A stretch of 57,209 nucleotides of DNA from Candidatus Babelota bacterium (lineage in GTDB: Bacteria; Babelota; Babeliae; Babelales; Vermiphilaceae), in the NCBI GenBank assembly GCA_029262555.1, contig JAJCZE010000013.1:1-57209 (forward strand). Reading direction: 5' to 3'. The notes under the pieces were generated by a model. It saw nothing but the letters and a program-made list of their open reading frames with translations. It did not search any database and was not told the DNA's origin. Made by a program: the position numbers and the translations under genes. Of the stretch, positions 1-57,209 are shown one piece after another (positions within the stretch are counted from its first letter, which is position 1; each line of letters begins with the position of its first letter).

Positions 1-40
1 CTTGTTAGATTATCAATTAAGCAGTAAATTTCTTCTAAGT

Positions 41-111
41 TTGGGATCATCTTTACTCCTGATTTTTTGATCGGAATTTTGGAGTTTTATACGATGATCC
101 CAACTTTTTTT
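41..111 (+). terminator. nested hairpin with T-run
   Basis: Positions 41-51 (TTGGGATCATC) pair perfectly with 93-103, and inside the loop ACTCC (55-59) pairs with GGAGT (81-85). Seven T residues follow at 105-111. This looks like a large rho-independent terminator for a rightward transcript entering from outside the window, or the 3' end of a structured RNA. No gene is visible between position 1 and the end of the beta-barrel gene at 139. Confidence 0.4.
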
Positions 112-138
112 CAAGCTTTTAATTTCCTGATTCGACTA

Positions 139-717
139 TTAAAATGAAAACCCTATACCGGCTCTCAAGTCAAATCCGCCAACCACTTTGCTTTCGCATG
201 ATTGTTTTTGAGGAGGGAATAGATATCGAAACGCTCCGACTATATTCATAAACCGACACAGCGGATATTGTAGTCCAACTTCTACCTCACCAATGCCCTT
301 ATTCAGTCTTACTTTTCCAAGATAGCTTTTTTCTTTCATCCACAAAAAGCCCCCACCTAGTGAAGCATTCAGCTGTAAACCACAATCAAATTCTTTTATT
401 CTACGCACATATAGAGTGATAGGTACTTCTTGTAATAATGAGCAACGCTGCAGGAACGTAGTGCATCCTTTTTTGCGCCAATAGCTTATTTTGCCGCCAA
501 TGCCCCACGCTTGCCACGGATAATAGCATCCATCAAACGTTATTGCGTTTGCTATGCCATGGCCATACACTTTCTTAAATCTACAATCATTTTTAAAAAC
601 GTATCCGGCAGTTAGTGAACCATCAAAACGTTTCTGCTTTTTTTCAATATTTTTACTCACAAGATGTGTTGACCATCCAAATAACAGTATAAAAGAGAAA
701 AATAATAGTTTTTTCAT
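139..717 (-). CDS. small outer-membrane beta-barrel protein
   Basis: This 192-residue protein has an N-terminal signal peptide (MKKLLFFSFILLFGWS) and then alternating beta-strand-like segments rich in Gly, Tyr and aromatic residues, ending in GIGFSF. A C-terminal Phe is the usual BAM recognition signal of outer-membrane proteins, so an 8-stranded barrel of the OmpW/OMP_b-brl type is likely. Cysteines are unusually frequent, as in the related barrel at 4422-5012, which suggests disulfides. It starts with ATG after AAAGGT and lies 15 bases downstream of the YVTN propeller gene, so the two are probably co-transcribed. Substrate or ligand is unknown. Confidence 0.65.
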   Translation of the reverse strand: MKKLLFFSFILLFGWSTHLVSKNIEKKQKRFDGSLTAGYVFKNDCRFKKVYGHGIANAITFDGCYYPWQAWGIGGKISYWRKKGCTTFLQRCSLLQEVPITLYVRRIKEFDCGLQLNASLGGGFLWMKEKSYLGKVRLNKGIGEVEVGLQYPLCRFMNIVGAFRYLFPPQKQSCESKVVGGFDLRAGIGFSF

Positions 718-732
718 ATGCTATTCTACCTT

Positions 733-1872
733 TTATTTACAAGCATCAAGCCACATCTCATCAACAATAGTAATCACGTTCACATCATTAGAAGTATAAT
801 TAGTAACGTATGCAAAGCAGCCATCCGATGATATCGCAATAGCGCTTGGAGAAGCACCAACTACTAATACTGGGCACTCGACTCTATTCGTACAGGTATC
901 AATAATATTTACCGTGCCCTTGCCAGCAGTTAAATTAGTAAAGTTTGGCCCCAGATAAAACGTATTATAATTACTTGCATACGCGAATCGACCATCCGGC
1001 GTAATAGCAATTCCCGCTGGTTGATTTCCCAGCGTGATTGTTGCTTTTATCGAATTCGTATTTAAATCAACAGCACTTACCGTTGTCCCTGATACCTCAG
1101 AAGATATTCCACCTGATAGCGGTGAAAAGTTATTGCTACCAAAGTTAGTTACGTATGCAGTTGCGCCATCTGGCGTAATTGCAATTGAAAATGGCCCTGA
1201 AAATCCGGTTATCGTATCAGTCACTGTATTATCGCTCGTTTGAATAACACTGATTGTACCGGTGCCTGGATTACCATCCACGTAATTAATCACATATACA
1301 AATGCACCATCAGGAGTAATTGCAAGCGAAGCCGGAGCAAGCCCTACTGTAATAGTGCCACTAATAGTATTGGTATCTAAATTTACAACATTAACCGTAG
1401 TTGCATTTCCACTTCCAACGCCATCTGGCCCCCCATAATTATTAACATATGCGGTAGTGCCATCTGGGGTAATAACCATACCCGATGGCCCATCAAATCC
1501 GCCAATTGTCCCTGTTACGGTATTCGTTGCGGTATCTATAATAGTAATTGTTGAGCCATTGCTATTGGTAACGTACACCTTTGTACCATCCGCATTGATA
1601 GTGATGGTATATGGCTCTGCAAAGCTCATATCTGTTATTGTTGCTACCAGCTTATTAGTCTCTAGATTCAAAACACTTACTGTATTGCCCCCTACAATTC
1701 CTGCATTATTATTATTCGCAACGTATGCAAAGCGGTTATCAGGAGTAATTGCAATTCCCGAAGGGCTATTTCCTACCGGTATTGTTTTAACTATCCTGCT
1801 TGCTTGAACGGCACATGTTTGAAATAAAAACAAACATATGAGATAAAAGTATCGTTTACAATTTTTCACCAT
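733..1872 (-). CDS. secreted YVTN-type beta-propeller protein
   Basis: The protein (379 residues) has a signal peptide followed by about seven repeats of 42-50 residues carrying the pattern GIAITPDGxFAYVxN, the hallmark of YVTN/lactonase-like beta-propellers found in surface layer and secreted proteins. The family usually serves as a protein-protein or ligand-binding scaffold; some members are lactonases, but no catalytic motif can be assigned here. The longest frame starts with TTG, but the next codon is ATG with AGAGGA placed correctly, so ATG at 1872 is preferred. It is divergent from the TolB-like gene at 1991 and leads a two-gene unit with the beta-barrel gene at 139-717. Confidence 0.75.
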   Translation of the reverse strand: MVKNCKRYFYLICLFLFQTCAVQASRIVKTIPVGNSPSGIAITPDNRFAYVANNNNAGIVGGNTVSVLNLETNKLVATITDMSFAEPYTITINADGTKVYVTNSNGSTITIIDTATNTVTGTIGGFDGPSGMVITPDGTTAYVNNYGGPDGVGSGNATTVNVVNLDTNTISGTITVGLAPASLAITPDGAFVYVINYVDGNPGTGTISVIQTSDNTVTDTITGFSGPFSIAITPDGATAYVTNFGSNNFSPLSGGISSEVSGTTVSAVDLNTNSIKATITLGNQPAGIAITPDGRFAYASNYNTFYLGPNFTNLTAGKGTVNIIDTCTNRVECPVLVVGASPSAIAISSDGCFAYVTNYTSNDVNVITIVDEMWLDACK

Positions 1873-1959
1873 CAATCATCCTCTCCCTCAAAAAGCGTAT
1901 TCATTTATTACTTTCAAAAACATACTACTTTTGCTATCAGTGGTATCAATATACTTACA

Positions 1960-1965
1960 TATAAT
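1960..1965 (+). promoter_or_regulatory. candidate -10 box upstream of TolB-like gene
   Basis: A perfect TATAAT lies 25 bases before the ATG at 1991 in the divergent intergenic region. No good -35 hexamer is found at 16-18 bases upstream, so support is limited to the -10 box. Confidence 0.3.
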
Positions 1966-1990
1966 AAAAACCATTAAGGTAACAATAATT

Positions 1991-3022
1991 ATGCGTATAA
2001 ACGGCTATAGCCTAAGTATTGGATTACTCTTTCATATTTTTTTACTTACACAAGCAGCTACTGAACATGAAACATTGCGCAATATCAAACAGATCACTTT
2101 TCCTTCTATGGGCTTTGAAAAAGCAGGAGAGTCATATTTTTCACCCGATGGTAAAACAGTAATTTTTCAGGCAGTGCCAACCGGAAAAAAAGGATATCAA
2201 ATCTATAGCATCGATATTGAAAAAGGTGAGCCCCGCCTTGTAAGCACGGGCCATGGGGCGTGTACGTGTGCCTTTTTTCGGCCAGATGGCAAAAAAATTA
2301 TCTTTGCATCAAGCCACGAAGCTCCCGATGATGCAGAAACCGAAACACCCCAAGGCTATCAACGGGAAAATAGTAAATACGTATGGAATTTTACTCCCTA
2401 CATGAATATTTATGAGGCAAATCCTGATGGTTCAGAATTAAAAGCGCTTACGTATGGGCCGGCATATAAGGCAGAGTGCGCATACTCTTCGGACGGATCG
2501 CACATAGTCTTTGCAAGCAATGAAACAGGCAGTATGCAACTCTATACCATGAAAGCGGATGGCTCTGATATTACGCAAATCACTCATACTGCGAATGGAT
2601 ATAATGGCGGCCCATTTTTTTCACCCGATAATCGTTCAATACTTTTTAGAGCCGATTATGAAAAACAACATTACTTACAATTGTATTGCATTAATCTTCT
2701 TACTAAAAAACGCCAACAATTAACTGAAAATAGCGCAGTTAATTGGGCACCATTTTGGCATCCAAATGGGCAATCAATCGTTTTTACCACTTCACTACAC
2801 GGCCACCATCAATACGAATTGTATCTCTTGCATATCAATACAAAAACCCTCCACCGGCTCACAAATAATCCCGGGTTTGATGGACTTGCAAGCTTTAATA
2901 AAGAGGGCACAAAAATAACATGGACTTCAAAAAGAGGGCCCGATAATACCTGCCAAATTTTTGTAGCCGATTTTGTTATGCCAAAAAGTGATATGTCTCA
3001 TCAAAACAAGGATGACGTATGA
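1991..3022 (+). CDS. TolB-like secreted beta-propeller protein
   Basis: The protein (343 residues) starts with a signal peptide and contains five to six PD40-type repeats (FSPDGKTVIFQA, FFRPDGKKIIFAS, YSSDGSHIVFAS, FFSPDNRSILFRA, WHPNGQSIVFTTS), the same fold as TolB. TolB itself acts in the periplasm with Pal, but this protein lacks an obvious TolB N-terminal domain and no tol genes are nearby, so it is better called TolB-like. The longest frame runs 20 codons further upstream, but those residues precede the signal peptide; ATG at 1991 has an AAGGT site. It overlaps the next gene by four bases (ATGA), which implies translational coupling. Confidence 0.7.
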   Translation: MRINGYSLSIGLLFHIFLLTQAATEHETLRNIKQITFPSMGFEKAGESYFSPDGKTVIFQAVPTGKKGYQIYSIDIEKGEPRLVSTGHGACTCAFFRPDGKKIIFASSHEAPDDAETETPQGYQRENSKYVWNFTPYMNIYEANPDGSELKALTYGPAYKAECAYSSDGSHIVFASNETGSMQLYTMKADGSDITQITHTANGYNGGPFFSPDNRSILFRADYEKQHYLQLYCINLLTKKRQQLTENSAVNWAPFWHPNGQSIVFTTSLHGHHQYELYLLHINTKTLHRLTNNPGFDGLASFNKEGTKITWTSKRGPDNTCQIFVADFVMPKSDMSHQNKDDV

Positions 3023-4425
3023 AAAAAATAATCTTACTGAGTGTTTTTATTGCGCATGCAATGCACACAAGTAATAATCAAACTGACACTGTTTCTCCAG
3101 TCCGAGTTAATTCGAAGCTTCCCTTTACTCTCTCCATTCAGCAAGCACATCTGAAAGTGCCCGGAGGTATACACTCGGGAGCATCTGCGCAAAAAGGATC
3201 AAATTATCTTTTTCTAGCGGGTAGGACTAATGGGCTGCATGGATTTGCTGATGGCAATAATGATTTTCCGCCATCCCTGCAAAACAGTACCGTATTTGTA
3301 ATTAACCCTTGCAAGGGACGAGTCTATTCTCGCTCACTCAATGATCCTTCATTAGGATTAACTCAAAAACAAATTGATACACTTACTGTTACCAGCCCGC
3401 AATCATATCAATCGGGAGACACTCTCTATATTACTGGAGGCTATGGCGTAGATACTGATACGGGCAACTTTTCCACAAAAGATACGCTTACGGCAATTAA
3501 CGTACCGGGCCTCATTCACTGGGTAAAAAACCCATCGTGTAACTCACACGCATCGGATTGTATTCGCCAAATCTCTGACCCTATATTTCAAGTAACCGGT
3601 GGCGCAATGTATCAATATGGCAATTGCCCAACGTTACTGATATTTGGACAAAACTTTATCGGCTTTTACACCACCTCATCGAATGGCATTTATACAAAGC
3701 AGGTGCGAAAATTTGATATTATCGATGATGGCAAATGTCTTGATGTTGTTGTTAAAGAATCAACCACTCCTGATGAAAGCTATCGTCGAAGAGATCTCAA
3801 TATCGTTCCCATTATAAACTGTGAATCGTGCAAAAAAACTCCTGCTTTTGTAGCTCTATCCGGAGTATTTACACTTGATACGGGTGTTTGGACTGTGCCG
3901 GTTGAAATCAGTGCAAGCGGAACTCCCTCTATGGCGGATCCTGATCTTGCTACTACCTTCAAGCAAGGAATGAATAATTACGTATCGGCGCACGTTGAAT
4001 TATTAGCAAAAAATGGCGATATGTATTCTGTATTATTTGGCGGACTTACTTTTGGTTTTTTTGAGAATGGCACATTCAAAACAGATACAGGAATTCCATT
4101 CACAGACCAAATAACTGCAATACAACGAACCAAAGATGGAAACTATACCCAACATCTTCTTCCCATTGAATACCCGAGCATCCTCTCAACGCAATCCAAT
4201 CCAGGAAATAGGCTCCTTTTTGGAGCAGGAGCTACATTTGTCTTTGCACCGGACGTGCCTCTCTTTTCTAATGGCGTTTTGAATCTAGAAAAAATTACAA
4301 AACCAACAGTCATCGGATATATAATAGGCGGCATTCAAAGTACACTGCCAAACACTAATAGCACATCCGACTCTGCAGCATCACCCTTTATTTTTATAGT
4401 AACGATTACGCCCACGTGCTGTTAA
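3019..4425 (+). CDS. secreted kelch-like beta-propeller protein
   Basis: The protein (468 residues) has a signal peptide and repeated segments of kelch type, such as GDTLYITGGYGVDTDTG, YLFLAGRTNGLHGFADG and YSVLFGGLTFGFFENG, spaced as expected for propeller blades. Family assignment is tentative because repeats are irregular. Two Cys-rich stretches (around residues 170-190 and 250-260) may hold disulfides. Its ATG overlaps the stop of the TolB-like gene, so both propellers are made together. The end overlaps, tail to tail, the convergent beta-barrel gene at 4422. No enzymatic motif is recognisable. Confidence 0.6.
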   Translation: MKKIILLSVFIAHAMHTSNNQTDTVSPVRVNSKLPFTLSIQQAHLKVPGGIHSGASAQKGSNYLFLAGRTNGLHGFADGNNDFPPSLQNSTVFVINPCKGRVYSRSLNDPSLGLTQKQIDTLTVTSPQSYQSGDTLYITGGYGVDTDTGNFSTKDTLTAINVPGLIHWVKNPSCNSHASDCIRQISDPIFQVTGGAMYQYGNCPTLLIFGQNFIGFYTTSSNGIYTKQVRKFDIIDDGKCLDVVVKESTTPDESYRRRDLNIVPIINCESCKKTPAFVALSGVFTLDTGVWTVPVEISASGTPSMADPDLATTFKQGMNNYVSAHVELLAKNGDMYSVLFGGLTFGFFENGTFKTDTGIPFTDQITAIQRTKDGNYTQHLLPIEYPSILSTQSNPGNRLLFGAGATFVFAPDVPLFSNGVLNLEKITKPTVIGYIIGGIQSTLPNTNSTSDSAASPFIFIVTITPTCC

Positions 4426-5012
4426 TTAAAGCGATATCCTAAACCTCCGCCAAAAAGAGCTGCGCTAACAGTAACGCGGCAGGAATCCACAGTAGGGCCA
4501 TACAGATTATCAGTCCGTATAGCGCTATAATCAATAAAGAGATCAAACAGAAAATTATGCGTTATATCGATATACGCGCCAACTTTTCCAATGCCGCCAA
4601 ATCCCCATTGGCTCTTTTTTGCAACAACGCATGCTCGGCTACTTTTCGTGCGAATATACGTTGGCTGAAATCCTAATCCAGCATAAAGATTTACGCGATC
4701 AGAAACGGGAAAAAAATATTTTATACCAACGGCGAGTGGTAGCAGCTGCAGCTTTGTCGAATCACACCGCCTTAAGCAGCGTCCGGTTTTTTGAAAATAA
4801 TCGATACTTGCAAAGGCATACCAATTTCTATAATTTTTCAACTGCACCGTTAATTCCGGCCCATAGATCGCGCTGCCTTTATAGCATTCTTTAAAGAGTG
4901 AATTGGTAGGCAATAAGCAGGCTCCCTTGAATTCTAAAATCACATCTCTACAATACGTATTGGTATATAAAAAAAGCAGGATAAAACCATACAAAATCTT
5001 TGATCGCACCAT
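4422..5012 (-). CDS. small Cys-rich outer-membrane beta-barrel protein
   Basis: The protein (196 residues) has a signal peptide (ILYGFILLFLYTNTYC) and beta-barrel-like alternation with Gly/Tyr/Phe, ending GGGLGYRFN. It resembles the 192-residue barrel at 139-717 in length, Cys content and architecture, so they are probably one local family. The longest frame starts at TTG 5027, but those five codons contain AGGAGAAAGG, a strong ribosome-binding site for the ATG at 5012; the shorter start is therefore chosen. It converges on the kelch-like gene with a four-base overlap and no room for a separate terminator. Confidence 0.65.
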   Translation of the reverse strand: MVRSKILYGFILLFLYTNTYCRDVILEFKGACLLPTNSLFKECYKGSAIYGPELTVQLKNYRNWYAFASIDYFQKTGRCLRRCDSTKLQLLPLAVGIKYFFPVSDRVNLYAGLGFQPTYIRTKSSRACVVAKKSQWGFGGIGKVGAYIDITHNFLFDLFIDYSAIRTDNLYGPTVDSCRVTVSAALFGGGLGYRFN

Positions 5013-5147
5013 TACCTTTCTCCTCAAAAATATTTCTACCTATAAAAGCTCAAAAAATTGCTTCTTATTTTTACATGCTTTTGAGTCTTAGGTGAATCTT
5101 TTCAGTTCAACAGGAAATACTCAATTTAAAACTTTCAAGCAATCACA

Positions 5148-5435
5148 TTAAATGGAATGAATGTAATCGTCAGAAATTAATTGAAGAGATAGGTAGGTAC
5201 AAAACATCACAGGAAACATCAGCAATATACTTACGCCATAATACAGAGGAATATACAAAAGCAATGTGTTCACTCCAGCAACTCCAAGATTAAACCATCT
5301 GTTTGAGCTTGTCCCAAATCGCTTTTTCATATTTTTACCACGAATATAAAAATATAATAAAGGAAACGTCGCTTCAACAATGCCTATTGCGCATCCCCAT
5401 TTTAATCCCGCTACTAAATCAATCGAGTTCCACAT
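5148..5435 (-). CDS. small membrane protein of unknown function
   Basis: This 95-residue protein has about three hydrophobic segments (residues 5-30, 48-62 and 66-88) separated by a short basic loop (RGKNMKKRFG). It has a GGAA ribosome site and begins 12 bases after the stop of the larger secreted gene at 5448, so it probably belongs to the same transcript. No family is recognised; a short chaperone or immunity-like role for the neighbour would be speculation. Confidence 0.5.
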   Translation of the reverse strand: MWNSIDLVAGLKWGCAIGIVEATFPLLYFYIRGKNMKKRFGTSSNRWFNLGVAGVNTLLLYIPLYYGVSILLMFPVMFCTYLSLQLISDDYIHSI

Positions 5436-5447
5436 ACTATTTCCAGT

Positions 5448-6722
5448 TTACTGCTGACCTTTTTTGATTCGTTTTCTATAATCGGTTGCATTTTGAAGCG
5501 ATGGTAATGTCGGGCCAAATGTACCATCAAGCTGCTTATATACCAAGCGAATCCCGCGAGACTCACACTCAGCTTGCACGTGATCCTTAAGTTGCGTTTC
5601 AACATGAGGCAAAACATGCTTCATTAAAAGAGTTTTAACAGCATTCGCCTTTACCACTTCTGGACTTCTCTTTTCATCTTTAAAAAAAGCTCCGGTAGTG
5701 ATCATTTTTTTGCGTGAATTATACACCCGCTTTGATACACCAAACTTTTCTTGATACCAAGGCTTGTACTCACCCGCAAATGAAGGTACTCGAATTGGCA
5801 CAGAAAGCACCGTACACTCACCCGGGACAAAACCGGGGAAAGATACTTCTCGCTCTGCTAATATATTTTTTGAAAAGTGAGTGGAAATCGTGATATCATC
5901 GGCTGCATGCCCCTGCACAACAAAGTAAGGATCCAGCTCTTTGAGTTTGTCTTTTTGGACCAACATCACAAATAATTTACCCAAATACGGATGTTTTGGC
6001 TGCCCCTGATCATCATATTCGGGATCCAATAATTCAACATCAGCTCCCAAATATTTCATGCCACTCGCATACTTCTCTGCATGAAAAAAGTTTTCCGCCG
6101 TTGATACTTGCGGATTAAATTTTGATTGAAATGGCTGAAACACACCATTTTCCTCATTTGTCCCCAGACGTCGATGGAATCCATCATATTGATTTGAATA
6201 TAGCTGCTGAAATCGAGCGCGTGCATCTTTAGTCATTCGTGTAATCATTGCTCTTATTTCACGAGCTTTTGCAAGCACAGCTCCGGTATTTTCAGTACTC
6301 CCAAGAGGTATGCAAGCAAGATCATACGCAGCCGATGAAAATGCCGGTACGCCTGCATCATTTGATTTTCTCATCTGCGATCTATCTTCTTTGGCAAATT
6401 TAGTTGGTGAAAAATGAATCCCACGCGCTAATGCGATGCACTCTCCATCGCAGCCCTTTGGAATATCTAAATCGGGAAAACCTTTGTATTTATACCCATC
6501 CTCATCTTCAGAGTCAGAATCATAAACCGCAGCATCCTTATCATCTGATGCTTCCTGCTTTCCAGGATTAATGATATTCGGCACTACTCTCGGAGCAGGG
6601 GCCACTTCATCAGGCGCTTCTTGCTTGCCAGGCTTAACACCTTGATCATCCATGGCCCCAATAGCTTGGCAAGTACACAAAAACCCGATTAAAAATAATT
6701 TATAAAAATGAGTATGTAACAT
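5448..6722 (-). CDS. secreted protein with possible ADP-ribosyltransferase fold
   Basis: The protein (424 residues) has a signal peptide, a repeated PGKQEAPD/PGKQEASD acidic linker (residues 30-75) and a globular C-terminal part. Within it, FNPQVSTAENFFHAEKYASG resembles the Ser-Thr-Ser strand of arginine-type ADP-ribosyltransferases, and AEREVSFPGFVPGE resembles the ExE turn (Glu-Arg-Glu followed by a hydrophobic strand and Pro-Gly). An upstream Arg in DGFHRRL could supply the R of an R-S-E triad. These are motif-level matches only; the second Ser of STS is Ala. If correct, it would be an exported toxin or effector modifying host or rival proteins. It is followed 12 bases later by the small membrane protein at 5148. 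Confidence 0.5.
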   Translation of the reverse strand: MLHTHFYKLFLIGFLCTCQAIGAMDDQGVKPGKQEAPDEVAPAPRVVPNIINPGKQEASDDKDAAVYDSDSEDEDGYKYKGFPDLDIPKGCDGECIALARGIHFSPTKFAKEDRSQMRKSNDAGVPAFSSAAYDLACIPLGSTENTGAVLAKAREIRAMITRMTKDARARFQQLYSNQYDGFHRRLGTNEENGVFQPFQSKFNPQVSTAENFFHAEKYASGMKYLGADVELLDPEYDDQGQPKHPYLGKLFVMLVQKDKLKELDPYFVVQGHAADDITISTHFSKNILAEREVSFPGFVPGECTVLSVPIRVPSFAGEYKPWYQEKFGVSKRVYNSRKKMITTGAFFKDEKRSPEVVKANAVKTLLMKHVLPHVETQLKDHVQAECESRGIRLVYKQLDGTFGPTLPSLQNATDYRKRIKKGQQ

Positions 6723-6836
6723 AAATCCCCCTAACTACATGCAAATATATCCCTATAAACCTATAGTTTAAGGCATTTTATCAAAAAAAGGGAGTTTTGA
6801 TCGTGGTAGTAAGGATATAAGCGGGCATATTAAATA

Positions 6837-7361
6837 CTAAAACTGTAAAAACTGCTTTGCAAAGCTAATAACTTCACCATTTTCCAATGCAATTCCAGTA
6901 ATTCTTATAGGGGGGTATCCTATTAGCTTAGCCCAAAAAAAATCAAGCTTTCCCGCAATCGAAGACTGTTTGGAAATTTTTTTATTATTCTTTACTCGTA
7001 TGCCTATCACTTCAGGAGTTCCCCGATAAGAATAGGGAGCAAATTCTCTGATCTCTTTCCATTCGATAAAGCCAAAGCGCGCAAGCCAAATGCCATCTTG
7101 ATTGAGTATAGCTACAGCCTCACCTTTTTTTGGAATCAAAAAAGCGCCCCATAAAAGCAATAAAAACATAATGGTCATAAATATAAGTGGGCCTACTAGA
7201 AAAAAGGACAGTACATCATAAAGCGTGCCCGTTAAGTAAAACCTCACATTGCCATAACAAACGGCAAGTATGAAGACTGGAATAAGCCACACTACCAATG
7301 CATATTTTATGTTTTTTCTGAGATCTGGATCAACCGGCACTATCAATTTTTGATTTGTCAT
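6837..7361 (-). CDS. two-helix membrane protein with PH-like domain (STM3941-like)
   Basis: The protein (174 residues) has two transmembrane helices (about residues 20-40 and 52-78) followed by a cytoplasmic domain with DGIWLARFGFIEWKEIREF, the typical strand pattern of bacterial PH-like domains in the STM3941 family. Function of that family is unknown. The longest frame begins with TTG, but ATG at 7361 follows an AGAGGTG site and is preferred. About 110 bases separate it from the secreted gene downstream, without a clear terminator. Confidence 0.6.
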   Translation of the reverse strand: MTNQKLIVPVDPDLRKNIKYALVVWLIPVFILAVCYGNVRFYLTGTLYDVLSFFLVGPLIFMTIMFLLLLWGAFLIPKKGEAVAILNQDGIWLARFGFIEWKEIREFAPYSYRGTPEVIGIRVKNNKKISKQSSIAGKLDFFWAKLIGYPPIRITGIALENGEVISFAKQFLQF

Positions 7362-7551
7362 AACACCTCTTCTATTCAAGTTTTATCATTTTTCACAGAA
7401 GAAATGGCGTAAGCCTGTCTATGTTTTTAACTTATTCAGGCGCAGCCAGACGAAGTTCGGATGAAGTAAGATGGCGTCCCACAGCCGACTATTTTAGAAC
7501 TTTTGGGGTATAATAACCTCCATCTATCACCAACTATAATCTTGGACGTAC

Positions 7552-7779
7552 ATGAAAAAATTTACAGAGATTGAAAACTGGAAATTCAAGCAGTTTTTTC
7601 TACTTCTTCACAAAATTCATAAAAGAATCAGAAGAGAGTTCAGAGAGCAGCTTAGGACATTTCCTATATTGAAACTCTACAACACAAAAAGAAGACGTAA
7701 GCTATTGAAGGGTGTACGCATTACTGTATGCCCATGTAAGATGAAGAAGGCTGAATTTCATAAGGGGTGTTATTGGTGA
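7552..7779 (+). CDS. short basic protein, doubtful
   Basis: This 75-residue frame is very rich in Lys and Arg and has a CPCK...C cysteine pattern at the end. It starts at ATG after a weak GGACG site, and a TATAAT at 7509-7514 lies upstream without a matching -35. It abuts the convergent secreted gene at 7780. No family is recognised. It could be a genuine small gene, a degraded fragment or chance. Confidence 0.3.
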   Translation: MKKFTEIENWKFKQFFLLLHKIHKRIRREFREQLRTFPILKLYNTKRRRKLLKGVRITVCPCKMKKAEFHKGCYW

Positions 7780-8343
7780 TCAACCTTCGTTGTCTTCTTT
7801 AGCTTGGCTAATAATGAATTTGTATGGAATAGCGCTATCTTTTTGTATTACAAACTCACCTTTACATTTCTGGCGCTTACCATTTTTTGTACACCATACT
7901 GGCTTCACTCCAAGAATGTCTATATTTATAAGAATGCCATCTTTCAAAAAATCCTCTTGAATCTGGAGTATCGCCGGATAAACTACGCTGCTTACATCAC
8001 CATGAAGCAATCTAGCGTATACGGCAGCGTTTGAACTCATAATTACAGGCAAACGACGTTCATTAAATTGCCATGCAGCCCTTGATGCTTTTTTCAGCTT
8101 TTCCCCTGTCAATATTGGATAACCAACCGACTTCATAGATGGAACTTTGACATTATAGGTATAATTACTATAGGTATAAGCCATAGGATCTTGTACAGCA
8201 ACCTGTAAGTTTTCAATATCGAATGGCGTTTTATTTTGAAATACAAGTGTGTCTATAACATGTATTTTGTATTGTTCGGGAACTTGAGCAGATACTGATA
8301 CACAAATAAGTAACATAAATAAAGCATAAACGACCTTCTTCAT
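7780..8343 (-). CDS. secreted protein of unknown function
   Basis: The 187-residue product has a clear signal peptide (VVYALFMLLICVSVSA) and a compact soluble domain with one Cys pair (WCTKNGKRQKC). A strong AAGGAG site precedes the ATG at 8343. No domain family is recognised. It stands alone: the neighbour on the left converges and a 284-base gap separates it from the HNH gene on the right. Confidence 0.65.
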   Translation of the reverse strand: MKKVVYALFMLLICVSVSAQVPEQYKIHVIDTLVFQNKTPFDIENLQVAVQDPMAYTYSNYTYNVKVPSMKSVGYPILTGEKLKKASRAAWQFNERRLPVIMSSNAAVYARLLHGDVSSVVYPAILQIQEDFLKDGILINIDILGVKPVWCTKNGKRQKCKGEFVIQKDSAIPYKFIISQAKEDNEG

Positions 8344-8627
8344 ATAATCTCCTTTTTAATAAAACATTACATACCTTCCTATCTTCATCCTACACAATTG
8401 AAAGCCCTAAAAACAAGGGTTTTGGAAGCTTTCTGAAACAAATATAGCTATAAATAAAGGACTTTACCGCCAAGGTATATCAAAGGTTACCAAGATGGCG
8501 GCAAACACGTGGTACACTACGAACTTTTCGATGAAAGAGTGTGCGAGAAAAGCTTCCATTTTTGGCAAACAAAGAAAACTGCCACAGGCATAATATGCAG
8601 CCTTAATTAACGGCGATCAAAAGGCTA
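8344..8627. other. intergenic region without a recognisable gene
   Basis: The 284-base gap holds a spaced inverted pair CCGCCA/TGGCGG around 8468-8503 and a weak AGCCTT/AAGGCT hairpin near 8601-8630 just after the HNH gene. No coding frame with a ribosome site, RNA gene or clear terminator is seen. Confidence 0.4.
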
Positions 8628-9212
8628 TCATCTCTTTCTAAGTGACCTACGCTTGGCAAAGCCGAATCGGCTTTTTCCAGTCTTTCTACCCTCAAAGGTT
8701 GATAGCAGCAAAAAAATAATCGCGAAAACAATTAAGATCGCTAATGATTCTCTCGCTTTTGGATTAGGCTCAGAAATTGATTTTGCTCTGAACTGAAACT
8801 TGGCAATTTTATCGTGAAACTTACTATGACAATTATTGCAAAGCACTATTAATTCATTCATATGAGCATGTTCACGCCCATGTATTTTGTAACTTCTATG
8901 ATGCGTAACCAAATTATAGGCACTATTACATAGCTGACATCTATACCCAGCTCTATATTTTGTATGAGCAGCGATTGCCTTCCAATATGGTGTTTTTAAA
9001 AAATTTCGATAATCCATATCTTTGATATGGTCAGAAACTGTTTCCCAGTATACTTCAGCATATCTTATCTTATTAATTCGCTCTTTTGGCGTGATTCGCC
9101 TATCCCATTTTTCATCGGGATTGAGATAGTTTTTAAGATAATACAACGTATTTTCTAAAGTTTTTTTTCGATTGATATCTTTTAAATGTGCTCGCGATTC
9201 TTTATTGATCAT
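8628..9212 (-). CDS. HNH nuclease-domain protein with C-terminal membrane helix
   Basis: The protein (194 residues) contains an HNH endonuclease core at about residues 80-140: CQLC, then VTHHRSYKIHG, then LIVLCNNCHSKFH. This gives four zinc-binding Cys and the catalytic His motif of the family. After it comes a strongly hydrophobic helix (LAILIVFAIIFLLL, about residues 158-172) and a basic tail. HNH domains cut DNA in restriction, homing or packaging systems; a membrane anchor after one is unusual. The start is ATG with a weak ribosome site. The gene is isolated, with no methyltransferase nearby. Confidence 0.7.
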   Translation of the reverse strand: MINKESRAHLKDINRKKTLENTLYYLKNYLNPDEKWDRRITPKERINKIRYAEVYWETVSDHIKDMDYRNFLKTPYWKAIAAHTKYRAGYRCQLCNSAYNLVTHHRSYKIHGREHAHMNELIVLCNNCHSKFHDKIAKFQFRAKSISEPNPKARESLAILIVFAIIFLLLSTFEGRKTGKSRFGFAKRRSLRKR

Positions 9213-9276
9213 GGCCCAAGCGTATATCGCTCCAATTCAAAATTTTAACTTAACTTGCTTTATAGACTTTATATTA

Positions 9277-10794
9277 TTAACTTTTTGGAGATAAAAATAG
9301 GTAGTCTTTACCGGCTTTCAACAATAGTTGGCCGCGAATATTGAAACCTATTATTGTGACGTTGTCATATCCAGCTAATTCTTTGATGACTTTTGAGCGA
9401 AGTGAATTTCCATCTTTATCGAGAAGCTGAATGGCTTTAAAGGTGTTTGAACCCCATTGAATATCGACTAATGCTGCAACCTGGTCATTGTCATTTAGTG
9501 CAAGTATTCTCGAGTTTCCTTCGGGCAACAATAAAAAGCTCTCTGTCCCGTATTGTAAAAGCAAATTTTCACCCATTCGAATAGAATTGCCTTTTTTATT
9601 CATCATAAAAAGGCGTTCTCGACGATTATTATCAATCGTCATATATATATGTTTGCGAACATCCCTAGAAACAAAATTATTAGCAATATTCCAAATTATA
9701 GAAGACTGTCCATCATCGATAACCACCATATTTGTACTGGTTACGAGATACGGGTCTCCAAGTGGGCCTAATCTTGAGATTCCTGTGGATATATCCCAAA
9801 CAAAACACTGTTTTTTCTGGCTCTTATTGCCCAAAGATATAACAATTAGGCCCTCATCATTAATTGCTTTTGCAATACTCGCCTTATCTTGACTATCAAA
9901 AAACTGTAGCCCTGATTCATGATCCCAAAATGCTGCTACAGCGTCTGCATATTTGTCTTCATGAGCATTTATACAATGAGAACCTCCATGTCGCCCTCTT
10001 TGATAAATTGGCTTCCATAAGCTTGCCTTCTCTGATATGCATCCAACCACTTGACCCCTATTATTAAATGCATAATACCCACCTAAGACATGAAAATCTT
10101 TTGGTAGCTTAGTAATTGAGTAGGAATAAAAAGATGATTCCTGCTGTTCTTTTTCACGATCTACGGCTCTTTGTTTTTTTTCCGCTTCTTGTCGCTCTCG
10201 CTCTCTTTTTACAGCAAGAATTCGTGCTTGTGCTTCAGCTTGAGCTCTGGCAATCACCCTACGCTCTTCTTCTGCTTTCTTTTCAGCTTCTAATCTTAAT
10301 CTTTCTTCTTCAACTTTGCGTTCAGCCTCGGCTTCAGCAGCAGCCAATTCGGCGGCTTCTCTTGCAGCCTGAGCATTAGCTTCTTCAATTGCTAATTGCT
10401 CTTGCCTTTCTATTTCTGGATCAAAGTGACGATTAGCTTTATCAATTTTATCTTCAAATTCTGATTTACTAGTATTTGCCGACACGGTTACAATATGAAT
10501 ATGATTGTATCGCTTATGTTTTTGGGGTTTATGTCCAACCAAAAACATAAAGTAATCATTCACAAACTTTTCATTCGCTTGCTTATCAAATGATATAGAA
10601 ACCCATATAGGCATTGGATGCCTTTTCTCTCTTGCTGCAGCACCTGCATAATTTCCATATGATCCCTTAACCCATGTAACGATATAAGCGTGCGGAACTA
10701 CAAAAGAAGATGAACTCAATATTTTAGAGTCATTCGCAAAAGACTGAAATCCTACACCAATTAATAAAACTGCAATTAATAATCGCTTCAACAT
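9277..10794 (-). CDS. secreted coiled-coil protein with HAF-like repeats
   Basis: The protein (505 residues) has a signal peptide, an N-terminal domain to about residue 120, a long Glu/Ala/Arg coiled coil (about 125-220) and a C-terminal region of repeats such as AFNNRGQVVG, AINDEGLIVIS, ALNDNDQVAA and GFNIRGQLLL. These match the N-D/N-x-G-Q-V-V-G signature of HAF repeats, which form beta-propeller-like extracellular domains. Function is unknown. A strong AAGGGGG site precedes the ATG. It is downstream of the BamE-like lipoprotein gene by 25 bases and is probably co-transcribed with it. Confidence 0.65.
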   Translation of the reverse strand: MLKRLLIAVLLIGVGFQSFANDSKILSSSSFVVPHAYIVTWVKGSYGNYAGAAAREKRHPMPIWVSISFDKQANEKFVNDYFMFLVGHKPQKHKRYNHIHIVTVSANTSKSEFEDKIDKANRHFDPEIERQEQLAIEEANAQAAREAAELAAAEAEAERKVEEERLRLEAEKKAEEERRVIARAQAEAQARILAVKRERERQEAEKKQRAVDREKEQQESSFYSYSITKLPKDFHVLGGYYAFNNRGQVVGCISEKASLWKPIYQRGRHGGSHCINAHEDKYADAVAAFWDHESGLQFFDSQDKASIAKAINDEGLIVISLGNKSQKKQCFVWDISTGISRLGPLGDPYLVTSTNMVVIDDGQSSIIWNIANNFVSRDVRKHIYMTIDNNRRERLFMMNKKGNSIRMGENLLLQYGTESFLLLPEGNSRILALNDNDQVAALVDIQWGSNTFKAIQLLDKDGNSLRSKVIKELAGYDNVTIIGFNIRGQLLLKAGKDYLFLSPKS

Positions 10795-10819
10795 AAAACC
10801 CCCTTAAATTTAAGATCGG

Positions 10820-11200
10820 CTAAAATTCAGACTTTCTCCCCCATCGAAACAGATGGTCATTGAGAAATTTCAGTAAATAACTGTGATATTCATATGGTGA
10901 TTCCCAAGTGCTAGGAAAAAAAAGAAGAGGCCAAAACACAAACTGTGCGAAAAGTCGCTGACTGACAACCTGATTAAGCTTAGCTTCATCAACAGTAGCA
11001 AGATCATATTCCCACACTTCCTCAATATCACCATTTCTATGAATTGTAGGACAATGAATTTCATCAGGTTGACCCATTTTTAACAAAACATCTTCTTTGG
11101 TCATATCAATCCGTAGCTTGTTCAATAGATTTTTCTTACGAACACCACATCCAGGAAGCAAAAAAAACAACGGCAATACGGCAAAAAATAACTTCTTCAT
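10820..11200 (-). CDS. BamE/SmpA-like lipoprotein
   Basis: This product (126 residues) carries a lipoprotein signal (MKKLFFAVLPLFFLLPGC) with Cys as residue +1, so it is probably lipidated. The segment LNKLRIDMTKEDVLLKMGQPDEI is typical of the BamE/SmpA-like fold (PF04355 type): G/D-M-T-K-x-x-V and a G-x-P turn. The family includes BamE, which supports outer-membrane protein insertion, but many members have other roles. A second hydrophobic stretch near residue 90 (FAQFVFWPLLFF) is unusual for BamE. The longest frame starts at GTG 11212; ATG 11200 with GGGGA is preferred. Confidence 0.6.
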   Translation of the reverse strand: MKKLFFAVLPLFFLLPGCGVRKKNLLNKLRIDMTKEDVLLKMGQPDEIHCPTIHRNGDIEEVWEYDLATVDEAKLNQVVSQRLFAQFVFWPLLFFPSTWESPYEYHSYLLKFLNDHLFRWGRKSEF

Positions 11201-11211
11201 AATAATCCCCA

Positions 11212-11448
11212 CTATGTCGTTGCTTTAGATATTGCATATCCAGTTAAAAAGCTAAATCCCAGCCCTACAAAAATAAGAAAATCTACGATTGCAGGATCTG
11301 CAGATGAACTTGGCGGAGTAAAAAAAAGACCTATAACGCTTAAGCTCATAATAGAACCAAAAACAAAGTTAACGATTTTGTTTTTTGATATCCTACAAAT
11401 CAGATAAGAACTTAGAACGACTATTAAACCATTAAGTGCAATATCCAT
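11212..11448 (-). CDS. small membrane protein of unknown function
   Basis: The 78-residue product consists of two to three hydrophobic helices with short polar turns. Two in-frame ATG codons exist; the second (11448) is preceded by GGGG in the position used by neighbouring genes and is preferred. It is the first gene of a leftward unit with the BamE-like lipoprotein 11 bases downstream. No family is recognised. Confidence 0.5.
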   Translation of the reverse strand: MDIALNGLIVVLSSYLICRISKNKIVNFVFGSIMSLSVIGLFFTPPSSSADPAIVDFLIFVGLGFSFLTGYAISKATT

Positions 11449-11626
11449 AAAAAACCCCATTTATAAAGACTTACTTGTACTTTTCAGTGTGAATTATACT
11501 TAAAAAATGTCAAAGGGGTATCAGCCTAATGCTCTATCTAAAGGGCGCTTTAAGCGCTTTACATATAAAATTATCTATACCCACCCCTAAATCACGTGGT
11601 AAAATAGACCAAACTCAGGAGAATTT

Positions 11627-12313
11627 ATGCCAAAATCACCCCTTAAAAAATCTCAAAAACCATCAGATAGCCCTTTTAATGAAATCTCTATGGATTCCCT
11701 TATCCAGCAAAGAATTCAGGCCTGGAAAGAAAAAAGCATAAAAGATCAGACCGGAGTCGAACTCAAGACGATACAAGACCCCGACAATCAACAGAGGTTC
11801 AATGTAGAGCAAAAACTAGCTAATACTATTGATTCTAAAATACATACAGAACAAGACGTGATTTGCTCTTTATATTCCACCATTTCTGGTTCTGGAAATG
11901 AAGATTATACCAATCGATTTATAAGCGAAGTTTCAGCTACAATGATAACTAGTAATGATGACAATGGAGCAACGGCGAGTATCAATAGTTTTATAGGTGG
12001 TATGCTAAGCATGAATCCACAAGATGCAATCGAAGCTCAACTTTGCGCAAAGCTAATGGTATTGCATTCTAAAGCAATGCATTATATGAACCGAGCAAAA
12101 GACCAAACAGAGCGAAGGCATATCGATAATAACCTCAACAATTCTACTAAGTGCATGCGCCTCCACAATGAGACACTTGAAACCCTAAACCGCTACAGAA
12201 GAAATGGAGAGCAGCGAGTAAAAGTTGTGCATCAATATGTTCAAGTAAATGAAGGTGGACAAGCTGTAGTAACCGGAGAAGCACCCCGGGGTGGGGGTAA
12301 GCAAAAAAAGTGA
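11627..12313 (+). CDS. mobile-element protein of unknown function
   Basis: The 228-residue product is soluble and polar, with an Asn/Gln-rich helical middle and a conserved-looking tail (RRNGEQRVKVVHQYVQVNEG) that I associate with small proteins found before HGG-motif genes in bacterial integrated elements. No domain with known function is recognised. A strong CAGGAG site precedes the ATG. It is 11 bases upstream of the HGG gene and certainly part of the same transcript. The Lys-rich start and Gly/Lys-rich end suggest nucleic-acid contact, which is inference. Confidence 0.6.
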   Translation: MPKSPLKKSQKPSDSPFNEISMDSLIQQRIQAWKEKSIKDQTGVELKTIQDPDNQQRFNVEQKLANTIDSKIHTEQDVICSLYSTISGSGNEDYTNRFISEVSATMITSNDDNGATASINSFIGGMLSMNPQDAIEAQLCAKLMVLHSKAMHYMNRAKDQTERRHIDNNLNNSTKCMRLHNETLETLNRYRRNGEQRVKVVHQYVQVNEGGQAVVTGEAPRGGGKQKK

Positions 12314-12324
12314 GGATGTAATCC

Positions 12325-12588
12325 ATGCCAATAAATTCAAAAGTTACTCTTTGTGGAGCAAAAGCAAGACAACGAAATGGATTACCATGCAGGCAGCCGG
12401 CCATGAAAAATGGACGCTGCCGTATGCATGGTGGAAAATGTACCGGACCAAAGACTAAAGAGGGAAAACTGCGTAGTGCACAGGCAAATCTCAAACACGG
12501 TTATTATACACAGGCAAGCATATCTGAAAGAAAGCGCATGCAAGAGATCATGAAATGGCGGCATGAGCTTGCTGAAATCGAAAAATAG
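12325..12588 (+). CDS. HGGxSTGP-type small protein
   Basis: The protein (87 residues) shows the family signature: CGAKARQRNGLPCRQPAM, then CRMHGGKCTGPKTKEG, then LKHGYYT. The motif normally reads HGG-x-S/C-TGP and contains conserved Cys residues that may bind metal. The family is common in phages and integrated elements, where its biochemical role is unknown. GAGGATG provides the ribosome site, overlapping the end of the preceding gene's region. Confidence 0.75.
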   Translation: MPINSKVTLCGAKARQRNGLPCRQPAMKNGRCRMHGGKCTGPKTKEGKLRSAQANLKHGYYTQASISERKRMQEIMKWRHELAEIEK

Positions 12589-12600
12589 GTAATGTTATCA

Positions 12601-12723
12601 TGGCATCACAAAATGTGGCAAGCAAAGAGAACTCGTCAAAGCAATGGCGATTATTGTTAAGAATATGTATCTTTTGTAAGCTTTTGCATCATTCGAAATC
12701 CCTTTTGCAGATCCCCAGTTAGA
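12601..12723 (+). pseudogene. possible truncated gene start after the HGG gene
   Basis: An ATG 12 bases after the HGG stop opens a 40-codon frame that begins with a plausible soluble start (MASQNVASKENSSKQWRLLL) and then runs into the antisense of the primase 3' end. It may be the remnant of a third gene cut off when the leftward replication module was joined. It has no good ribosome site and could be chance. Confidence 0.22.
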
Positions 12724-13859
12724 GCTCTCGGAGAATTGGATCCTAGTGCTATTTCTTGCTCAAAACAAACATATGATTCTCGCGTAACCGGGCGCTCATT
12801 AATATAATTAAGCACCCACTCAATAAGCGATTTATCTGCAGAGTCTATCCAACCACTCATTAAGATCCATCTACGAACATCAAGACCAGAGGCTATGCCC
12901 TCTCCAATATCTTTTCCGGACGGAGCAGGAAATGGCTCTGCGTGAGGATACCAACTTTGCCATCTTTTAAGCATAGTTGCACCCGCTTCATCATTATCAT
13001 GAGATATTAATAATTGTTTTGCATTTACAGCATGATAGTTCGTTGCTTCATCAGGCCTGTTAATATTATTTCCAGCAGCGACAGCGCGCACAATATCCCC
13101 CACTGCATAATCAACAGCATATGCATCTAATTCAGCCTCAGTAGCAAGCATTATCTTATGACGGGTGTCACCAATGAGATTTAGTCCCTTCATGCTTCCT
13201 GATACAATTATATACTTGCCAAACTCGTCTCCTTTTTTGTACTTGTCTCGCCTTACCTTTAAACGGATTACATTGCCTTTTTTATCAAACGTCGGAATCA
13301 CAATGCCTCTAGGAATCCATAGCTTCTTGGAGTCATTTGATTTTAATCCCCATGCAGATTTTTCAAGCCAGATGTCATTTGGGCACCAGCCAAGTTGATA
13401 TTGTTGAACTGCTTTTTTAGGTAAACCTCGTGTGCATAACCATTGTAAGGCTTCATCATTTTTGAATATGTTATTGTGTGCCCATTTTGCAAAATTATTT
13501 GCTTGGTTTTGCCACAATTCTGAAGGCTTTACTATGCTAATGGGTCGCAAGGAGCGGCTTTGATAGCTAATAGAACGAAATATATTCTTACTGTTATCAA
13601 CTAAAGCCCCTGTGCGGTCGACTGCTTCCTGAAAACTCATTCCCAAAAATTCTCGTGCAAACTGGATCGCATCACCATTTATATGGCATTGACGACAATA
13701 ATATCTACCTAAGCAATTCTTCATCTGCTTATTTGGCTGAATAGAAAATCTATCAATACCACCGCATTTAGGGCACGGAGAATGGAATTCGCCTCCTTCT
13801 GTACTCGCTACCCATTTAGGTTGTAGACCAGCTTCACATGCTAGCTCATAAAGAACCAT
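12657..13859 (-). CDS. DNA primase with CHC2-type zinc finger and Toprim domain
   Basis: The protein (400 residues) starts with a zinc-binding domain: HSPCPKCGGIDRFSI and YYCRQCHINGDAIQF (residues 28-70), the CHC2-like finger of phage P4/plasmid primases. A Toprim-like core follows, with IMLATEAELDAYA supplying the conserved Glu and LLISHDNDEAG the D-x-D. Such proteins make RNA primers for element replication. TTG precedes ATG; ATG at 13859 with AGGA is chosen. It lies downstream of the helicase gene, separated by a repeat region that may be the origin. Confidence 0.8.
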   Translation of the reverse strand: MVLYELACEAGLQPKWVASTEGGEFHSPCPKCGGIDRFSIQPNKQMKNCLGRYYCRQCHINGDAIQFAREFLGMSFQEAVDRTGALVDNSKNIFRSISYQSRSLRPISIVKPSELWQNQANNFAKWAHNNIFKNDEALQWLCTRGLPKKAVQQYQLGWCPNDIWLEKSAWGLKSNDSKKLWIPRGIVIPTFDKKGNVIRLKVRRDKYKKGDEFGKYIIVSGSMKGLNLIGDTRHKIMLATEAELDAYAVDYAVGDIVRAVAAGNNINRPDEATNYHAVNAKQLLISHDNDEAGATMLKRWQSWYPHAEPFPAPSGKDIGEGIASGLDVRRWILMSGWIDSADKSLIEWVLNYINERPVTRESYVCFEQEIALGSNSPRALTGDLQKGFRMMQKLTKDTYS

Positions 13860-13862
13860 CAA

Positions 13863-13991
13863 TTTTCCTATCGTGTAATCAGTGGAGATAGTGGACTTGG
13901 TGGATCATTTTTTCTTGGTGTTGAAAAAATTTAATGTATGTTTTTTCTGAATGAAAAAAATTTCATCCACGACATCCACCATATCCACGCG
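13863..13991. repeat. inverted 9-bp iterons around an A/T-rich core, candidate origin
   Basis: On the + strand, three consecutive 9-mers beginning GTGGA (GTGGAGATA, GTGGACTTG, GTGGATCAT) occupy about 13882-13908. On the - strand three more (GTGGATATG, GTGGATGTC, GTGGATGAA) run from about 13989 down to 13963. The two arms match at about 20 of 26 positions and enclose roughly 55 bases rich in A- and T-runs. Iterons beside an A/T-rich core between primase and helicase genes are what a plasmid origin looks like; a regulatory hairpin in the operon mRNA is the alternative. Confidence 0.5.
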
Positions 13992-15770
13992 TTATGCATC
14001 TATTTTTTTTACAGACCAAAGAGTTGTTCCCTGGGATGTGCCCATTTGTTCGAGCCTGTATCCCTTTTCTATGCGATTTTTATACGAACGCAATTTTCCA
14101 GAAAATTTGCGCGTATCAATCTCACCTTTATTGTTACCAGCAAGTTCTGTAAGTGTGTCCCGCAACTGTTCAACCGCATCAGAATCATATTCTTGTGACT
14201 CTGACTTAATGACAGAAATTATCTCTTTTGCCTTAACACCCCTACCTTCAAACAAGACATACCAGGAGTGAAATAAGGCTCCCAACAAAATCCTTACCGG
14301 ATCCGCATCTTCAATTTCCTTTCTACTTTCACATGGATCATCAAATCCAAGCCATACGATTGCTGAACGAACTCGTTCACCCCATTCTTCAAATCGCCCA
14401 AACTGCCTTATGCCTAAGGGCGGCTTGCCTGCAGCGTCATAAGCTCGTAAAATCGTGATTGCCGCGCATACCAACTCTGATCGATGCTCAATTATGAATG
14501 TACGTAGATTTTCGATTTCAAATGTCCGTTCTTCTGGTCGTTCTACTTGTGGATCAAGTTTGCATAGAAGTGTTCGAGTTGAAGTGTCTCCAATGAATGC
14601 CAGGTTGTTTCCAGTAACAAGAAATGTTGCATGTGTAGGAACAGTCCTTGTTTCATTACCGCCCAACTTTCGATCTTTATATTCTTCCTGAGTTAGGATT
14701 GCACACAGCGTTGCCCCGCCAAATGGCCGCTCTATGTTGTCATAACAGATGATTGGATCACCCTCCATTAAAATACCAAGTAATCGTTTCTTCTCTTCTG
14801 TTTCGTTCTCAGCTTGCGAAACCACACTGTTTGGCTTGCCGGTTGCAATCAAAGAAACGACATCTGCCAGTAATGTTTTACCGCTTCCCATTTTGGGTGC
14901 CGTAAATCCAAATAAGGGTGCAGTAGCAATAGATCTTCGCACCAAAGCAGTCAGTATGGCAGCAAGCGCAACTGAACGACTCACCTCATTTTCAAACGGA
15001 AACTCCTGTAAGATGTTTAGTAATTTATCGGCTGCTTTTTCCGCATCGTTTTTAGTCGGATGAGTTGGAATCTTTTCGAATTCATACTCATCTGTAAAAA
15101 ACAAAAGACCCGACTTAAAGTCATATCCTGGCTCATCTAAAATACTTCCATCGTTTCGAAGAGTGGGTGCATTAATAATGCCGTGCAAATGGGGCAAATC
15201 CCATTCTTGTTTTGAAAGGAGATAACGCGCTATATGCTCTCTGCATGCCACCTGACGATATTCTTTTTTTTGAACACTGTACTGCATGTACTGCGCAACT
15301 TGATTGAGAAACAGCGTTAAAAACGCTTGGTCTATTTCGCGTATAATGCATGCATCTGGAGACCTTTTCAATATTGCTTTATCAGAACTAGATTTTGAGG
15401 CCCGAACTAATTTACCGGATCTTTGGTAGATATTGTGCTTTTTACTGTTTTTAATCAGTATTTTTTCTGCTGAAGCAACTGCTTCTGGGAGCTTTGCAGA
15501 ATCAAGAATCACAATATTGTCTATTTTTTCTTGACGCTCCACATGATCCCGACATTTATGCTGGAGCTCAATAAATTGTGACAGATCAGCTTGATCCATT
15601 TCTCCATCTGGTGTTGTAATTGCAAACTCTTCAATCCTCGCATACCCAAATCGAGCTATTTCACTTAATAAATTCTTTGCTTCGTGCTGCAACTCATCTC
15701 TGAGTTCTTGCAAGCTTTCATAAACGTTTTTTTCTTTATTGGCAGGTGTTTTTTTGTTATTATTTGTCAT
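13992..15770 (-). CDS. plasmid/phage-type replicative helicase (P-loop ATPase)
   Basis: The protein (592 residues) has a P-loop ATPase domain in its middle: Walker A GFTAPKMGSGKT (about residue 290), Walker B IICYDNIERP (about 342), and VTGNNLAFIGDTSTRTL, a sensor segment with a probable arginine finger. The arrangement is that of element-encoded replication ATPases related to superfamily 3 helicases. The N-terminal 250 residues may hold DNA-binding functions. ATG follows AAGGATATAT. It lies between the SpoVG-like gene, from which a hairpin separates it, and the primase, suggesting one replication operon. Confidence 0.7.
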   Translation of the reverse strand: MTNNNKKTPANKEKNVYESLQELRDELQHEAKNLLSEIARFGYARIEEFAITTPDGEMDQADLSQFIELQHKCRDHVERQEKIDNIVILDSAKLPEAVASAEKILIKNSKKHNIYQRSGKLVRASKSSSDKAILKRSPDACIIREIDQAFLTLFLNQVAQYMQYSVQKKEYRQVACREHIARYLLSKQEWDLPHLHGIINAPTLRNDGSILDEPGYDFKSGLLFFTDEYEFEKIPTHPTKNDAEKAADKLLNILQEFPFENEVSRSVALAAILTALVRRSIATAPLFGFTAPKMGSGKTLLADVVSLIATGKPNSVVSQAENETEEKKRLLGILMEGDPIICYDNIERPFGGATLCAILTQEEYKDRKLGGNETRTVPTHATFLVTGNNLAFIGDTSTRTLLCKLDPQVERPEERTFEIENLRTFIIEHRSELVCAAITILRAYDAAGKPPLGIRQFGRFEEWGERVRSAIVWLGFDDPCESRKEIEDADPVRILLGALFHSWYVLFEGRGVKAKEIISVIKSESQEYDSDAVEQLRDTLTELAGNNKGEIDTRKFSGKLRSYKNRIEKGYRLEQMGTSQGTTLWSVKKIDA

Positions 15771-15790
15771 ATATATCCTTACATAAATTG

Positions 15791-15820
15791 AAAGCCTCCG
15801 AGGGCAAACTCGAAGGCTTC
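15791..15820 (-). terminator. hairpin between SpoVG-like and helicase genes
   Basis: AAGCCTCCGAG (15792-15802) pairs with CTCGAAGGCTT (15809-15819) with one mismatch and a six-base loop. The run of T after it on the leftward strand is broken, so it may be a weak terminator or attenuator. Confidence 0.45.
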
Positions 15821-15833
15821 GTTGCTTTTACTA

Positions 15834-16127
15834 CTAAATCACTTTTCGCATGTTATTTACTTCCTCCATAAACTCCTCATATTTCCCAATAACCGCACTC
15901 TCAATCTCTTGAGCCGTTGATCGATTGATAGGATGAAAAACATTAAATCCGTCTCCTGAACCCTTTTTGGGATACGTGATGCGATAATGGCCATCAGGAC
16001 GTGTATAAATACCCATTGATCCAAGAAAAAGATCGTCATCAAATATGACGTTTGCGAATGCAACGAGGCCGTCTCTTGGTTTGATTGGTATAATTTGAAC
16101 ATCACTTATGCGCATCTTCATCTGCAT
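15834..16127 (-). CDS. SpoVG-like DNA/RNA-binding protein
   Basis: This 97-residue protein resembles SpoVG: MRISDVQIIPIKP at the start, LVAFANVIFDDDLFLGSMGI in the beta-sheet core, a YRITYPKK strand and a helical end (INRSTAQEIESAVIGKYEE). SpoVG is a small nucleic-acid-binding regulator in Firmicutes and spirochaetes; homologues also ride on mobile elements. Three in-frame ATG codons lie within 12 bases (16127, 16121, 16115); any could be used. It overlaps the preceding gene by 26 bases, so they are translationally linked. Confidence 0.7.
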   Translation of the reverse strand: MQMKMRISDVQIIPIKPRDGLVAFANVIFDDDLFLGSMGIYTRPDGHYRITYPKKGSGDGFNVFHPINRSTAQEIESAVIGKYEEFMEEVNNMRKVI

Positions 16128-16278
16128 ACTCTTTCGTTACATTGTTTTGTTGTTCAATTTCCATTTCCAACAAAAGAGCAAAAAGATCAGCGATGGCCTT
16201 GCGGTCTTCTTTAGGCCACTCTCGAGCTTGAGATGATAAGTGTTGATTTGTAGGCTCGCAGCCTTTTTGCAATTTCAT
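16102..16278 (-). CDS. small element-encoded protein of unknown function
   Basis: The 58-residue product has basic and acidic patches and a helical centre (EDRKAIADLFALLLEMEIEQ). The frame can extend to TTG at 16293, but ATG at 16278 is a more normal start; neither has a good ribosome site. A TACTAT element lies a few bases upstream, so the transcript may be leaderless or nearly so. It overlaps the SpoVG-like gene and is the first gene of that leftward unit. Confidence 0.5.
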   Translation of the reverse strand: MKLQKGCEPTNQHLSSQAREWPKEDRKAIADLFALLLEMEIEQQNNVTKEYADEDAHK

Positions 16279-16311
16279 GCTAATAGTATGCAAGCAGTTG
16301 TAATCAGACTC

Positions 16312-16331
16312 AGACGTCTTCTTAGACGTCT
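16312..16331. promoter_or_regulatory. tandem palindromic operator-like sites
   Basis: The perfect palindrome AGACGTCT occurs twice, at 16312-16319 and 16324-16331, with centres 12 bases apart; the second extends to TTAGACGTCTAA. Spacing close to one helical turn and location upstream of the leftward replication genes suggest a dimeric repressor site, perhaps for the ribbon-helix-helix protein at 17736. Confidence 0.45.
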
Positions 16332-16336
16332 AAATA

Positions 16337-16362
16337 AGAAAAAGCCCCTAAAAAAGGGGCTT
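16337..16362 (-). terminator. rho-independent terminator after the 420-residue gene
   Basis: AAGCCCC (16342-16348) and GGGGCTT (16356-16362) form a perfect stem with a seven-base loop; reading leftward it is followed by TTTTTC. It lies 24 bases after the stop at 16387. Confidence 0.75.
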
Positions 16363-16386
16363 ACTTAAGTTTGAAGTTCGCTTTTT

Positions 16387-17649
16387 TTATTTCCTTATGA
16401 GTCGCCGTATCTCTTGAGGAATTTTGTGAATATAGCCATCAGAATGAATAAGCTCTAGTTCTCCATGCGCAAATCCAAACTTTTTCCATTGCTTAAATAC
16501 TCTGCCATTAACTCTAACAAAATTTTTTCTGATCCTATTATTCTCTACGCTATCTTCAGATAATACTTTGGAAGAAATATTTAATAGTTTATATAGATCG
16601 CGCGCTGTCTTTCCGCTGGCAATAACAGGGTTACTTTCATTTATCGTAAAAGTTAGCCTTGCGCTTGCTGCTTTTTTGCCATGAGTATACGAGGGTTTAA
16701 TGCTTTCAATCTTTAAAGAATTCAAAGAGCTCGCTAACTCCATTATCGATAAAAACATCCGCCATGTGTCGTGAAGAATGCTAATGATATTTAGTAAGTG
16801 ATCAATAGAATACGGATTATTTTTCAAAATAGCTTCAGCGTACTCAATGCCATTTTTTAGGGATCGATGACAATTATTTATTGTTTCCAACGCAGCTTTT
16901 TTATCTTTCTGCTCCTCTGCATTTTTTGGCTCAGGAAGAGACGCTATGGTCTTCGTCATTTCTTCAACAGAATTTAAAAGCTTGTGGTTTAATTTTACGC
17001 ACTCATCGTACCTTTTTCGTGCTGCTTTAATTGACAGGTGGATTTTATCGATATCCCCAGTATTGTTTTTAAAACTCTGCAAAAGCTTAATATCACTCAA
17101 TACTTTTTTGTGCTTATCCAACTCTTCTTTTTGCTTTTCATAGGTTTTCACACTGTCCGTTCTAAACATTTTTTCTGCTTCATCTTCAATTTCATTTTTC
17201 CATTTTTCCTTGTAATGATCGGGATCTACATTAAAGAAAATTGATTCCAGATGCCCACCTTCTTTATTTTTAAGAGAATGAATTTTTTCTTCGATTTTAA
17301 GCTGTATATAAGTACTTATCAGCTTTCTTTTTAATTTCACTGGGTGATACCGCAATATCTTTACTGCTTCAAAAAATGCACTTTTTGCTGCTTGATTTTT
17401 AAACTCATCCGCCATGTCTTTTGCAATTTCTTCAAAATCTTTTGCTACTACAAGATTTTTTTTCGAACAACGTTCATCAATTTCATCGACTTGATTCTGT
17501 ATGAATTCAAGAACTTGACACGTAGAAGGATCATCAAGAAATTCATTAATATCGGTCAAACATGCTTTCAAATCTGATTTTTTTTTACAGTTTTCTACTT
17601 TTCTATACTTTTTCTTTGCTTCTTCAATCTCTGTACGCGTAAATATCAT
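16387..17649 (-). CDS. coiled-coil cargo protein of unknown function
   Basis: The 420-residue product is highly charged, Lys/Glu-rich and mostly helical, with probable coiled coils at about residues 150-200 and 215-270. No signal peptide or membrane helix is seen. No catalytic motif or domain is recognised; a DKHKK-type charge pattern is common in element-encoded accessory proteins. It is monocistronic: its own terminator follows, and it is divergent from the ribbon-helix-helix/recombinase unit. A defence or toxin role is possible but unsupported. Confidence 0.6.
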   Translation of the reverse strand: MIFTRTEIEEAKKKYRKVENCKKKSDLKACLTDINEFLDDPSTCQVLEFIQNQVDEIDERCSKKNLVVAKDFEEIAKDMADEFKNQAAKSAFFEAVKILRYHPVKLKRKLISTYIQLKIEEKIHSLKNKEGGHLESIFFNVDPDHYKEKWKNEIEDEAEKMFRTDSVKTYEKQKEELDKHKKVLSDIKLLQSFKNNTGDIDKIHLSIKAARKRYDECVKLNHKLLNSVEEMTKTIASLPEPKNAEEQKDKKAALETINNCHRSLKNGIEYAEAILKNNPYSIDHLLNIISILHDTWRMFLSIMELASSLNSLKIESIKPSYTHGKKAASARLTFTINESNPVIASGKTARDLYKLLNISSKVLSEDSVENNRIRKNFVRVNGRVFKQWKKFGFAHGELELIHSDGYIHKIPQEIRRLIRK

Positions 17650-17672
17650 GTCATCACTTTTTTTAAACCAAC

Positions 17673-17700
17673 GTTACATATTTATTTATTTATGTATAAT
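17673..17700 (+). promoter_or_regulatory. promoter of RHH-recombinase unit
   Basis: GTTACA (17673-17678) and a perfect TATAAT (17695-17700) are separated by 16 bases, about 36 bases before the ATG at 17736. Confidence 0.55.
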
Positions 17701-17735
17701 TATAGCAGTAAAATACTCAAAACAAAGGAAAAGAT

Positions 17736-17921
17736 ATGTTTCAAAAAAATGATTTAGCGCGCATCACCGTTGACCTCCCTATGAAGCTCCAAAAAAAATT
17801 AAAAGCAATTGCTGCCTTACAGGGAAAAAGCATGAGAGAAGTAATAATTGATGCTCTCGAACAAGAGTTACGATCAACTAACAATGCAACCAAGCAATCA
17901 CTCACTAATCTCGAGCTGTAG
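17736..17921 (+). CDS. ribbon-helix-helix DNA-binding protein
   Basis: The 61-residue protein matches the ribbon-helix-helix fold: a short strand (LARITVDLPMKL), helix 1 (QKKLKAIAALQG), a turn (KS) and helix 2 (MREVIIDALEQELR). Such proteins bind operators as dimers and often control partition, toxin-antitoxin or integrase genes. Here it is directly followed, four bases later, by the recombinase, so it is likely a transcriptional regulator of that gene or a directionality helper. AAAGGAA is the ribosome site. Confidence 0.75.
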   Translation: MFQKNDLARITVDLPMKLQKKLKAIAALQGKSMREVIIDALEQELRSTNNATKQSLTNLEL

Positions 17922-17925
17922 TCAT

Positions 17926-19392
17926 ATGGAAAATGCAATAATCTACGTACGTGTATCATCAAAAGAACAGGAACAGGAAGGCTTTTCTTTGCAAGCTCAA
18001 CAAAAATTACTTAAAGAATATTGCGCTCAAAAGGGATACCGTATACTCAAAGAATTTGCTGATGTCGAAACAGCAAAACGATCTGGACGTAAGCAATTCA
18101 ATGAGATGATTAAATTTGCCAAAACAAACAAACTCGTTAAACATATCTTGGTTGAAAAAACTGACCGACTAGCACGCAATATTACCGACTATGCCCACAT
18201 TGATGGCCTCATGGAGCGAGATGATCTCACCATTCACCTGGTTAAAGAGAACTCAACTCTTAGTAAAGACTCTCGCTCACATTTAAAATTCATTTTCGGA
18301 ATTAAAATTGTTGTGGCAAAAAACTTCAGTGACAATCTTTCGGAAGAAACCAAAAAGGGAATGCTCGAAAAGGCAGAACAAAAAATATATCCATCATTTG
18401 CCCCCTACGGTTATATGAATGTTGAGGAAAACGGGAAAAAAATATTAAAACCTGATCCTTCAAGCGCTCCATACGTCAAAAAAATGTTTGAACTCTACGC
18501 TACAGGAAGTTATTCATTACTTTCACTTAAAAACAAAATGCTTGCGGATGGTATGGTGTATCGCAATGGTAAAAACTTCTATAAGCATACCGTCGAAGTG
18601 ATTCTTAAAAACGAATTCTACACGGGTGTATTTTACTGGAAGGGCAGAAAATATGAGAATGCTCAGCATGAGCCCCTCATAAGCAAAGAACTATTTAGAG
18701 AGGTCCAAAATGTTCTCACCAAGCCAAATAAATACAAATCACGCAAAGACCTCTTTGCCTTCACCAATCTTATATCATGCGGAGTATGCGGATTTTCAAT
18801 CACAGCACAGATACAAAAGGGAAAGTACATCTACTATCACTGCTCTGGATATAAAGGTAATTGCGAGCAGCCTTATGTACGTGAAGAGCTAATTGAACAA
18901 CAAATAGCTGATCTTCTAGGCAATTTCAAAGTAACAGATGAAATACAAGATATGGTATTGGAAGAACTGCAGGAGAGCATGCAGGAACAATTTGAGTCTC
19001 ATAACGCCTTTGCTCAACAAATCGAAAAACAAATAACTGTCCTACAAAATCGTATTGATAACGCATATCAAGACAAACTTGATGGAAAAATTAGCGAGGA
19101 ATTTTGGGATAGGCAAACCAAAAAATGGACGTTTGAAAAAGAAGATCTCTCGATAAAGTTATCATCTCATCAGAAAACAGACACGAGCCATATCAAAAAA
19201 GCCAACCTTATTTTAGAACTCGCCAAAAATGCGTCTACCACCTTCAAAAACGCAAATTTTGATCATAAGCGAAAATTTACTCAGAAATTATTTTCGAAAT
19301 GCTTTTTGAGAGACCGAAATCTCGACCTAGAGCTGCGATCACCATACGACGCAATTCTCCTGGGGTCAAAAACTGGAAATTGGCGTCCCTAA
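17926..19392 (+). CDS. large serine recombinase (site-specific integrase)
   Basis: The protein (488 residues) has a resolvase catalytic domain at residues 1-150 with YVRVSSKEQEQEGFSL carrying the nucleophilic Ser and DRLARN an active-site Arg, then a recombinase DNA-binding domain (residues 160-270), a zinc ribbon (CGVCGFSI...YHCSGYKGNC, about 285-320) and a C-terminal coiled coil. This is the complete layout of large serine integrases. The start ATG at 17926 is preferred over the longer frame, which overlaps the RHH gene. Its last four codons and stop lie within the 3' end of tRNA-Glu, which points to integration at that tRNA. Confidence 0.9.
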   Translation: MENAIIYVRVSSKEQEQEGFSLQAQQKLLKEYCAQKGYRILKEFADVETAKRSGRKQFNEMIKFAKTNKLVKHILVEKTDRLARNITDYAHIDGLMERDDLTIHLVKENSTLSKDSRSHLKFIFGIKIVVAKNFSDNLSEETKKGMLEKAEQKIYPSFAPYGYMNVEENGKKILKPDPSSAPYVKKMFELYATGSYSLLSLKNKMLADGMVYRNGKNFYKHTVEVILKNEFYTGVFYWKGRKYENAQHEPLISKELFREVQNVLTKPNKYKSRKDLFAFTNLISCGVCGFSITAQIQKGKYIYYHCSGYKGNCEQPYVREELIEQQIADLLGNFKVTDEIQDMVLEELQESMQEQFESHNAFAQQIEKQITVLQNRIDNAYQDKLDGKISEEFWDRQTKKWTFEKEDLSIKLSSHQKTDTSHIKKANLILELAKNASTTFKNANFDHKRKFTQKLFSKCFLRDRNLDLELRSPYDAILLGSKTGNWRP

Positions 19393-19458
19393 GGGGATTT
19401 GAACCCCTGTTTTCGCCGTGAAAGGGCGACGTCCTGGACCAGGCTAGACGATAGGGAC
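19381..19458 (-). tRNA. tRNA-Glu (TTC)
   Basis: Read leftward, the sequence folds as a full tRNA: acceptor GTCCCTA/TAGGGAC, anticodon stem TCGCC/GGCGA with loop CTTTCAC (anticodon TTC), T arm CAGGGG/CCCCT with TTCAAAT, and an encoded GCCA end. The 3' 12 bases overlap the recombinase gene. Confidence 0.95.
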
Positions 19459-19585
19459 GCGTAATTTTCAAGTGACGCTGCATGAGCGTTTTAGAGAAGG
19501 AGTAAGTGGAATCTTTAAAGACCAAGTTCCTTCTTTTATAAAGAAGAGAAACTGGCCTGCCAGGCATTTCGTTTGCAGAAATGAC

Positions 19586-19661
19586 TGGTGAGCCGCGTTG
19601 GACTCGAACCAACGACCCACAGCTTAAAAGGCTGTTGCTCTACCAACTGAGCTAGCGGCCC
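19586..19661 (-). tRNA. tRNA-Lys (TTT)
   Basis: Acceptor GGGCCGC pairs with GCGGCTC (one G-T pair), the anticodon loop is CTTTTAA (anticodon TTT), the T loop contains GGTTCGAGTC, and discriminator A plus CCA is encoded. It lies upstream of tRNA-Glu on the same strand, with 127 bases between. Confidence 0.95.
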
Positions 19662-19701
19662 ACTCACATTTTTATTTCAAAAAATAAAAGAATATACCTA
19701 G

Positions 19702-19730
19702 AAGGTATATATCCGGCGGTTCTTTGTCAA
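19702..19730 (-). promoter_or_regulatory. promoter of the tRNA-Lys/tRNA-Glu unit
   Basis: A perfect TTGACA (reverse strand, 19725-19730) faces the tRNA-Lys gene, with TATACC or TACCTT as -10 at 15 or 17 bases. The -10 is inside an inverted repeat ATATACC-TAGA-AGGTATAT. Confidence 0.55.
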
Positions 19731-19763
19731 GAAAAAAGCTCTTTTTTGCCTAAATTTCAGACT

Positions 19764-20537
19764 TTACTTCTGAACAGAAACATAAAGTGCTACATTTTGC
19801 TCTCTAGCGACCTCAACACACTTCTCAATATACTCAGATTTTGCGAGCACAATATTATGCGTTTTTACCCAAATATTGACCGAAAACCCTACCAAGCTTG
19901 ATGAAGATGCAGAGTAGGCAATACTTACTTCTTTTTCTTTAATAGCCAAATCCATCCGACTCCAAGCATCGCGCAGCACCTTTTTTGCCTCTTTTTCAGT
20001 AGCCGATGAAGCGTTAAATACGATCACTCGCTCTTTAAGGGCAGTTATATTCGTAACATTGCTTTTGATTAAATGCTCATTTGGCACTCGAATGATTCTA
20101 TTATCAATCGTTTTGAGCTCCACAGAAAGAAGGCCTACATGCAGAATTCTTCCTTGAATACTATCGAGCTTTATCACATCTCCCACTCTGAGTGATTGTT
20201 CGATCATAAGAAAAATACCGCTGATTACATTGGATACGGTGGTTTGAGATGCAAAACCAATGGCAACACCAAATACCCCAGCTGCACCCAAAAGGGCCGC
20301 AATGTTAAATCCTGCCACATTAAGAGTCACCCCAACCACAACCGCATAGAAACTATAGAGGAGAAAAAAATGAACCACTTCAGCCATAGGCTTAGGAATT
20401 CGCTTTTCCAATACAGAGACAAAAGCACTTATAATGTAATACAAAATAAAATAAGAAATAAGGCAGACAAATCCTGCAATACCGATTCTCAAAAAATCCC
20501 ATACAGGAATAGCTTCTATAATTTCATTAAACGTCAT
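19764..20537 (-). CDS. mscS: MscS-family mechanosensitive channel
   Basis: The protein (257 residues) has three N-terminal membrane helices; the pore-lining third reads LGAAGVFGVAIGFASQTTVS with the family's Gly/Ala pattern, followed by FLMIEQSLRVGDVI of the beta domain. It releases ions and solutes on hypo-osmotic shock. Size is close to that of E. coli MscS (286). The ATG overlaps the mgtE stop by four bases (ATGA), so channel and transporter are translated from one message. Confidence 0.9.
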   Translation of the reverse strand: MTFNEIIEAIPVWDFLRIGIAGFVCLISYFILYYIISAFVSVLEKRIPKPMAEVVHFFLLYSFYAVVVGVTLNVAGFNIAALLGAAGVFGVAIGFASQTTVSNVISGIFLMIEQSLRVGDVIKLDSIQGRILHVGLLSVELKTIDNRIIRVPNEHLIKSNVTNITALKERVIVFNASSATEKEAKKVLRDAWSRMDLAIKEKEVSIAYSASSSSLVGFSVNIWVKTHNIVLAKSEYIEKCVEVAREQNVALYVSVQK

Positions 20538-21904
20538 GATAAGATCCCCGACAGCATATAATTACTCACATGGCAGTAAATCAAAATACCCAAAATATCC
20601 ATAAAAGTTGCCAATAATGGGCCTGCTGAAAATGCTGGATCTATATTAAATCGCTGTAATACAAACGGAATTACGTTTCCAAGCATAGATGCAAGTGTTA
20701 CAATCATAGAAAGAGAAAGGCCGATTGCCAAACATTCAGTCATAGAGCCGCCTACATAGTAGGCACGGGCAAATGAAATTGTTCCCAAGAAAAATGCAAG
20801 CGTAGTAGAAATCATCATTTCACGACGCAAAAGTCGAAACATATTAGAGAAGGTTAGCTCTCCGGATGCCATCCCTTGGATTACTACGGCAGAGGTCTGA
20901 CTTCCACTATTACCCCCGACACTCATTAAAATCGGTAGAAATGAATAAAGAATTCCAATCTTCATAGTTGATTCATACGTACGCAAAAGAGTACCTGAAA
21001 ATGATTCTGCTATCATGAAAGCAACAAGTACATATCCGCGAAGATAGAGGAGCCTGAGAAATGGAATTTCAAAATAGGGATATTTCATTGAAGGCATAGA
21101 TGCCATGCGTTGCACGTCTTCTTCTGCTTCTTCCATCAACACATCTACAAGCTCTTCGCTGGAAATAACACCCAAAAAGGTATTACTCTCGCTCACTACT
21201 GGCACAGCAATCAATCCGTAGTGAACCATTTCTTTTGCTACCGTCTCTTGATCATCTTCTGCACGCACTACAAGTTCATTTTTCTTCATAAAATCGCTAA
21301 TGCGCTCAGACGGCTTATGGAGCACTAAATCTTGCAAGTTAATGTGCCCTAAGAGATTGTGCTCTTTATCCACAATAAAAATAAGTTGATGAATTTCATG
21401 GCTGGGCTGCACCCGCTGCAAAAGCTTAATAGCTTGATCAACAGTAAAGCCGGCCATAATAGTGAGCACGTCGGTAGTCATGATACCACCCGCAGAATCC
21501 GGCTCAAACTTTAAAATAGAAAGCACTCGCTCACGCACATCTTTGGCAAGCATATTAAGATATTTTTTTAAATCTTCATCAGAAAGCAGATCAAAAAGAT
21601 CAGCTAATTCATCGACCGGCAGCGCACGAAACGCTTCAATTTTTTCAGGATCACTCAATGATTCAAGGACAACCCCCTTCATAAAATCAGAAAGCTCTTC
21701 AAAGGTGGCCAGTTTAAGTGGCTTAGGAAGCTCTATAAAAAATTGCTGCGCTTCCTCCTTGGACACCGTTCCCAAAAATTCAGCGATATCGGCAGGGTGT
21801 AGCGCTATGAACGCTTCCCATAACGATTCTCCCAGAGCAGTATCACGGGAAATAACAGCCTCTAAATTTTCTCGCACTTCACCATATATTTTTTCTCTTT
21901 CCAT
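20534..21904 (-). CDS. mgtE: MgtE magnesium transporter
   Basis: This 456-residue protein has the full MgtE layout: N-terminal superhelical domain (residues 1-130), paired CBS domains (about 135-255; EPDSAGGIMTTDVLTI at the start of the first), a connecting helix and five membrane helices. The signature motifs GGNSGSQTSA and DPAFSAGPLLATFMDILGI are present and line the ion pore. CBS and N domains gate the channel by sensing cytoplasmic Mg. AGGAG lies ahead of the ATG. Confidence 0.95.
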   Translation of the reverse strand: MEREKIYGEVRENLEAVISRDTALGESLWEAFIALHPADIAEFLGTVSKEEAQQFFIELPKPLKLATFEELSDFMKGVVLESLSDPEKIEAFRALPVDELADLFDLLSDEDLKKYLNMLAKDVRERVLSILKFEPDSAGGIMTTDVLTIMAGFTVDQAIKLLQRVQPSHEIHQLIFIVDKEHNLLGHINLQDLVLHKPSERISDFMKKNELVVRAEDDQETVAKEMVHYGLIAVPVVSESNTFLGVISSEELVDVLMEEAEEDVQRMASMPSMKYPYFEIPFLRLLYLRGYVLVAFMIAESFSGTLLRTYESTMKIGILYSFLPILMSVGGNSGSQTSAVVIQGMASGELTFSNMFRLLRREMMISTTLAFFLGTISFARAYYVGGSMTECLAIGLSLSMIVTLASMLGNVIPFVLQRFNIDPAFSAGPLLATFMDILGILIYCHVSNYMLSGILS

Positions 21905-22090
21905 GATCCGACTCCTGCGATAATTTGTTCATATCGTCAAAACCCCTAATAGCCCCATTCTATCTGCTGATTACAATAGGCGCAAGCGCAACCTTTCCAT
22001 TTGACTTTAGAGTCCTTTTGAGTACTATTTTTAATTAGTAGGGGTTGATAGATTGATTTTGATAAATAGAAATAAAAAAAAAGAGGCGTC

Positions 22091-23047
22091 ATGGATACAA
22101 AGAGCTTAGTTGAGCCAAATAGCCACTTTGTGCTCCACGTGCCGCAAGAGTATGATGGAAGCCGTATTGATACGTTCATTACTGCTCAGTTCCCGCTTTA
22201 TTCACGATCTTTTTTTACTCGCCTCATTGATGATGGCAATGTATCCCTCAATGATACCCCTATTAGTAAGGGTGGCGTGCGAGTGGCTGCAGGCGATTCT
22301 GTATCAGTTCAGTTTCCAGCACAGCGTGAAATACAAGTTGATGCCCTGAAAGAAAAGCCGGACGTTGAGGTGATTTACGAAAGCCCTGATTTTTTGATAA
22401 TTAATAAACCAGCTGGGCTTTTGGTGCATCCAACCTCTATGAAGAGCACAGCTGCTACACTCGTTGACTGGCTCCTTTTAAACTATTCTAATATTGAAGA
22501 CGTGGGCTACGTTGATCGGCCCGGAATTGTGCATCGCCTTGATAAAGATACATCTGGATTATTGATAGTCCCTCGCACTAATCATACTCATGGCATCTTT
22601 TCTGATCTGTTTCGTGATCGCAAAATGAGTAAAACATACTATGCGATCGTTGAAGGGCACCCGGAAAGAGAAGGTACTATTACCGCCCCAATTGGCCGTG
22701 ATCCTGTGAGTAAAACCAAAATGACTACGCACGAACGCCCCGGATTAAAAATGCGGGATGCAACTACTCACTTTAAGGTGCTTGAATACTTTGAAAATGC
22801 AGCACTCGTTGAAGTAAAACCGGTTACCGGGCGAACGCATCAAATTCGAGTGCACTTTGTATCGATTGGCCACCCGCTTATTGGTGACGTGGTATATGGT
22901 AAAAAATCAAAGTTGATCAAGCGGCACGCGCTCCACGCGCACAATCTTGCATTTGAATTCCAGGGTAAAAAGTATGCGTTTGAAAAAACACTCCCTGAAG
23001 ATCTGCAACAACTTATTAACAAGCTTCGCGCACAAACTCCTGCATAG
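22091..23047 (+). CDS. rluD: RluD-type 23S rRNA pseudouridine synthase
   Basis: The protein (318 residues) has an N-terminal S4 RNA-binding domain (about 20-80) and a catalytic domain with GIVHRLDKDTSGLLIV, in which the Asp is the catalytic residue, and the late motif VKPVTGRTHQIRVH. It converts uridines of large-subunit rRNA to pseudouridine. RluD (helix 69) is the best guess by domain layout; RluC would be the alternative. The ATG follows GAGGCGTC, and the gene is divergent from mgtE. Confidence 0.88.
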   Translation: MDTKSLVEPNSHFVLHVPQEYDGSRIDTFITAQFPLYSRSFFTRLIDDGNVSLNDTPISKGGVRVAAGDSVSVQFPAQREIQVDALKEKPDVEVIYESPDFLIINKPAGLLVHPTSMKSTAATLVDWLLLNYSNIEDVGYVDRPGIVHRLDKDTSGLLIVPRTNHTHGIFSDLFRDRKMSKTYYAIVEGHPEREGTITAPIGRDPVSKTKMTTHERPGLKMRDATTHFKVLEYFENAALVEVKPVTGRTHQIRVHFVSIGHPLIGDVVYGKKSKLIKRHALHAHNLAFEFQGKKYAFEKTLPEDLQQLINKLRAQTPA

Positions 23048-23124
23048 CATACATTCTTTTTATTTGTTTTTTACGTATACTTGCTGCAAAGAAATTTACA
23101 TTTTTTTAATGCAAGGCGATTGTT

Positions 23125-23337
23125 ATGAACAAACTATTCTTATTTTCGCTCTTTCTTCTTTCTGGCGCAACACACGCAATGCAACAAAATGCACAAAGCC
23201 CTCTTTTACAACCGGATCAACACGCTCTATTTAGACAACAAAATCGTGCGTGTGCATTGCTGCTTGCAGAGAAATACGGTATCAAAACTAGCGTAGCCTT
23301 TTTGGCCATCGTGCATATATTTGACCATAGAAAGTAA
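23125..23337 (+). CDS. small secreted protein of unknown function
   Basis: The 70-residue product has a signal peptide (MNKLFLFSLFLLSGATHA) and a 50-residue mature part with a hydrophobic end (TSVAFLAIVHIF). An AAGGCG site is placed well before the ATG. It lies 77 bases downstream of rluD in the same direction. No family is recognised. Confidence 0.55.
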   Translation: MNKLFLFSLFLLSGATHAMQQNAQSPLLQPDQHALFRQQNRACALLLAEKYGIKTSVAFLAIVHIFDHRK

Positions 23338-23440
23338 GCTCAATTAATTTGCTTGCAATTTTAGATAATTGTCGTTAGCATAACCTCGAGCTAGGAAGGA
23401 ATTGTAGTAATGAAGCCCTTTCTTAAGCTTGTTTATTTAT

Positions 23441-24127
23441 CTATGCGCGAACCGGTTTGCCATATCTATACGATCTTTCTTTTACTCGTTCAAATTGACG
23501 TACAAAATTTTCGTACGTTTTTTTGTCTGCAATTGAAACTGCATTTTCTTGATTTGATCCACTTGCCGCTTTTGTAAAATTATATGATCCCGTCCATACT
23601 ACTTGTGGTGATTCAAACAATGCAAATTTGTGATGCATTAAGCTTGATCCTTTTTGCGGCGCAGGCGGATTATATACAAACAGCGTGCATCCCGAATCAC
23701 ACAGCATACTCATTTTATTTGAGCGTTCCTTTAGGCACCCCACGTCCGTAATAAGTTCCACCTTCACGCCCCGTTTTTGCGCGCGAGAAAGCGCTCGGGC
23801 AATATCAGGCTCAGTGAGAATAAATATCGCAGCGCGTATCGATTTCTTTTCATTTTTTATGAGCTTAAGTAGTTTTTGTTTTACGTTATCATCGGGAGAA
23901 AAGTATGACCGAACAGATGCTTTACGCGGCGTTGCACGAAGTGCTTCTTTGTGAGTTTTTGTTTCAAAAGTGGCTGCTGGCTGCCCCACAATAAAATGCG
24001 TTTTGCCAAATCCTTCGGGCGCTGCTTTGGTAGCCGCAAAAGGCTCTCCTTCTAATAATCGAGCTGAAATGCCGTAAGCACTCTGCGCGCCACTACACGC
24101 AAATAGAAAAACTATCATCCAAATCAT
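23441..24127 (-). CDS. exported phospholipase D-family protein (single HKD-type motif)
   Basis: The protein (228 residues) has a signal peptide and one PLD domain. The catalytic segment reads MHHKFALFESPQVVWTGSYN, giving the H-x-K of the HKD motif, with Glu where Asp is usual, plus the G-S-x-N-x-T and N-Q-E-N motifs. Single-motif PLD proteins act as dimers: the Nuc endonucleases and cardiolipin hydrolases are relatives. The export signal suggests nuclease or lipase action in the periplasm or outside. A GGAGTACGTA ribosome site supports the ATG start. Confidence 0.8.
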   Translation of the reverse strand: MIWMIVFLFACSGAQSAYGISARLLEGEPFAATKAAPEGFGKTHFIVGQPAATFETKTHKEALRATPRKASVRSYFSPDDNVKQKLLKLIKNEKKSIRAAIFILTEPDIARALSRAQKRGVKVELITDVGCLKERSNKMSMLCDSGCTLFVYNPPAPQKGSSLMHHKFALFESPQVVWTGSYNFTKAASGSNQENAVSIADKKTYENFVRQFERVKERSYRYGKPVRA

Positions 24128-24173
24128 TACGTACTCCTTTTTTAAACTACTAAACTACTCTTTTTTTACTCCA

Positions 24174-26888
24174 TCAAAACTTCCATCTCATCTCCACCTC
24201 CCCACCAATATCACGCCTTTCATCACGCAGTATTCGAAAGGTTATATCATCCGATAGGATATATTCAAGCTCAAAGCGTGTATCTTCAGTAAGTGAAAAG
24301 TTTTTCTCGATAAGCGCGCGCCAACGATCGTTAACTACAATTTCAAGCGTTCCGCGTAAACCACCCCGTCCCGATTGATCACTAAAATTTGGCTTTAAGC
24401 TCACGTTTATTTGCTGCATCCACGGCTTGATAAAGCGATCATAAAAATTAGAAGAGTGGGAGCTGAAAATATAATTCGTCACATTTTGCATCAGCAACGC
24501 CGGGATAAGCGAATCAAGCGAATCTTCATGAGCTCCGGCAATTAAAAGGCCAACGATTTGTTCGTTTGATAGTGGAGGCGTTGACTCCAAAAGAATCGTA
24601 GTATCTTGCAATGAACCAGTGAGGTGCAACGTAATTAAATGATTTTTGATACTATTTTTAGCAATAAGTTCAATGTTGGGATTTCGTGGTTGGTCTGGAG
24701 AAAGTGAAAGTTCACCCTTACTAATATGAAGTGGCTGATACGGGAAACGAATACTTCCAGAAGGGACAAGCACCGATCCCTCTACTATCGGATCGGTAAC
24801 ATTTCCTTTTACATGCACTCCTACTTGCGCATTCGCTTGCAAGAAGGGCGTATCCACACGAATAGGATCTTTTGTCTCTATCGTTATATCGCATTCAACA
24901 GGAATAACTTTTTGAGCATGTGAGGCAAAAGCCGATGAAAAAAGCTTTTTCTGCAACTGCTGAGAGAACAAATTTTCTTTTAACTGTGCTCGATTGATCA
25001 TGAGATTACCTGATACGCATGCAGGATTTTTTTCTTTTTTTGAAAATAAAAGATTGCCCGATAATACCGCAAACAGATCTTTATGTGCCGTTACCAAACA
25101 ACGATCAATCAAAAATGGCACATGCGCAAATTGCAATGCACCACTTTCATCAAGCCACACAATTCCGCGCTTACTTTTAATTATCCCATTGTGAAATGAG
25201 CAGGTTAAATCATCAAAAGCGAGCTGCCTTTTTTTCAAATCTACGGCGATATGCACGCCAGCACCACTCATAAAATTATAGGTTTGTGGGAGCTGAATCG
25301 TTGCATCCTCAAGCGTAAGATCAACATGAAACAGATCATTCTTCCGATACGCATCAGCACACAACGTCCCTTGCCCGTGCAAATCGTATTGAAAAAATGT
25401 ATCACACAATGCGTGCACCATGGAAAAATCAACGGTGGAATAATATTTTTTGCGCTCCGTATCGTACGTCACATCCAGCATTGAATGATTATCTTTATCG
25501 CATATCTGTAAATGAGAAAGAAACGCATGCGCCAGCGAGCCGATGCATTCATATCGATATGCACCAATCGAGCCATTCGCATAAAATGCTTTCTTCTGAT
25601 CCAATACACAGTGCCCCGTTGATGCAAACGAATTGTTGCGAGTTGCATGCGTTGCGCGAACAGTATACGTTCCATCCATAGTGTGATTATTTCCATCATA
25701 CACACATCGCAATTGCGCATCGTGAGGGTTAAGCAAATAGTGTGAAAAATAGGGGGCCGGAAGCGTGCTTTCATTTTCTGCAAAAAACTGTGCTTTTTTA
25801 TTTCCCGCGTGCCAGTCAAATGATCCATGCACTGCTTGATGCACTCCATGCCGAAACGTCCACGCCCCATCCCATTGTTGAGCGCGTTTTGAAAATGTTA
25901 TTGAACAAACTGTTGGACGTGAAAGAGATGAATGCTGCACTTCTTCACAAATCACCATACCTTCAGAATGGCCTTCATCTGCAAGCGAGCCTTTAAAACG
26001 CACCGCACAGATCCCACTCACCGGAGACTTTTCTCTTTGCAGTGCTAACTTATAAAGTAATTCTATCGGCACTGATGCAGTTGCCTCAACATGCAAATCA
26101 TCACCTTTATCTCCTATAATAAGTGGATGAATGCGTAAGGTTTGATCAATGCTTTGCAGTTGAAATCGGCCACGGTTTTTATGCCAATTTCCTGAAAAAA
26201 AACAGGTTGGATATTCGCCCAATTGCGGTAAAGAGCCATTCAAATCAAGCTGTGCTGAAAACTCTATCTCTTTATTTTTTTCTTTCGTAGTAACTTTTAT
26301 CGTACCTTTGAGATGAGAAAGATAACTGACGCTGTGAGTAGAAAGATCCCCATCGAGTACGCAAAACGTAAGACGAAAAAGCGCTCCATCCTTTTGTGCA
26401 TCACAATGCCAACGAGTGGTTGCTGTGATAGAATCATCATCCATCAAACACTGCGCATCTCTAAATTTTGCCTGCGTAATAAAAAGCGGAATCGGAAGAT
26501 CGGGTCCCTTTATTAACTCCTGAATATGCGGCGTAATAGCGGGAGTACCATTTTTTAATTTTGAATGCGCACGAACTTTTTTGGCGTGTGCCCAGACTGA
26601 AATACATCGCTGCTTAATTACATCAATCCATGAAAATCCGGATCGATACGATTGCGCATGCCACTCCCATTCGTTGTTGCGATCACGCATTGATAAATTT
26701 TTTAGATAAAGACGGGGATGAATTACATCAAAAAATTCAACTCTGCACGAGACATCGCACTTGAGAGTCTCTGAGAGTAACGTTTGAAAAACTACGCCTA
26801 CTTTTTTTTGTATCCATGGATCACTCTGCACCGTAAAAAGGGTGGTCAATAATCCTAAAAAAATGCCGAATGCTATTCGTAAAAACAT
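24174..26888 (-). CDS. TamB-like envelope protein
   Basis: The 904-residue protein has an N-terminal membrane anchor, a long beta-rich middle and a C-terminal TamB (DUF490) domain. The latter shows NIELIAKNSIKNHLITLHLTG, PPLSNEQIVGLLIAG and a terminal strand pattern ending VEMRWKF. TamB-family proteins bridge inner and outer membrane and move lipids or help barrel proteins insert. It is shorter than E. coli TamB (1259). No TamA is in the window. No ribosome site is obvious before the ATG. Confidence 0.8.
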   Translation of the reverse strand: MFLRIAFGIFLGLLTTLFTVQSDPWIQKKVGVVFQTLLSETLKCDVSCRVEFFDVIHPRLYLKNLSMRDRNNEWEWHAQSYRSGFSWIDVIKQRCISVWAHAKKVRAHSKLKNGTPAITPHIQELIKGPDLPIPLFITQAKFRDAQCLMDDDSITATTRWHCDAQKDGALFRLTFCVLDGDLSTHSVSYLSHLKGTIKVTTKEKNKEIEFSAQLDLNGSLPQLGEYPTCFFSGNWHKNRGRFQLQSIDQTLRIHPLIIGDKGDDLHVEATASVPIELLYKLALQREKSPVSGICAVRFKGSLADEGHSEGMVICEEVQHSSLSRPTVCSITFSKRAQQWDGAWTFRHGVHQAVHGSFDWHAGNKKAQFFAENESTLPAPYFSHYLLNPHDAQLRCVYDGNNHTMDGTYTVRATHATRNNSFASTGHCVLDQKKAFYANGSIGAYRYECIGSLAHAFLSHLQICDKDNHSMLDVTYDTERKKYYSTVDFSMVHALCDTFFQYDLHGQGTLCADAYRKNDLFHVDLTLEDATIQLPQTYNFMSGAGVHIAVDLKKRQLAFDDLTCSFHNGIIKSKRGIVWLDESGALQFAHVPFLIDRCLVTAHKDLFAVLSGNLLFSKKEKNPACVSGNLMINRAQLKENLFSQQLQKKLFSSAFASHAQKVIPVECDITIETKDPIRVDTPFLQANAQVGVHVKGNVTDPIVEGSVLVPSGSIRFPYQPLHISKGELSLSPDQPRNPNIELIAKNSIKNHLITLHLTGSLQDTTILLESTPPLSNEQIVGLLIAGAHEDSLDSLIPALLMQNVTNYIFSSHSSNFYDRFIKPWMQQINVSLKPNFSDQSGRGGLRGTLEIVVNDRWRALIEKNFSLTEDTRFELEYILSDDITFRILRDERRDIGGEVEMRWKF

Positions 26889-27224
26889 ACTGTATCTAAT
26901 GGTTAACCCTCTCCGTTCGCCCTGATACTTCGATAAACTCAGCAGTAAACGCTGCGCTCATCGCTCTCTCCGTTCGCCCTGAGCTTGTCGAAGGGTCAAT
27001 GTTTTTTCAAAAATTATTTAACTTTTAGTATGTACCTAAAATTTAAATCCTACACTTGTTTTCAACCGCTCGAAACCCTTCGACAAGCTCAGGGCGAACG
27101 GTTGGGCCCCGACGCCAGTTGGGTAAAACAGTTGGGCCCCGACGCCAGTTGGGTAAAACAGTTGGGCCCCGATGAAGCTTTAACAAAAAAAAATCAAACA
27201 GTTCGTCCATCACCCATATTAGAT
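26889..27224. repeat. REP-like inverted repeat and 30-bp tandem repeat region
   Basis: This gene-free stretch holds a 26-bp perfect inverted repeat, CCGTTCGCCCTGAGCTTGTC plus GAAGGG, at 26970-26995 and in reverse at 27076-27101, plus a degenerate copy at 26912-26942. The same core is known to be widespread in unrelated bacterial genomes. Right after it, a 30-bp unit (GTTGGGCCCCGACGCCAGTT plus GGGTAAAACA) occurs 2.4 times at 27101-27172. Being a multiple of three, it gives an open frame, but I do not consider it coding. Confidence 0.85.
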
Positions 27225-27755
27225 TTATGAAATCAAATGCCAGCCATCAGTGTACTGATATTTGCGCAGATAAGATACGCTCGAAACGGCACAACTTAAT
27301 GCATACGTACAGGAATGATTCGCATCAGTAAGATATATAGTTCCAGACTGAATCACTCCATCCGGATGAAACGTTATGCTATCGCCCGTAAAAGTAATCG
27401 GCTTTTGAATGTCTAAATGGGGGCTGCCAGGCGGCCCTTTCACTCCTGGCTGCGTTCCAAATCTTACCTGTGAAGGTAGGCGATATGTTTTTCCATCCAT
27501 GCAATAACTATTTTGTCTGACATCAAATAAAAGCGTTTGCGGGGCATGAAGCATGAGCGCTTTTCGCTGTAAATAATATGAAGAGCTATACAAATGCTCC
27601 AACTCCGCACGCACAAGCATACGAGAAAGAAATGAACTATGTGCCCCCGTAAGCAATACTAAAATAGAAATCAGCGCTACGACAATTAAAAGCTCTATAA
27701 GAGAAAATGCCGATCGATTATTCGCCCGCAGTGGCCACAGAAAGAACTTCTTCAA
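27225..27755 (-). CDS. type II secretion/type IV pilus pseudopilin
   Basis: The product (176 residues) has the prepilin N-terminus: a basic leader, then FSLIELLIVVALISILVLL, with Glu at +5, the methylation and assembly motif. Cleavage would follow Ala, not the usual Gly. The C-terminal half is a globular beta domain with a Cys pair, like GspH-type minor pseudopilins. No ATG is close to the cleavage site; TTG at 27755 with AGAGGGG ten bases upstream gives a normal short leader and is preferred to ATG at 27791. It overlaps the gspE end by 38 bases. Confidence 0.75.
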   Translation of the reverse strand: MKKFFLWPLRANNRSAFSLIELLIVVALISILVLLTGAHSSFLSRMLVRAELEHLYSSSYYLQRKALMLHAPQTLLFDVRQNSYCMDGKTYRLPSQVRFGTQPGVKGPPGSPHLDIQKPITFTGDSITFHPDGVIQSGTIYLTDANHSCTYALSCAVSSVSYLRKYQYTDGWHLIS

Positions 27756-29415
27756 CAGTAGTAAGCCCCTCTTTGATTCGTCGAATGCCATCTTGCACAA
27801 GAAGCGTCATACCGTCTGCAATGGCCTGTTTTTTTATCTGGCCAGTATCCGCACGTTCCATAATCAATTTTGCAATATCTTCACTGACTTTCATAACTTC
27901 AAAAATTGGAATTCGCCCTTTATAGCCGGATTCACTACACTCTGAACATTTTCCTGGCTCGTAAAACGTAATACCTTTTGCTTCCTCGGGAGTGATACCC
28001 AATCTGCGCAATAGATCTTCTGGTGGATTGTATTGTTTGCGGCATTTTTCGCACAACTTGCGAACGAGTCGCTGTGCAATAATAAGCTCAACGGATGATG
28101 CAATTAAAAATGGCTCCACGCCCATGTCTACCAATCGAGTTATCGAGGCAGGAGCATCATTCGTGTGCAAAGTACTCAATACAAGGTGGCCAGTAAGCGC
28201 TGCTTGAATTGCAATTTGCGCTGTCTCTTGATCTCGAATCTCACCAATCATCACAACGTCTGGATCTTGTCGTAAGATAGAGCGTAATGCTGATGCAAAC
28301 GTCATGCCAACTTTATCTTTTACTTGCACTTGTCCAATCCCAGCAAGTTGATACTCAACGGGATCCTCTACGGTGATAATATTGGTGTCTGGCTTATTGA
28401 GAGCAGAAAGAACGGAATACAGTGTGGTAGTTTTACCAGATCCTGTTGGGCCGGTTACAAAAATAATGCCATTCGGCTCTTCAATCGCCTCGCTTACCCA
28501 CTTATAATCCTGCTCGCTTAATCCCATTTCTTCTAACGGCTTAAATGAACGTGATTTATCAAGTAAACGCATCACTACTCGTTCGCCATAAGCAACCGGC
28601 AAAATCGAAACACGAATATCAACCGCCTTATCTGCTAATTTAATATTAATACGGCCATCTTGCGGTATACGCTTTTCTGCAATATCAAGATTTGCCATAA
28701 TTTTAATACGGGAAACAAGGGCACCTTGTATTCGTTTTGGCACGGTCATCACTGTCTGCATCACACCATCAATACGAAAGCGAACTCGTAACTCTTTTTC
28801 AAATGGCTCAATATGAATATCGGAAGCACCCCGCTTAACGGCCTGAAATAAAATTTGATTTACCAACTTAATAACAGGAGCCTCACTGGCCATTGTCATG
28901 ATATCTTTTTCGTCGATGCCTTCTAATGCCACTTCATCAAGTTCTTTATCCTCTTCTTCCAGCTCCTCCATCATCTGCTTTCCGCCTTCAAGCGGATAAA
29001 ATTTATTGATTGCTTCTATAATAGTGGCCTCAGGCGCAACAGCGTATTTTACCTCTCCGCCCAACAGCATCGTAAGCTCATCTAGGGGTTGAAAATTAAG
29101 AGGATTACTGGTGACAACCGTTATCGCGCCATCTTTTTTAATGGGAATAACAACATTATCTCGCAAAAATTGAAGGGGGATTTTTCCAAGCAATTCAAGA
29201 TCAGCTTCTTTCTCTGTAATCGCATCAATGTATTCATATGAAGCATATTCAGCATATGCCTTTGCCAGCTGCTCTGCAGTTGCAAATTGCTTTTCAATCA
29301 AGCAGCGATCAAGCGATGCACCGGTTGACTCAATTTCTTTTTGACACTCTTCAACTTGTTGCGTGTTTACCACGCCTGAAGATACTAAAATATCTTCTAA
29401 CGCTTTTTTAATCAT
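27718..29415 (-). CDS. gspE: GspE/PilB-type secretion ATPase
   Basis: The protein (565 residues) has an N-terminal T2SSE_N domain (about 20-150), the ATPase core with Walker A GPTGSGKTTTLYSVL (about 325), Asp box ITVEDPVEYQL, Walker B VVMIGEIRDQETA, and a four-Cys zinc motif (CEKC...CSEC). It powers pseudopilus or pilus assembly at the inner membrane. GspE and PilB cannot be told apart from sequence alone; the adjacent pseudopilin fits either. The frame extends to GTG 29430, but ATG 29415 has GGAGAAAG ahead. Confidence 0.9.
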   Translation of the reverse strand: MIKKALEDILVSSGVVNTQQVEECQKEIESTGASLDRCLIEKQFATAEQLAKAYAEYASYEYIDAITEKEADLELLGKIPLQFLRDNVVIPIKKDGAITVVTSNPLNFQPLDELTMLLGGEVKYAVAPEATIIEAINKFYPLEGGKQMMEELEEEDKELDEVALEGIDEKDIMTMASEAPVIKLVNQILFQAVKRGASDIHIEPFEKELRVRFRIDGVMQTVMTVPKRIQGALVSRIKIMANLDIAEKRIPQDGRINIKLADKAVDIRVSILPVAYGERVVMRLLDKSRSFKPLEEMGLSEQDYKWVSEAIEEPNGIIFVTGPTGSGKTTTLYSVLSALNKPDTNIITVEDPVEYQLAGIGQVQVKDKVGMTFASALRSILRQDPDVVMIGEIRDQETAQIAIQAALTGHLVLSTLHTNDAPASITRLVDMGVEPFLIASSVELIIAQRLVRKLCEKCRKQYNPPEDLLRRLGITPEEAKGITFYEPGKCSECSESGYKGRIPIFEVMKVSEDIAKLIMERADTGQIKKQAIADGMTLLVQDGIRRIKEGLTTVEEVLSVATAGE

Positions 29416-29471
29416 TCTTTCTCCAGACACTGTTCATCGATTGATAGTAGCATACCATGCTGGCAAAAAGA

Positions 29472-29499
29472 TTGTGTATATCTTTCTATGTATTATACT
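29472..29499 (+). promoter_or_regulatory. promoter of bamD-yraN-cdsA
   Basis: TTGTGT (29472-29477) and TATACT (29494-29499) are separated by 16 bases, 47 bases before the ATG at 29547. Confidence 0.5.
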
Positions 29500-29546
29500 A
29501 AAAACAAGTAAAATAATGCATTGAATGCAGATATTGGAAGGACTAT

Positions 29547-30440
29547 ATGAATATCATTTTGACCCTGGCGCTCATTGTTTTTGGTGCTTTTTCTACTATT
29601 AATGCTGAATCTTCTATTCGTCAGCCTCGTGAACACGAAGGACTTACTGCTGATAAAACCGCAACTTCTATCTCCCAAATGAAACGCACACGAGAAAAAG
29701 AAGCGGAAAAAGCTGCCGCTCGAGTTGGAAAAAAACGACGTAAGGGCCTTACGCAGAATAGAATAATCCACACTTTCAGCACAATGACATTTGATGAACT
29801 AAAAGTTGCAAAAGATGATCACAGAAATAAAAAGCATTTTGATGTAGTTGAAAAATATCTTGAACGCATGATTGCACTGTGTGAAGATATTAATCAACGC
29901 GCGGATCTCATAATGGAACTTGCTGATACACACTTTTCACAAGATGAGTTTGATAAAGCAAAAACAAAATACGAAGAATTTGAACGGCTTTATCCCGGTA
30001 ATAGCCAGCTTGAGCGAGCAAAAAAACAAACCGTTCTTTGTGCACAAAAAGGCATTTTGAGCGTTGATCGCGATCAATCTCCTACTGAAGAAACATTACG
30101 CCTGGCAAAAGAATACTTAGAGCGAGAAGCATTTACTGAATTTAAAGAAGAAGTTGTGGCGATTAAAAAAGAATGCGAAACACTTCTTGCGCAGTCAGAA
30201 TGCGGCGTTACTGAATTTTATATTAAGCAGGGTAACTATAAATCAGCAGAGCTTCGTATTAAAAACATTCGTGATACGTATTTAGATACGGTGCCAGAAA
30301 TGGCTATTACTGTGGCTCAATTAGAAGTAAATCTTGGGGCACAATGGAAAGAGTTTCAGATCCCTGAAGAGTCAATAAAGCTGGCTCAAGTTGTGCCAGA
30401 AAAAATTGATACGAAAACTGATATGGCGGCACGATTTTAA
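29547..30440 (+). CDS. bamD: BamD-like TPR protein
   Basis: The 297-residue protein has a signal peptide (MNIILTLALIVFGAFSTINA), a basic stretch (about 45-70) and tetratricopeptide-type helices, including ALCEDINQRADLIMELADTH, FDKAKTKYEEFERLYPGN and YIKQGNYKSAELRIKNI. The last matches the BamD/YfiO repeat. BamD is the essential helper of BamA in outer-membrane protein assembly. No lipobox Cys is seen, unlike classical BamD, so it may be periplasmic, or anchored otherwise. GGAAGG precedes the ATG; yraN follows two bases after its stop. Confidence 0.65.
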   Translation: MNIILTLALIVFGAFSTINAESSIRQPREHEGLTADKTATSISQMKRTREKEAEKAAARVGKKRRKGLTQNRIIHTFSTMTFDELKVAKDDHRNKKHFDVVEKYLERMIALCEDINQRADLIMELADTHFSQDEFDKAKTKYEEFERLYPGNSQLERAKKQTVLCAQKGILSVDRDQSPTEETLRLAKEYLEREAFTEFKEEVVAIKKECETLLAQSECGVTEFYIKQGNYKSAELRIKNIRDTYLDTVPEMAITVAQLEVNLGAQWKEFQIPEESIKLAQVVPEKIDTKTDMAARF

Positions 30441-30442
30441 TT

Positions 30443-30793
30443 ATGAACAGTAAAAAATCCGTTGGTAATTATGGCGAGCAATTAGTTGCAAACCAACTCG
30501 AACGAGAAGGATATACCATCCAAGCGCGCAATTATACAAAGCGCTACGGAGAAGTAGATATCATTGCATCAAAAAAAGATGTGATTGCGTTCGTTGAGGT
30601 GAAAAATCGCTTTAATCCGTTATTTGATATGACAGAGCTCATACCCCGATCCAAGCAGAGAAAGTTAGCGGCAGTTGCCAAAGCATTTCTAGCCCACTAT
30701 CATACAACTGAGGTTACCTGCCGATTCGATGTGGCATTGGTGACGCGCTCACAAGAGATTTCGTATATTGAAAATGCTTTTACTCACGAGTAG
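30443..30793 (+). CDS. yraN: YraN/UPF0102 family nuclease-like protein
   Basis: The 116-residue protein has the UPF0102 pattern: GNYGEQLVANQLEREGYTI at the N-terminus, then RYGEVDIIASKKDVIAFVEV with the E-x-D...E-V-K residues of a restriction-endonuclease-like fold. Members are found almost everywhere in bacteria; role is uncertain and probably linked to DNA processing. It sits between bamD and cdsA with two-base gaps on either side. Confidence 0.9.
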   Translation: MNSKKSVGNYGEQLVANQLEREGYTIQARNYTKRYGEVDIIASKKDVIAFVEVKNRFNPLFDMTELIPRSKQRKLAAVAKAFLAHYHTTEVTCRFDVALVTRSQEISYIENAFTHE

Positions 30794-30795
30794 CT

Positions 30796-31452
30796 ATGAA
30801 TGAGTTTAAAAAACGGCTTGCAACATCTCTGATTCTTGGAAGCTGCTTTTGGCTTTCATTCCTTTATTTTCCCCCCAAAGTATTCTCTTTTATCCTTATT
30901 GGAATTCTGCTTATCATTATTTTCCATGAATGGCGCCATTTTTTTGATTTAAAAAGCCCCTATTTTTGGCTCATGCTTCCGTTATATCCGATCATGCCTT
31001 TTGGGCTTTTGATCTATATGAACCAGCATCCGACGTATCACAATCTTCTTTTAGAGCTTTTTTTAATCGTTGCGAGTTTTGATACCGGATCTTATATCGT
31101 TGGTAATCTGTTTGGATCTCACAAAATTGCACCCCTTATCAGCCCAGGAAAAACGATTGAAGGCGTATTTGGCGGCTATGTCTTTGCCGTAGTTGGACTC
31201 ACTCTATTGGAAACGTTTGAAATGGGAAGAACGCTTCCAAAGCTATTTATTTTAGGATTTACGTTTTTGATATGCATTCTTGCATTAATTGGTGATTTAT
31301 TTGAATCATGGCTTAAACGAAAAGCAGGCATCAAGCATTCAGGACAATCGCTTCCTGGCCATGGCGGCTTTCTTGATCGCTTTGATGGCATTATGTTTGC
31401 CGCAGTATTCTTTTTTATATTTCGCGACTATTTAGTAGCCATTTTAGGGTGA
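30796..31452 (+). CDS. cdsA: phosphatidate cytidylyltransferase
   Basis: This 218-residue membrane protein has six or more helices and the CdsA signature near its end: SLPGHGGFLDRFDGIMFAA, with the two Asp residues that bind metal. An earlier ISPGKTIEGVFGG segment is also typical. It makes CDP-diacylglycerol, the precursor of acidic phospholipids, in the inner membrane. It is somewhat shorter than E. coli CdsA (285). It is last in the bamD operon and converges with hisS. Confidence 0.92.
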   Translation: MNEFKKRLATSLILGSCFWLSFLYFPPKVFSFILIGILLIIIFHEWRHFFDLKSPYFWLMLPLYPIMPFGLLIYMNQHPTYHNLLLELFLIVASFDTGSYIVGNLFGSHKIAPLISPGKTIEGVFGGYVFAVVGLTLLETFEMGRTLPKLFILGFTFLICILALIGDLFESWLKRKAGIKHSGQSLPGHGGFLDRFDGIMFAAVFFFIFRDYLVAILG

Positions 31453-31456
31453 TTTT

Positions 31457-32707
31457 TTACTTTCGCAAATAGGAAACGACGTCAACCTGTGCAATCGCTT
31501 CTTGATCACCAGTCATCATATTTTTGACCAAAACGGTATTATCTTTTTGCTCGCTTTCACCAAGGATAAGCGCATAAGCTGCGCCCATTGTATTTGCACG
31601 GCGCATCATACTTTTCAATGAATCACCATCTAAAAAGGCATCAGTCGTAAGGCCAGCAGCATGAAGTGTATCAGCTAAGATAAGAGCGAGTGGATTTTGT
31701 TCGGCGGCAAGCGGCATTATTATATAAAGCGGTTTTGGCTGCGGCAATGCAAGTGAATCTAAAATCGGTTCAAGCACAAGCATAAGCCGTTCGATACCAA
31801 TCGCTGCTCCTAAAGATGGATAGGATTTTTTTGAACCTAATTCATCTGCCAATCGATCATAGCGGCCACCGCCACAAAACGCATTTTGCGCTCCAAGCTG
31901 CGCGCTTACAAACTCAAACACCGTTTTATTATAGTAATCAAGCCCACGAACAAGGCGCGGATTCACTGAAAAGGTCACAGAAAGAAGAGAAAGCTCAGTC
32001 TGAAGCTGTTCCCACTCTTTTTGAGACTCTGCACTCAAGTGATCAATCATGATTGGAGCATCTTCATAGATTTTTTGGCACGTAGGATTCTTGCAATCAA
32101 AAATACGCAAAATGTTTTTATCTTTACGCTCCATGCAGGTATCACAGATGCCCTGCACGCCATCTACAAATACCTTCACTAATTGCGCATAATTTTCACG
32201 ATCTTCATATGATCCAAGAAAATTAATTTGAAGCGCAGCGCTTTCGATTTTAAGATTTTCTTGAAAAAATCGATCGAGCATCGTAATTAAAAGAGCATCC
32301 TGAGAAATGGATGATGAGCCAATCACTTCTGTATTAATCTGATGAAATTGACGGTAACGCCCTTTTTGTGGCCGTTCGCGTCGAAACATTGGGCCATGAG
32401 AATATACTTTCCACGAAGTAGCTGGCAACACTTGCAAAAAGGCCCGCATAGTAGGGGCTGTTGCTTCCGGACGCAAGCACAAATTATCTTTACTTTCCGC
32501 GGATTGCAGTAAAAACATTTCTTTGCTTACTACGTCCGTAAATGTGCCAAGCGTGCGTTTAAACAACTCAACATGCTCAATAATAGGAGTAGAAACCTGC
32601 GTAAAATGATACAAGGAAACATGCTCATGAAATGCATTGAGAATAAACTGATACAGTCCTTTTTCAAGAAAATCCTGGGTTCCTTTTACGCGAGGTATCG
32701 TTTGCAT
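31457..32707 (-). CDS. hisS: histidyl-tRNA synthetase
   Basis: The protein (416 residues) has the class II core: PRVKGTQDFL at the start, motif 2 (SHGPMFRRERPQKGRYRQFH), the His-specific motifs RGLDYYNKTVFEF and FCGGGRYDRL, motif 3 (GAAIGIERLML) and a C-terminal anticodon-binding domain (about 325-416). It charges tRNA-His. Length is normal for the family (about 420). It converges on cdsA with only four bases between stops. Confidence 0.96.
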   Translation of the reverse strand: MQTIPRVKGTQDFLEKGLYQFILNAFHEHVSLYHFTQVSTPIIEHVELFKRTLGTFTDVVSKEMFLLQSAESKDNLCLRPEATAPTMRAFLQVLPATSWKVYSHGPMFRRERPQKGRYRQFHQINTEVIGSSSISQDALLITMLDRFFQENLKIESAALQINFLGSYEDRENYAQLVKVFVDGVQGICDTCMERKDKNILRIFDCKNPTCQKIYEDAPIMIDHLSAESQKEWEQLQTELSLLSVTFSVNPRLVRGLDYYNKTVFEFVSAQLGAQNAFCGGGRYDRLADELGSKKSYPSLGAAIGIERLMLVLEPILDSLALPQPKPLYIIMPLAAEQNPLALILADTLHAAGLTTDAFLDGDSLKSMMRRANTMGAAYALILGESEQKDNTVLVKNMMTGDQEAIAQVDVVSYLRK

Positions 32708-32837
32708 GCAGTATCCAATTTAAAGTCACAGATATTCATTAGCTATTTTATAGATACGAGCCTATCTAAAAGAACCCCTAGAGTAAAGCATAATCTACTA
32801 AAAAAGCGGACTCAATGCGGCAATAGAGACAAAAAAA

Positions 32838-32867
32838 TTGACTCTGTTCATTAAATAATGGTAATAG
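32838..32867 (+). promoter_or_regulatory. promoter of first large outer-membrane protein gene
   Basis: TTGACT (32838-32843) and TAATAG (32862-32867) lie 18 bases apart, about 50 bases before the ATG at 32918. The second paralogue has the same TTGACT hexamer. Confidence 0.45.
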
Positions 32868-32917
32868 TTGATTAGAAAAAGATTTAGTAATGTTCAACCC
32901 ACACGAGGAGAGTTTGG

Positions 32918-34531
32918 ATGAATAAAAGTAGAAGTTATATCTTACTAGTGCTTTTTGCTTTAGTAAGTGGCAGCGCGCTAGCTAATGATTGCTGCCGCAC
33001 AGAGTGCAGTGTTGAAAACAGCTGTGATTGCGAAATTACAAGCCGATCTTACTTGGCAGTTCGCCCGATGTTCCAATCGTCGTCTCCTGAAAAAGTTTCT
33101 GGATTTAGAAGTGATCGTCTCCATGCTAAAGAAGATGGATGGCATGGCACTGCTGAAATGGCTCTTTTTGGTAGTAAATCTACTAATGATCGCGAATTAG
33201 CTCGCTACTTTTTCCCATTCTGCAAAACCTCTTTGATTGTTGAGGAGTTCCAAGGAGGTGATAGTGGATCTAATCCAGTTGTTCTTCCAACGAGCTCTAA
33301 GCCTATTGACGTATTGGCAAATCACTTTAACATCTTCACTGTAAATGGTGATTTTAAAAGTGAAATTTCCATTCGTCCTGAGCAAAGCGTAGTTGGTGCT
33401 GGTTTCCAATTTCGAAAAGCGCTCAGCATGGATGAAGAAAAAGGACGCGGATTTTTCACCAGCGTTTCTTTCCCAATTCAACGCGTTTCTAACAACTTAA
33501 AGTTAAAAGAAACAGTACTTCGTGATGGCGGTGGCGCAAGCCCAACTCGCGACAGCGGAACAGCCGTTGCAAATATGACTGAAGCATTCTCACAAACTCA
33601 ATGGCAGTTTGGTAAAATCAAAACTCGTTCAATGAGCAAAACTGGCGTGGCTGACATTGAATTCAAAGTAGGATATGAGTGGATCCAAGAAGATCCATTT
33701 CACCTTGAATCATACCTTGGAATATTGATTCCAACTGGTAACAAACCAAACTCACAATTTCTTTTTGAGCCTGTTGTGGGGCACGGACGCCACTGGGGTA
33801 TGATGCTCGGAAATAGTCTTGGTATTCAAATTTGGGAAGATCAAGCGAAAGATCGTCAATTCCGCATGGAATACGCGTCACACACGCAATACCTATTCCG
33901 CAACACTCAATGCCGTTCTGTAGATCTTAAATGCAAACCTTGGAGCAGATACATTGAATTGTATCGTAATGAGGAAGAAGCAACTTCTGCAAGCACATTC
34001 TCATCTCCTCGCAATGCTGACTTTGCAACTCCTGGTATTAACGTGTTAACCATGCCATTAAAAGTACGCCCAGGATTCCAACACAATATGACAACTGCAG
34101 CGGTATTTAGATCTCGTGCATGGAGAGTTGAAGGTGGATACAACTTATTCTGCCGTCAATCAGAGTGCATTAAGCTTGCATGCCCATGGATCCAAGGACC
34201 TGCAATTAAATACGATACTGGTAACGGGCTAACTAACCCTGTTCGCGATATCACTGGAAATGCTCGCCTTGAAACCATTGCAAATAACACTACCACCAGA
34301 ATTGCTCTCACTGATTACAAATACAACATGATCAAAGAGTCTGATCTTGATCTTGTATCTGCAAGTAGCCCAACAGTAATCACTCACACAGTATACGCTG
34401 CAGGTGGATACACATTTGATTATGACTACCCAACATTTGTAACTGTGGGTGGCTCATATGAATTCAACAAAAGTAATAATGCTGGTGTAGAACGATGGGC
34501 AATGTGGGCGAAACTCGGCCTTTCATTCTAA
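32918..34531 (+). CDS. large outer-membrane protein, paralogue 1
   Basis: The 537-residue product has a signal peptide (SYILLVLFALVSGSALA), an N-terminal cluster of seven Cys (NDCCRTECSVENSCDCEI) and a long beta-rich body of barrel type ending AMWAKLGLSF, with terminal Phe. It strongly resembles the next gene over its full length. Repeated PFHLESYLG and GVADIEFKVGYEW segments are strands of the barrel. A promoter and strong terminator frame it, and AT-rich codons with a good GAGGAG site suggest high expression. Likely a major surface porin-like protein; the substrate is unknown. Confidence 0.75.
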   Translation: MNKSRSYILLVLFALVSGSALANDCCRTECSVENSCDCEITSRSYLAVRPMFQSSSPEKVSGFRSDRLHAKEDGWHGTAEMALFGSKSTNDRELARYFFPFCKTSLIVEEFQGGDSGSNPVVLPTSSKPIDVLANHFNIFTVNGDFKSEISIRPEQSVVGAGFQFRKALSMDEEKGRGFFTSVSFPIQRVSNNLKLKETVLRDGGGASPTRDSGTAVANMTEAFSQTQWQFGKIKTRSMSKTGVADIEFKVGYEWIQEDPFHLESYLGILIPTGNKPNSQFLFEPVVGHGRHWGMMLGNSLGIQIWEDQAKDRQFRMEYASHTQYLFRNTQCRSVDLKCKPWSRYIELYRNEEEATSASTFSSPRNADFATPGINVLTMPLKVRPGFQHNMTTAAVFRSRAWRVEGGYNLFCRQSECIKLACPWIQGPAIKYDTGNGLTNPVRDITGNARLETIANNTTTRIALTDYKYNMIKESDLDLVSASSPTVITHTVYAAGGYTFDYDYPTFVTVGGSYEFNKSNNAGVERWAMWAKLGLSF

Positions 34532-34554
34532 CTACTCAGTTTATCAACTTTTTC

Positions 34555-34587
34555 AAGAGCTCCGGTATTGGCCGGGGCTCTTTTTTT
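34555..34587 (+). terminator. rho-independent terminator
   Basis: AGAGCTCCGG pairs with CCGGGGCTCT (one mismatch) and seven T follow. It is 24 bases after the first outer-membrane gene. Confidence 0.85.
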
Positions 34588-34603
34588 AACACAAACTCCT
34601 CGA

Positions 34604-34632
34604 TTGACTCCCCTCATCTGCCATGCTAAGAA
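34604..34632 (+). promoter_or_regulatory. promoter of second large outer-membrane protein gene
   Basis: TTGACT (34604-34609) and TAAGAA (34627-34632) are 17 bases apart, starting 17 bases after the previous terminator, about 43 bases before the ATG at 34675. Confidence 0.45.
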
Positions 34633-34674
34633 TTATTTGTTTCTATTTTTAACTCAATGAGAAGGAGAGTCTCA

Positions 34675-36312
34675 ATGAATAAAAGACCACACTGTCTTTT
34701 ACTGATTCTATTTGCCGTTTTAAGTACGAGTTTACTTGCCAATGATTGCTGCCGCACGGAATGTAGCGTAAAAACAAGCTGCGATTGCGAAAATACCAGT
34801 AGATCGTACTTAGCAATTCGCCCAATGTTCCAATCATCGTCTCCAGAAAAAGTATCCGGATTTAGAAGCGATCGCCTCCATGCTAAAGAAGATGGCTGGC
34901 ACGGCACAGAAGAAGTCGCGCTCTTTGGCAGCAAAACTACAAATGACTTGGAACTTGCACGCTATTTTTTCCCATTTTGTAAGACGAACTTAATTGCTGC
35001 AGATTATGATAACCGAAGTGGAGACCCAATCCTTCCGATCACTCCTAAAGTTCCCGATCTTTTCACGTACCACTTTAATGTAATAACCAATAACACATTC
35101 AATAATCTCGCTGGCTTTAGAAGTGAAATTTCCATTCGTCCCGAGCAAAGCGTAATTGGTGCCGGATTTCAATGGAGAAAATCACTCGGCATGAACGATG
35201 ATCAAACCCGTGGATTTTTTACAAGCATCTCATTTCCCATTCAGCGAGTATCAAACAATCTGAATTTTAAAGAAGATGTAATTAATGACGGCGGAGGGGT
35301 AGTAGTAGTTGAAGGGCTTAACCCTGTTGCAAATATGACTGAAGCCTTCCAGCAAGAAGCATGGGATTATGGAAAAATTAAAATTGGATCGCAGAGCAAA
35401 ACAGGCGTAGCTGATATTGAATTTAAAGTTGGATATGAATGGATTCAGGAAGAGCCATTCCATCTTGAATCATATCTTGGAATGGTAATTCCAACAGGTA
35501 ATAAACCTAATTCAAAGGTTATTTTTGAGCCTGTAGTAGGAAATGGGCGCCATTGGGGTATCACATTAGGCAATAGCCTCGGCATAGAAATCTGGCGTAG
35601 TCAAACAGCTGATCGCTCATTGCGCATGGAATATGCGGGACATACACAATACCTTTTTAGAAATACACAGTGCCGGTCGCTTGATTTAGTATGCAAGCCA
35701 TGGAGTAGATATATGAATATGTATCGAAATCAAGATGAAGCAATCACTGCAAGTACACTTTCTGATAGCTTAAGAACTCTTTTTGCAACTCCCGGAATCA
35801 ACATCTTAACTATGCCGATCAAAGTGCGTCCTGGTTTTTCACATAATATGACCACTGCTGGAGTATTCCAGTCAAACGGATGGAGAGTAGAAGGTGGATA
35901 CAATCTCTATTGCCGTCAATCTGAATGCATACAGCTTGCATGCCCATGGCAGCAAGGGCCTGCAATTAAAGCTTCTATAATTGAAGCAACTGGGGGTGAA
36001 ACAAATCCCGTTCGCGATATAACGGGTAATGCTCGCCTTGATGTTATCAAACCAAATACCACCATTGGAGCATTTCCACGACTTTCTTTAGGCGACTATA
36101 AATATAATATGATTACCGAAGATGATCTCGATCTCGTATCAGCAAGTAGTCCCTCTATTCTGACTCATACTGTTTATGCAGCTGGTGGGTATACCTTTGA
36201 TTGCGATTACCCTACCTTCTTTACAGTCGGTGGATCATATGAATTCAATCAAAATAACAATGCCGCACCCGAGCGATGGGCACTATGGGGCAAGCTTGGC
36301 CTTTCATTCTAA
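34675..36312 (+). CDS. large outer-membrane protein, paralogue 2
   Basis: The protein (545 residues) is a full-length paralogue of the preceding gene: same Cys-rich start (NDCCRTECSVKTSCDCEN), same PMFQSSSPEKVSGFRSDRLH segment, and the same end (ALWGKLGLSF). Differences concentrate in a few stretches (about residues 105-135, 205-225 and 430-480), as expected of surface loops. The longest frame starts at 34657, but that part holds the AAGGAG site; ATG 34675 is chosen. It has its own promoter and terminator, so each copy can be controlled separately. Confidence 0.75.
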   Translation: MNKRPHCLLLILFAVLSTSLLANDCCRTECSVKTSCDCENTSRSYLAIRPMFQSSSPEKVSGFRSDRLHAKEDGWHGTEEVALFGSKTTNDLELARYFFPFCKTNLIAADYDNRSGDPILPITPKVPDLFTYHFNVITNNTFNNLAGFRSEISIRPEQSVIGAGFQWRKSLGMNDDQTRGFFTSISFPIQRVSNNLNFKEDVINDGGGVVVVEGLNPVANMTEAFQQEAWDYGKIKIGSQSKTGVADIEFKVGYEWIQEEPFHLESYLGMVIPTGNKPNSKVIFEPVVGNGRHWGITLGNSLGIEIWRSQTADRSLRMEYAGHTQYLFRNTQCRSLDLVCKPWSRYMNMYRNQDEAITASTLSDSLRTLFATPGINILTMPIKVRPGFSHNMTTAGVFQSNGWRVEGGYNLYCRQSECIQLACPWQQGPAIKASIIEATGGETNPVRDITGNARLDVIKPNTTIGAFPRLSLGDYKYNMITEDDLDLVSASSPSILTHTVYAAGGYTFDCDYPTFFTVGGSYEFNQNNNAAPERWALWGKLGLSF

Positions 36313-36335
36313 CTACTCAATTTATAAACTTCCCC

Positions 36336-36368
36336 AAGAGCTCCGACGTATGTCGGGGCTCTTTTTTT
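36336..36368 (+). terminator. rho-independent terminator
   Basis: AGAGCTCCGAC (36337-36347) pairs with GTCGGGGCTCT (36352-36362), one mismatch, and a T-run follows. Its sequence is nearly that of the terminator after paralogue 1, so it was duplicated with the gene. Confidence 0.85.
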
Positions 36369-36447
36369 GGGCTCTTTTGGAATAATAATTTCCTGTGTAG
36401 TCACACATAAAAATCCCTTATCTTAGGCATTAATTTGCCATAAATCC

Positions 36448-36477
36448 TTGATTTTAAATCCGCAAATTAAGTACAGT
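36448..36477 (+). promoter_or_regulatory. candidate promoter of small secreted gene group
   Basis: TTGATT (36448-36453) and TACAGT (36472-36477), 18 bases apart, about 47 bases before the ATG at 36524. Confidence 0.35.
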
Positions 36478-36523
36478 GAAATTAGGAAGTATTATTAACC
36501 AAATAATCCCTGAGGAGGGTATT

Positions 36524-36925
36524 ATGAAGAAGTTCCTATCTATAGGATTACTCCTATCACTTTCTGTTGGTTCTGTATTTGCAATGAATAGAGGATTTGC
36601 GCCGGATAGAGCCGCTGAAGCATTATCAAAAAACACAGCTCGACTTAAAGATACCCTAGCTGTTGATAGAGCTAAAGTTTCTGGGCTGAAAGCACAAGTG
36701 CGAACCCTTACAAAGCCAGCTCAAACGAGCCCCTTTGTTACAAGCGTACTTGACCAAAAAGAAGCCAAACTTGCACAAAAGGAAGCTATCGCTAAAGAAA
36801 CAAATAAAAAGCTTCGAGCAAATCAAGCAACCATGAGAAAAAAAGCAAAGCGTATGAATATTGGCAAAACGATTGCTGATACACCAAAAACTACTGTAAA
36901 CACAGTTACTGGTTGGTTTAAGTAA
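36524..36925 (+). CDS. small secreted helical protein
   Basis: The protein (133 residues) starts with a signal peptide (MKKFLSIGLLLSLSVGSVFA) and has an Ala/Lys-rich coiled-coil-like mature region (about 30-110) with basic end. Longer frame residues (from 36476) hold the GAGGAGGG ribosome site of ATG 36524 and are not used. It is the first of five consecutive small secreted proteins up to 38295. No family is recognised. Confidence 0.6.
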   Translation: MKKFLSIGLLLSLSVGSVFAMNRGFAPDRAAEALSKNTARLKDTLAVDRAKVSGLKAQVRTLTKPAQTSPFVTSVLDQKEAKLAQKEAIAKETNKKLRANQATMRKKAKRMNIGKTIADTPKTTVNTVTGWFK

Positions 36926-36933
36926 GCCCAAAA

Positions 36934-36969
36934 ATAAAGGCCTCATGCAACTATGTACGAGGCCTTTAT
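36934..36969 (+). terminator. perfect 11-bp hairpin between small secreted genes
   Basis: ATAAAGGCCTC (36934-36944) pairs perfectly with GAGGCCTTTAT (36959-36969). The T-run is only three bases, so this may be a partial terminator or mRNA-stabilising hairpin that sets the level of the four genes downstream. Confidence 0.55.
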
Positions 36970-36984
36970 GAAAAAGGATTAGGT

Positions 36985-37305
36985 ATGAAAAAGCATCTTG
37001 CTCTCCTTTTTTGCGCAGTTTTTTTGGGAGTGGCGCATTGTAGTGCTACTGGGCTCGGTATCGAAGATCAACTGAGGGCACAAGGCACATATCATCAAAA
37101 AATTGAAGATGAAATTGCGGTCTTGCGCGATAAACAAGCAGCCGCTCAACGTCGCATTGCTCAATTGCAGCAACCTACAACAAGAAGCCGCTATGGCGAA
37201 CAGGAAATGAAAAAACAAATTAATCACGAGAAAAGAACACTTTCTCAACTCAAACGCAGGCATGCGCGTCTTCTTTTAAAACAAGCTGAGCAACTTGCAC
37301 AGTAG
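36985..37305 (+). CDS. small secreted coiled-coil protein
   Basis: The 106-residue product has a signal peptide (HLALLFCAVFLGVAHCSA) and a mature part that is almost wholly coiled coil with heptad-like Leu/Ile/Gln spacing. The ATG follows AAAGGATTAGG. It overlaps no neighbour, and the next gene starts 10 bases downstream. Its fold resembles the 89-residue protein at 38026, but no clear sequence family is recognised. Confidence 0.6.
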   Translation: MKKHLALLFCAVFLGVAHCSATGLGIEDQLRAQGTYHQKIEDEIAVLRDKQAAAQRRIAQLQQPTTRSRYGEQEMKKQINHEKRTLSQLKRRHARLLLKQAEQLAQ

Positions 37306-37315
37306 GAGAATTGGT

Positions 37316-37663
37316 ATGAAGAAACAAATTATTGCATTACTTTTTTTAATTCCAACTATTGCACTCGGATGCCAAGTGGTACTCATTAATAATGGGCCAG
37401 ATCAGCTCGTTAAAATAAAAGACCGAAATGCGCCAAAAAAACCATTTAGAGTGGTAAAAGTCGGTCAGAAAGTAAACGCCAACTTTGATGCAAGCAAGCA
37501 TGCACGACTACTCATCAATATGAATGGGGAATTTTATACCGTTAATCAGCATGCCTGCTCAAAAAGCCATGGAATACCAATCACCACTACCGATATTAAA
37601 AACGGTAACGGTGGCGACTTACTTACAATCATTAAAGGCATCCAACCAGAATCTAAAAAATAA
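37316..37663 (+). CDS. small secreted beta-rich protein
   Basis: The product (115 residues) has a signal peptide (KQIIALLFLIPTIALGC) with Cys right after the probable cleavage site, though the lipobox (A-L-G-C) is not canonical. The mature part has beta-strand character (CQVVLINNGPDQLVKIKD; ARLLINMNGEFYTVN). The ATG at 37316 follows AGGAG; the longer frame from 37295 overlaps the previous gene. No family is recognised. Confidence 0.6.
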   Translation: MKKQIIALLFLIPTIALGCQVVLINNGPDQLVKIKDRNAPKKPFRVVKVGQKVNANFDASKHARLLINMNGEFYTVNQHACSKSHGIPITTTDIKNGNGGDLLTIIKGIQPESKK

Positions 37664-37673
37664 AGGTATCGCA

Positions 37674-38009
37674 ATGAAAAAACTTTTATATATAACAATG
37701 ATTACATTTTTTTCAGCCCTGTTTGCACCCATAGACGCAGGCACATACTCAGATTTAAATGCAGCTCAGCAAGCGTGCCTTAATGCTCCATCGTCGCAAA
37801 AGGCAGCTGCATGCTATAAATACACTCAAATGCAACAAGATTCAGGATCTTCATCGGCACTAGAGGCTGCAAAAAGAAAATGTGATAACGCTCCATGGTC
37901 TCGCAAGGCAGCTGATTGCTATACCTACAAGCAACTAAAAAGACAAGCATCAGAAATATCTGAGCAAGCTGAAAAAATAAAAGCTTCAATAGCATCGTCA
38001 CTTCCATAA
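37674..38009 (+). CDS. small secreted protein with duplicated Cys motif
   Basis: The 111-residue product has a signal peptide (LLYITMITFFSALFAPIDA) and two copies of a Cys motif: ACLNAPSSQKAAACYKYTQ and KCDNAPWSRKAADCYTYKQ, about 36 residues apart. Each has two Cys spaced by 12, suited to one disulfide per helical hairpin. The start at 37674 follows AAAGG; the longer frame overlaps the previous gene and is out of register with the signal peptide. Function is unknown. Confidence 0.65.
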   Translation: MKKLLYITMITFFSALFAPIDAGTYSDLNAAQQACLNAPSSQKAAACYKYTQMQQDSGSSSALEAAKRKCDNAPWSRKAADCYTYKQLKRQASEISEQAEKIKASIASSLP

Positions 38010-38025
38010 TAGCAAGGGAAAGGGT

Positions 38026-38295
38026 ATGAAAAATATAATGCGAAAAGTAACAGTTACTGTGACAAGCATCATGCTACTTTTTATTGCATCGGCTCATGGT
38101 AAAGCTGCAAAGTTCGATCCTATGCACAAAGAAATTAAAGCGAAAATTGCTCAGTTAAATACACAAATTGGTAAAAAAACAACCAATAAAGCCAGATTAC
38201 AACGAGAACGGGATCAGCTACTCAGAAAGTTAAAAGAATTATCTCCGCATAAAAAAGCAAACAATTCCCCTGTTGTTGCCACCTCTAAAGGGTAA
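38026..38295 (+). CDS. small secreted coiled-coil protein
   Basis: The 89-residue product has a signal peptide (VTVTVTSIMLLFIASAHG) and a basic coiled coil (about 30-75; KIAQLNTQIGKKTTNKARL). GGGAAAGGG lies ahead of the ATG. It closes the group of five small secreted genes; a bidirectional terminator follows. Confidence 0.6.
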   Translation: MKNIMRKVTVTVTSIMLLFIASAHGKAAKFDPMHKEIKAKIAQLNTQIGKKTTNKARLQRERDQLLRKLKELSPHKKANNSPVVATSKG

Positions 38296-38326
38296 AAAAA
38301 GGGCCCGAATTATCGGGCCTTTTTTT
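38293..38326. terminator. bidirectional terminator between small secreted gene and secA
   Basis: GGCCCGA and TCGGGCC flank ATTA, with seven A before and seven T after, so it can stop transcription from both sides. It ends at the secA stop codon. Confidence 0.85.
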
Positions 38327-40856
38327 AACTACCGTGACATTTTTTGTATTTTTTTCCAGAGCCGCATGAGCATGGATCGTTTCTGCCAACTTTATCGGCA
38401 TCCCGTTGCACCTGTTTTGGCGCTTGCTCACCATCTCCAGACATCATATTAAGTTCATCAAGTTCTTTTTGCCGTTTTGCTTCAATCGCGTGCTCATCAA
38501 AATGAGCAAGATCAAGATGGAAAATATGGCGCACAATATCAAAACGAATTTGATCCATCATATCACGAAACATATCAAACGCTTCTCGTTTATATTCAAT
38601 AATCGGCGTTTTTTGGCCCCATCCACGCAAGCTAATACCTTCTTTCAAGTGATCCAGGTTGAGCATGTGCTGCTTCCATGCTTGATCGATTGTTTCAAGA
38701 ATCATCCATTTTTCAGCATGCTGAATCATCTCTTCATTTTTCTGGTTTCTAAAAAGATCGTATCGAGAAAGCAGATAATTAATCAGATCTTTTTTAAAAA
38801 TCTCAACGTTTTTCGTGCCAATACCTGCCTTTTCATAATCTTCTTTTTTCAATCCAGTGATAGAAGAAAGAGAATCGTAAATAGCTTCAACTTGTGTAGG
38901 GGTAATCGAATGCTTTGGACAATGTGCAAATACCGTTTCTTGCACAATTTTAATAATAAAATCTCGAACTAATTCATAAATACGTTCCGGCCCACCAAGC
39001 ACATCTTTTCTATAGGTATACACGACAGTGCGCTGCTGATTTAAAACATCATCGTATTCTAAAAGATGCTTACGTATTTCAAAGTTTTGCTTTTCAACCT
39101 TTTCTTGCGAGCGCTCAATTGTTTTTGAAACAAAGCGAGATTCAATTATCTCATCTTCTTGCATTCCAAAGCGCTCCATATTTTGCTTTAAGCTATCGCC
39201 CGCAAAAATACGAATAAGATCATCTTCAAGTGAAATATAAAAACGGGATGCCCCTTTATCGCCCTGTCGCCCAGAACGGCCACGCAACTGATTATCAATA
39301 CGCCTACTTTCATGCCGCTCAGTTCCAAGGATATACAAACCGCCCGCATCTTTTGATTCGTCAGTTAGTTTAATATCCGTGCCACGCCCCGCCATATTGG
39401 TAGCAATTGTTACTCGGCCAGGATGCCCAGCGAATTCAACAATTTCAGCTTCGCGCTCATGCTGCTTTGCATTCAGTACTTCATGAGGAATACCGGCTGC
39501 CTTCATCACATTACTCAAAAGCTCTGAGGTTTCAATTGCAATTGTACCAATTAAAACAGGCTGTCCTTTTTCGTGGCGCTCTTTAATATCGTCCGCGATT
39601 GCTTTGTATTTTGCGTTTTTTGTAAGAAAAATAAGATCAGATTTATCATCACGAACCAATGGGCGATTTGTTGGAATAGATACAACGTCTAATTTATAAA
39701 TATTATGAAATTCTTCTGACTCAGTAAGCGCAGTACCAGTCATCCCAGCAAGCTTATCGTAGAGCCTAAAAAAGTTTTGAAGCGTAATAGATGCAAGCGT
39801 TTGGCTTTCTCTTTCAATCTCTACACCCTCTTTAGCCTCAAGAGCTTGATGCAATCCATCGCTATAACGACGCCCCGATAAAATACGCCCAGTAAATTCA
39901 TCGACAATTAAAACTTGTCCATCTTTTACCACGTAGTCAACGTCTCGCTTGAAAAGAGAATGCGCTTTGAGCGCTTGCTGCGCATGGTGCAAAAGATTCA
40001 TATTTTCCACAGCGTATAGATTATCAATCTTAAATGCAGCTTCAATCTTGTCATTTCCCGATTCAGTCAAAAGCGCAGATCGAGCTTTTTCATCAACTTC
40101 ATAATCCTCGCCTTTTTTTAGGCGAGCAATTACTTTGTCTACCTCAGTATATAACTTACTACTTTCATCTCCTGATCCAGAAATAATAAGCGGCGTACGC
40201 GCTTCATCAATCAGAATAGAGTCCACTTCATCCACAATTGCAAAATTAAGTGGACGCTGAACATAATCTTCCAACCGGAATTTCATGTTGTCGCGCAAAT
40301 AATCAAAACCAAGCTCATTATTCGTAGCATATGTAATATCAGCTTGATAGGCCTTTACGCGCTCTTCATCACTCATATTATTATAAAGTGACGCAACTTC
40401 CATTCCAAGAAAATTATAAATAGGAGCCATCCATTCCGCATCACGACGTGCAAGATAATCATTAACTGTTACCAGATGCGCACCTTTACCACTCAATGCA
40501 TTTAAATAAAGCGGCAGTGTAGCGGTAAGTGTTTTCCCTTCACCGGTTTTCATTTCAGCAATTTTGCCTTGATGAAGAACCATTCCACCCATTAACTGTA
40601 CATCGTAATGACGTTGTCCAGTGGTACGCTTTGATGCTTCTCGCACTACAGCAAATGCTTCTGGCAATATATCATCGAGCGTTTCACCCTGAGAAAGGCG
40701 CTTTCGAAATTCATTTGTCTTAGCTGAAAGTTGTTCATCTGAAAGAGCGCTTATAGCTGGTTCCAGCGCATTAATTTTTTCAACAACCGGCCGAAGTTTT
40801 TTGACCTTACGATCATTATCAGTGCCGAATAATTTAGAAAGTACTTGAGTAATCAT
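38325..40856 (-). CDS. secA: SecA preprotein translocase ATPase
   Basis: The protein (843 residues) has all SecA parts: motor domain with Walker [25 protein letters not shown]-like [20 protein letters not shown], second motor half with [12 protein letters not shown] and [18 protein letters not shown], and a C-terminal zinc motif ([13 protein letters not shown]). It drives export through SecYEG and fits the many signal peptides in this window. The longest frame starts at 40904; ATG 40856 with AAGGA is chosen, since it begins at the conserved LSKLFG segment. Confidence 0.97.
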
Positions 40857-40906
40857 ACATATATCCTTACAAAGTCTCGACTCTGATGAGTCTTTTATGT
40901 GCAATC

Positions 40907-40935
40907 ACTATAGCACAATCGCTACATCGGCTCAA
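40907..40935 (-). promoter_or_regulatory. promoter of secA
   Basis: Leftward TTGAGC (40930-40935) and TATAGT (40907-40912) with a 17-base spacer. The leader also has a small hairpin, GACTC-TGAT-GAGTC at 40879-40892. Confidence 0.55.
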
Positions 40936-40944
40936 TAATCGCCC

Positions 40945-41685
40945 CTACTTTAATACTACTACTGTCATTTGTCGGCCAACTCGATTCCCCGACCCTAATG
41001 ATGATCCTCGCCTATGGGAATGAAACCGCGTATCACAAATAGTACATGTATTATATTCTTTTCGAATTGATTGAGATGCAACTCCCAAAAGAGTAAGTTG
41101 CTGTTCGACTAATAATGGCAGATCAAAAAAAAGCGAATCACCTTGTTTTTGCAATAATTGATCATGCAACGGATACGCCTCTAACTGCTCAGAAAAATTA
41201 GAACCAACCTTATAACAACACCGCTTTGCACTTGGACCAAAAAAAACGGAAATATCTTTTGGATCGCATGCATATACCTGCTTGAGCTGATTTACCATTT
41301 CAGGCACTACTCCCACAACTGCTCCACGCCATCCGGCATGCGCAATTCCAACGACGTGTCTTTTTTTATCGTATGCAATTACCGGCAAACAATCCGCCGA
41401 CATTACTCCTATTCCAACGCGCGATTCTTGAGTTATAAGAAAATCGCCTTCTTTTGAAAAAGGAGGGGATTTTTTCAACATAGTTTGATTCACTACATAC
41501 CCTTGCGAGCTATGTGTTTGTTTTAAAAAAAAAAGAGCGTGAAGAGAGAGGCGCTCAGCAAGTGGAATAATGGGTTCCCGAGATATAAGAGAAAAGTCAT
41601 TCCAGTTTTTATACTGATCTGGAAACATGCGATCTTTTGCATCGCCAAAATAAATATGATAATCAGGAGCGCTGTGAATAATCAT
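40945..41685 (-). CDS. pgeF: PgeF/YfiH-family protein (laccase-domain)
   Basis: The protein (246 residues) shows family signatures: LKQTHSSQGYVV, GVMSADCLPVIAYD, GIAHAGWRGAVVG and NTCTICDTRFHSHRRG. The Cys and two His residues form the metal/active site. The family corrects L-Ser misincorporation into peptidoglycan precursors (PgeF) or acts as purine nucleoside phosphorylase in animals. Its presence fits a peptidoglycan-bearing cell. It lies upstream of secA on the same strand, separated by the secA promoter. Confidence 0.9.
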   Translation of the reverse strand: MIIHSAPDYHIYFGDAKDRMFPDQYKNWNDFSLISREPIIPLAERLSLHALFFLKQTHSSQGYVVNQTMLKKSPPFSKEGDFLITQESRVGIGVMSADCLPVIAYDKKRHVVGIAHAGWRGAVVGVVPEMVNQLKQVYACDPKDISVFFGPSAKRCCYKVGSNFSEQLEAYPLHDQLLQKQGDSLFFDLPLLVEQQLTLLGVASQSIRKEYNTCTICDTRFHSHRRGSSLGSGNRVGRQMTVVVLK

Positions 41686-41750
41686 ACAGCCCAGTAAAAA
41701 GTATAAATGTTATTGAGCTGAATAGAGTATCACAATGCTATATGAGCTGC

Positions 41751-41776
41751 AAAAGGGAGAGGATAACTCCTCCCCC
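41751..41776 (-). terminator. terminator after the ftsQ-ftsA-ftsZ unit
   Basis: Leftward, TCCTCTCCC-type arms (41755-41763 and 41768-41776) pair with one mismatch around a TAAC loop and TTTT follows. It is 16 bases after the small zinc-ribbon gene. Confidence 0.6.
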
Positions 41777-41791
41777 TTCCTACTTGCAACT

Positions 41792-41941
41792 TTACTGCAA
41801 TCCACCCATGCGACACACCGTCGTTCCGCAACTTGGGCATTTGCCTTTTGCTATCTTAGTGCCTTTTTTTGTCTTTGACTCTTTTGGATCTTTAATAGTA
41901 ACTTTTTCTTTGCACTTAACGCAGTATCCCTTTGTAGCCAT
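41792..41941 (-). CDS. 49-residue zinc-ribbon protein (DUF5679-like)
   Basis: This short gene encodes MATKGYCVKCKEKVTIKD, a Lys-rich linker, then AKGKCPSCGTTVCRMGG. Two CxxC pairs make a compact zinc ribbon as in DUF5679 proteins, whose function is unknown. A strong AAAAGGAGAG site precedes the ATG, which lies 19 bases after the ftsZ stop; so it belongs to the division operon's transcript. It is too short for many gene finders. Confidence 0.85.
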   Translation of the reverse strand: MATKGYCVKCKEKVTIKDPKESKTKKGTKIAKGKCPSCGTTVCRMGGLQ

Positions 41942-41960
41942 AAAACTCTCCTTTTATTAA

Positions 41961-43187
41961 TTAAGAATTATTAACGTCATCTTGCTGTGCTTGTTTTCGC
42001 AGGTATGCAGGCACATCTAAATCATTCAAATCAATCTCACTACTCATTTCGAGCGCTTCGGGTGCAATAGCACTTTCTTGTGTTTGTTGCTCTTGCTCAA
42101 CTGGCTCTGGCTGTAGTTCTTTTTCAACAGGCTGCTCTTGCACGGGTGTTTCAGCTGCTTGTGTTTCAACCTCGGAGTGATCAAAGACTGATGCTTTCAC
42201 CTGCTCTTGTTCAACGGACTGATCACCTTTACACCCTGTAGCGATGATAGTTACTATTACTTCACTCTCTAATGATTCATCAATAACTGAACCTAAAATA
42301 ATATTTGCATCTTCATGTGCCTGATCATAAATCACTGAAGCTGCTGCACTAATTTCATGCAACCCAAGATCTTTACCGCCAGTTATATTCAGCAAGACAC
42401 CATGTGCACCTTCAATACTTACATTTTCTAATAACGGTGAAGCGATTGCTGCCTCTGCTGCTTTACGCGCACGATCTTCTCCTGATGCTTTTCCAGTTCC
42501 CATTACTGCAATACCGCGATCACGCATAATTGCACGTACATCTGCAAAATCTACGTTGATGTGCCCCGGACGAGTGATAATGTCTGAGATACCCCGTACC
42601 GATTGTCCGAGTACTTGGTTAATCATCCCAAACGCATCAATCATTGATACATTATCATCTGCTACATCCAAAAGCTTTTGGTTTGGAAGTACGATCATTG
42701 TGTCTACTTCTTTACGGAGAGTATCTACAGCTTCCATCGCAATTTTTGAACGACGTTTACCTTCAAATAAAAAGGGCTTTGTTACTATTGCGATAGAAAG
42801 TATACCTTTTTCTCGTAATGCTCGTGCAATTACGGGAGCTGCTCCGGATCCAGTTCCACCACCCATTCCGGCAGTTAAAAATACGATATCAGCATCACCA
42901 ATTACATCCATTATTTTATCAAGATCTTCTTCTGCTGCCCGTTTGCCAATTTCTGGATTAGCACCAGTACCAAGACCTTTCGTAGACTTAATACCGATTT
43001 GTAGCTTCACATCTGCTTTTGAAAGATCAAGCGCTTGCGCATCAGTATTAGCAACAATACATTCAAAGCCTTCTACTCCAGCCTCAACCATACTGTTTAC
43101 TGTATTTCCGCCAGCACCACCAACACCAATCACTTTAATCATAGCAACTGATACAAACTCTTTTTTTTCAGCTTCCAGTGCAATCAT
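41961..43187 (-). CDS. ftsZ: cell-division GTPase FtsZ
   Basis: The protein (408 residues) has the tubulin-type core: KVIGVGGAGGNTVNSMVEAG, the GTP loop GMGGGTGSGAAPVIARALRE and DADIVFLTAGMGG. After residue 330 comes a Glu/Gln/Val-rich linker and the conserved C-terminal peptide DLNDLDVPAYLRKQ, which binds FtsA. It forms the division ring. AAGGAGAGAGC precedes the ATG, 18 bases after the ftsA stop. Confidence 0.97.
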   Translation of the reverse strand: MIALEAEKKEFVSVAMIKVIGVGGAGGNTVNSMVEAGVEGFECIVANTDAQALDLSKADVKLQIGIKSTKGLGTGANPEIGKRAAEEDLDKIMDVIGDADIVFLTAGMGGGTGSGAAPVIARALREKGILSIAIVTKPFLFEGKRRSKIAMEAVDTLRKEVDTMIVLPNQKLLDVADDNVSMIDAFGMINQVLGQSVRGISDIITRPGHINVDFADVRAIMRDRGIAVMGTGKASGEDRARKAAEAAIASPLLENVSIEGAHGVLLNITGGKDLGLHEISAAASVIYDQAHEDANIILGSVIDESLESEVIVTIIATGCKGDQSVEQEQVKASVFDHSEVETQAAETPVQEQPVEKELQPEPVEQEQQTQESAIAPEALEMSSEIDLNDLDVPAYLRKQAQQDDVNNS

Positions 43188-43205
43188 GCTCTCTCCTTGT
43201 ACTGG

Positions 43206-44438
43206 TTAAAAGAAATCAACCATCCATGCTTTCATTCGATTCAACACTTTTTTCAGCAATGGACCACTCATATCACTCATTTCATTTTCTTTTTGCTTTT
43301 GAATTGTATGCATTAAAAGGCCATACCCTGTTGCATAAATTGGACTATGCAACGAATCTGGAATAGAAAATGGCACCTTTAAATGGCCAATACGAACAGG
43401 AAGATCAAGCATTTTTTCTGCGAGAGGCTGAATGCCTTTCAATAAAGACCCTCCACCCGTAAGCACTATGCCCGTTGTAATAAACGACTCTAAGCGCTTT
43501 GAAAGAATCTCTTCATGCACGATAGCCAAAAGTTCTTGCGCTCGTGGCTCAATAATTCGAACTAAATCAGAACTACGCACCACTTGTTTTTGCTCACCAT
43601 GCACCATTTCAACTTCTATGAATTCGTCTTTCTCTAATGGTGAAGCTGCAGCACCGTGCTCTTTTTTTACTCGCTCAGCATCTTTTAATGTAGTACAAAG
43701 CCCAACGGCAATGTCGTTAGTAAAATGATTACCAGCAACCGGTAACACTTTCGTATGCCGAATTGTGCCATGCTGATAAATAGCAAAATCTGATGTCCCG
43801 CCACCAATATCTAATACAGCAACGCCCAACTTTTGCTCATCCTCACTTAATACACATAACGCTGAAGCTAATTGCTCAAGCACAATATCATGCACCGCAA
43901 CGCCGGCCGATTCGCAACATTTTACTAAATTTTGCACTGATGCAATCGCACCCATAATAATATGCGCTTGTACTTCTAATCGAATTCCATGCATCCCCCG
44001 TGGATCAGTTACCCGGTCTCTACCGTCAATTACATAGTATTGCGGTAATACATGTAAAATTTGTTGGCCATCTGGGATTGGAATGGCACGTGCCGCTGCC
44101 AATACAGCTGCCACATCATTTTCACGAATATCCCCACGCTTAATAGGAACCACTCCCTGAGAGTTGAGCGACGAAATATGCGCACCAGAAATCCCAACAG
44201 TTACCGATTCAATGGGAAGCCCTGCCATTAATTCTGCCTCTTTGATTGCAGACCGAATTGAATGAATTGTTTTAGCAACATCAACAACTACGCCTTTACT
44301 CAAACCATCTGATGGGGCTTTTCCGCATCCAATGACTTCAATTTCTTTATCTGCCAGTTGCCGTGCAACCAAAACACAAATTTTAGTAGTTCCTACGTCG
44401 ACCGTAGCAAAAATACGATCATTAAATCCTTTTGCCAT
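43206..44438 (-). CDS. ftsA: cell-division protein FtsA
   Basis: The 410-residue actin-like protein has FATVDVGTTKICVLVAR (phosphate 1), the SHS2 insert, VAVLDIGGGTSDFAIYQHG (phosphate 2) and GIVLTGGGSLLKGI (adenosine motif). A C-terminal amphipathic helix (VLNRMKAWMVDFF) fits the membrane-targeting sequence of FtsA. It tethers FtsZ filaments to the membrane. It overlaps ftsQ by 17 bases and is directly followed by ftsZ. Confidence 0.95.
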   Translation of the reverse strand: MAKGFNDRIFATVDVGTTKICVLVARQLADKEIEVIGCGKAPSDGLSKGVVVDVAKTIHSIRSAIKEAELMAGLPIESVTVGISGAHISSLNSQGVVPIKRGDIRENDVAAVLAAARAIPIPDGQQILHVLPQYYVIDGRDRVTDPRGMHGIRLEVQAHIIMGAIASVQNLVKCCESAGVAVHDIVLEQLASALCVLSEDEQKLGVAVLDIGGGTSDFAIYQHGTIRHTKVLPVAGNHFTNDIAVGLCTTLKDAERVKKEHGAAASPLEKDEFIEVEMVHGEQKQVVRSSDLVRIIEPRAQELLAIVHEEILSKRLESFITTGIVLTGGGSLLKGIQPLAEKMLDLPVRIGHLKVPFSIPDSLHSPIYATGYGLLMHTIQKQKENEMSDMSGPLLKKVLNRMKAWMVDFF

Positions 44439-45159
44439 TACGCCCCCCTTTGTAGCGTGATAACACTATTTGATGACTAAACCGTACGTCAGCCATCCAT
44501 GCAGTTTGGGTTGCCCCCTTTTGTTTTACTAATGCTTTAATTTGGCTGTGCAAATGTTTCATGCCGCCAATTGGCAAACATGATGCATTGCAGCAAATTG
44601 TTAGCAACGGATCTGCATTATCCTGCAAGCGCCATAATTGCTCACTTTCAATCGTTACTGAAAAACGCTCAAAAATATGCTCTTTAATGCTTGCCTCAAT
44701 CGCAGCCATCACTTCATTTGAAACAGATTCTAAAAGCAATTCCGATGCACGAATATGCGGCAACCGTTCAAGCACGTACTGCGCATAATAATTAGATGGG
44801 ATAATTGATTGCATATCAGTTAATACATGAGAATTATTAATGATTGCCACTGGCCGTGGTGCACTTATTGAAAGCTCAGCAAGATTATGAGGAAATGAAC
44901 GAATATCAATTTGTTCAATTTCTGGAAAAATACGGGAAAGCTCACGCATCAGCGCGGAAACTTGATACGCACCTTCACATTCTAAAAGCGAAACCTGCTT
45001 TTCAATAGCAGAACGAACCTGTGCAGAAAGATGAGGATCAAATGAATAGGAAATATAACGAATATCACAAACACGAGATCGCATCTGCTCAAATAAGGCG
45101 AAAAACCCAAAAACGCTGATAAGCGCTGTAAAAAAATACAATGATATACGATTTCCCAT
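44422..45159 (-). CDS. ftsQ: FtsQ/DivIB-like cell-division protein
   Basis: The 245-residue protein has one N-terminal membrane helix (ISLYFFTALISVFGFFAL) and a periplasmic part with a POTRA-like region (IRYISYSFDPHLSAQ to APRPVAII). The sequence is diverged; the call rests on topology and on position directly before ftsA and ftsZ, the usual place of ftsQ. FtsQ links FtsB-FtsL to the septal peptidoglycan synthase. Its end overlaps ftsA by 17 bases. Confidence 0.8.
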   Translation of the reverse strand: MGNRISLYFFTALISVFGFFALFEQMRSRVCDIRYISYSFDPHLSAQVRSAIEKQVSLLECEGAYQVSALMRELSRIFPEIEQIDIRSFPHNLAELSISAPRPVAIINNSHVLTDMQSIIPSNYYAQYVLERLPHIRASELLLESVSNEVMAAIEASIKEHIFERFSVTIESEQLWRLQDNADPLLTICCNASCLPIGGMKHLHSQIKALVKQKGATQTAWMADVRFSHQIVLSRYKGGRNGKRI

Positions 45160-45193
45160 CCCTCTCTCCCCTCTAGTAGAGATCCCTAGTAAT

Positions 45194-45223
45194 CGTATAC
45201 CGTTTTTTTCAAACGAGAGTCAA
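45194..45223 (-). promoter_or_regulatory. promoter of ftsQ-ftsA-ftsZ
   Basis: Leftward TTGACT (45218-45223) and TATACG (45194-45199) are 18 bases apart; the ftsQ start is 35 bases downstream. Confidence 0.55.
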
Positions 45224-45283
45224 CGCTTTGAGAAAATCAAGCGATCGAGCCAGACGAGCAGAATATCTCAGTTGAAATGATAC

Positions 45284-46174
45284 TTACGAATCGCTAGGAG
45301 CCAACGCTCTGAGCGTGTCCCAAGAATAAGGCTTAAATGAATAAGTAGCCGTATGGGCTGCAAATGACACTTTCTTTGTTTCATCATCATCAAAAGAGTA
45401 TCCAGCGCCTTCAGCCACTTGCTTGTAATCAGATAATACATCATCATCAGGGCTAAATTGCAAACCAACCTTTAAAGTGCAACAACCGTTACAGAGTGCT
45501 CTTTTTGCAAGTTCTTTTAAGTTTTCACCGGTCAAACATTTATTAATACGCACAATCAGAGCATATCTCTCTTCATCTATCTCGAATGAATACATTGCAC
45601 CCAAACATACTTGCTCCAAATATCTATTGATAGATCTTTTTGCTCTCATTAATGCCTGCCCATCGCACAAATGCACATCACTAGTGGATACATTACCATT
45701 TGAAGCGAGGCAGTCTTTCTCGGGATTATATTTTCGAGTTGCTGTCTTATTTTGATCGTCAAATGTATAATCAAAATCTTCAATTATTGCTCGATAAGCC
45801 TTTATCTTAACAATACTCATATCGCATGTTGTTTGTACTTTCAAAACGTGATAACCCTCTTTACTCAATACTCTCTTTGCCAATTTCTGCAATAACTGAA
45901 CAGAGATAATTGTATTACAGTGAATACGCAGTGTATCCCCATCTTCTTGCGTAAAACTTTCTATAAAAACAAAAGAATCAACCTTCTCAGCTTCCAACAA
46001 ACTTTCAACAGATTTTCTTGCAGTTTTTAACGGATCAGCAAATCGAGATTCTTGTACTTTAGGAGTACAACGAAAGGGCTCTGTGACTGCAAAACTATCT
46101 ATATCCATAAAAAAATCTGGTGCCTGTACCTTAGATGCAAAAACAAGTACAAAAAGGAAGAGCATGTTTTTCAT
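45284..46174 (-). CDS. secreted protein with internally duplicated domain
   Basis: The product (296 residues) has a signal peptide (NMLFLFVLVFASKVQA) and two homologous halves, about residues 50-155 and 175-280. Each has ARKSVESLLEA/AKRSINRYLEQ at its start, LLQKLAKRVLSKEGYHVLKV/LKELAKRALCNGCCTLKVGL in the middle and FDYTFDDQNK/AGYSFDDDETK at its end. The domain is unknown to me. It is nine bases downstream of rlmB and probably co-transcribed with it. Confidence 0.65.
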   Translation of the reverse strand: MKNMLFLFVLVFASKVQAPDFFMDIDSFAVTEPFRCTPKVQESRFADPLKTARKSVESLLEAEKVDSFVFIESFTQEDGDTLRIHCNTIISVQLLQKLAKRVLSKEGYHVLKVQTTCDMSIVKIKAYRAIIEDFDYTFDDQNKTATRKYNPEKDCLASNGNVSTSDVHLCDGQALMRAKRSINRYLEQVCLGAMYSFEIDEERYALIVRINKCLTGENLKELAKRALCNGCCTLKVGLQFSPDDDVLSDYKQVAEGAGYSFDDDETKKVSFAAHTATYSFKPYSWDTLRALAPSDS

Positions 46175-46183
46175 GGCAAGCCT

Positions 46184-46921
46184 CTAAATAAGATTATGTT
46201 TTGATCCGATCATGAAAAGAAGTATTCCTGCAGCTACCGATGCATTGTACGAAACATCCGCAGTTTTTTGAGGAAGGGTGATTGGCGTTCCAAATTTACG
46301 TAATGGCTTTGCAATACCAACAGCTTCATTTCCAATTACGATACACGTAGGTAATGGATAGGATTCTTTAGTGGCATCTTTACCATCCAGCATCGCCAGA
46401 TATATTCTATAATTAAGCTTAGAAAGCATCTGCAAGCCTTCCTGTGCGGAAGATACGTGTTGAATCTCAAGATGTTCAGAAAGACCCGCAGAAGATTTAA
46501 TGGCAACCGCATTTAACGGCGCTGAATTTCTTGATGTCATTACTACGCCCGATGCTCCTGCACAATACGCTGATCGCAAAATTGCGCCTAAATTTCGTGG
46601 ATCTTGGATAGAATCAAGCATAATCACAAATGGCTGCTTTTCTGGCTCAAATGGTTTTTTACGAAACGGAAAAGTCTGCACCCAAGAAACAACACCTTGA
46701 TGCTCGGTGGTGCCAGCCATTTTGGTAAGCACATCACGAGAAACATATTGAATAGGAATAGGATACTTCGGCATTAAGGCCTCAATCTCGCGCCACTGCT
46801 TTGGAACAGGTTTGGTCGTATAAATTGAGATCACTTTACGACGCTTTGCCTTTAACACCTCAATTATGGGATGCATCCCGTAAATGAGTTCACCTTGAGT
46901 CTGTTTTTTCTTTCGTACCAT
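46184..46921 (-). CDS. rlmB: TrmH-family rRNA 2'-O-methyltransferase (RlmB-like)
   Basis: The protein (245 residues) has an N-terminal substrate-binding domain (about 10-80; GELIYGMHPIIEVLKAKRRK) and a SpoU/TrmH knotted domain with motifs LDSIQDPRNLGAILRSAYCA, CIVIGNEAVGIAKPL and SYNASVAAGILLF. It methylates a ribose of 23S rRNA (G2251 in E. coli). An RlmB assignment is favoured by the N-terminal domain; other SpoU rRNA methylases are possible. Confidence 0.88.
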   Translation of the reverse strand: MVRKKKQTQGELIYGMHPIIEVLKAKRRKVISIYTTKPVPKQWREIEALMPKYPIPIQYVSRDVLTKMAGTTEHQGVVSWVQTFPFRKKPFEPEKQPFVIMLDSIQDPRNLGAILRSAYCAGASGVVMTSRNSAPLNAVAIKSSAGLSEHLEIQHVSSAQEGLQMLSKLNYRIYLAMLDGKDATKESYPLPTCIVIGNEAVGIAKPLRKFGTPITLPQKTADVSYNASVAAGILLFMIGSKHNLI

Positions 46922-46969
46922 AAAAAGCCTTTCTTATAGGCTTTATCATACCACGATTTGAAATTATTA

Positions 46970-47242
46970 CTATTGCCTTTTAGCGACTTGTTGAAGCTTT
47001 TCCGCTAGATCATACAAACGGCTGTGCCTTTCCCCTTCAACCTGAATGCCACCCTCCTCTCTAAGGCGCGCAACAAGCTCTTGAAGCTGCCCAACATCCT
47101 GAGGAAAAAGATCCAATGCTTTGTATAGCGCTTCAAAATTACCCGCCCTAACACTCTTTTCAACAAGAGCTTCCCATCCGGGACTTTGATGACAATAGCT
47201 CATGCCACTCATACTCAAAAGTAATAAAATTCGTAAAAACAT
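46970..47242 (-). CDS. small secreted protein of unknown function
   Basis: The 90-residue product has a signal peptide (FLRILLLLSMSGMSYC) and a helical, Glu/Leu-rich mature part (QLQELVARLREEGG; LYDLAEKLQQVAKRQ). GGGAGGCC lies ahead of the ATG. It is divergent from alr and upstream of rlmB on the same strand. No family is recognised. Confidence 0.6.
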   Translation of the reverse strand: MFLRILLLLSMSGMSYCHQSPGWEALVEKSVRAGNFEALYKALDLFPQDVGQLQELVARLREEGGIQVEGERHSRLYDLAEKLQQVAKRQ

Positions 47243-47312
47243 AAGGCCTCCCTAAAAAGTACGGTATACTGTCCCTCAATCAAGCAACTTCGCAATCAAG
47301 GCGTATCATACG

Positions 47313-48491
47313 ATGAATAACATACGAACGTGGATTGAAATCGATAACCACCATTTTAATCACAATGTATCACAGTATAAAAGAATAATTGGCCCTCGCA
47401 ATCTTTCATTAGTAATCAAAGCCAATGCATATGGCCATGGTATTGAGCAGTTAGCGAACCTTGGGGAATGCAATTCGAATGTACATTCATTTTGCGTAGC
47501 TACAGTGCAAGAAGCGCTTACCGCTCGCAAAGCGGGTGCAAAAAAGCCGATTCTTGTTATGGGCCTATTGGATGATGATCCAAGCAGCATTATCAATAAA
47601 AATATAGCACTCACGCTCTATGATTATGAAATCGCACGATACGTACAATCCATTGCAGCACAGCACCATGCAACAATTTCCGTGCATATTAAAATTGATA
47701 CGGGCCTTTCACGATTGGGAATGACTGTTGAAGATGCACCACAATTCATAAAATATGTACGTAGTTTGCCCAATATTGAAATACAAGGCGTCTATTCTCA
47801 TTGCGCTGAGTCACACAAAAAAGATAGCGCTTTCACGCTTGCGCAACAGTCTCTTTTTCAGTCATTAATAAAAGACCTTCTTACTGACGGACACGAATTT
47901 CCATACATTCATTTTGCAAATAGTGCAGCAACGAGCTCCTTGGACCTACCATTTTGCAATTTTTTTCGCATCGGTATTGGCGCACTCGGCCTTTGGCCAA
48001 GCCAAGAAAATAAAACAATCACGCAAAAACGGTATCCTGGATTTATTCTCAAACCTATTTTAACGTGGAAAACGCACATTCTTGCTATCAAAAACGTTAC
48101 ACAAAACAGCTTCATCGGATATGATCGCACATTTCAAGCCCCACATGATATGCGCATCGCACTTCTTCCCATTGGGTATTACGACGGATATGATTTTCGA
48201 TTGTATAATAAAGGATCGGTTTTAATGTGTGGTATTCCTGCGCCGATCATTGGGCGCATTTCTATGAATATAACGAGCATTGATATTACGCATATTCCGC
48301 ATGCACAGCGTAAGGACGAAGTACACCTCATGGCAGGAAGCCCAATAATTCATCCGTATACTTTAGGCCAACTCGCTGGCAATCCAAACATTCGAGAAAT
48401 GATTACAAAGCTCAGCCCTACTATTTCTCGTAAAATCATTAACTATTCCGTGGAACTTGAAGAAAAAATAGGTATACTAAATCATCTTTAG
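47313..48491 (+). CDS. alr: alanine racemase
   Basis: The protein (392 residues) has the PLP barrel with SLVIKANAYGHGIEQLA (the Lys binds PLP), HIKIDTGLSRLGM and IPAPIIGRISMNITSIDIT in the C-terminal domain. The catalytic Tyr is in NSFIGYDRTFQ. It supplies D-alanine for peptidoglycan, consistent with PgeF and FtsQ/A/Z here. Length is close to the family's usual 360-390. The deoxynucleoside kinase follows 35 bases later. Confidence 0.95.
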   Translation: MNNIRTWIEIDNHHFNHNVSQYKRIIGPRNLSLVIKANAYGHGIEQLANLGECNSNVHSFCVATVQEALTARKAGAKKPILVMGLLDDDPSSIINKNIALTLYDYEIARYVQSIAAQHHATISVHIKIDTGLSRLGMTVEDAPQFIKYVRSLPNIEIQGVYSHCAESHKKDSAFTLAQQSLFQSLIKDLLTDGHEFPYIHFANSAATSSLDLPFCNFFRIGIGALGLWPSQENKTITQKRYPGFILKPILTWKTHILAIKNVTQNSFIGYDRTFQAPHDMRIALLPIGYYDGYDFRLYNKGSVLMCGIPAPIIGRISMNITSIDITHIPHAQRKDEVHLMAGSPIIHPYTLGQLAGNPNIREMITKLSPTISRKIINYSVELEEKIGILNHL

Positions 48492-48526
48492 CCATACACA
48501 TACTCACGTAAATAGGAGCCATTTGC

Positions 48527-49225
48527 ATGTACATCCTGGAAGGAAACATAGGAGCTGGTAAATCAACATTTTTGCGATTACTCTCAGAGCATATGAAAGA
48601 CGTGCAAACTGTTGATGAACCGGTAAACAATTGGCAACACACTGTTTACGGCCAATCGCTCTTAACCAACTTCTATGAAGACCCCAAGCGATGGGCATAT
48701 ACCTTTGAACTGCTCACCATGATCTGCCGCGTGCAAGAGCATTTAAAAGAGCAAGAAAAAGAATATAAAACAAAAATTGCAGAACGTTCTATTTATTCTG
48801 GCTATTATTGCTTTGCGCATAATAGCTTTGCGCAAGATTTTTTAAGCAGCATTGAATGGCAAATGTATAAAGAATGGTTTGCGCTGCTTATTCCGAATAA
48901 ATGCACCCCACCTCAAGGCTTTATTTATTTGCGCGTATCACCAGAAGTCGCATACGAACGAATTCGTAAACGTAATCGTCATGCAGAAAAGACACTCTCT
49001 CTTGCGTATCTCAAGCAAATTCATCGGCGCCACGAAGCATTTCTTACAAAAAAAGAGGGAATCCTTCCGGAGCTCAAGCGCGTACCAGTGCTTACACTCG
49101 ATTGCAATGAAGAGTTTGAAAATAATCCTGCGCAGCTTCATCGGCATATGCATGCAATTGAATCATTCCTCACGCAAACGGGCGCACATATCCCGCCGTA
49201 TAGGCATCAGCATCTGCATATATAA
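48527..49225 (+). CDS. deoxynucleoside kinase
   Basis: The 232-residue product has the dNK fold: P-loop MYILEGNIGAGKSTFLRLL, DEPVNNW (substrate Glu-Pro), the ERS motif AERSIYSGYYCFA and the lid Arg pattern YERIRKRNRHAEK. It phosphorylates deoxynucleosides for DNA synthesis; which ones cannot be read off. The ERS...YCFA motif is close to animal and giant-virus dNKs and to some bacterial dGK/dAK. Salvage suits an intracellular parasite that takes nucleosides from its host. AGGAG precedes the ATG. Confidence 0.85.
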   Translation: MYILEGNIGAGKSTFLRLLSEHMKDVQTVDEPVNNWQHTVYGQSLLTNFYEDPKRWAYTFELLTMICRVQEHLKEQEKEYKTKIAERSIYSGYYCFAHNSFAQDFLSSIEWQMYKEWFALLIPNKCTPPQGFIYLRVSPEVAYERIRKRNRHAEKTLSLAYLKQIHRRHEAFLTKKEGILPELKRVPVLTLDCNEEFENNPAQLHRHMHAIESFLTQTGAHIPPYRHQHLHI

Positions 49226-49236
49226 AAACTAAGCTA

Positions 49237-49923
49237 TCAAACGCCATACATCTTCGTTCCCAGCACTCTCCCCAGTCTTCTTTTTCTGGTAAATGGATGT
49301 GTATAGACTTTCCGAGTAACAAACTCTACAGCACCTGAACCAAACCCTCGAGCCTCGCGCCCGAACGTTTCTTCAGTCTCGTACTCTTCTAAATTTAGCA
49401 ACCAACTGTATAGCAACCTCGCTGCTATCAAAAGCGTAGCTATACCTCCGGCCCATTTTAATGCTGAGCTATATGCGCGCTTTTCTTCATCAGAAAGAGC
49501 TTGGCCTTCAATGTGTTTTTTATGAGCTGCCATAATACCATCTTTTACTGCTTGCGATGCGCCTTCAATACGCTCACTTAATCGTTGAATAAAAGGCTTA
49601 TTCGCTCTTAATTCGGCAACTTTTTTTCTTGCCATATCTGCCCCAATAGCACCTGCTGCAATAGGGCCAGTCGCTATAATAGTCAATAATTTTGCAGGAC
49701 CTCCTGCCCAATTTGTAGCTGCCTGGTAGGCAACCAACTCCTCATCAGTAAGCGGCTGCTTTTTAATATGCTTTTTAAATGCAGCGGCAAAACCATTTTG
49801 CACCTCCCTTGGTACACTTTTTATAGACTCCATCCTTGATGGATTTGGCATATCAGCCGCCAGAATAGCGCTATTCACTAAAAAACTTGATAGTAAAATG
49901 ATAAATAATAAAATCTTCTTCAT
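49237..49923 (-). CDS. secreted or membrane protein with two repeats
   Basis: The protein (228 residues) has a signal peptide (LLFIILLSSFLVNSAILA) and two copies of a helical repeat: VQNGFAAAFKKHIKKQPLTD with AATNWAGGPAKLLTIIATG, and VKDGIMAAHKKHIEGQALSD with SALKWAGGIATLLIAARLL. The hydrophobic ends of each may insert into membrane. The tail is basic (RKRRLGRVLG). AGGGGTG lies ahead of the ATG. Its promoter region holds a ten-base C tract (see 49956-49990). Confidence 0.65.
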   Translation of the reverse strand: MKKILLFIILLSSFLVNSAILAADMPNPSRMESIKSVPREVQNGFAAAFKKHIKKQPLTDEELVAYQAATNWAGGPAKLLTIIATGPIAAGAIGADMARKKVAELRANKPFIQRLSERIEGASQAVKDGIMAAHKKHIEGQALSDEEKRAYSSALKWAGGIATLLIAARLLYSWLLNLEEYETEETFGREARGFGSGAVEFVTRKVYTHPFTRKRRLGRVLGTKMYGV

Positions 49924-49955
49924 GCATCACCCCTATTTAAATACCCTTACATTTC

Positions 49956-49990
49956 ATTATATTCAAATAGTAACAAATGCGGGGGGGGGG
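49956..49990 (-). promoter_or_regulatory. promoter with G10/C10 homopolymer at the -35 position
   Basis: Leftward TATAAT lies at 49956-49961, 33 bases before the ATG at 49923. At the proper -35 distance (17 bases), the sequence runs into the homopolymer 49981-49990 (ten G on +, ten C on -). Changes in tract length would shift upstream contacts, as in phase-variable promoters of other bacteria. Confidence 0.5.
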
Positions 49991-50007
49991 TATGCAAGAG
50001 ATGGGCA

Positions 50008-50036
50008 CGAAAAAGGCGGGGATCACTCCCCGCCTT
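50008..50036 (-). terminator. rho-independent terminator
   Basis: AAGGCGGGG (50013-50021) pairs perfectly with CCCCGCCTT (50028-50036) with a six-base loop, followed leftward by a T-run. It ends the unit that includes the 48-residue membrane protein. Confidence 0.75.
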
Positions 50037-50161
50037 AATCACAAAACTGGTAATTTCCTACAGACGATATTTTCTGAATTAAAAATTGAGTAAAAAAGGG
50101 AACTCGAAGGCCCCGAGAGATTTTTAATTTTATTACGAAAGCAAATTCTCTTTTATGGAAG

Positions 50162-50308
50162 CTACTTACTATATTTCTTTTTATAGTAACTGAATAGTGA
50201 GTAACCCATCAATACCAGTATGGTGTACAGCAATGCTGTATCCATCCATGCTGGCGGACTTTGCTGAAACCGTGAAGCTGTCTGAATCAAATCCTGTAAA
50301 CTATACAT
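50162..50308 (-). CDS. 48-residue single-pass membrane protein
   Basis: A short frame encodes MYSLQDLIQTASRFQQSPPA, then a hydrophobic helix (TALLYTILVLMGYSLF) and a basic end (YYKKKYSK). Orientation by charge would put the C-terminus inside. A GAGGTGAGAGCC site precedes the ATG. It lies downstream of immunity-like genes, between them and a strong terminator. No family is recognised; the size and basic tail resemble small toxins of the type I class, but no antitoxin RNA was identified. Confidence 0.6.
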   Translation of the reverse strand: MYSLQDLIQTASRFQQSPPAWMDTALLYTILVLMGYSLFSYYKKKYSK

Positions 50309-50380
50309 GGCTCTCACCTCTATTTAAAGTGTTGGCAATACCGCAACAATACCGGTAGCAACTCTACTTTACCCTTATTT

Positions 50381-50809
50381 TTAATAAGTAAAATACTGTC
50401 GAGAACCTTCTGGCTCACTCAGTGCTTCATCTAAAGAAAAGCTCCACTGCTTTACGGCTGCGACTTGCATATCATCACAATTTTTTGCTGAGCGCATTTC
50501 ATCTATAAGTAATTTTGTATCAGTAGACGAAGTAAATCCATAATATATTTCTAAAAACTTTATCATCCCATCAAATGCTTCTTGCTTAGTTAAAATACTT
50601 TTGTTTTCAATCGAATCAATCCAATCCTTCCAGATTGCAGGATCAATTGTAATATCATCAGATAAAAACTGCATTCCGCTCAATAGAGATCCAATATCGT
50701 CTGAAGCAGTAATCCTATAATGCTCTTCCAAAAAAATTCTCATTGCGTTATATGCTTGGAGTTTACTTAGCTTGTTCTTTATTGTCTTTATCCTTTTAGT
50801 GGGAGCCAT
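50381..50809 (-). CDS. immunity-like protein with duplicated domain
   Basis: The 142-residue product has two related halves: YNAMRIFLEEHYRITASDDI with AIWKDWIDSI, and FDGMIKFLEIYYGFTSSTDT with AAVKQWSFSLDEAL. The first half has the AM-x-x-FLE-x-YY...SDDIG-x-LL pattern that I associate with immunity proteins of contact-dependent or other polymorphic toxin systems. It has no signal peptide, as expected of a cytoplasmic immunity protein. It lies downstream of the orphan toxin tip cassette. Confidence 0.6.
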   Translation of the reverse strand: MAPTKRIKTIKNKLSKLQAYNAMRIFLEEHYRITASDDIGSLLSGMQFLSDDITIDPAIWKDWIDSIENKSILTKQEAFDGMIKFLEIYYGFTSSTDTKLLIDEMRSAKNCDDMQVAAVKQWSFSLDEALSEPEGSRQYFTY

Positions 50810-50878
50810 CTTGATAGCGTTGCCTCTGAATTAAAAAACTTTAGGGACCTTATTGCTTACTCCCCTCTCATAAATGTC

Positions 50879-51220
50879 TTAATGGTCTATTCCAGACTTT
50901 CTCATTTTATCAATAAAGATCGCAGTGTCTTCTATTGTTTTTTTTAATTCAGAAAAAGTGTTGCATGTTTTTTTCAATAATGGATTATCCCAATCTTCAT
51001 CCTGTATCGCATACACCACAAATGATCCCTTTGGATCCAAGTCAGGCTGCCAGCCAACATCCAAGGTAAATCTATCACCGAAGGTAATTTGTAGCATATC
51101 TTCAGTTAACAAAAACTCTTGATCGTCAAAAGAACGGTTTTCATCGAGATCAAAACTATTCCAAGTAATCACACCATCAAGAATGTTTAATTTTTTGATA
51201 AAAGAATTCTTAGTTTTCAT
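50879..51220 (-). CDS. probable immunity protein of the orphan toxin tip
   Basis: The protein (113 residues) is soluble and acidic, with ITFGDRFTLDVGWQPDLDP and FVVYAIQDEDWDNPLLKK. Similar acidic WD/NPL patterns occur in proteins next to polymorphic toxins, but I cannot name the family. The ATG (AAGGAAGCA site) overlaps the toxin-tip stop by ATGA, the usual coupling of toxin and immunity gene. Confidence 0.6.
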   Translation of the reverse strand: MKTKNSFIKKLNILDGVITWNSFDLDENRSFDDQEFLLTEDMLQITFGDRFTLDVGWQPDLDPKGSFVVYAIQDEDWDNPLLKKTCNTFSELKKTIEDTAIFIDKMRKSGIDH

Positions 51221-51765
51221 TGCTTCCTTAAATATTTTAAGTATTCAGCTTCCGATATAGGATGTCCATGTATGGTATTCGCAGAGCATTCCACCCTCAT
51301 AAAGCAAGTTTCTTTACCCCACTTAGCCCCAATAATAGAATCACTTTTAAATACTTTGAAATTCTTACCTGGAGTTGTCACTGGCGTTCCATTATACCAA
51401 GCATGCAATTCAATATCTTTTATATTAATTTCTGGCTTATATTTTGCTACTCCCGTTTCAGTAGATCGAACTACTTTCTTCCAAGGCATTCCCTTTTTTG
51501 GCTTATGCTTTGACTTATAAGCTGCCCATTCTACCTTTGTAACATCACCACCACCCGGAGTGCTTTGATTATCTTGCCGTAACAAACTACCCGCATCGCT
51601 CGCTGCACTTGCAGCGCTAGCTCCTTGTGCAGCAGCTTGAGATGCCGCTGTAGCAGCTTTTGCATCAACTGCAATTTCAGCTGCCGTTTTTGCTGCCGAT
51701 GATGCACTAACAGCTACACCCTCAGGCAATGCAACTTGTGCACCTCTTGAAAGCTGCCCCATCAT
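51217..51765 (-). CDS. orphan polymorphic-toxin C-terminal cassette
   Basis: Residues 1-74 of this 182-residue frame nearly repeat the pre-tip region of the toxin at 52866-55016 (GQLSRGAQVALPEGVAVS to DNQSTPGGGD). Residues 75-182 are a different tip domain with WKKVVRSTETGVAKYKPEIN and CFMRVECSANTIHGHPISEA, which looks like a toxin domain of CdiA/Maf-type proteins (recalled, not searched). It lacks signal peptide and ribosome site, and homology continues 13 bases before its ATG, where a stop replaces a Gln codon. So it is a silent store of an alternative tip. Confidence 0.75.
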   Translation of the reverse strand: MMGQLSRGAQVALPEGVAVSASSAAKTAAEIAVDAKAATAASQAAAQGASAASAASDAGSLLRQDNQSTPGGGDVTKVEWAAYKSKHKPKKGMPWKKVVRSTETGVAKYKPEINIKDIELHAWYNGTPVTTPGKNFKVFKSDSIIGAKWGKETCFMRVECSANTIHGHPISEAEYLKYLRKQ

Positions 51766-51778
51766 TTCTTATAAAAAT
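51544..51778 (-). repeat. 235-bp repeat, copy in orphan cassette
   Basis: This stretch matches 53370-53604 at roughly 90% identity with equal length and no indel. It ends abruptly on both sides: on one at the end of the PGGGD-coding part, on the other 13 bases before the orphan ATG. Confidence 0.85.
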
Positions 51779-51860
51779 ATACGACTTCCGCAACGGAAAT
51801 ATTGAGTTTACCGTTAGTTTAAGCCACATTCAGACAATGCTTTCTGAGTTGAGAACTTAG

Positions 51861-51890
51861 ATAAAAAGAAAGGGCTGCAAGAAGCAGCCT
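51861..51890 (-). terminator. terminator after the three immunity-like genes
   Basis: Leftward AGGCTGC and GCAGCCCT form a stem with a five-base loop, followed by TTCTTTTTAT. It separates the toxin operon from the orphan cassette. Confidence 0.7.
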
Positions 51891-51894
51891 ATGA

Positions 51895-52200
51895 TTATGC
51901 ACAATAATCAAGAATTTCAGGCCAATCGTCCATTTTCAATGCCTTTATACCACTCGATAAAGCCTTGCTGTACACGAACATACTTACATCCGGCACACTG
52001 CCAATGACAGCCTCGGGGTTGTTAAAATCTATACTCACTACAGGATTTGAGAAAGTTGAGGTGGTATAGAAAAAGATATTATTACTCTCTCTATCAACTC
52101 TCATATAAAAATCTCTTTCCTTCATCTCACTACCATAAACAAGATAGTCACCGACGGTTCCTTCAGAGGCCAATCTGCGAATTTTAACGTGTATTCCCAT
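51895..52200 (-). CDS. small immunity-like protein, paralogue C
   Basis: The 101-residue product belongs with the next two upstream genes to a local paralogous set: strands YLVYGSEMKERDFYMRVDRE and NNIFFYTTSTFSNPVVSID, then a helical end ALKMDDWPEILDYCA. All three are about 100 residues, lack signal peptides and end with a similar W/Y-P-x-x-x-x-Y-x-A pattern. AAAGGATATG precedes the ATG. Its place directly downstream of a toxin suggests an immunity protein. Confidence 0.6.
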   Translation of the reverse strand: MGIHVKIRRLASEGTVGDYLVYGSEMKERDFYMRVDRESNNIFFYTTSTFSNPVVSIDFNNPEAVIGSVPDVSMFVYSKALSSGIKALKMDDWPEILDYCA

Positions 52201-52229
52201 TACATATCCTTTAAAGAACTCAAAGAAAC

Positions 52230-52538
52230 CTAAGCTGAATAACTCATTTTCTCAGTAAATTCTTTTGTATTTAACGCCTTTAGAAGCTTAGACAATGCTC
52301 CAAAAAAAGCTCTTTCATGCACTTCTGGTATTGTGCGTATCAGATTCTCTTCATCATCACAATTTAGAATAGAAACTGGATTTGTTGACTCTGGAGTATA
52401 ATAAAAACGCAATTGTCGCTTGCTAGGGTCAACTTCAACATAGAAATCACGACTATCAAAATCTTCTGTAGACACTCTATAAAATGGTATCCCGTTATTC
52501 CCTAATATTTTATCCATTTTTATCGCACCAACACCCAT
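52230..52538 (-). CDS. small immunity-like protein, paralogue B
   Basis: This 102-residue paralogue has GIPFYRVSTEDFDSRDFYVE and LRFYYTPESTNPVSILN in the same places as its neighbours and ends TEKMSYSA. Divergence from the other two is large (perhaps a quarter to a third identical by eye), as in immunity families that follow different toxins. It is 29 bases after... the third copy begins 29 bases downstream, and it starts 11 bases after paralogue A. AAGGAATG is the ribosome site. Confidence 0.6.
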   Translation of the reverse strand: MGVGAIKMDKILGNNGIPFYRVSTEDFDSRDFYVEVDPSKRQLRFYYTPESTNPVSILNCDDEENLIRTIPEVHERAFFGALSKLLKALNTKEFTEKMSYSA

Positions 52539-52549
52539 TACATTCCTTA

Positions 52550-52852
52550 TTAGGCAGCATAAGAAATACCACTCGGATAATGATCCAAATTTAAAATATC
52601 AATTGCTCTGGCTAAAACTGGAGCAAGAATTCGGTTATCAATCATGCTTACCGCACTAAAAGAAAAGTCTTTTTTAGGATCTATTGAAATTACAGGTTTA
52701 TCAAAATTATCTGATAAATATAAATCCAAAGAGTTATTGATTCTATTAATAGCAATAAAAAAAACGTTAGCGACAGAAGCTCCTGAAACCCTATAAAAAG
52801 CTATGCCATTTTTTTCCGAAAGTTTATCTAAATTAAATGAAATTTTACTCAT
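52550..52852 (-). CDS. small immunity-like protein, paralogue A
   Basis: The first of the three paralogues (100 residues) has GIAFYRVSGASVANVFFIAI and LDLYLSDNFDKPVISIDP, then YPSGISYAA at the end. It begins 13 bases after the toxin stop with a GGAG site, the classical position of the cognate immunity gene. Cognate pairing with the resident tip is inferred from position only. Confidence 0.65.
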   Translation of the reverse strand: MSKISFNLDKLSEKNGIAFYRVSGASVANVFFIAINRINNSLDLYLSDNFDKPVISIDPKKDFSFSAVSMIDNRILAPVLARAIDILNLDHYPSGISYAA

Positions 52853-52865
52853 AAATACTCCGTAT

Positions 52866-55016
52866 TTAACTTAGTGATTTATTCCAATCATAAAATACAT
52901 TTGTTAACTCATGTGTTGGATCATGAGGTAATTGAAAAGATTCTTTGAAGATTGATTCTGCTAATTCATGTTTTAACATTAAAATATCTGTAGAAAAAGC
53001 CTGATTGTTCTGAAGTCTACTCCAAGCAGCAGCCATGTCCCCATCAGCAAAAAAACGTCGCTGTCCGTGATGCTTTAAATTATGTGTTTCAAAAAAAACA
53101 TGATTTTTTACACGATGAATCATTTCTTTAGGTAGTCCAGTATTTTTTGCTATTTTTAGTATATCATCGGTTTGACGAATTTGTTCATAGGCCATCTCTG
53201 CTTCCTGTTCATATTTTAAATATTTTTGCAAGTCTGTAGGTGTAACTGATCTAACCTCTGCTTGAGGCAATCTCTTTTCTACTTTTTCTGCAATATCAAA
53301 CCATTCTTGATGCACAGACAGTTTTTCCGATGCAACCGACAATTGAACAGCTTCCTTACTCACTCCCTTATCACCACCACCCGGAGTGCTTTGATTATCC
53401 TGTCGTAACAGATTTCCCGCATCGCTCGCTGCACTTGCAGCGCTAGCTCCCTTCGCAACAGCCTGCGCCGCCGCTGTAGCAGCTTTTGCATCAGCTGCAA
53501 TTTCAGCTGCCGTTTTTGCTGCCGATGATGCACTAACAGCTACACCTTCAGGCAATGCAACTTGTGCACCTTTTGAAAGCTGCCCCATTACTTCTTGTAA
53601 AAATGGTGTCTCATTAAGTGCGGTGCCTACAAATGACACACCGCCTTCTGCAGCTTTGCCAGCAACTTGAGGGCCATATTTACCGAGAAGAATTTGCCCC
53701 GTTATATTCCCAACAAGCCGTGCTTTTTGTTCTGAGGTTAATCCAGCAATGTGTTCCATACATGCAGCATACGTTTTGCTCATGGATTCAGCTCGAGCCT
53801 GTAATCGCTCTTTATGCGCTTGCATATCAGCTGCGGTAGGAAATTCAGCATCCGGCGCCGAAAAAACATCAATCATAAACGGACCAATTTCATCGGCTAA
53901 TTTCATAGCACCTTCTGCGATATTTTGTGCAGCTTGAATTGGATGCAATACAGTGTCCACTGTAGCTACCAGCGGATCAACCAATGCTCCTTCCAAAAAA
54001 GCGTGAGTAATACTCACACATCGTTCCGCAGTCATTGCACCAGTTTGCGCTGCTGCAGAAAGCAGCTCATGCAGTTGGTCTAATCGTGCACCCCGATCCT
54101 TAACAGATTTAGCTAAGTATTCTTGCACTAATGCAGCATCTGTAGCAGTAGTTGTTACCATATCAGTAACGTCTTCATGCTTGCCGATTGGCACATTTGA
54201 TTGCTGCGCTAATTGCTCTGCAATAGGAGATCCAAGCGTTACATCTCCAAGAATTGATCCATCTGGCGCCTTTCCATCCGTAAAACCAAATTCTCGCGGC
54301 GCTTCTCCATGGCGAAGCGTAGTCCTTAGAGTCGGCCCCATTTTTTCTTGATAATCTGAACGCGCTTCAAGCAACAATTCTGCCTTATCTAATAGATCAT
54401 ACCCACGAGCTGCAATATGCTGCTCTAGTCGCAAAAGATATTGCTGATGACCAGGCATCCCTGGAAACTGTGTAGCGTATTTAAATGGAGACAAACGCCG
54501 AATTTTCTTAATAGCTTGTAAGGCTTCTTCCAGCGTTCCCGTTTTAATAATATGCAATCGCTTGGTCATCGGATCTTGCAGAATCTTATTTACTTTATCG
54601 ATTTGAGTCTGAATTGTTTTCTTGCCAAAAAAACTACCAGCTAACTCCCTTTCAAGATTTTCTTTTTTTTTCTCTATCTTTTCAAGATCACCTGCCATTT
54701 GCCAATGCACAAGTTCTACCCTCAAAGGGTCAGGAAGGGTACTATGCTCACTTGTGCATGCAGCATTGATAGTATCTTTCACCGTTACAATGGGATATCC
54801 ACCTGGCATAGGAGCAGCCGGATGTTGATCAGTATGAAAATAAGCAGTTTCAAAGCGATTTGCCTCTGGGGCACTGCCTGTGGCTGCAAACGTATCAGGC
54901 TCAAATGTACAACGAAATGTACTCTCTGGTCTGAGTACTGGATCATACGTTGGAGCTGCACTTATCAGAAAAGCAGTCCAAAAATGTAATAGAAGTATGA
55001 TGCAATTCTTAGTCAT
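52866..55016 (-). CDS. secreted polymorphic toxin
   Basis: The 716-residue protein has a signal peptide (CIILLLHFWTAFLISAA), a large N-terminal region without recognised domain (to about residue 470), an Ala-rich pre-tip segment (471-549) ending QSTPGGGD, and a tip of about 167 residues. The tip has GLPKEMIHRVKNHVFFETHN, DMAAAWSRLQNN and ILMLKHELAESIF; the His-Glu pair recalls tip domains of Rhs/CdiA-type toxins, though its activity is unknown. The ATG at 55016 follows GGGGGACT. The AAA+ gene lies 17 bases upstream and three immunity-like genes follow. Confidence 0.75.
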   Translation of the reverse strand: MTKNCIILLLHFWTAFLISAAPTYDPVLRPESTFRCTFEPDTFAATGSAPEANRFETAYFHTDQHPAAPMPGGYPIVTVKDTINAACTSEHSTLPDPLRVELVHWQMAGDLEKIEKKKENLERELAGSFFGKKTIQTQIDKVNKILQDPMTKRLHIIKTGTLEEALQAIKKIRRLSPFKYATQFPGMPGHQQYLLRLEQHIAARGYDLLDKAELLLEARSDYQEKMGPTLRTTLRHGEAPREFGFTDGKAPDGSILGDVTLGSPIAEQLAQQSNVPIGKHEDVTDMVTTTATDAALVQEYLAKSVKDRGARLDQLHELLSAAAQTGAMTAERCVSITHAFLEGALVDPLVATVDTVLHPIQAAQNIAEGAMKLADEIGPFMIDVFSAPDAEFPTAADMQAHKERLQARAESMSKTYAACMEHIAGLTSEQKARLVGNITGQILLGKYGPQVAGKAAEGGVSFVGTALNETPFLQEVMGQLSKGAQVALPEGVAVSASSAAKTAAEIAADAKAATAAAQAVAKGASAASAASDAGNLLRQDNQSTPGGGDKGVSKEAVQLSVASEKLSVHQEWFDIAEKVEKRLPQAEVRSVTPTDLQKYLKYEQEAEMAYEQIRQTDDILKIAKNTGLPKEMIHRVKNHVFFETHNLKHHGQRRFFADGDMAAAWSRLQNNQAFSTDILMLKHELAESIFKESFQLPHDPTHELTNVFYDWNKSLS
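53370..53604 (-). repeat. 235-bp repeat, copy inside the full-length toxin
   Basis: This is the in-frame partner of 51544-51778; it codes for the Ala-rich segment before the tip. Recombination between both copies would delete the present tip and the three immunity-like genes and fuse the orphan tip in frame. Confidence 0.85.
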
Positions 55017-55033
55017 AGCAAGTCCCCCACAAA

Positions 55034-56482
55034 TTACATTACAGCGCAACCGCCAGCTTCTTTTTTACTAGCCGCTGCCGCGGCTGCTGAAGCACCCTCC
55101 ACCTCAAAGTGCGATCTTACTCTGTCATTTATTGTAGATAAAATATCTAGTTGGGCAGGAGTTAAAATAGCCTTATGGTGATCCAATTCAGACTGAGAAA
55201 GAGCTTGACGTGAAATTGTAGTTGTTGATTGCAATTGCCCCACTAAATCATAACTATACTTAGTTTTTTGAGTTGATACCGTAGCGCGTGTTATTTTCTG
55301 CTGTTGCACAAAGTGCTGATCTTGCTGTGCTAGAGCTTCCCTATGCCGACGCTCTTCATCAGTCACGTCCTCTTGGCCATGCTTTATGCGTAGCTTTGTT
55401 CCTTGAATAATTTGAGCCGCAGCTTCTAAATGCGCACGCGTAATAATCATTAGAGCATCAGGGCCCTCTGTCATTGCCTGAAATTGTACAGCTAGCGCAA
55501 ACTCTTTAAGATTACGGCCGGTATACCCAGCAAGATTCGACATATTCTCATCGATATATGCCTCAGCATCCGGAGATAATACAATTCCATCACCAAGAAG
55601 TTTATCAAGAAAAATACGCTTTCTTGCTTCTGGATCTTTTGGTGGCAATAATTCAATGCAACGGGCCAATATACGGTCTTTTATTTGAGGTGGAAGTTTA
55701 TCCACTCGATTCATTGCTCCAATGAAAAACAACTTATCATTATGCTCTTGGCTATCAAAGAAAGACCAAAGCGCTTCTGAAGTAGCATCCGTATCATGAT
55801 GTTCACTGTTATAATGCTCTAATGCCAAGTTAAGCTCATCCCAAAAGACAACTGTTTCTTTATCTTCTGCTACGATCGCTTTCAGTCTTGCCATAAGCTC
55901 AGCAGCTGTACCATTACGCTCTTTTCTATAAACGCCTTGATGCGTAAGTGTTTTTAATTCCCAATTCGCCTTATACGCTACGGCTTTTGCTAACGTGGTC
56001 TTACCCACTCCAGGCATCCCATCTAAAAACATATACCTACAAGGAATAATACCTGGCCAACGCCTTGGATTCTTCAAATAAAGCACCACCTTTTTTACAA
56101 AATCTGGAGCATCTTGATACACCGATTCCATTTCTGCAATCGTTGCCCCATGAAATAATGGTAACTCTTCGGCCTTGCCCGGACTATAACCTGCACTGGC
56201 ACCGGCTGCCGTTGTACCTGCAACTTTTTCAACGGCTTTTGGCGCTCCAAACTTAGGCACTACACCTTTGGACGCACCTCTTTTAGGGGGTCCGAATTTG
56301 GGTGATCCGAATTTAGGTCTTACACCTTTGGGCGCACCTGATTTACCAGTGCCACCAGCAGAAGCGGCTGCAGGGGCAGCGCCTCCAGAATCGGCAGAAA
56401 ATGAATACATTGGAACTAATAGAAGTGAGAAAAGAAATAGGGCTCGATTACTACCTCTCCATGACCGTTGCTTAACTGCCAT
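55034..56482 (-). CDS. secreted AAA+ ATPase with CaaX-like C-terminus
   Basis: The protein (482 residues) has a signal peptide (ALFLFSLLLVPMYSFSA), a low-complexity basic region with repeats of the type PKFGSPKFGPPK (about 45-85), and an AAA+ domain: Walker A FLDGMPGVGKTTLAKAVAY, Walker B ETVVFWDELN, sensor 1 FFIGAMNRVD and an Arg-finger region PQIKDRILARC. The end reads KKEAGGCAVM: Cys, two aliphatics and Met, the form of a farnesylation box. ATP is absent from the periplasm, so an exported AAA+ ATPase implies action in a host or target cytoplasm. AAGGG precedes the ATG. Confidence 0.8.
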   Translation of the reverse strand: MAVKQRSWRGSNRALFLFSLLLVPMYSFSADSGGAAPAAASAGGTGKSGAPKGVRPKFGSPKFGPPKRGASKGVVPKFGAPKAVEKVAGTTAAGASAGYSPGKAEELPLFHGATIAEMESVYQDAPDFVKKVVLYLKNPRRWPGIIPCRYMFLDGMPGVGKTTLAKAVAYKANWELKTLTHQGVYRKERNGTAAELMARLKAIVAEDKETVVFWDELNLALEHYNSEHHDTDATSEALWSFFDSQEHNDKLFFIGAMNRVDKLPPQIKDRILARCIELLPPKDPEARKRIFLDKLLGDGIVLSPDAEAYIDENMSNLAGYTGRNLKEFALAVQFQAMTEGPDALMIITRAHLEAAAQIIQGTKLRIKHGQEDVTDEERRHREALAQQDQHFVQQQKITRATVSTQKTKYSYDLVGQLQSTTTISRQALSQSELDHHKAILTPAQLDILSTINDRVRSHFEVEGASAAAAAASKKEAGGCAVM

Positions 56483-56529
56483 GATAAACCCTTAAGATAA
56501 AAATATGTTGAAAACATTCCTACTTTTGG

Positions 56530-56557
56530 ATTATCCTCTTATTTTTTTAAAAAGCAA
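56530..56557 (-). promoter_or_regulatory. promoter of the AAA+/toxin operon
   Basis: Leftward TTGCTT (56552-56557) and GATAAT (56530-56535), 16 bases apart, 48 bases before the ATG at 56482. Confidence 0.45.
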
Positions 56558-56644
56558 GCAAAAGAAAGGCTTTTATTGTAATTTAATTCAATATGAAAAT
56601 TACACACAAAAAAGGCCTCGAAGAGCTGTGCCAAGGATATTACT

Positions 56645-56672
56645 TGTAGATAAGCCCACTTTATATACAATA
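56645..56672 (+). promoter_or_regulatory. promoter of the modular HTH-repeat gene
   Basis: TTGTAG (56645-56650) and TACAAT (56667-56672), 16 bases apart, 49 bases before the ATG at 56721. Confidence 0.4.
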
Positions 56673-56720
56673 AAGACGCTAATGGACTCTAAGAAAATAT
56701 CTATTATTTAGAAAATAAGC

Positions 56721-57095
56721 ATGCAATCGAATAAGCGAACAATAATTATTAAAGACCAAACGTACGATTCACTTGAGAGTGCTGCTAAAGCATTCGGAAG
56801 ACACCGAAACACAGTCGATTATCGCCTTTCAAAGGGCTGGACTCCTGAGCAAGCTATGGGGCTTGTGCCGCCTCCAAATTTTGCATGTAAAACTCCTGGT
56901 ATTCCTGTCCAAGTAAAAAATCAAAAGTTTAAAACTATAAAAGCTGCTGCAAAACATTTCAATCGAGCCTATACACACGTCATCGAAATGTTAAAAAAAG
57001 GCCGCTCCATTGAACAAGCGCTTGGTCTGGTTAAAAGATACGAACCCTTACAATCAAAAAATCCAGAACTAGGCTCTGTTGACTTTTCATCGTAA
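56721..57095 (+). CDS. protein with two NUMOD-like DNA-binding repeats
   Basis: The 124-residue product consists of two homologous units: YDSLESAAKAFGRHRNTVDY with SKGWTPEQAMGLV, and FKTIKAAAKHFNRAYTHVIE with KKGRSIEQALGLV. Each is a small helix-turn-helix with S/K-x-x-x-A-A-K-x-F and a final EQAxGLV, like the modular DNA-binding units of homing nucleases (NUMOD1-type) and of phage and giant-virus proteins. It may be a regulator or the binding half of a nuclease. No ribosome site is clear. Confidence 0.55.
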   Translation: MQSNKRTIIIKDQTYDSLESAAKAFGRHRNTVDYRLSKGWTPEQAMGLVPPPNFACKTPGIPVQVKNQKFKTIKAAAKHFNRAYTHVIEMLKKGRSIEQALGLVKRYEPLQSKNPELGSVDFSS

Positions 57096-57209
57096 CCATA
57101 AAATTACTCCAACAAATGAAAGAAAAGCTGAAAAATTGCGAGCAGACTTATCAAATCGAGAAAAAACACGTCTGAAGTATTTCATTTTTCCAAAAAAACA
57201 TTCGATTGC
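57073..57209 (+). other. open frame running off the window end
   Basis: In the +1 frame relative to the preceding gene, an open frame continues from 57073 to the window end and reads KITPTNERKAEKLRADLSN, RLKYFIFPKKHSI. It may be a separate gene starting at TTG 57079 or the frameshifted rest of the HTH-repeat gene. Too little is visible to name it. Confidence 0.25.

What the first reader, a model, noticed from the sequence alone, without database searches (positions are those of the whole stretch)
55034..55063. CaaX-like box (CAVM) on a secreted ATPase
The AAA+ ATPase has a signal peptide and ends in a basic stretch followed by GGCAVM. Bacteria do not prenylate proteins at CaaX boxes, but Legionella effectors carry them and are farnesylated by host enzymes. 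An AAA+ domain needs ATP, absent outside bacteria, so function within a eukaryotic host is a coherent reading.
Basis: partly seen in the sequence, partly recalled or inferred. Interest (0 to 1): 0.7.

Follow-up and report, generated by a model that had tools for sequence, protein, structure and literature searches.

The report
Secreted bacterial ATPase with prenylation tail
A bacterium from a phylum of parasites of single-celled eukaryotes makes an exported ATPase ending in the four-letter signal that eukaryotic cells use to attach a greasy membrane anchor, and many exported proteins across that phylum end the same way, so these parasites probably let their hosts fix their proteins to host membranes.

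Summary
Observation confirmed: window 55034-56482 (-) encodes a 482-aa AAA ATPase with a signal peptide and intact nucleotide-binding motifs, ending GGCAVM. The "basic stretch" is overstated (2 Lys, 1 Glu in the last 20 residues). Alone, one CaaX end per genome is what chance would give. The relatives change that. The genome belongs with Dependentiae (TM6): two relatives match the published Babela massiliensis and Chromulinavorax destructans chromosomes in length to the base. Of 53 secreted AAA homologues in the phylum, 10 end in a strict CaaX box (about 0.03-0.07 expected), gained or lost repeatedly (8 changes on the tree). In 2,058 sampled ORFs, 18 of 796 signal-peptide proteins end in CaaX (0.98 expected; Poisson 4e-17), against 2 of 1,262 others (2.4 expected). 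Many carry ankyrin repeats. Own genome: secretins and GspE present, no T3SS/T4SS marker found, no farnesyltransferase alpha subunit. Best reading: Sec/type II-type export into the host, then host prenylation anchors the ATPase on host membranes. The gene heads an operon with a secreted polymorphic-toxin-like protein and immunity-like genes. Conservation is patchy and nothing is shown experimentally. New variant of a known kind; no paper linking Dependentiae with prenylation was found in the open library.

The parts
55034..56482 (-). Secreted AAA ATPase (P0001, 482 aa)
   Evidence: Pfam PF00004 E 1.7e-16; nearest solved relatives VCP/CDC48-like ATPases, spastin, Msp1
55037..55048 (-). CaaX box, codons for C479-A480-V481-M482 (CAVM), directly before the TAA stop
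   Evidence: 10 of 53 secreted AAA homologues end in CaaX
56393..56482 (-). Signal peptide, residues 1-30
   Evidence: sequence; hydropathy class SP; leader shared by five ORFs of the genome, 70-100% identity
55997..56020 (-). Walker A, GMPGVGKT (residues 155-162)
   Evidence: (invariant G155, G158, K161)
55835..55852 (-). Walker B, VVFWDE (residues 211-216)
   Evidence: sequence; D215 nearly invariant in alignment A1
52866..55016 (-). Downstream gene of the same operon (17-bp gap): 716-aa signal-peptide protein with an exchangeable, toxin-like C-terminal domain
   Evidence: C-terminal 170 aa shared with proteins of G001 (35%) and G023 that have different N-terminal parts; comparable genes beside AAA genes in relatives carry EndoU
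51895..52852 (-). Three paralogous ~100-aa genes (52550-52852, 52230-52538, 51895-52200), probable immunity genes for the toxin-like domain
   Evidence: mutual BLAST hits; homologues lie next to the genes with the same C-terminal domain in G001 and G023
51217..51765 (-). Orphan second toxin-tip cassette: repeats the linker of the 716-aa protein, then a different C-terminal domain
   Evidence: 63% identity over 126 aa to residues 476-599 of P0002
50879..51220 (-). Probable immunity gene of the orphan cassette
   Evidence: 76% identical to a gene in the toxin locus of G001:C63
27718..29430 (-). GspE/PilB-type ATPase, candidate part of the export route across the outer membrane
   Evidence: TIGR02533 GspE, 668 bits over the cut-off of 630
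27225..27800 (-). Pseudopilin/prepilin next to GspE
   Evidence: TIGR02532 prepilin N-terminus over cut-off

Best explanation
The CAVM end is a working CaaX box. The ATPase leaves the bacterium through Sec and then a type II/type IV-pilus-like outer-membrane route, reaches the cytosol of the protist host, and is prenylated on C479 by host protein farnesyltransferase (X = Met favours FTase). After host trimming and methylation it sits on host-facing membranes, where host ATP drives the AAA ring. It is one of a class of signal-peptide plus CaaX proteins of Dependentiae (AAA ATPases, ankyrin-repeat and small unknown proteins, and a WD40 protein with a near-CaaX end). Shown here: signal peptide by sequence pattern, intact AAA motifs, CaaX enrichment restricted to signal-peptide proteins, repeated gain or loss in AAA homologues, secretins and GspE in the genome, operon with a secreted toxin-like protein. 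Inferred: export into the host, prenylation, membrane anchoring, ATP-driven remodelling of a partner (most likely the co-encoded toxin-like protein or a host complex).
For: Relatives at 22-32% overall identity keep a tail of Cys at -4 with an aliphatic a2: CLIS, CSIQ, CNIL, CLIQ, CSIV, and in other AAA homologues CEIL, CSLL, CVVS, CSIM: 10 of 53 against 0.025 expected, at least 5 and most simply 8 changes on the tree. Phylum sample: 18/796 signal-peptide proteins against 0.98 expected, 2/1,262 others against 2.4. The excess is only at the C-terminus (counts at shifts 0,1,2,3,4,5 = 18,0,1,1,2,0). Of signal-peptide proteins with Cys at -4, 18/29 have both aliphatic a2 and X in MSQALC against 5.9% background. 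Eukaryote-like domains in the class: ankyrin, WD40. Cultured members included: contig lengths 1,174,272 and 1,118,422 equal the published C. destructans and B. massiliensis chromosomes. Secretins present; T4SS VirB4 and T3SS FHIPEP markers not found; no FTase alpha subunit over cut-off in 87 genomes. Precedents: Legionella Pel effectors (PMC13081727); Salmonella GtgE with tail CTIL, also found here (PMC13423502).
Against: Tail conservation is patchy: about four fifths of the secreted AAA homologues lack it, including other ORFs of this genome with the same leader. In the sampled ~40% of this genome it is the only strict CaaX end (1 against 0.22 expected), so the case rests on relatives. Twelve of the 18 CaaX proteins belong to one ankyrin-linked cluster; counted by families the excess is 6 against 0.98, P 5e-4. 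Signal peptides were called by hydropathy, ORFs mechanically. No data on export, host entry or lipidation. The immunity-like genes beside it suggest that part of the locus acts on bacteria.
Confidence: 0.7

Rival explanations
1. The tail is a chance sequence: CAVM arose without selection and is ignored by the host.
For: In a genome with a few hundred signal-peptide proteins about 0.4 strict CaaX ends are expected by accident; same-leader relatives in this genome lack it.
Against: 10 of 53 secreted AAA homologues have it (0.025 expected), six of them among its 11 closest matches.
Confidence: 0.13
2. The C-terminal cysteine serves inside the bacterial envelope (disulphide, metal site or an unknown bacterial sorting signal) and looks like CaaX by convergence.
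For: The protein passes an oxidising periplasm; bacterial C-terminal sorting tags with an invariant Cys exist (MYXO-CTERM, PMC11980579).
Against: The pattern is exactly Cys at -4, aliphatic at -2, S/M/Q/L at -1 and nothing downstream, which fits prenyltransferase specificity. MYXO-CTERM needs a transmembrane helix after the Cys; there is none here. A cysteine-only function would not need the aliphatic a2 or the fixed distance to the end.
Confidence: 0.1
3. The ATPase works in the periplasm or cytosol as part of an interbacterial polymorphic-toxin system (export or unfolding of the neighbouring toxin-like protein), not in the host.
For: A large signal-peptide protein, several with EndoU or other exchangeable C-terminal domains, lies directly downstream of the AAA gene in about 12 loci of 9 genomes, with immunity-like genes.
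Against: The signal peptide takes an ATP-dependent enzyme to a compartment without ATP unless it reaches host cytosol; CaaX tails and hydrophobic tails recur in the AAA partners; the wider CaaX class in ankyrin proteins has no such neighbours shown. Not fully exclusive with the favoured reading: the complex could act in host cytosol.
Confidence: 0.15

Closest known systems
Legionella pneumophila Pel effectors and AnkB (ankyrin, F-box, CaaX)
   Same: Bacterial proteins of an amoeba-infecting intracellular bacterium ending in CaaX; ankyrin architecture recurs in the Dependentiae CaaX proteins; Cys-dependent membrane localisation shown for the Pels (PMC13081727).
   Different: Those are injected by the Dot/Icm type IV system; here a Sec signal peptide is present and no T4SS or T3SS marker was found. 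No Legionella AAA-ATPase CaaX effector is known to me.
Salmonella GtgE (CTIL) and SifA
   Same: CaaX-tailed effectors; CTIL is the very tail found in two Dependentiae proteins.
   Different: Delivered by type III secretion; unrelated domains.
Babela massiliensis signal-peptide AAA-Ulp1 proteins (PMC4378268)
   Same: Secreted AAA ATPases of the same phylum, thought to act in amoeba cytoplasm; type II was the only secretion system found.
   Different: Fused to a permuted Ulp1-like peptidase, not reported to carry CaaX; 'prenyl' does not occur in that paper's main text.
AAA proteins of the CDC48/PAN/spastin/Msp1 type
   Same: PF00004 core with Walker A/B, Asn sensor and arginines; best PDB matches VCP-like ATPases, CDC48, spastin, Msp1.
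   Different: Far below the CDC48 (43.6 vs 802.65 bits) and FtsH cut-offs; exported, with its own N- and C-terminal parts.

Membership tests
Host-prenylated (CaaX) bacterial effectors | C-terminal Cys-a-a-X with aliphatic a2 and permitted X | tested here: met
   CAVM directly before the stop; relatives CLIS, CSIQ, CNIL, CLIQ, CSIV and others
Host-prenylated (CaaX) bacterial effectors | Motif under selection rather than accidental | tested here: met
   10/53 AAA homologues; 18/796 signal-peptide proteins vs 0.98 expected. Met for the class, not for this one gene alone
Host-prenylated (CaaX) bacterial effectors | Flexible, exposed C-terminal tail | tested here: inconclusive
   Tail is Ala/Gly/Lys-rich by sequence; single-sequence model useless, pLDDT 40
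Host-prenylated (CaaX) bacterial effectors | Delivery into host cytosol | not testable with these tools
   Signal peptide and secretins present; no experiment
Host-prenylated (CaaX) bacterial effectors | Cys-dependent prenylation and membrane association | not testable with these tools
   Needs a lysate assay or tail fusions
Legionella Dot/Icm Pel effectors | Delivery by a type IV secretion system | tested here: not met
   No PF03135 (VirB4) match in the genome; the control search rings in Caulobacter. One marker only
AAA ATPases (PF00004) | Domain score over cut-off, Walker A/B, Asn sensor, arginine finger | tested here: met
   61.3 bits vs 21.2; GMPGVGKT, VVFWDE, GAMN, R270
CDC48 / FtsH families | Family score over curated cut-off | tested here: not met
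   43.6 vs 802.65; 22.6 vs 600 bits
Polymorphic toxin loci (for the neighbour gene) | Exchangeable C-terminal toxin domain with adjacent immunity genes | tested here: met
   Shared C-terminal domains on different N-terminal parts, orphan cassette, immunity-like homologues; EndoU in three relatives. The window's own toxin domain has no Pfam name

The most novel reading that the evidence does not exclude
Dependentiae export a repertoire of up to tens of CaaX proteins per genome through Sec rather than by injection, and in this locus a secreted AAA machine (CaaX-tailed subunits, in relatives paired with a second AAA bearing a hydrophobic tail) is assembled on host membranes to handle a co-secreted polymorphic toxin.
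Probability: 0.3. Interest if true: 0.87.

Novelty: new variant of a known kind. Interest (0 to 1): 0.76.

Why it matters
Host prenylation of bacterial proteins is documented mainly for effectors injected by type III or IV systems of Legionella and Salmonella. Here it appears in a deep, mostly uncultured phylum in which no injection system has been recognised, on proteins with ordinary signal peptides. A CaaX tail can only be useful if the protein reaches eukaryotic cytosol, so it serves as a sequence-only marker of host-delivered proteins in a phylum where nearly half the proteins carry signal peptides and most of those have no known function. The idea is directly testable in two cultured members (B. 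massiliensis in Acanthamoeba, C. destructans in its flagellate host).

Tried and rejected
Scans of genome contigs with the protein found no relative, and with the alignment only distant AAA proteins of other phyla; their loci (194 kb, 15 signal-peptide ORFs, no CaaX) are too few for a real control. Single-sequence AlphaFold gave pLDDT 40 and was not used. A bacterial prenyltransferase was looked for: FTase alpha (PF01239) has no match over cut-off in 87 genomes. The beta-subunit search (PF00432) found nothing, but its controls also failed, so it says nothing. The 'basic stretch' as a polybasic targeting signal was rejected for this protein. Cytosolic proteins with Cys at -4 were looked at and are mostly ordinary motifs (SecA-like ends, CIGK ends) without the CaaX pattern. 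A family-level count was made because ankyrin paralogues inflate the raw P value.

Full report
What is there. The minus strand 56482..55034 encodes a 482-aa protein. It starts with a signal peptide (MAVKQRSWRGSNRALFLFSLLLVPMYSFSA), has a Pro/Gly/Lys-rich linker, an AAA domain (PF00004, 61.3 bits, residues 152-271) with Walker A GMPGVGKT, Walker B VVFWDE, sensor Asn (GAMN) and conserved arginines, a helical C-terminal part and the end GGCAVM followed by TAA. Only three cysteines are present, one being C479 at position -4. The nearest solved relatives by sequence are VCP-like ATPases, CDC48, spastin and Msp1, but the protein is far below the CDC48 and FtsH family cut-offs.

Where it comes from. 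The window is contig 13 of a 1.11-Mb genome. Relatives in the same order include single-contig genomes of 1,174,272 and 1,118,422 bases. These are the exact published sizes of Chromulinavorax destructans (PMC6561590) and Babela massiliensis (PMC4378268). The organism therefore belongs to the Dependentiae/TM6, obligate intracellular parasites of protists as far as cultured. For B. massiliensis a type II system was the only secretion system found, and signal-peptide ankyrin and AAA-Ulp1 proteins were proposed to act in the amoeba; in C. destructans 44% of proteins carry signal peptides. In our genome two secretins are present, and GspE and a prepilin lie in the window. Single markers for T4SS (VirB4) and T3SS (FHIPEP) gave no match, with working controls.

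Is CAVM more than chance? Taken alone, no: about 0.0012 strict CaaX ends per signal-peptide protein are expected, and the sample of this genome has 1 against 0.22. The homologues settle it. Among the closest matches, at 22-32% identity to the window protein, tails are CLIS, CSIQ, CNIL, CLIQ and CSIV. Searching 101 genomes of the phylum and reading the ends added CEIL, CSLL, CVVS and CSIM, most of them in other families. Of 53 different secreted AAA homologues (FtsH proteases removed) 10 end in CaaX, against 0.025 expected by sliding the motif inwards; the general signal-peptide rate would give 0.07. On a tree built without the tail the label changes 8 times, at least 5 being forced by well-supported branches: it is gained or lost repeatedly, not inherited once. 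Several homologues without it end in a hydrophobic segment, as if membrane anchoring mattered and could be reached in two ways; that last point is an impression, not tested against a background.

The wider class. In 2,058 non-overlapping ORFs from stretches of seven sets of Dependentiae genomes, the strict motif ends 18 of 796 signal-peptide proteins (0.98 expected, Poisson 4e-17) and 2 of 1,262 others (2.4 expected); Fisher P 2.6e-6. The excess is at the exact C-terminus only. Of 29 signal-peptide proteins with Cys at -4, 18 have both an aliphatic a2 and X in MSQALC, against a 5.9% background. Eight lie in 200 kb of C. destructans (CVIS, CAIS, CVVS, CTIS and others), four in the B. massiliensis sample (CLLS, CLVS, CALS, CTIS). 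Domains: ankyrin repeats in most, AAA, and a WD40 protein ending CITM that lies just outside the strict motif. Two tails are CTIL, the tail of Salmonella GtgE, whose membrane targeting depends on the Cys and on GGTase-I (PMC13423502). Caution: ankyrin paralogues inflate the raw count. By sequence families it is 6 against 0.98, P 5e-4. The motif was first framed after seeing the AAA tails and slightly widened (N, T as X) before the larger sample; signal peptides were called by hydropathy and ORFs mechanically.

Surroundings. Seventeen bases downstream begins a 716-aa signal-peptide protein. In about 12 loci of 9 genomes the secreted AAA gene, in four genomes as a tandem pair whose second member usually has a hydrophobic tail, is followed directly by such a large signal-peptide protein. 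These proteins share C-terminal domains across different N-terminal parts, EndoU nuclease in three, and several are followed by small immunity-like genes, with an orphan tip cassette in the window. So the ATPase belongs to a secreted polymorphic-toxin-like locus. Whether the toxin domains act on the host or on rival bacteria is open.

How it most likely works. Sec export, passage of the outer membrane through the secretin route, entry into host cytosol, prenylation at C479 by host FTase, anchoring on host-facing membranes, and ATP-driven remodelling of a partner there. The sequence features and the comparative excess are shown; everything in the host is inferred. No FTase alpha subunit over cut-off was found in 87 Dependentiae genomes, which points to the host as modifier; the beta-subunit search was uninformative. 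Rivals are chance, an envelope role of the cysteine, and a purely interbacterial role of the locus.

Known or new. CaaX effectors are known from Legionella and Salmonella (PMC13081727; PMC13423502), delivered by injection systems. A search of the open-access library for papers with both Dependentiae and prenylat- found none, and the two genome papers do not mention it. Subscription papers were not searchable. I file it as a new variant of a known kind.

Noticed in passing
window 50381-55016: Secreted polymorphic-toxin-like locus: 716-aa signal-peptide protein, three paralogous immunity-like genes, orphan toxin-tip cassette with its own immunity-like gene.
   Followed up: partly
L042, L040, L049, L055: Tandem pairs of secreted AAA ATPases (second member usually with a hydrophobic tail) upstream of a large secreted protein; possible hetero-oligomeric AAA.
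   Followed up: partly
L002, L005, L007, L062 and window 56393-56482: A nearly identical ~29-residue signal-peptide leader heads at least five ORFs of this genome (and several in G001) whose bodies have diverged strongly.
   Followed up: no
L049 3809-4716: Two related small signal-peptide proteins ending CTIL and CSIQ directly follow the toxin/immunity genes in a genome whose AAA proteins at that locus lack CaaX.
   Followed up: no
L176 9995-11050, L185 17778-19142, L087 18270-19130: F-box-like N-termini (LPPEL, LPAEL) by eye after the signal peptide, in two cases followed by ankyrin repeats, with CaaX or near-CaaX ends (CLVS, CQLY, CQIL): the architecture of Legionella AnkB. Pfam gave no F-box match at E 0.01.
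   Followed up: partly
L052 8693-10161: A secreted AAA gene of the same genome is split into two ORFs by a stop or frameshift, still upstream of a large downstream gene.
   Followed up: no
window 56721-57095: Small protein with NUMOD1-like repeats, as in homing endonucleases, without an endonuclease domain.
   Followed up: no
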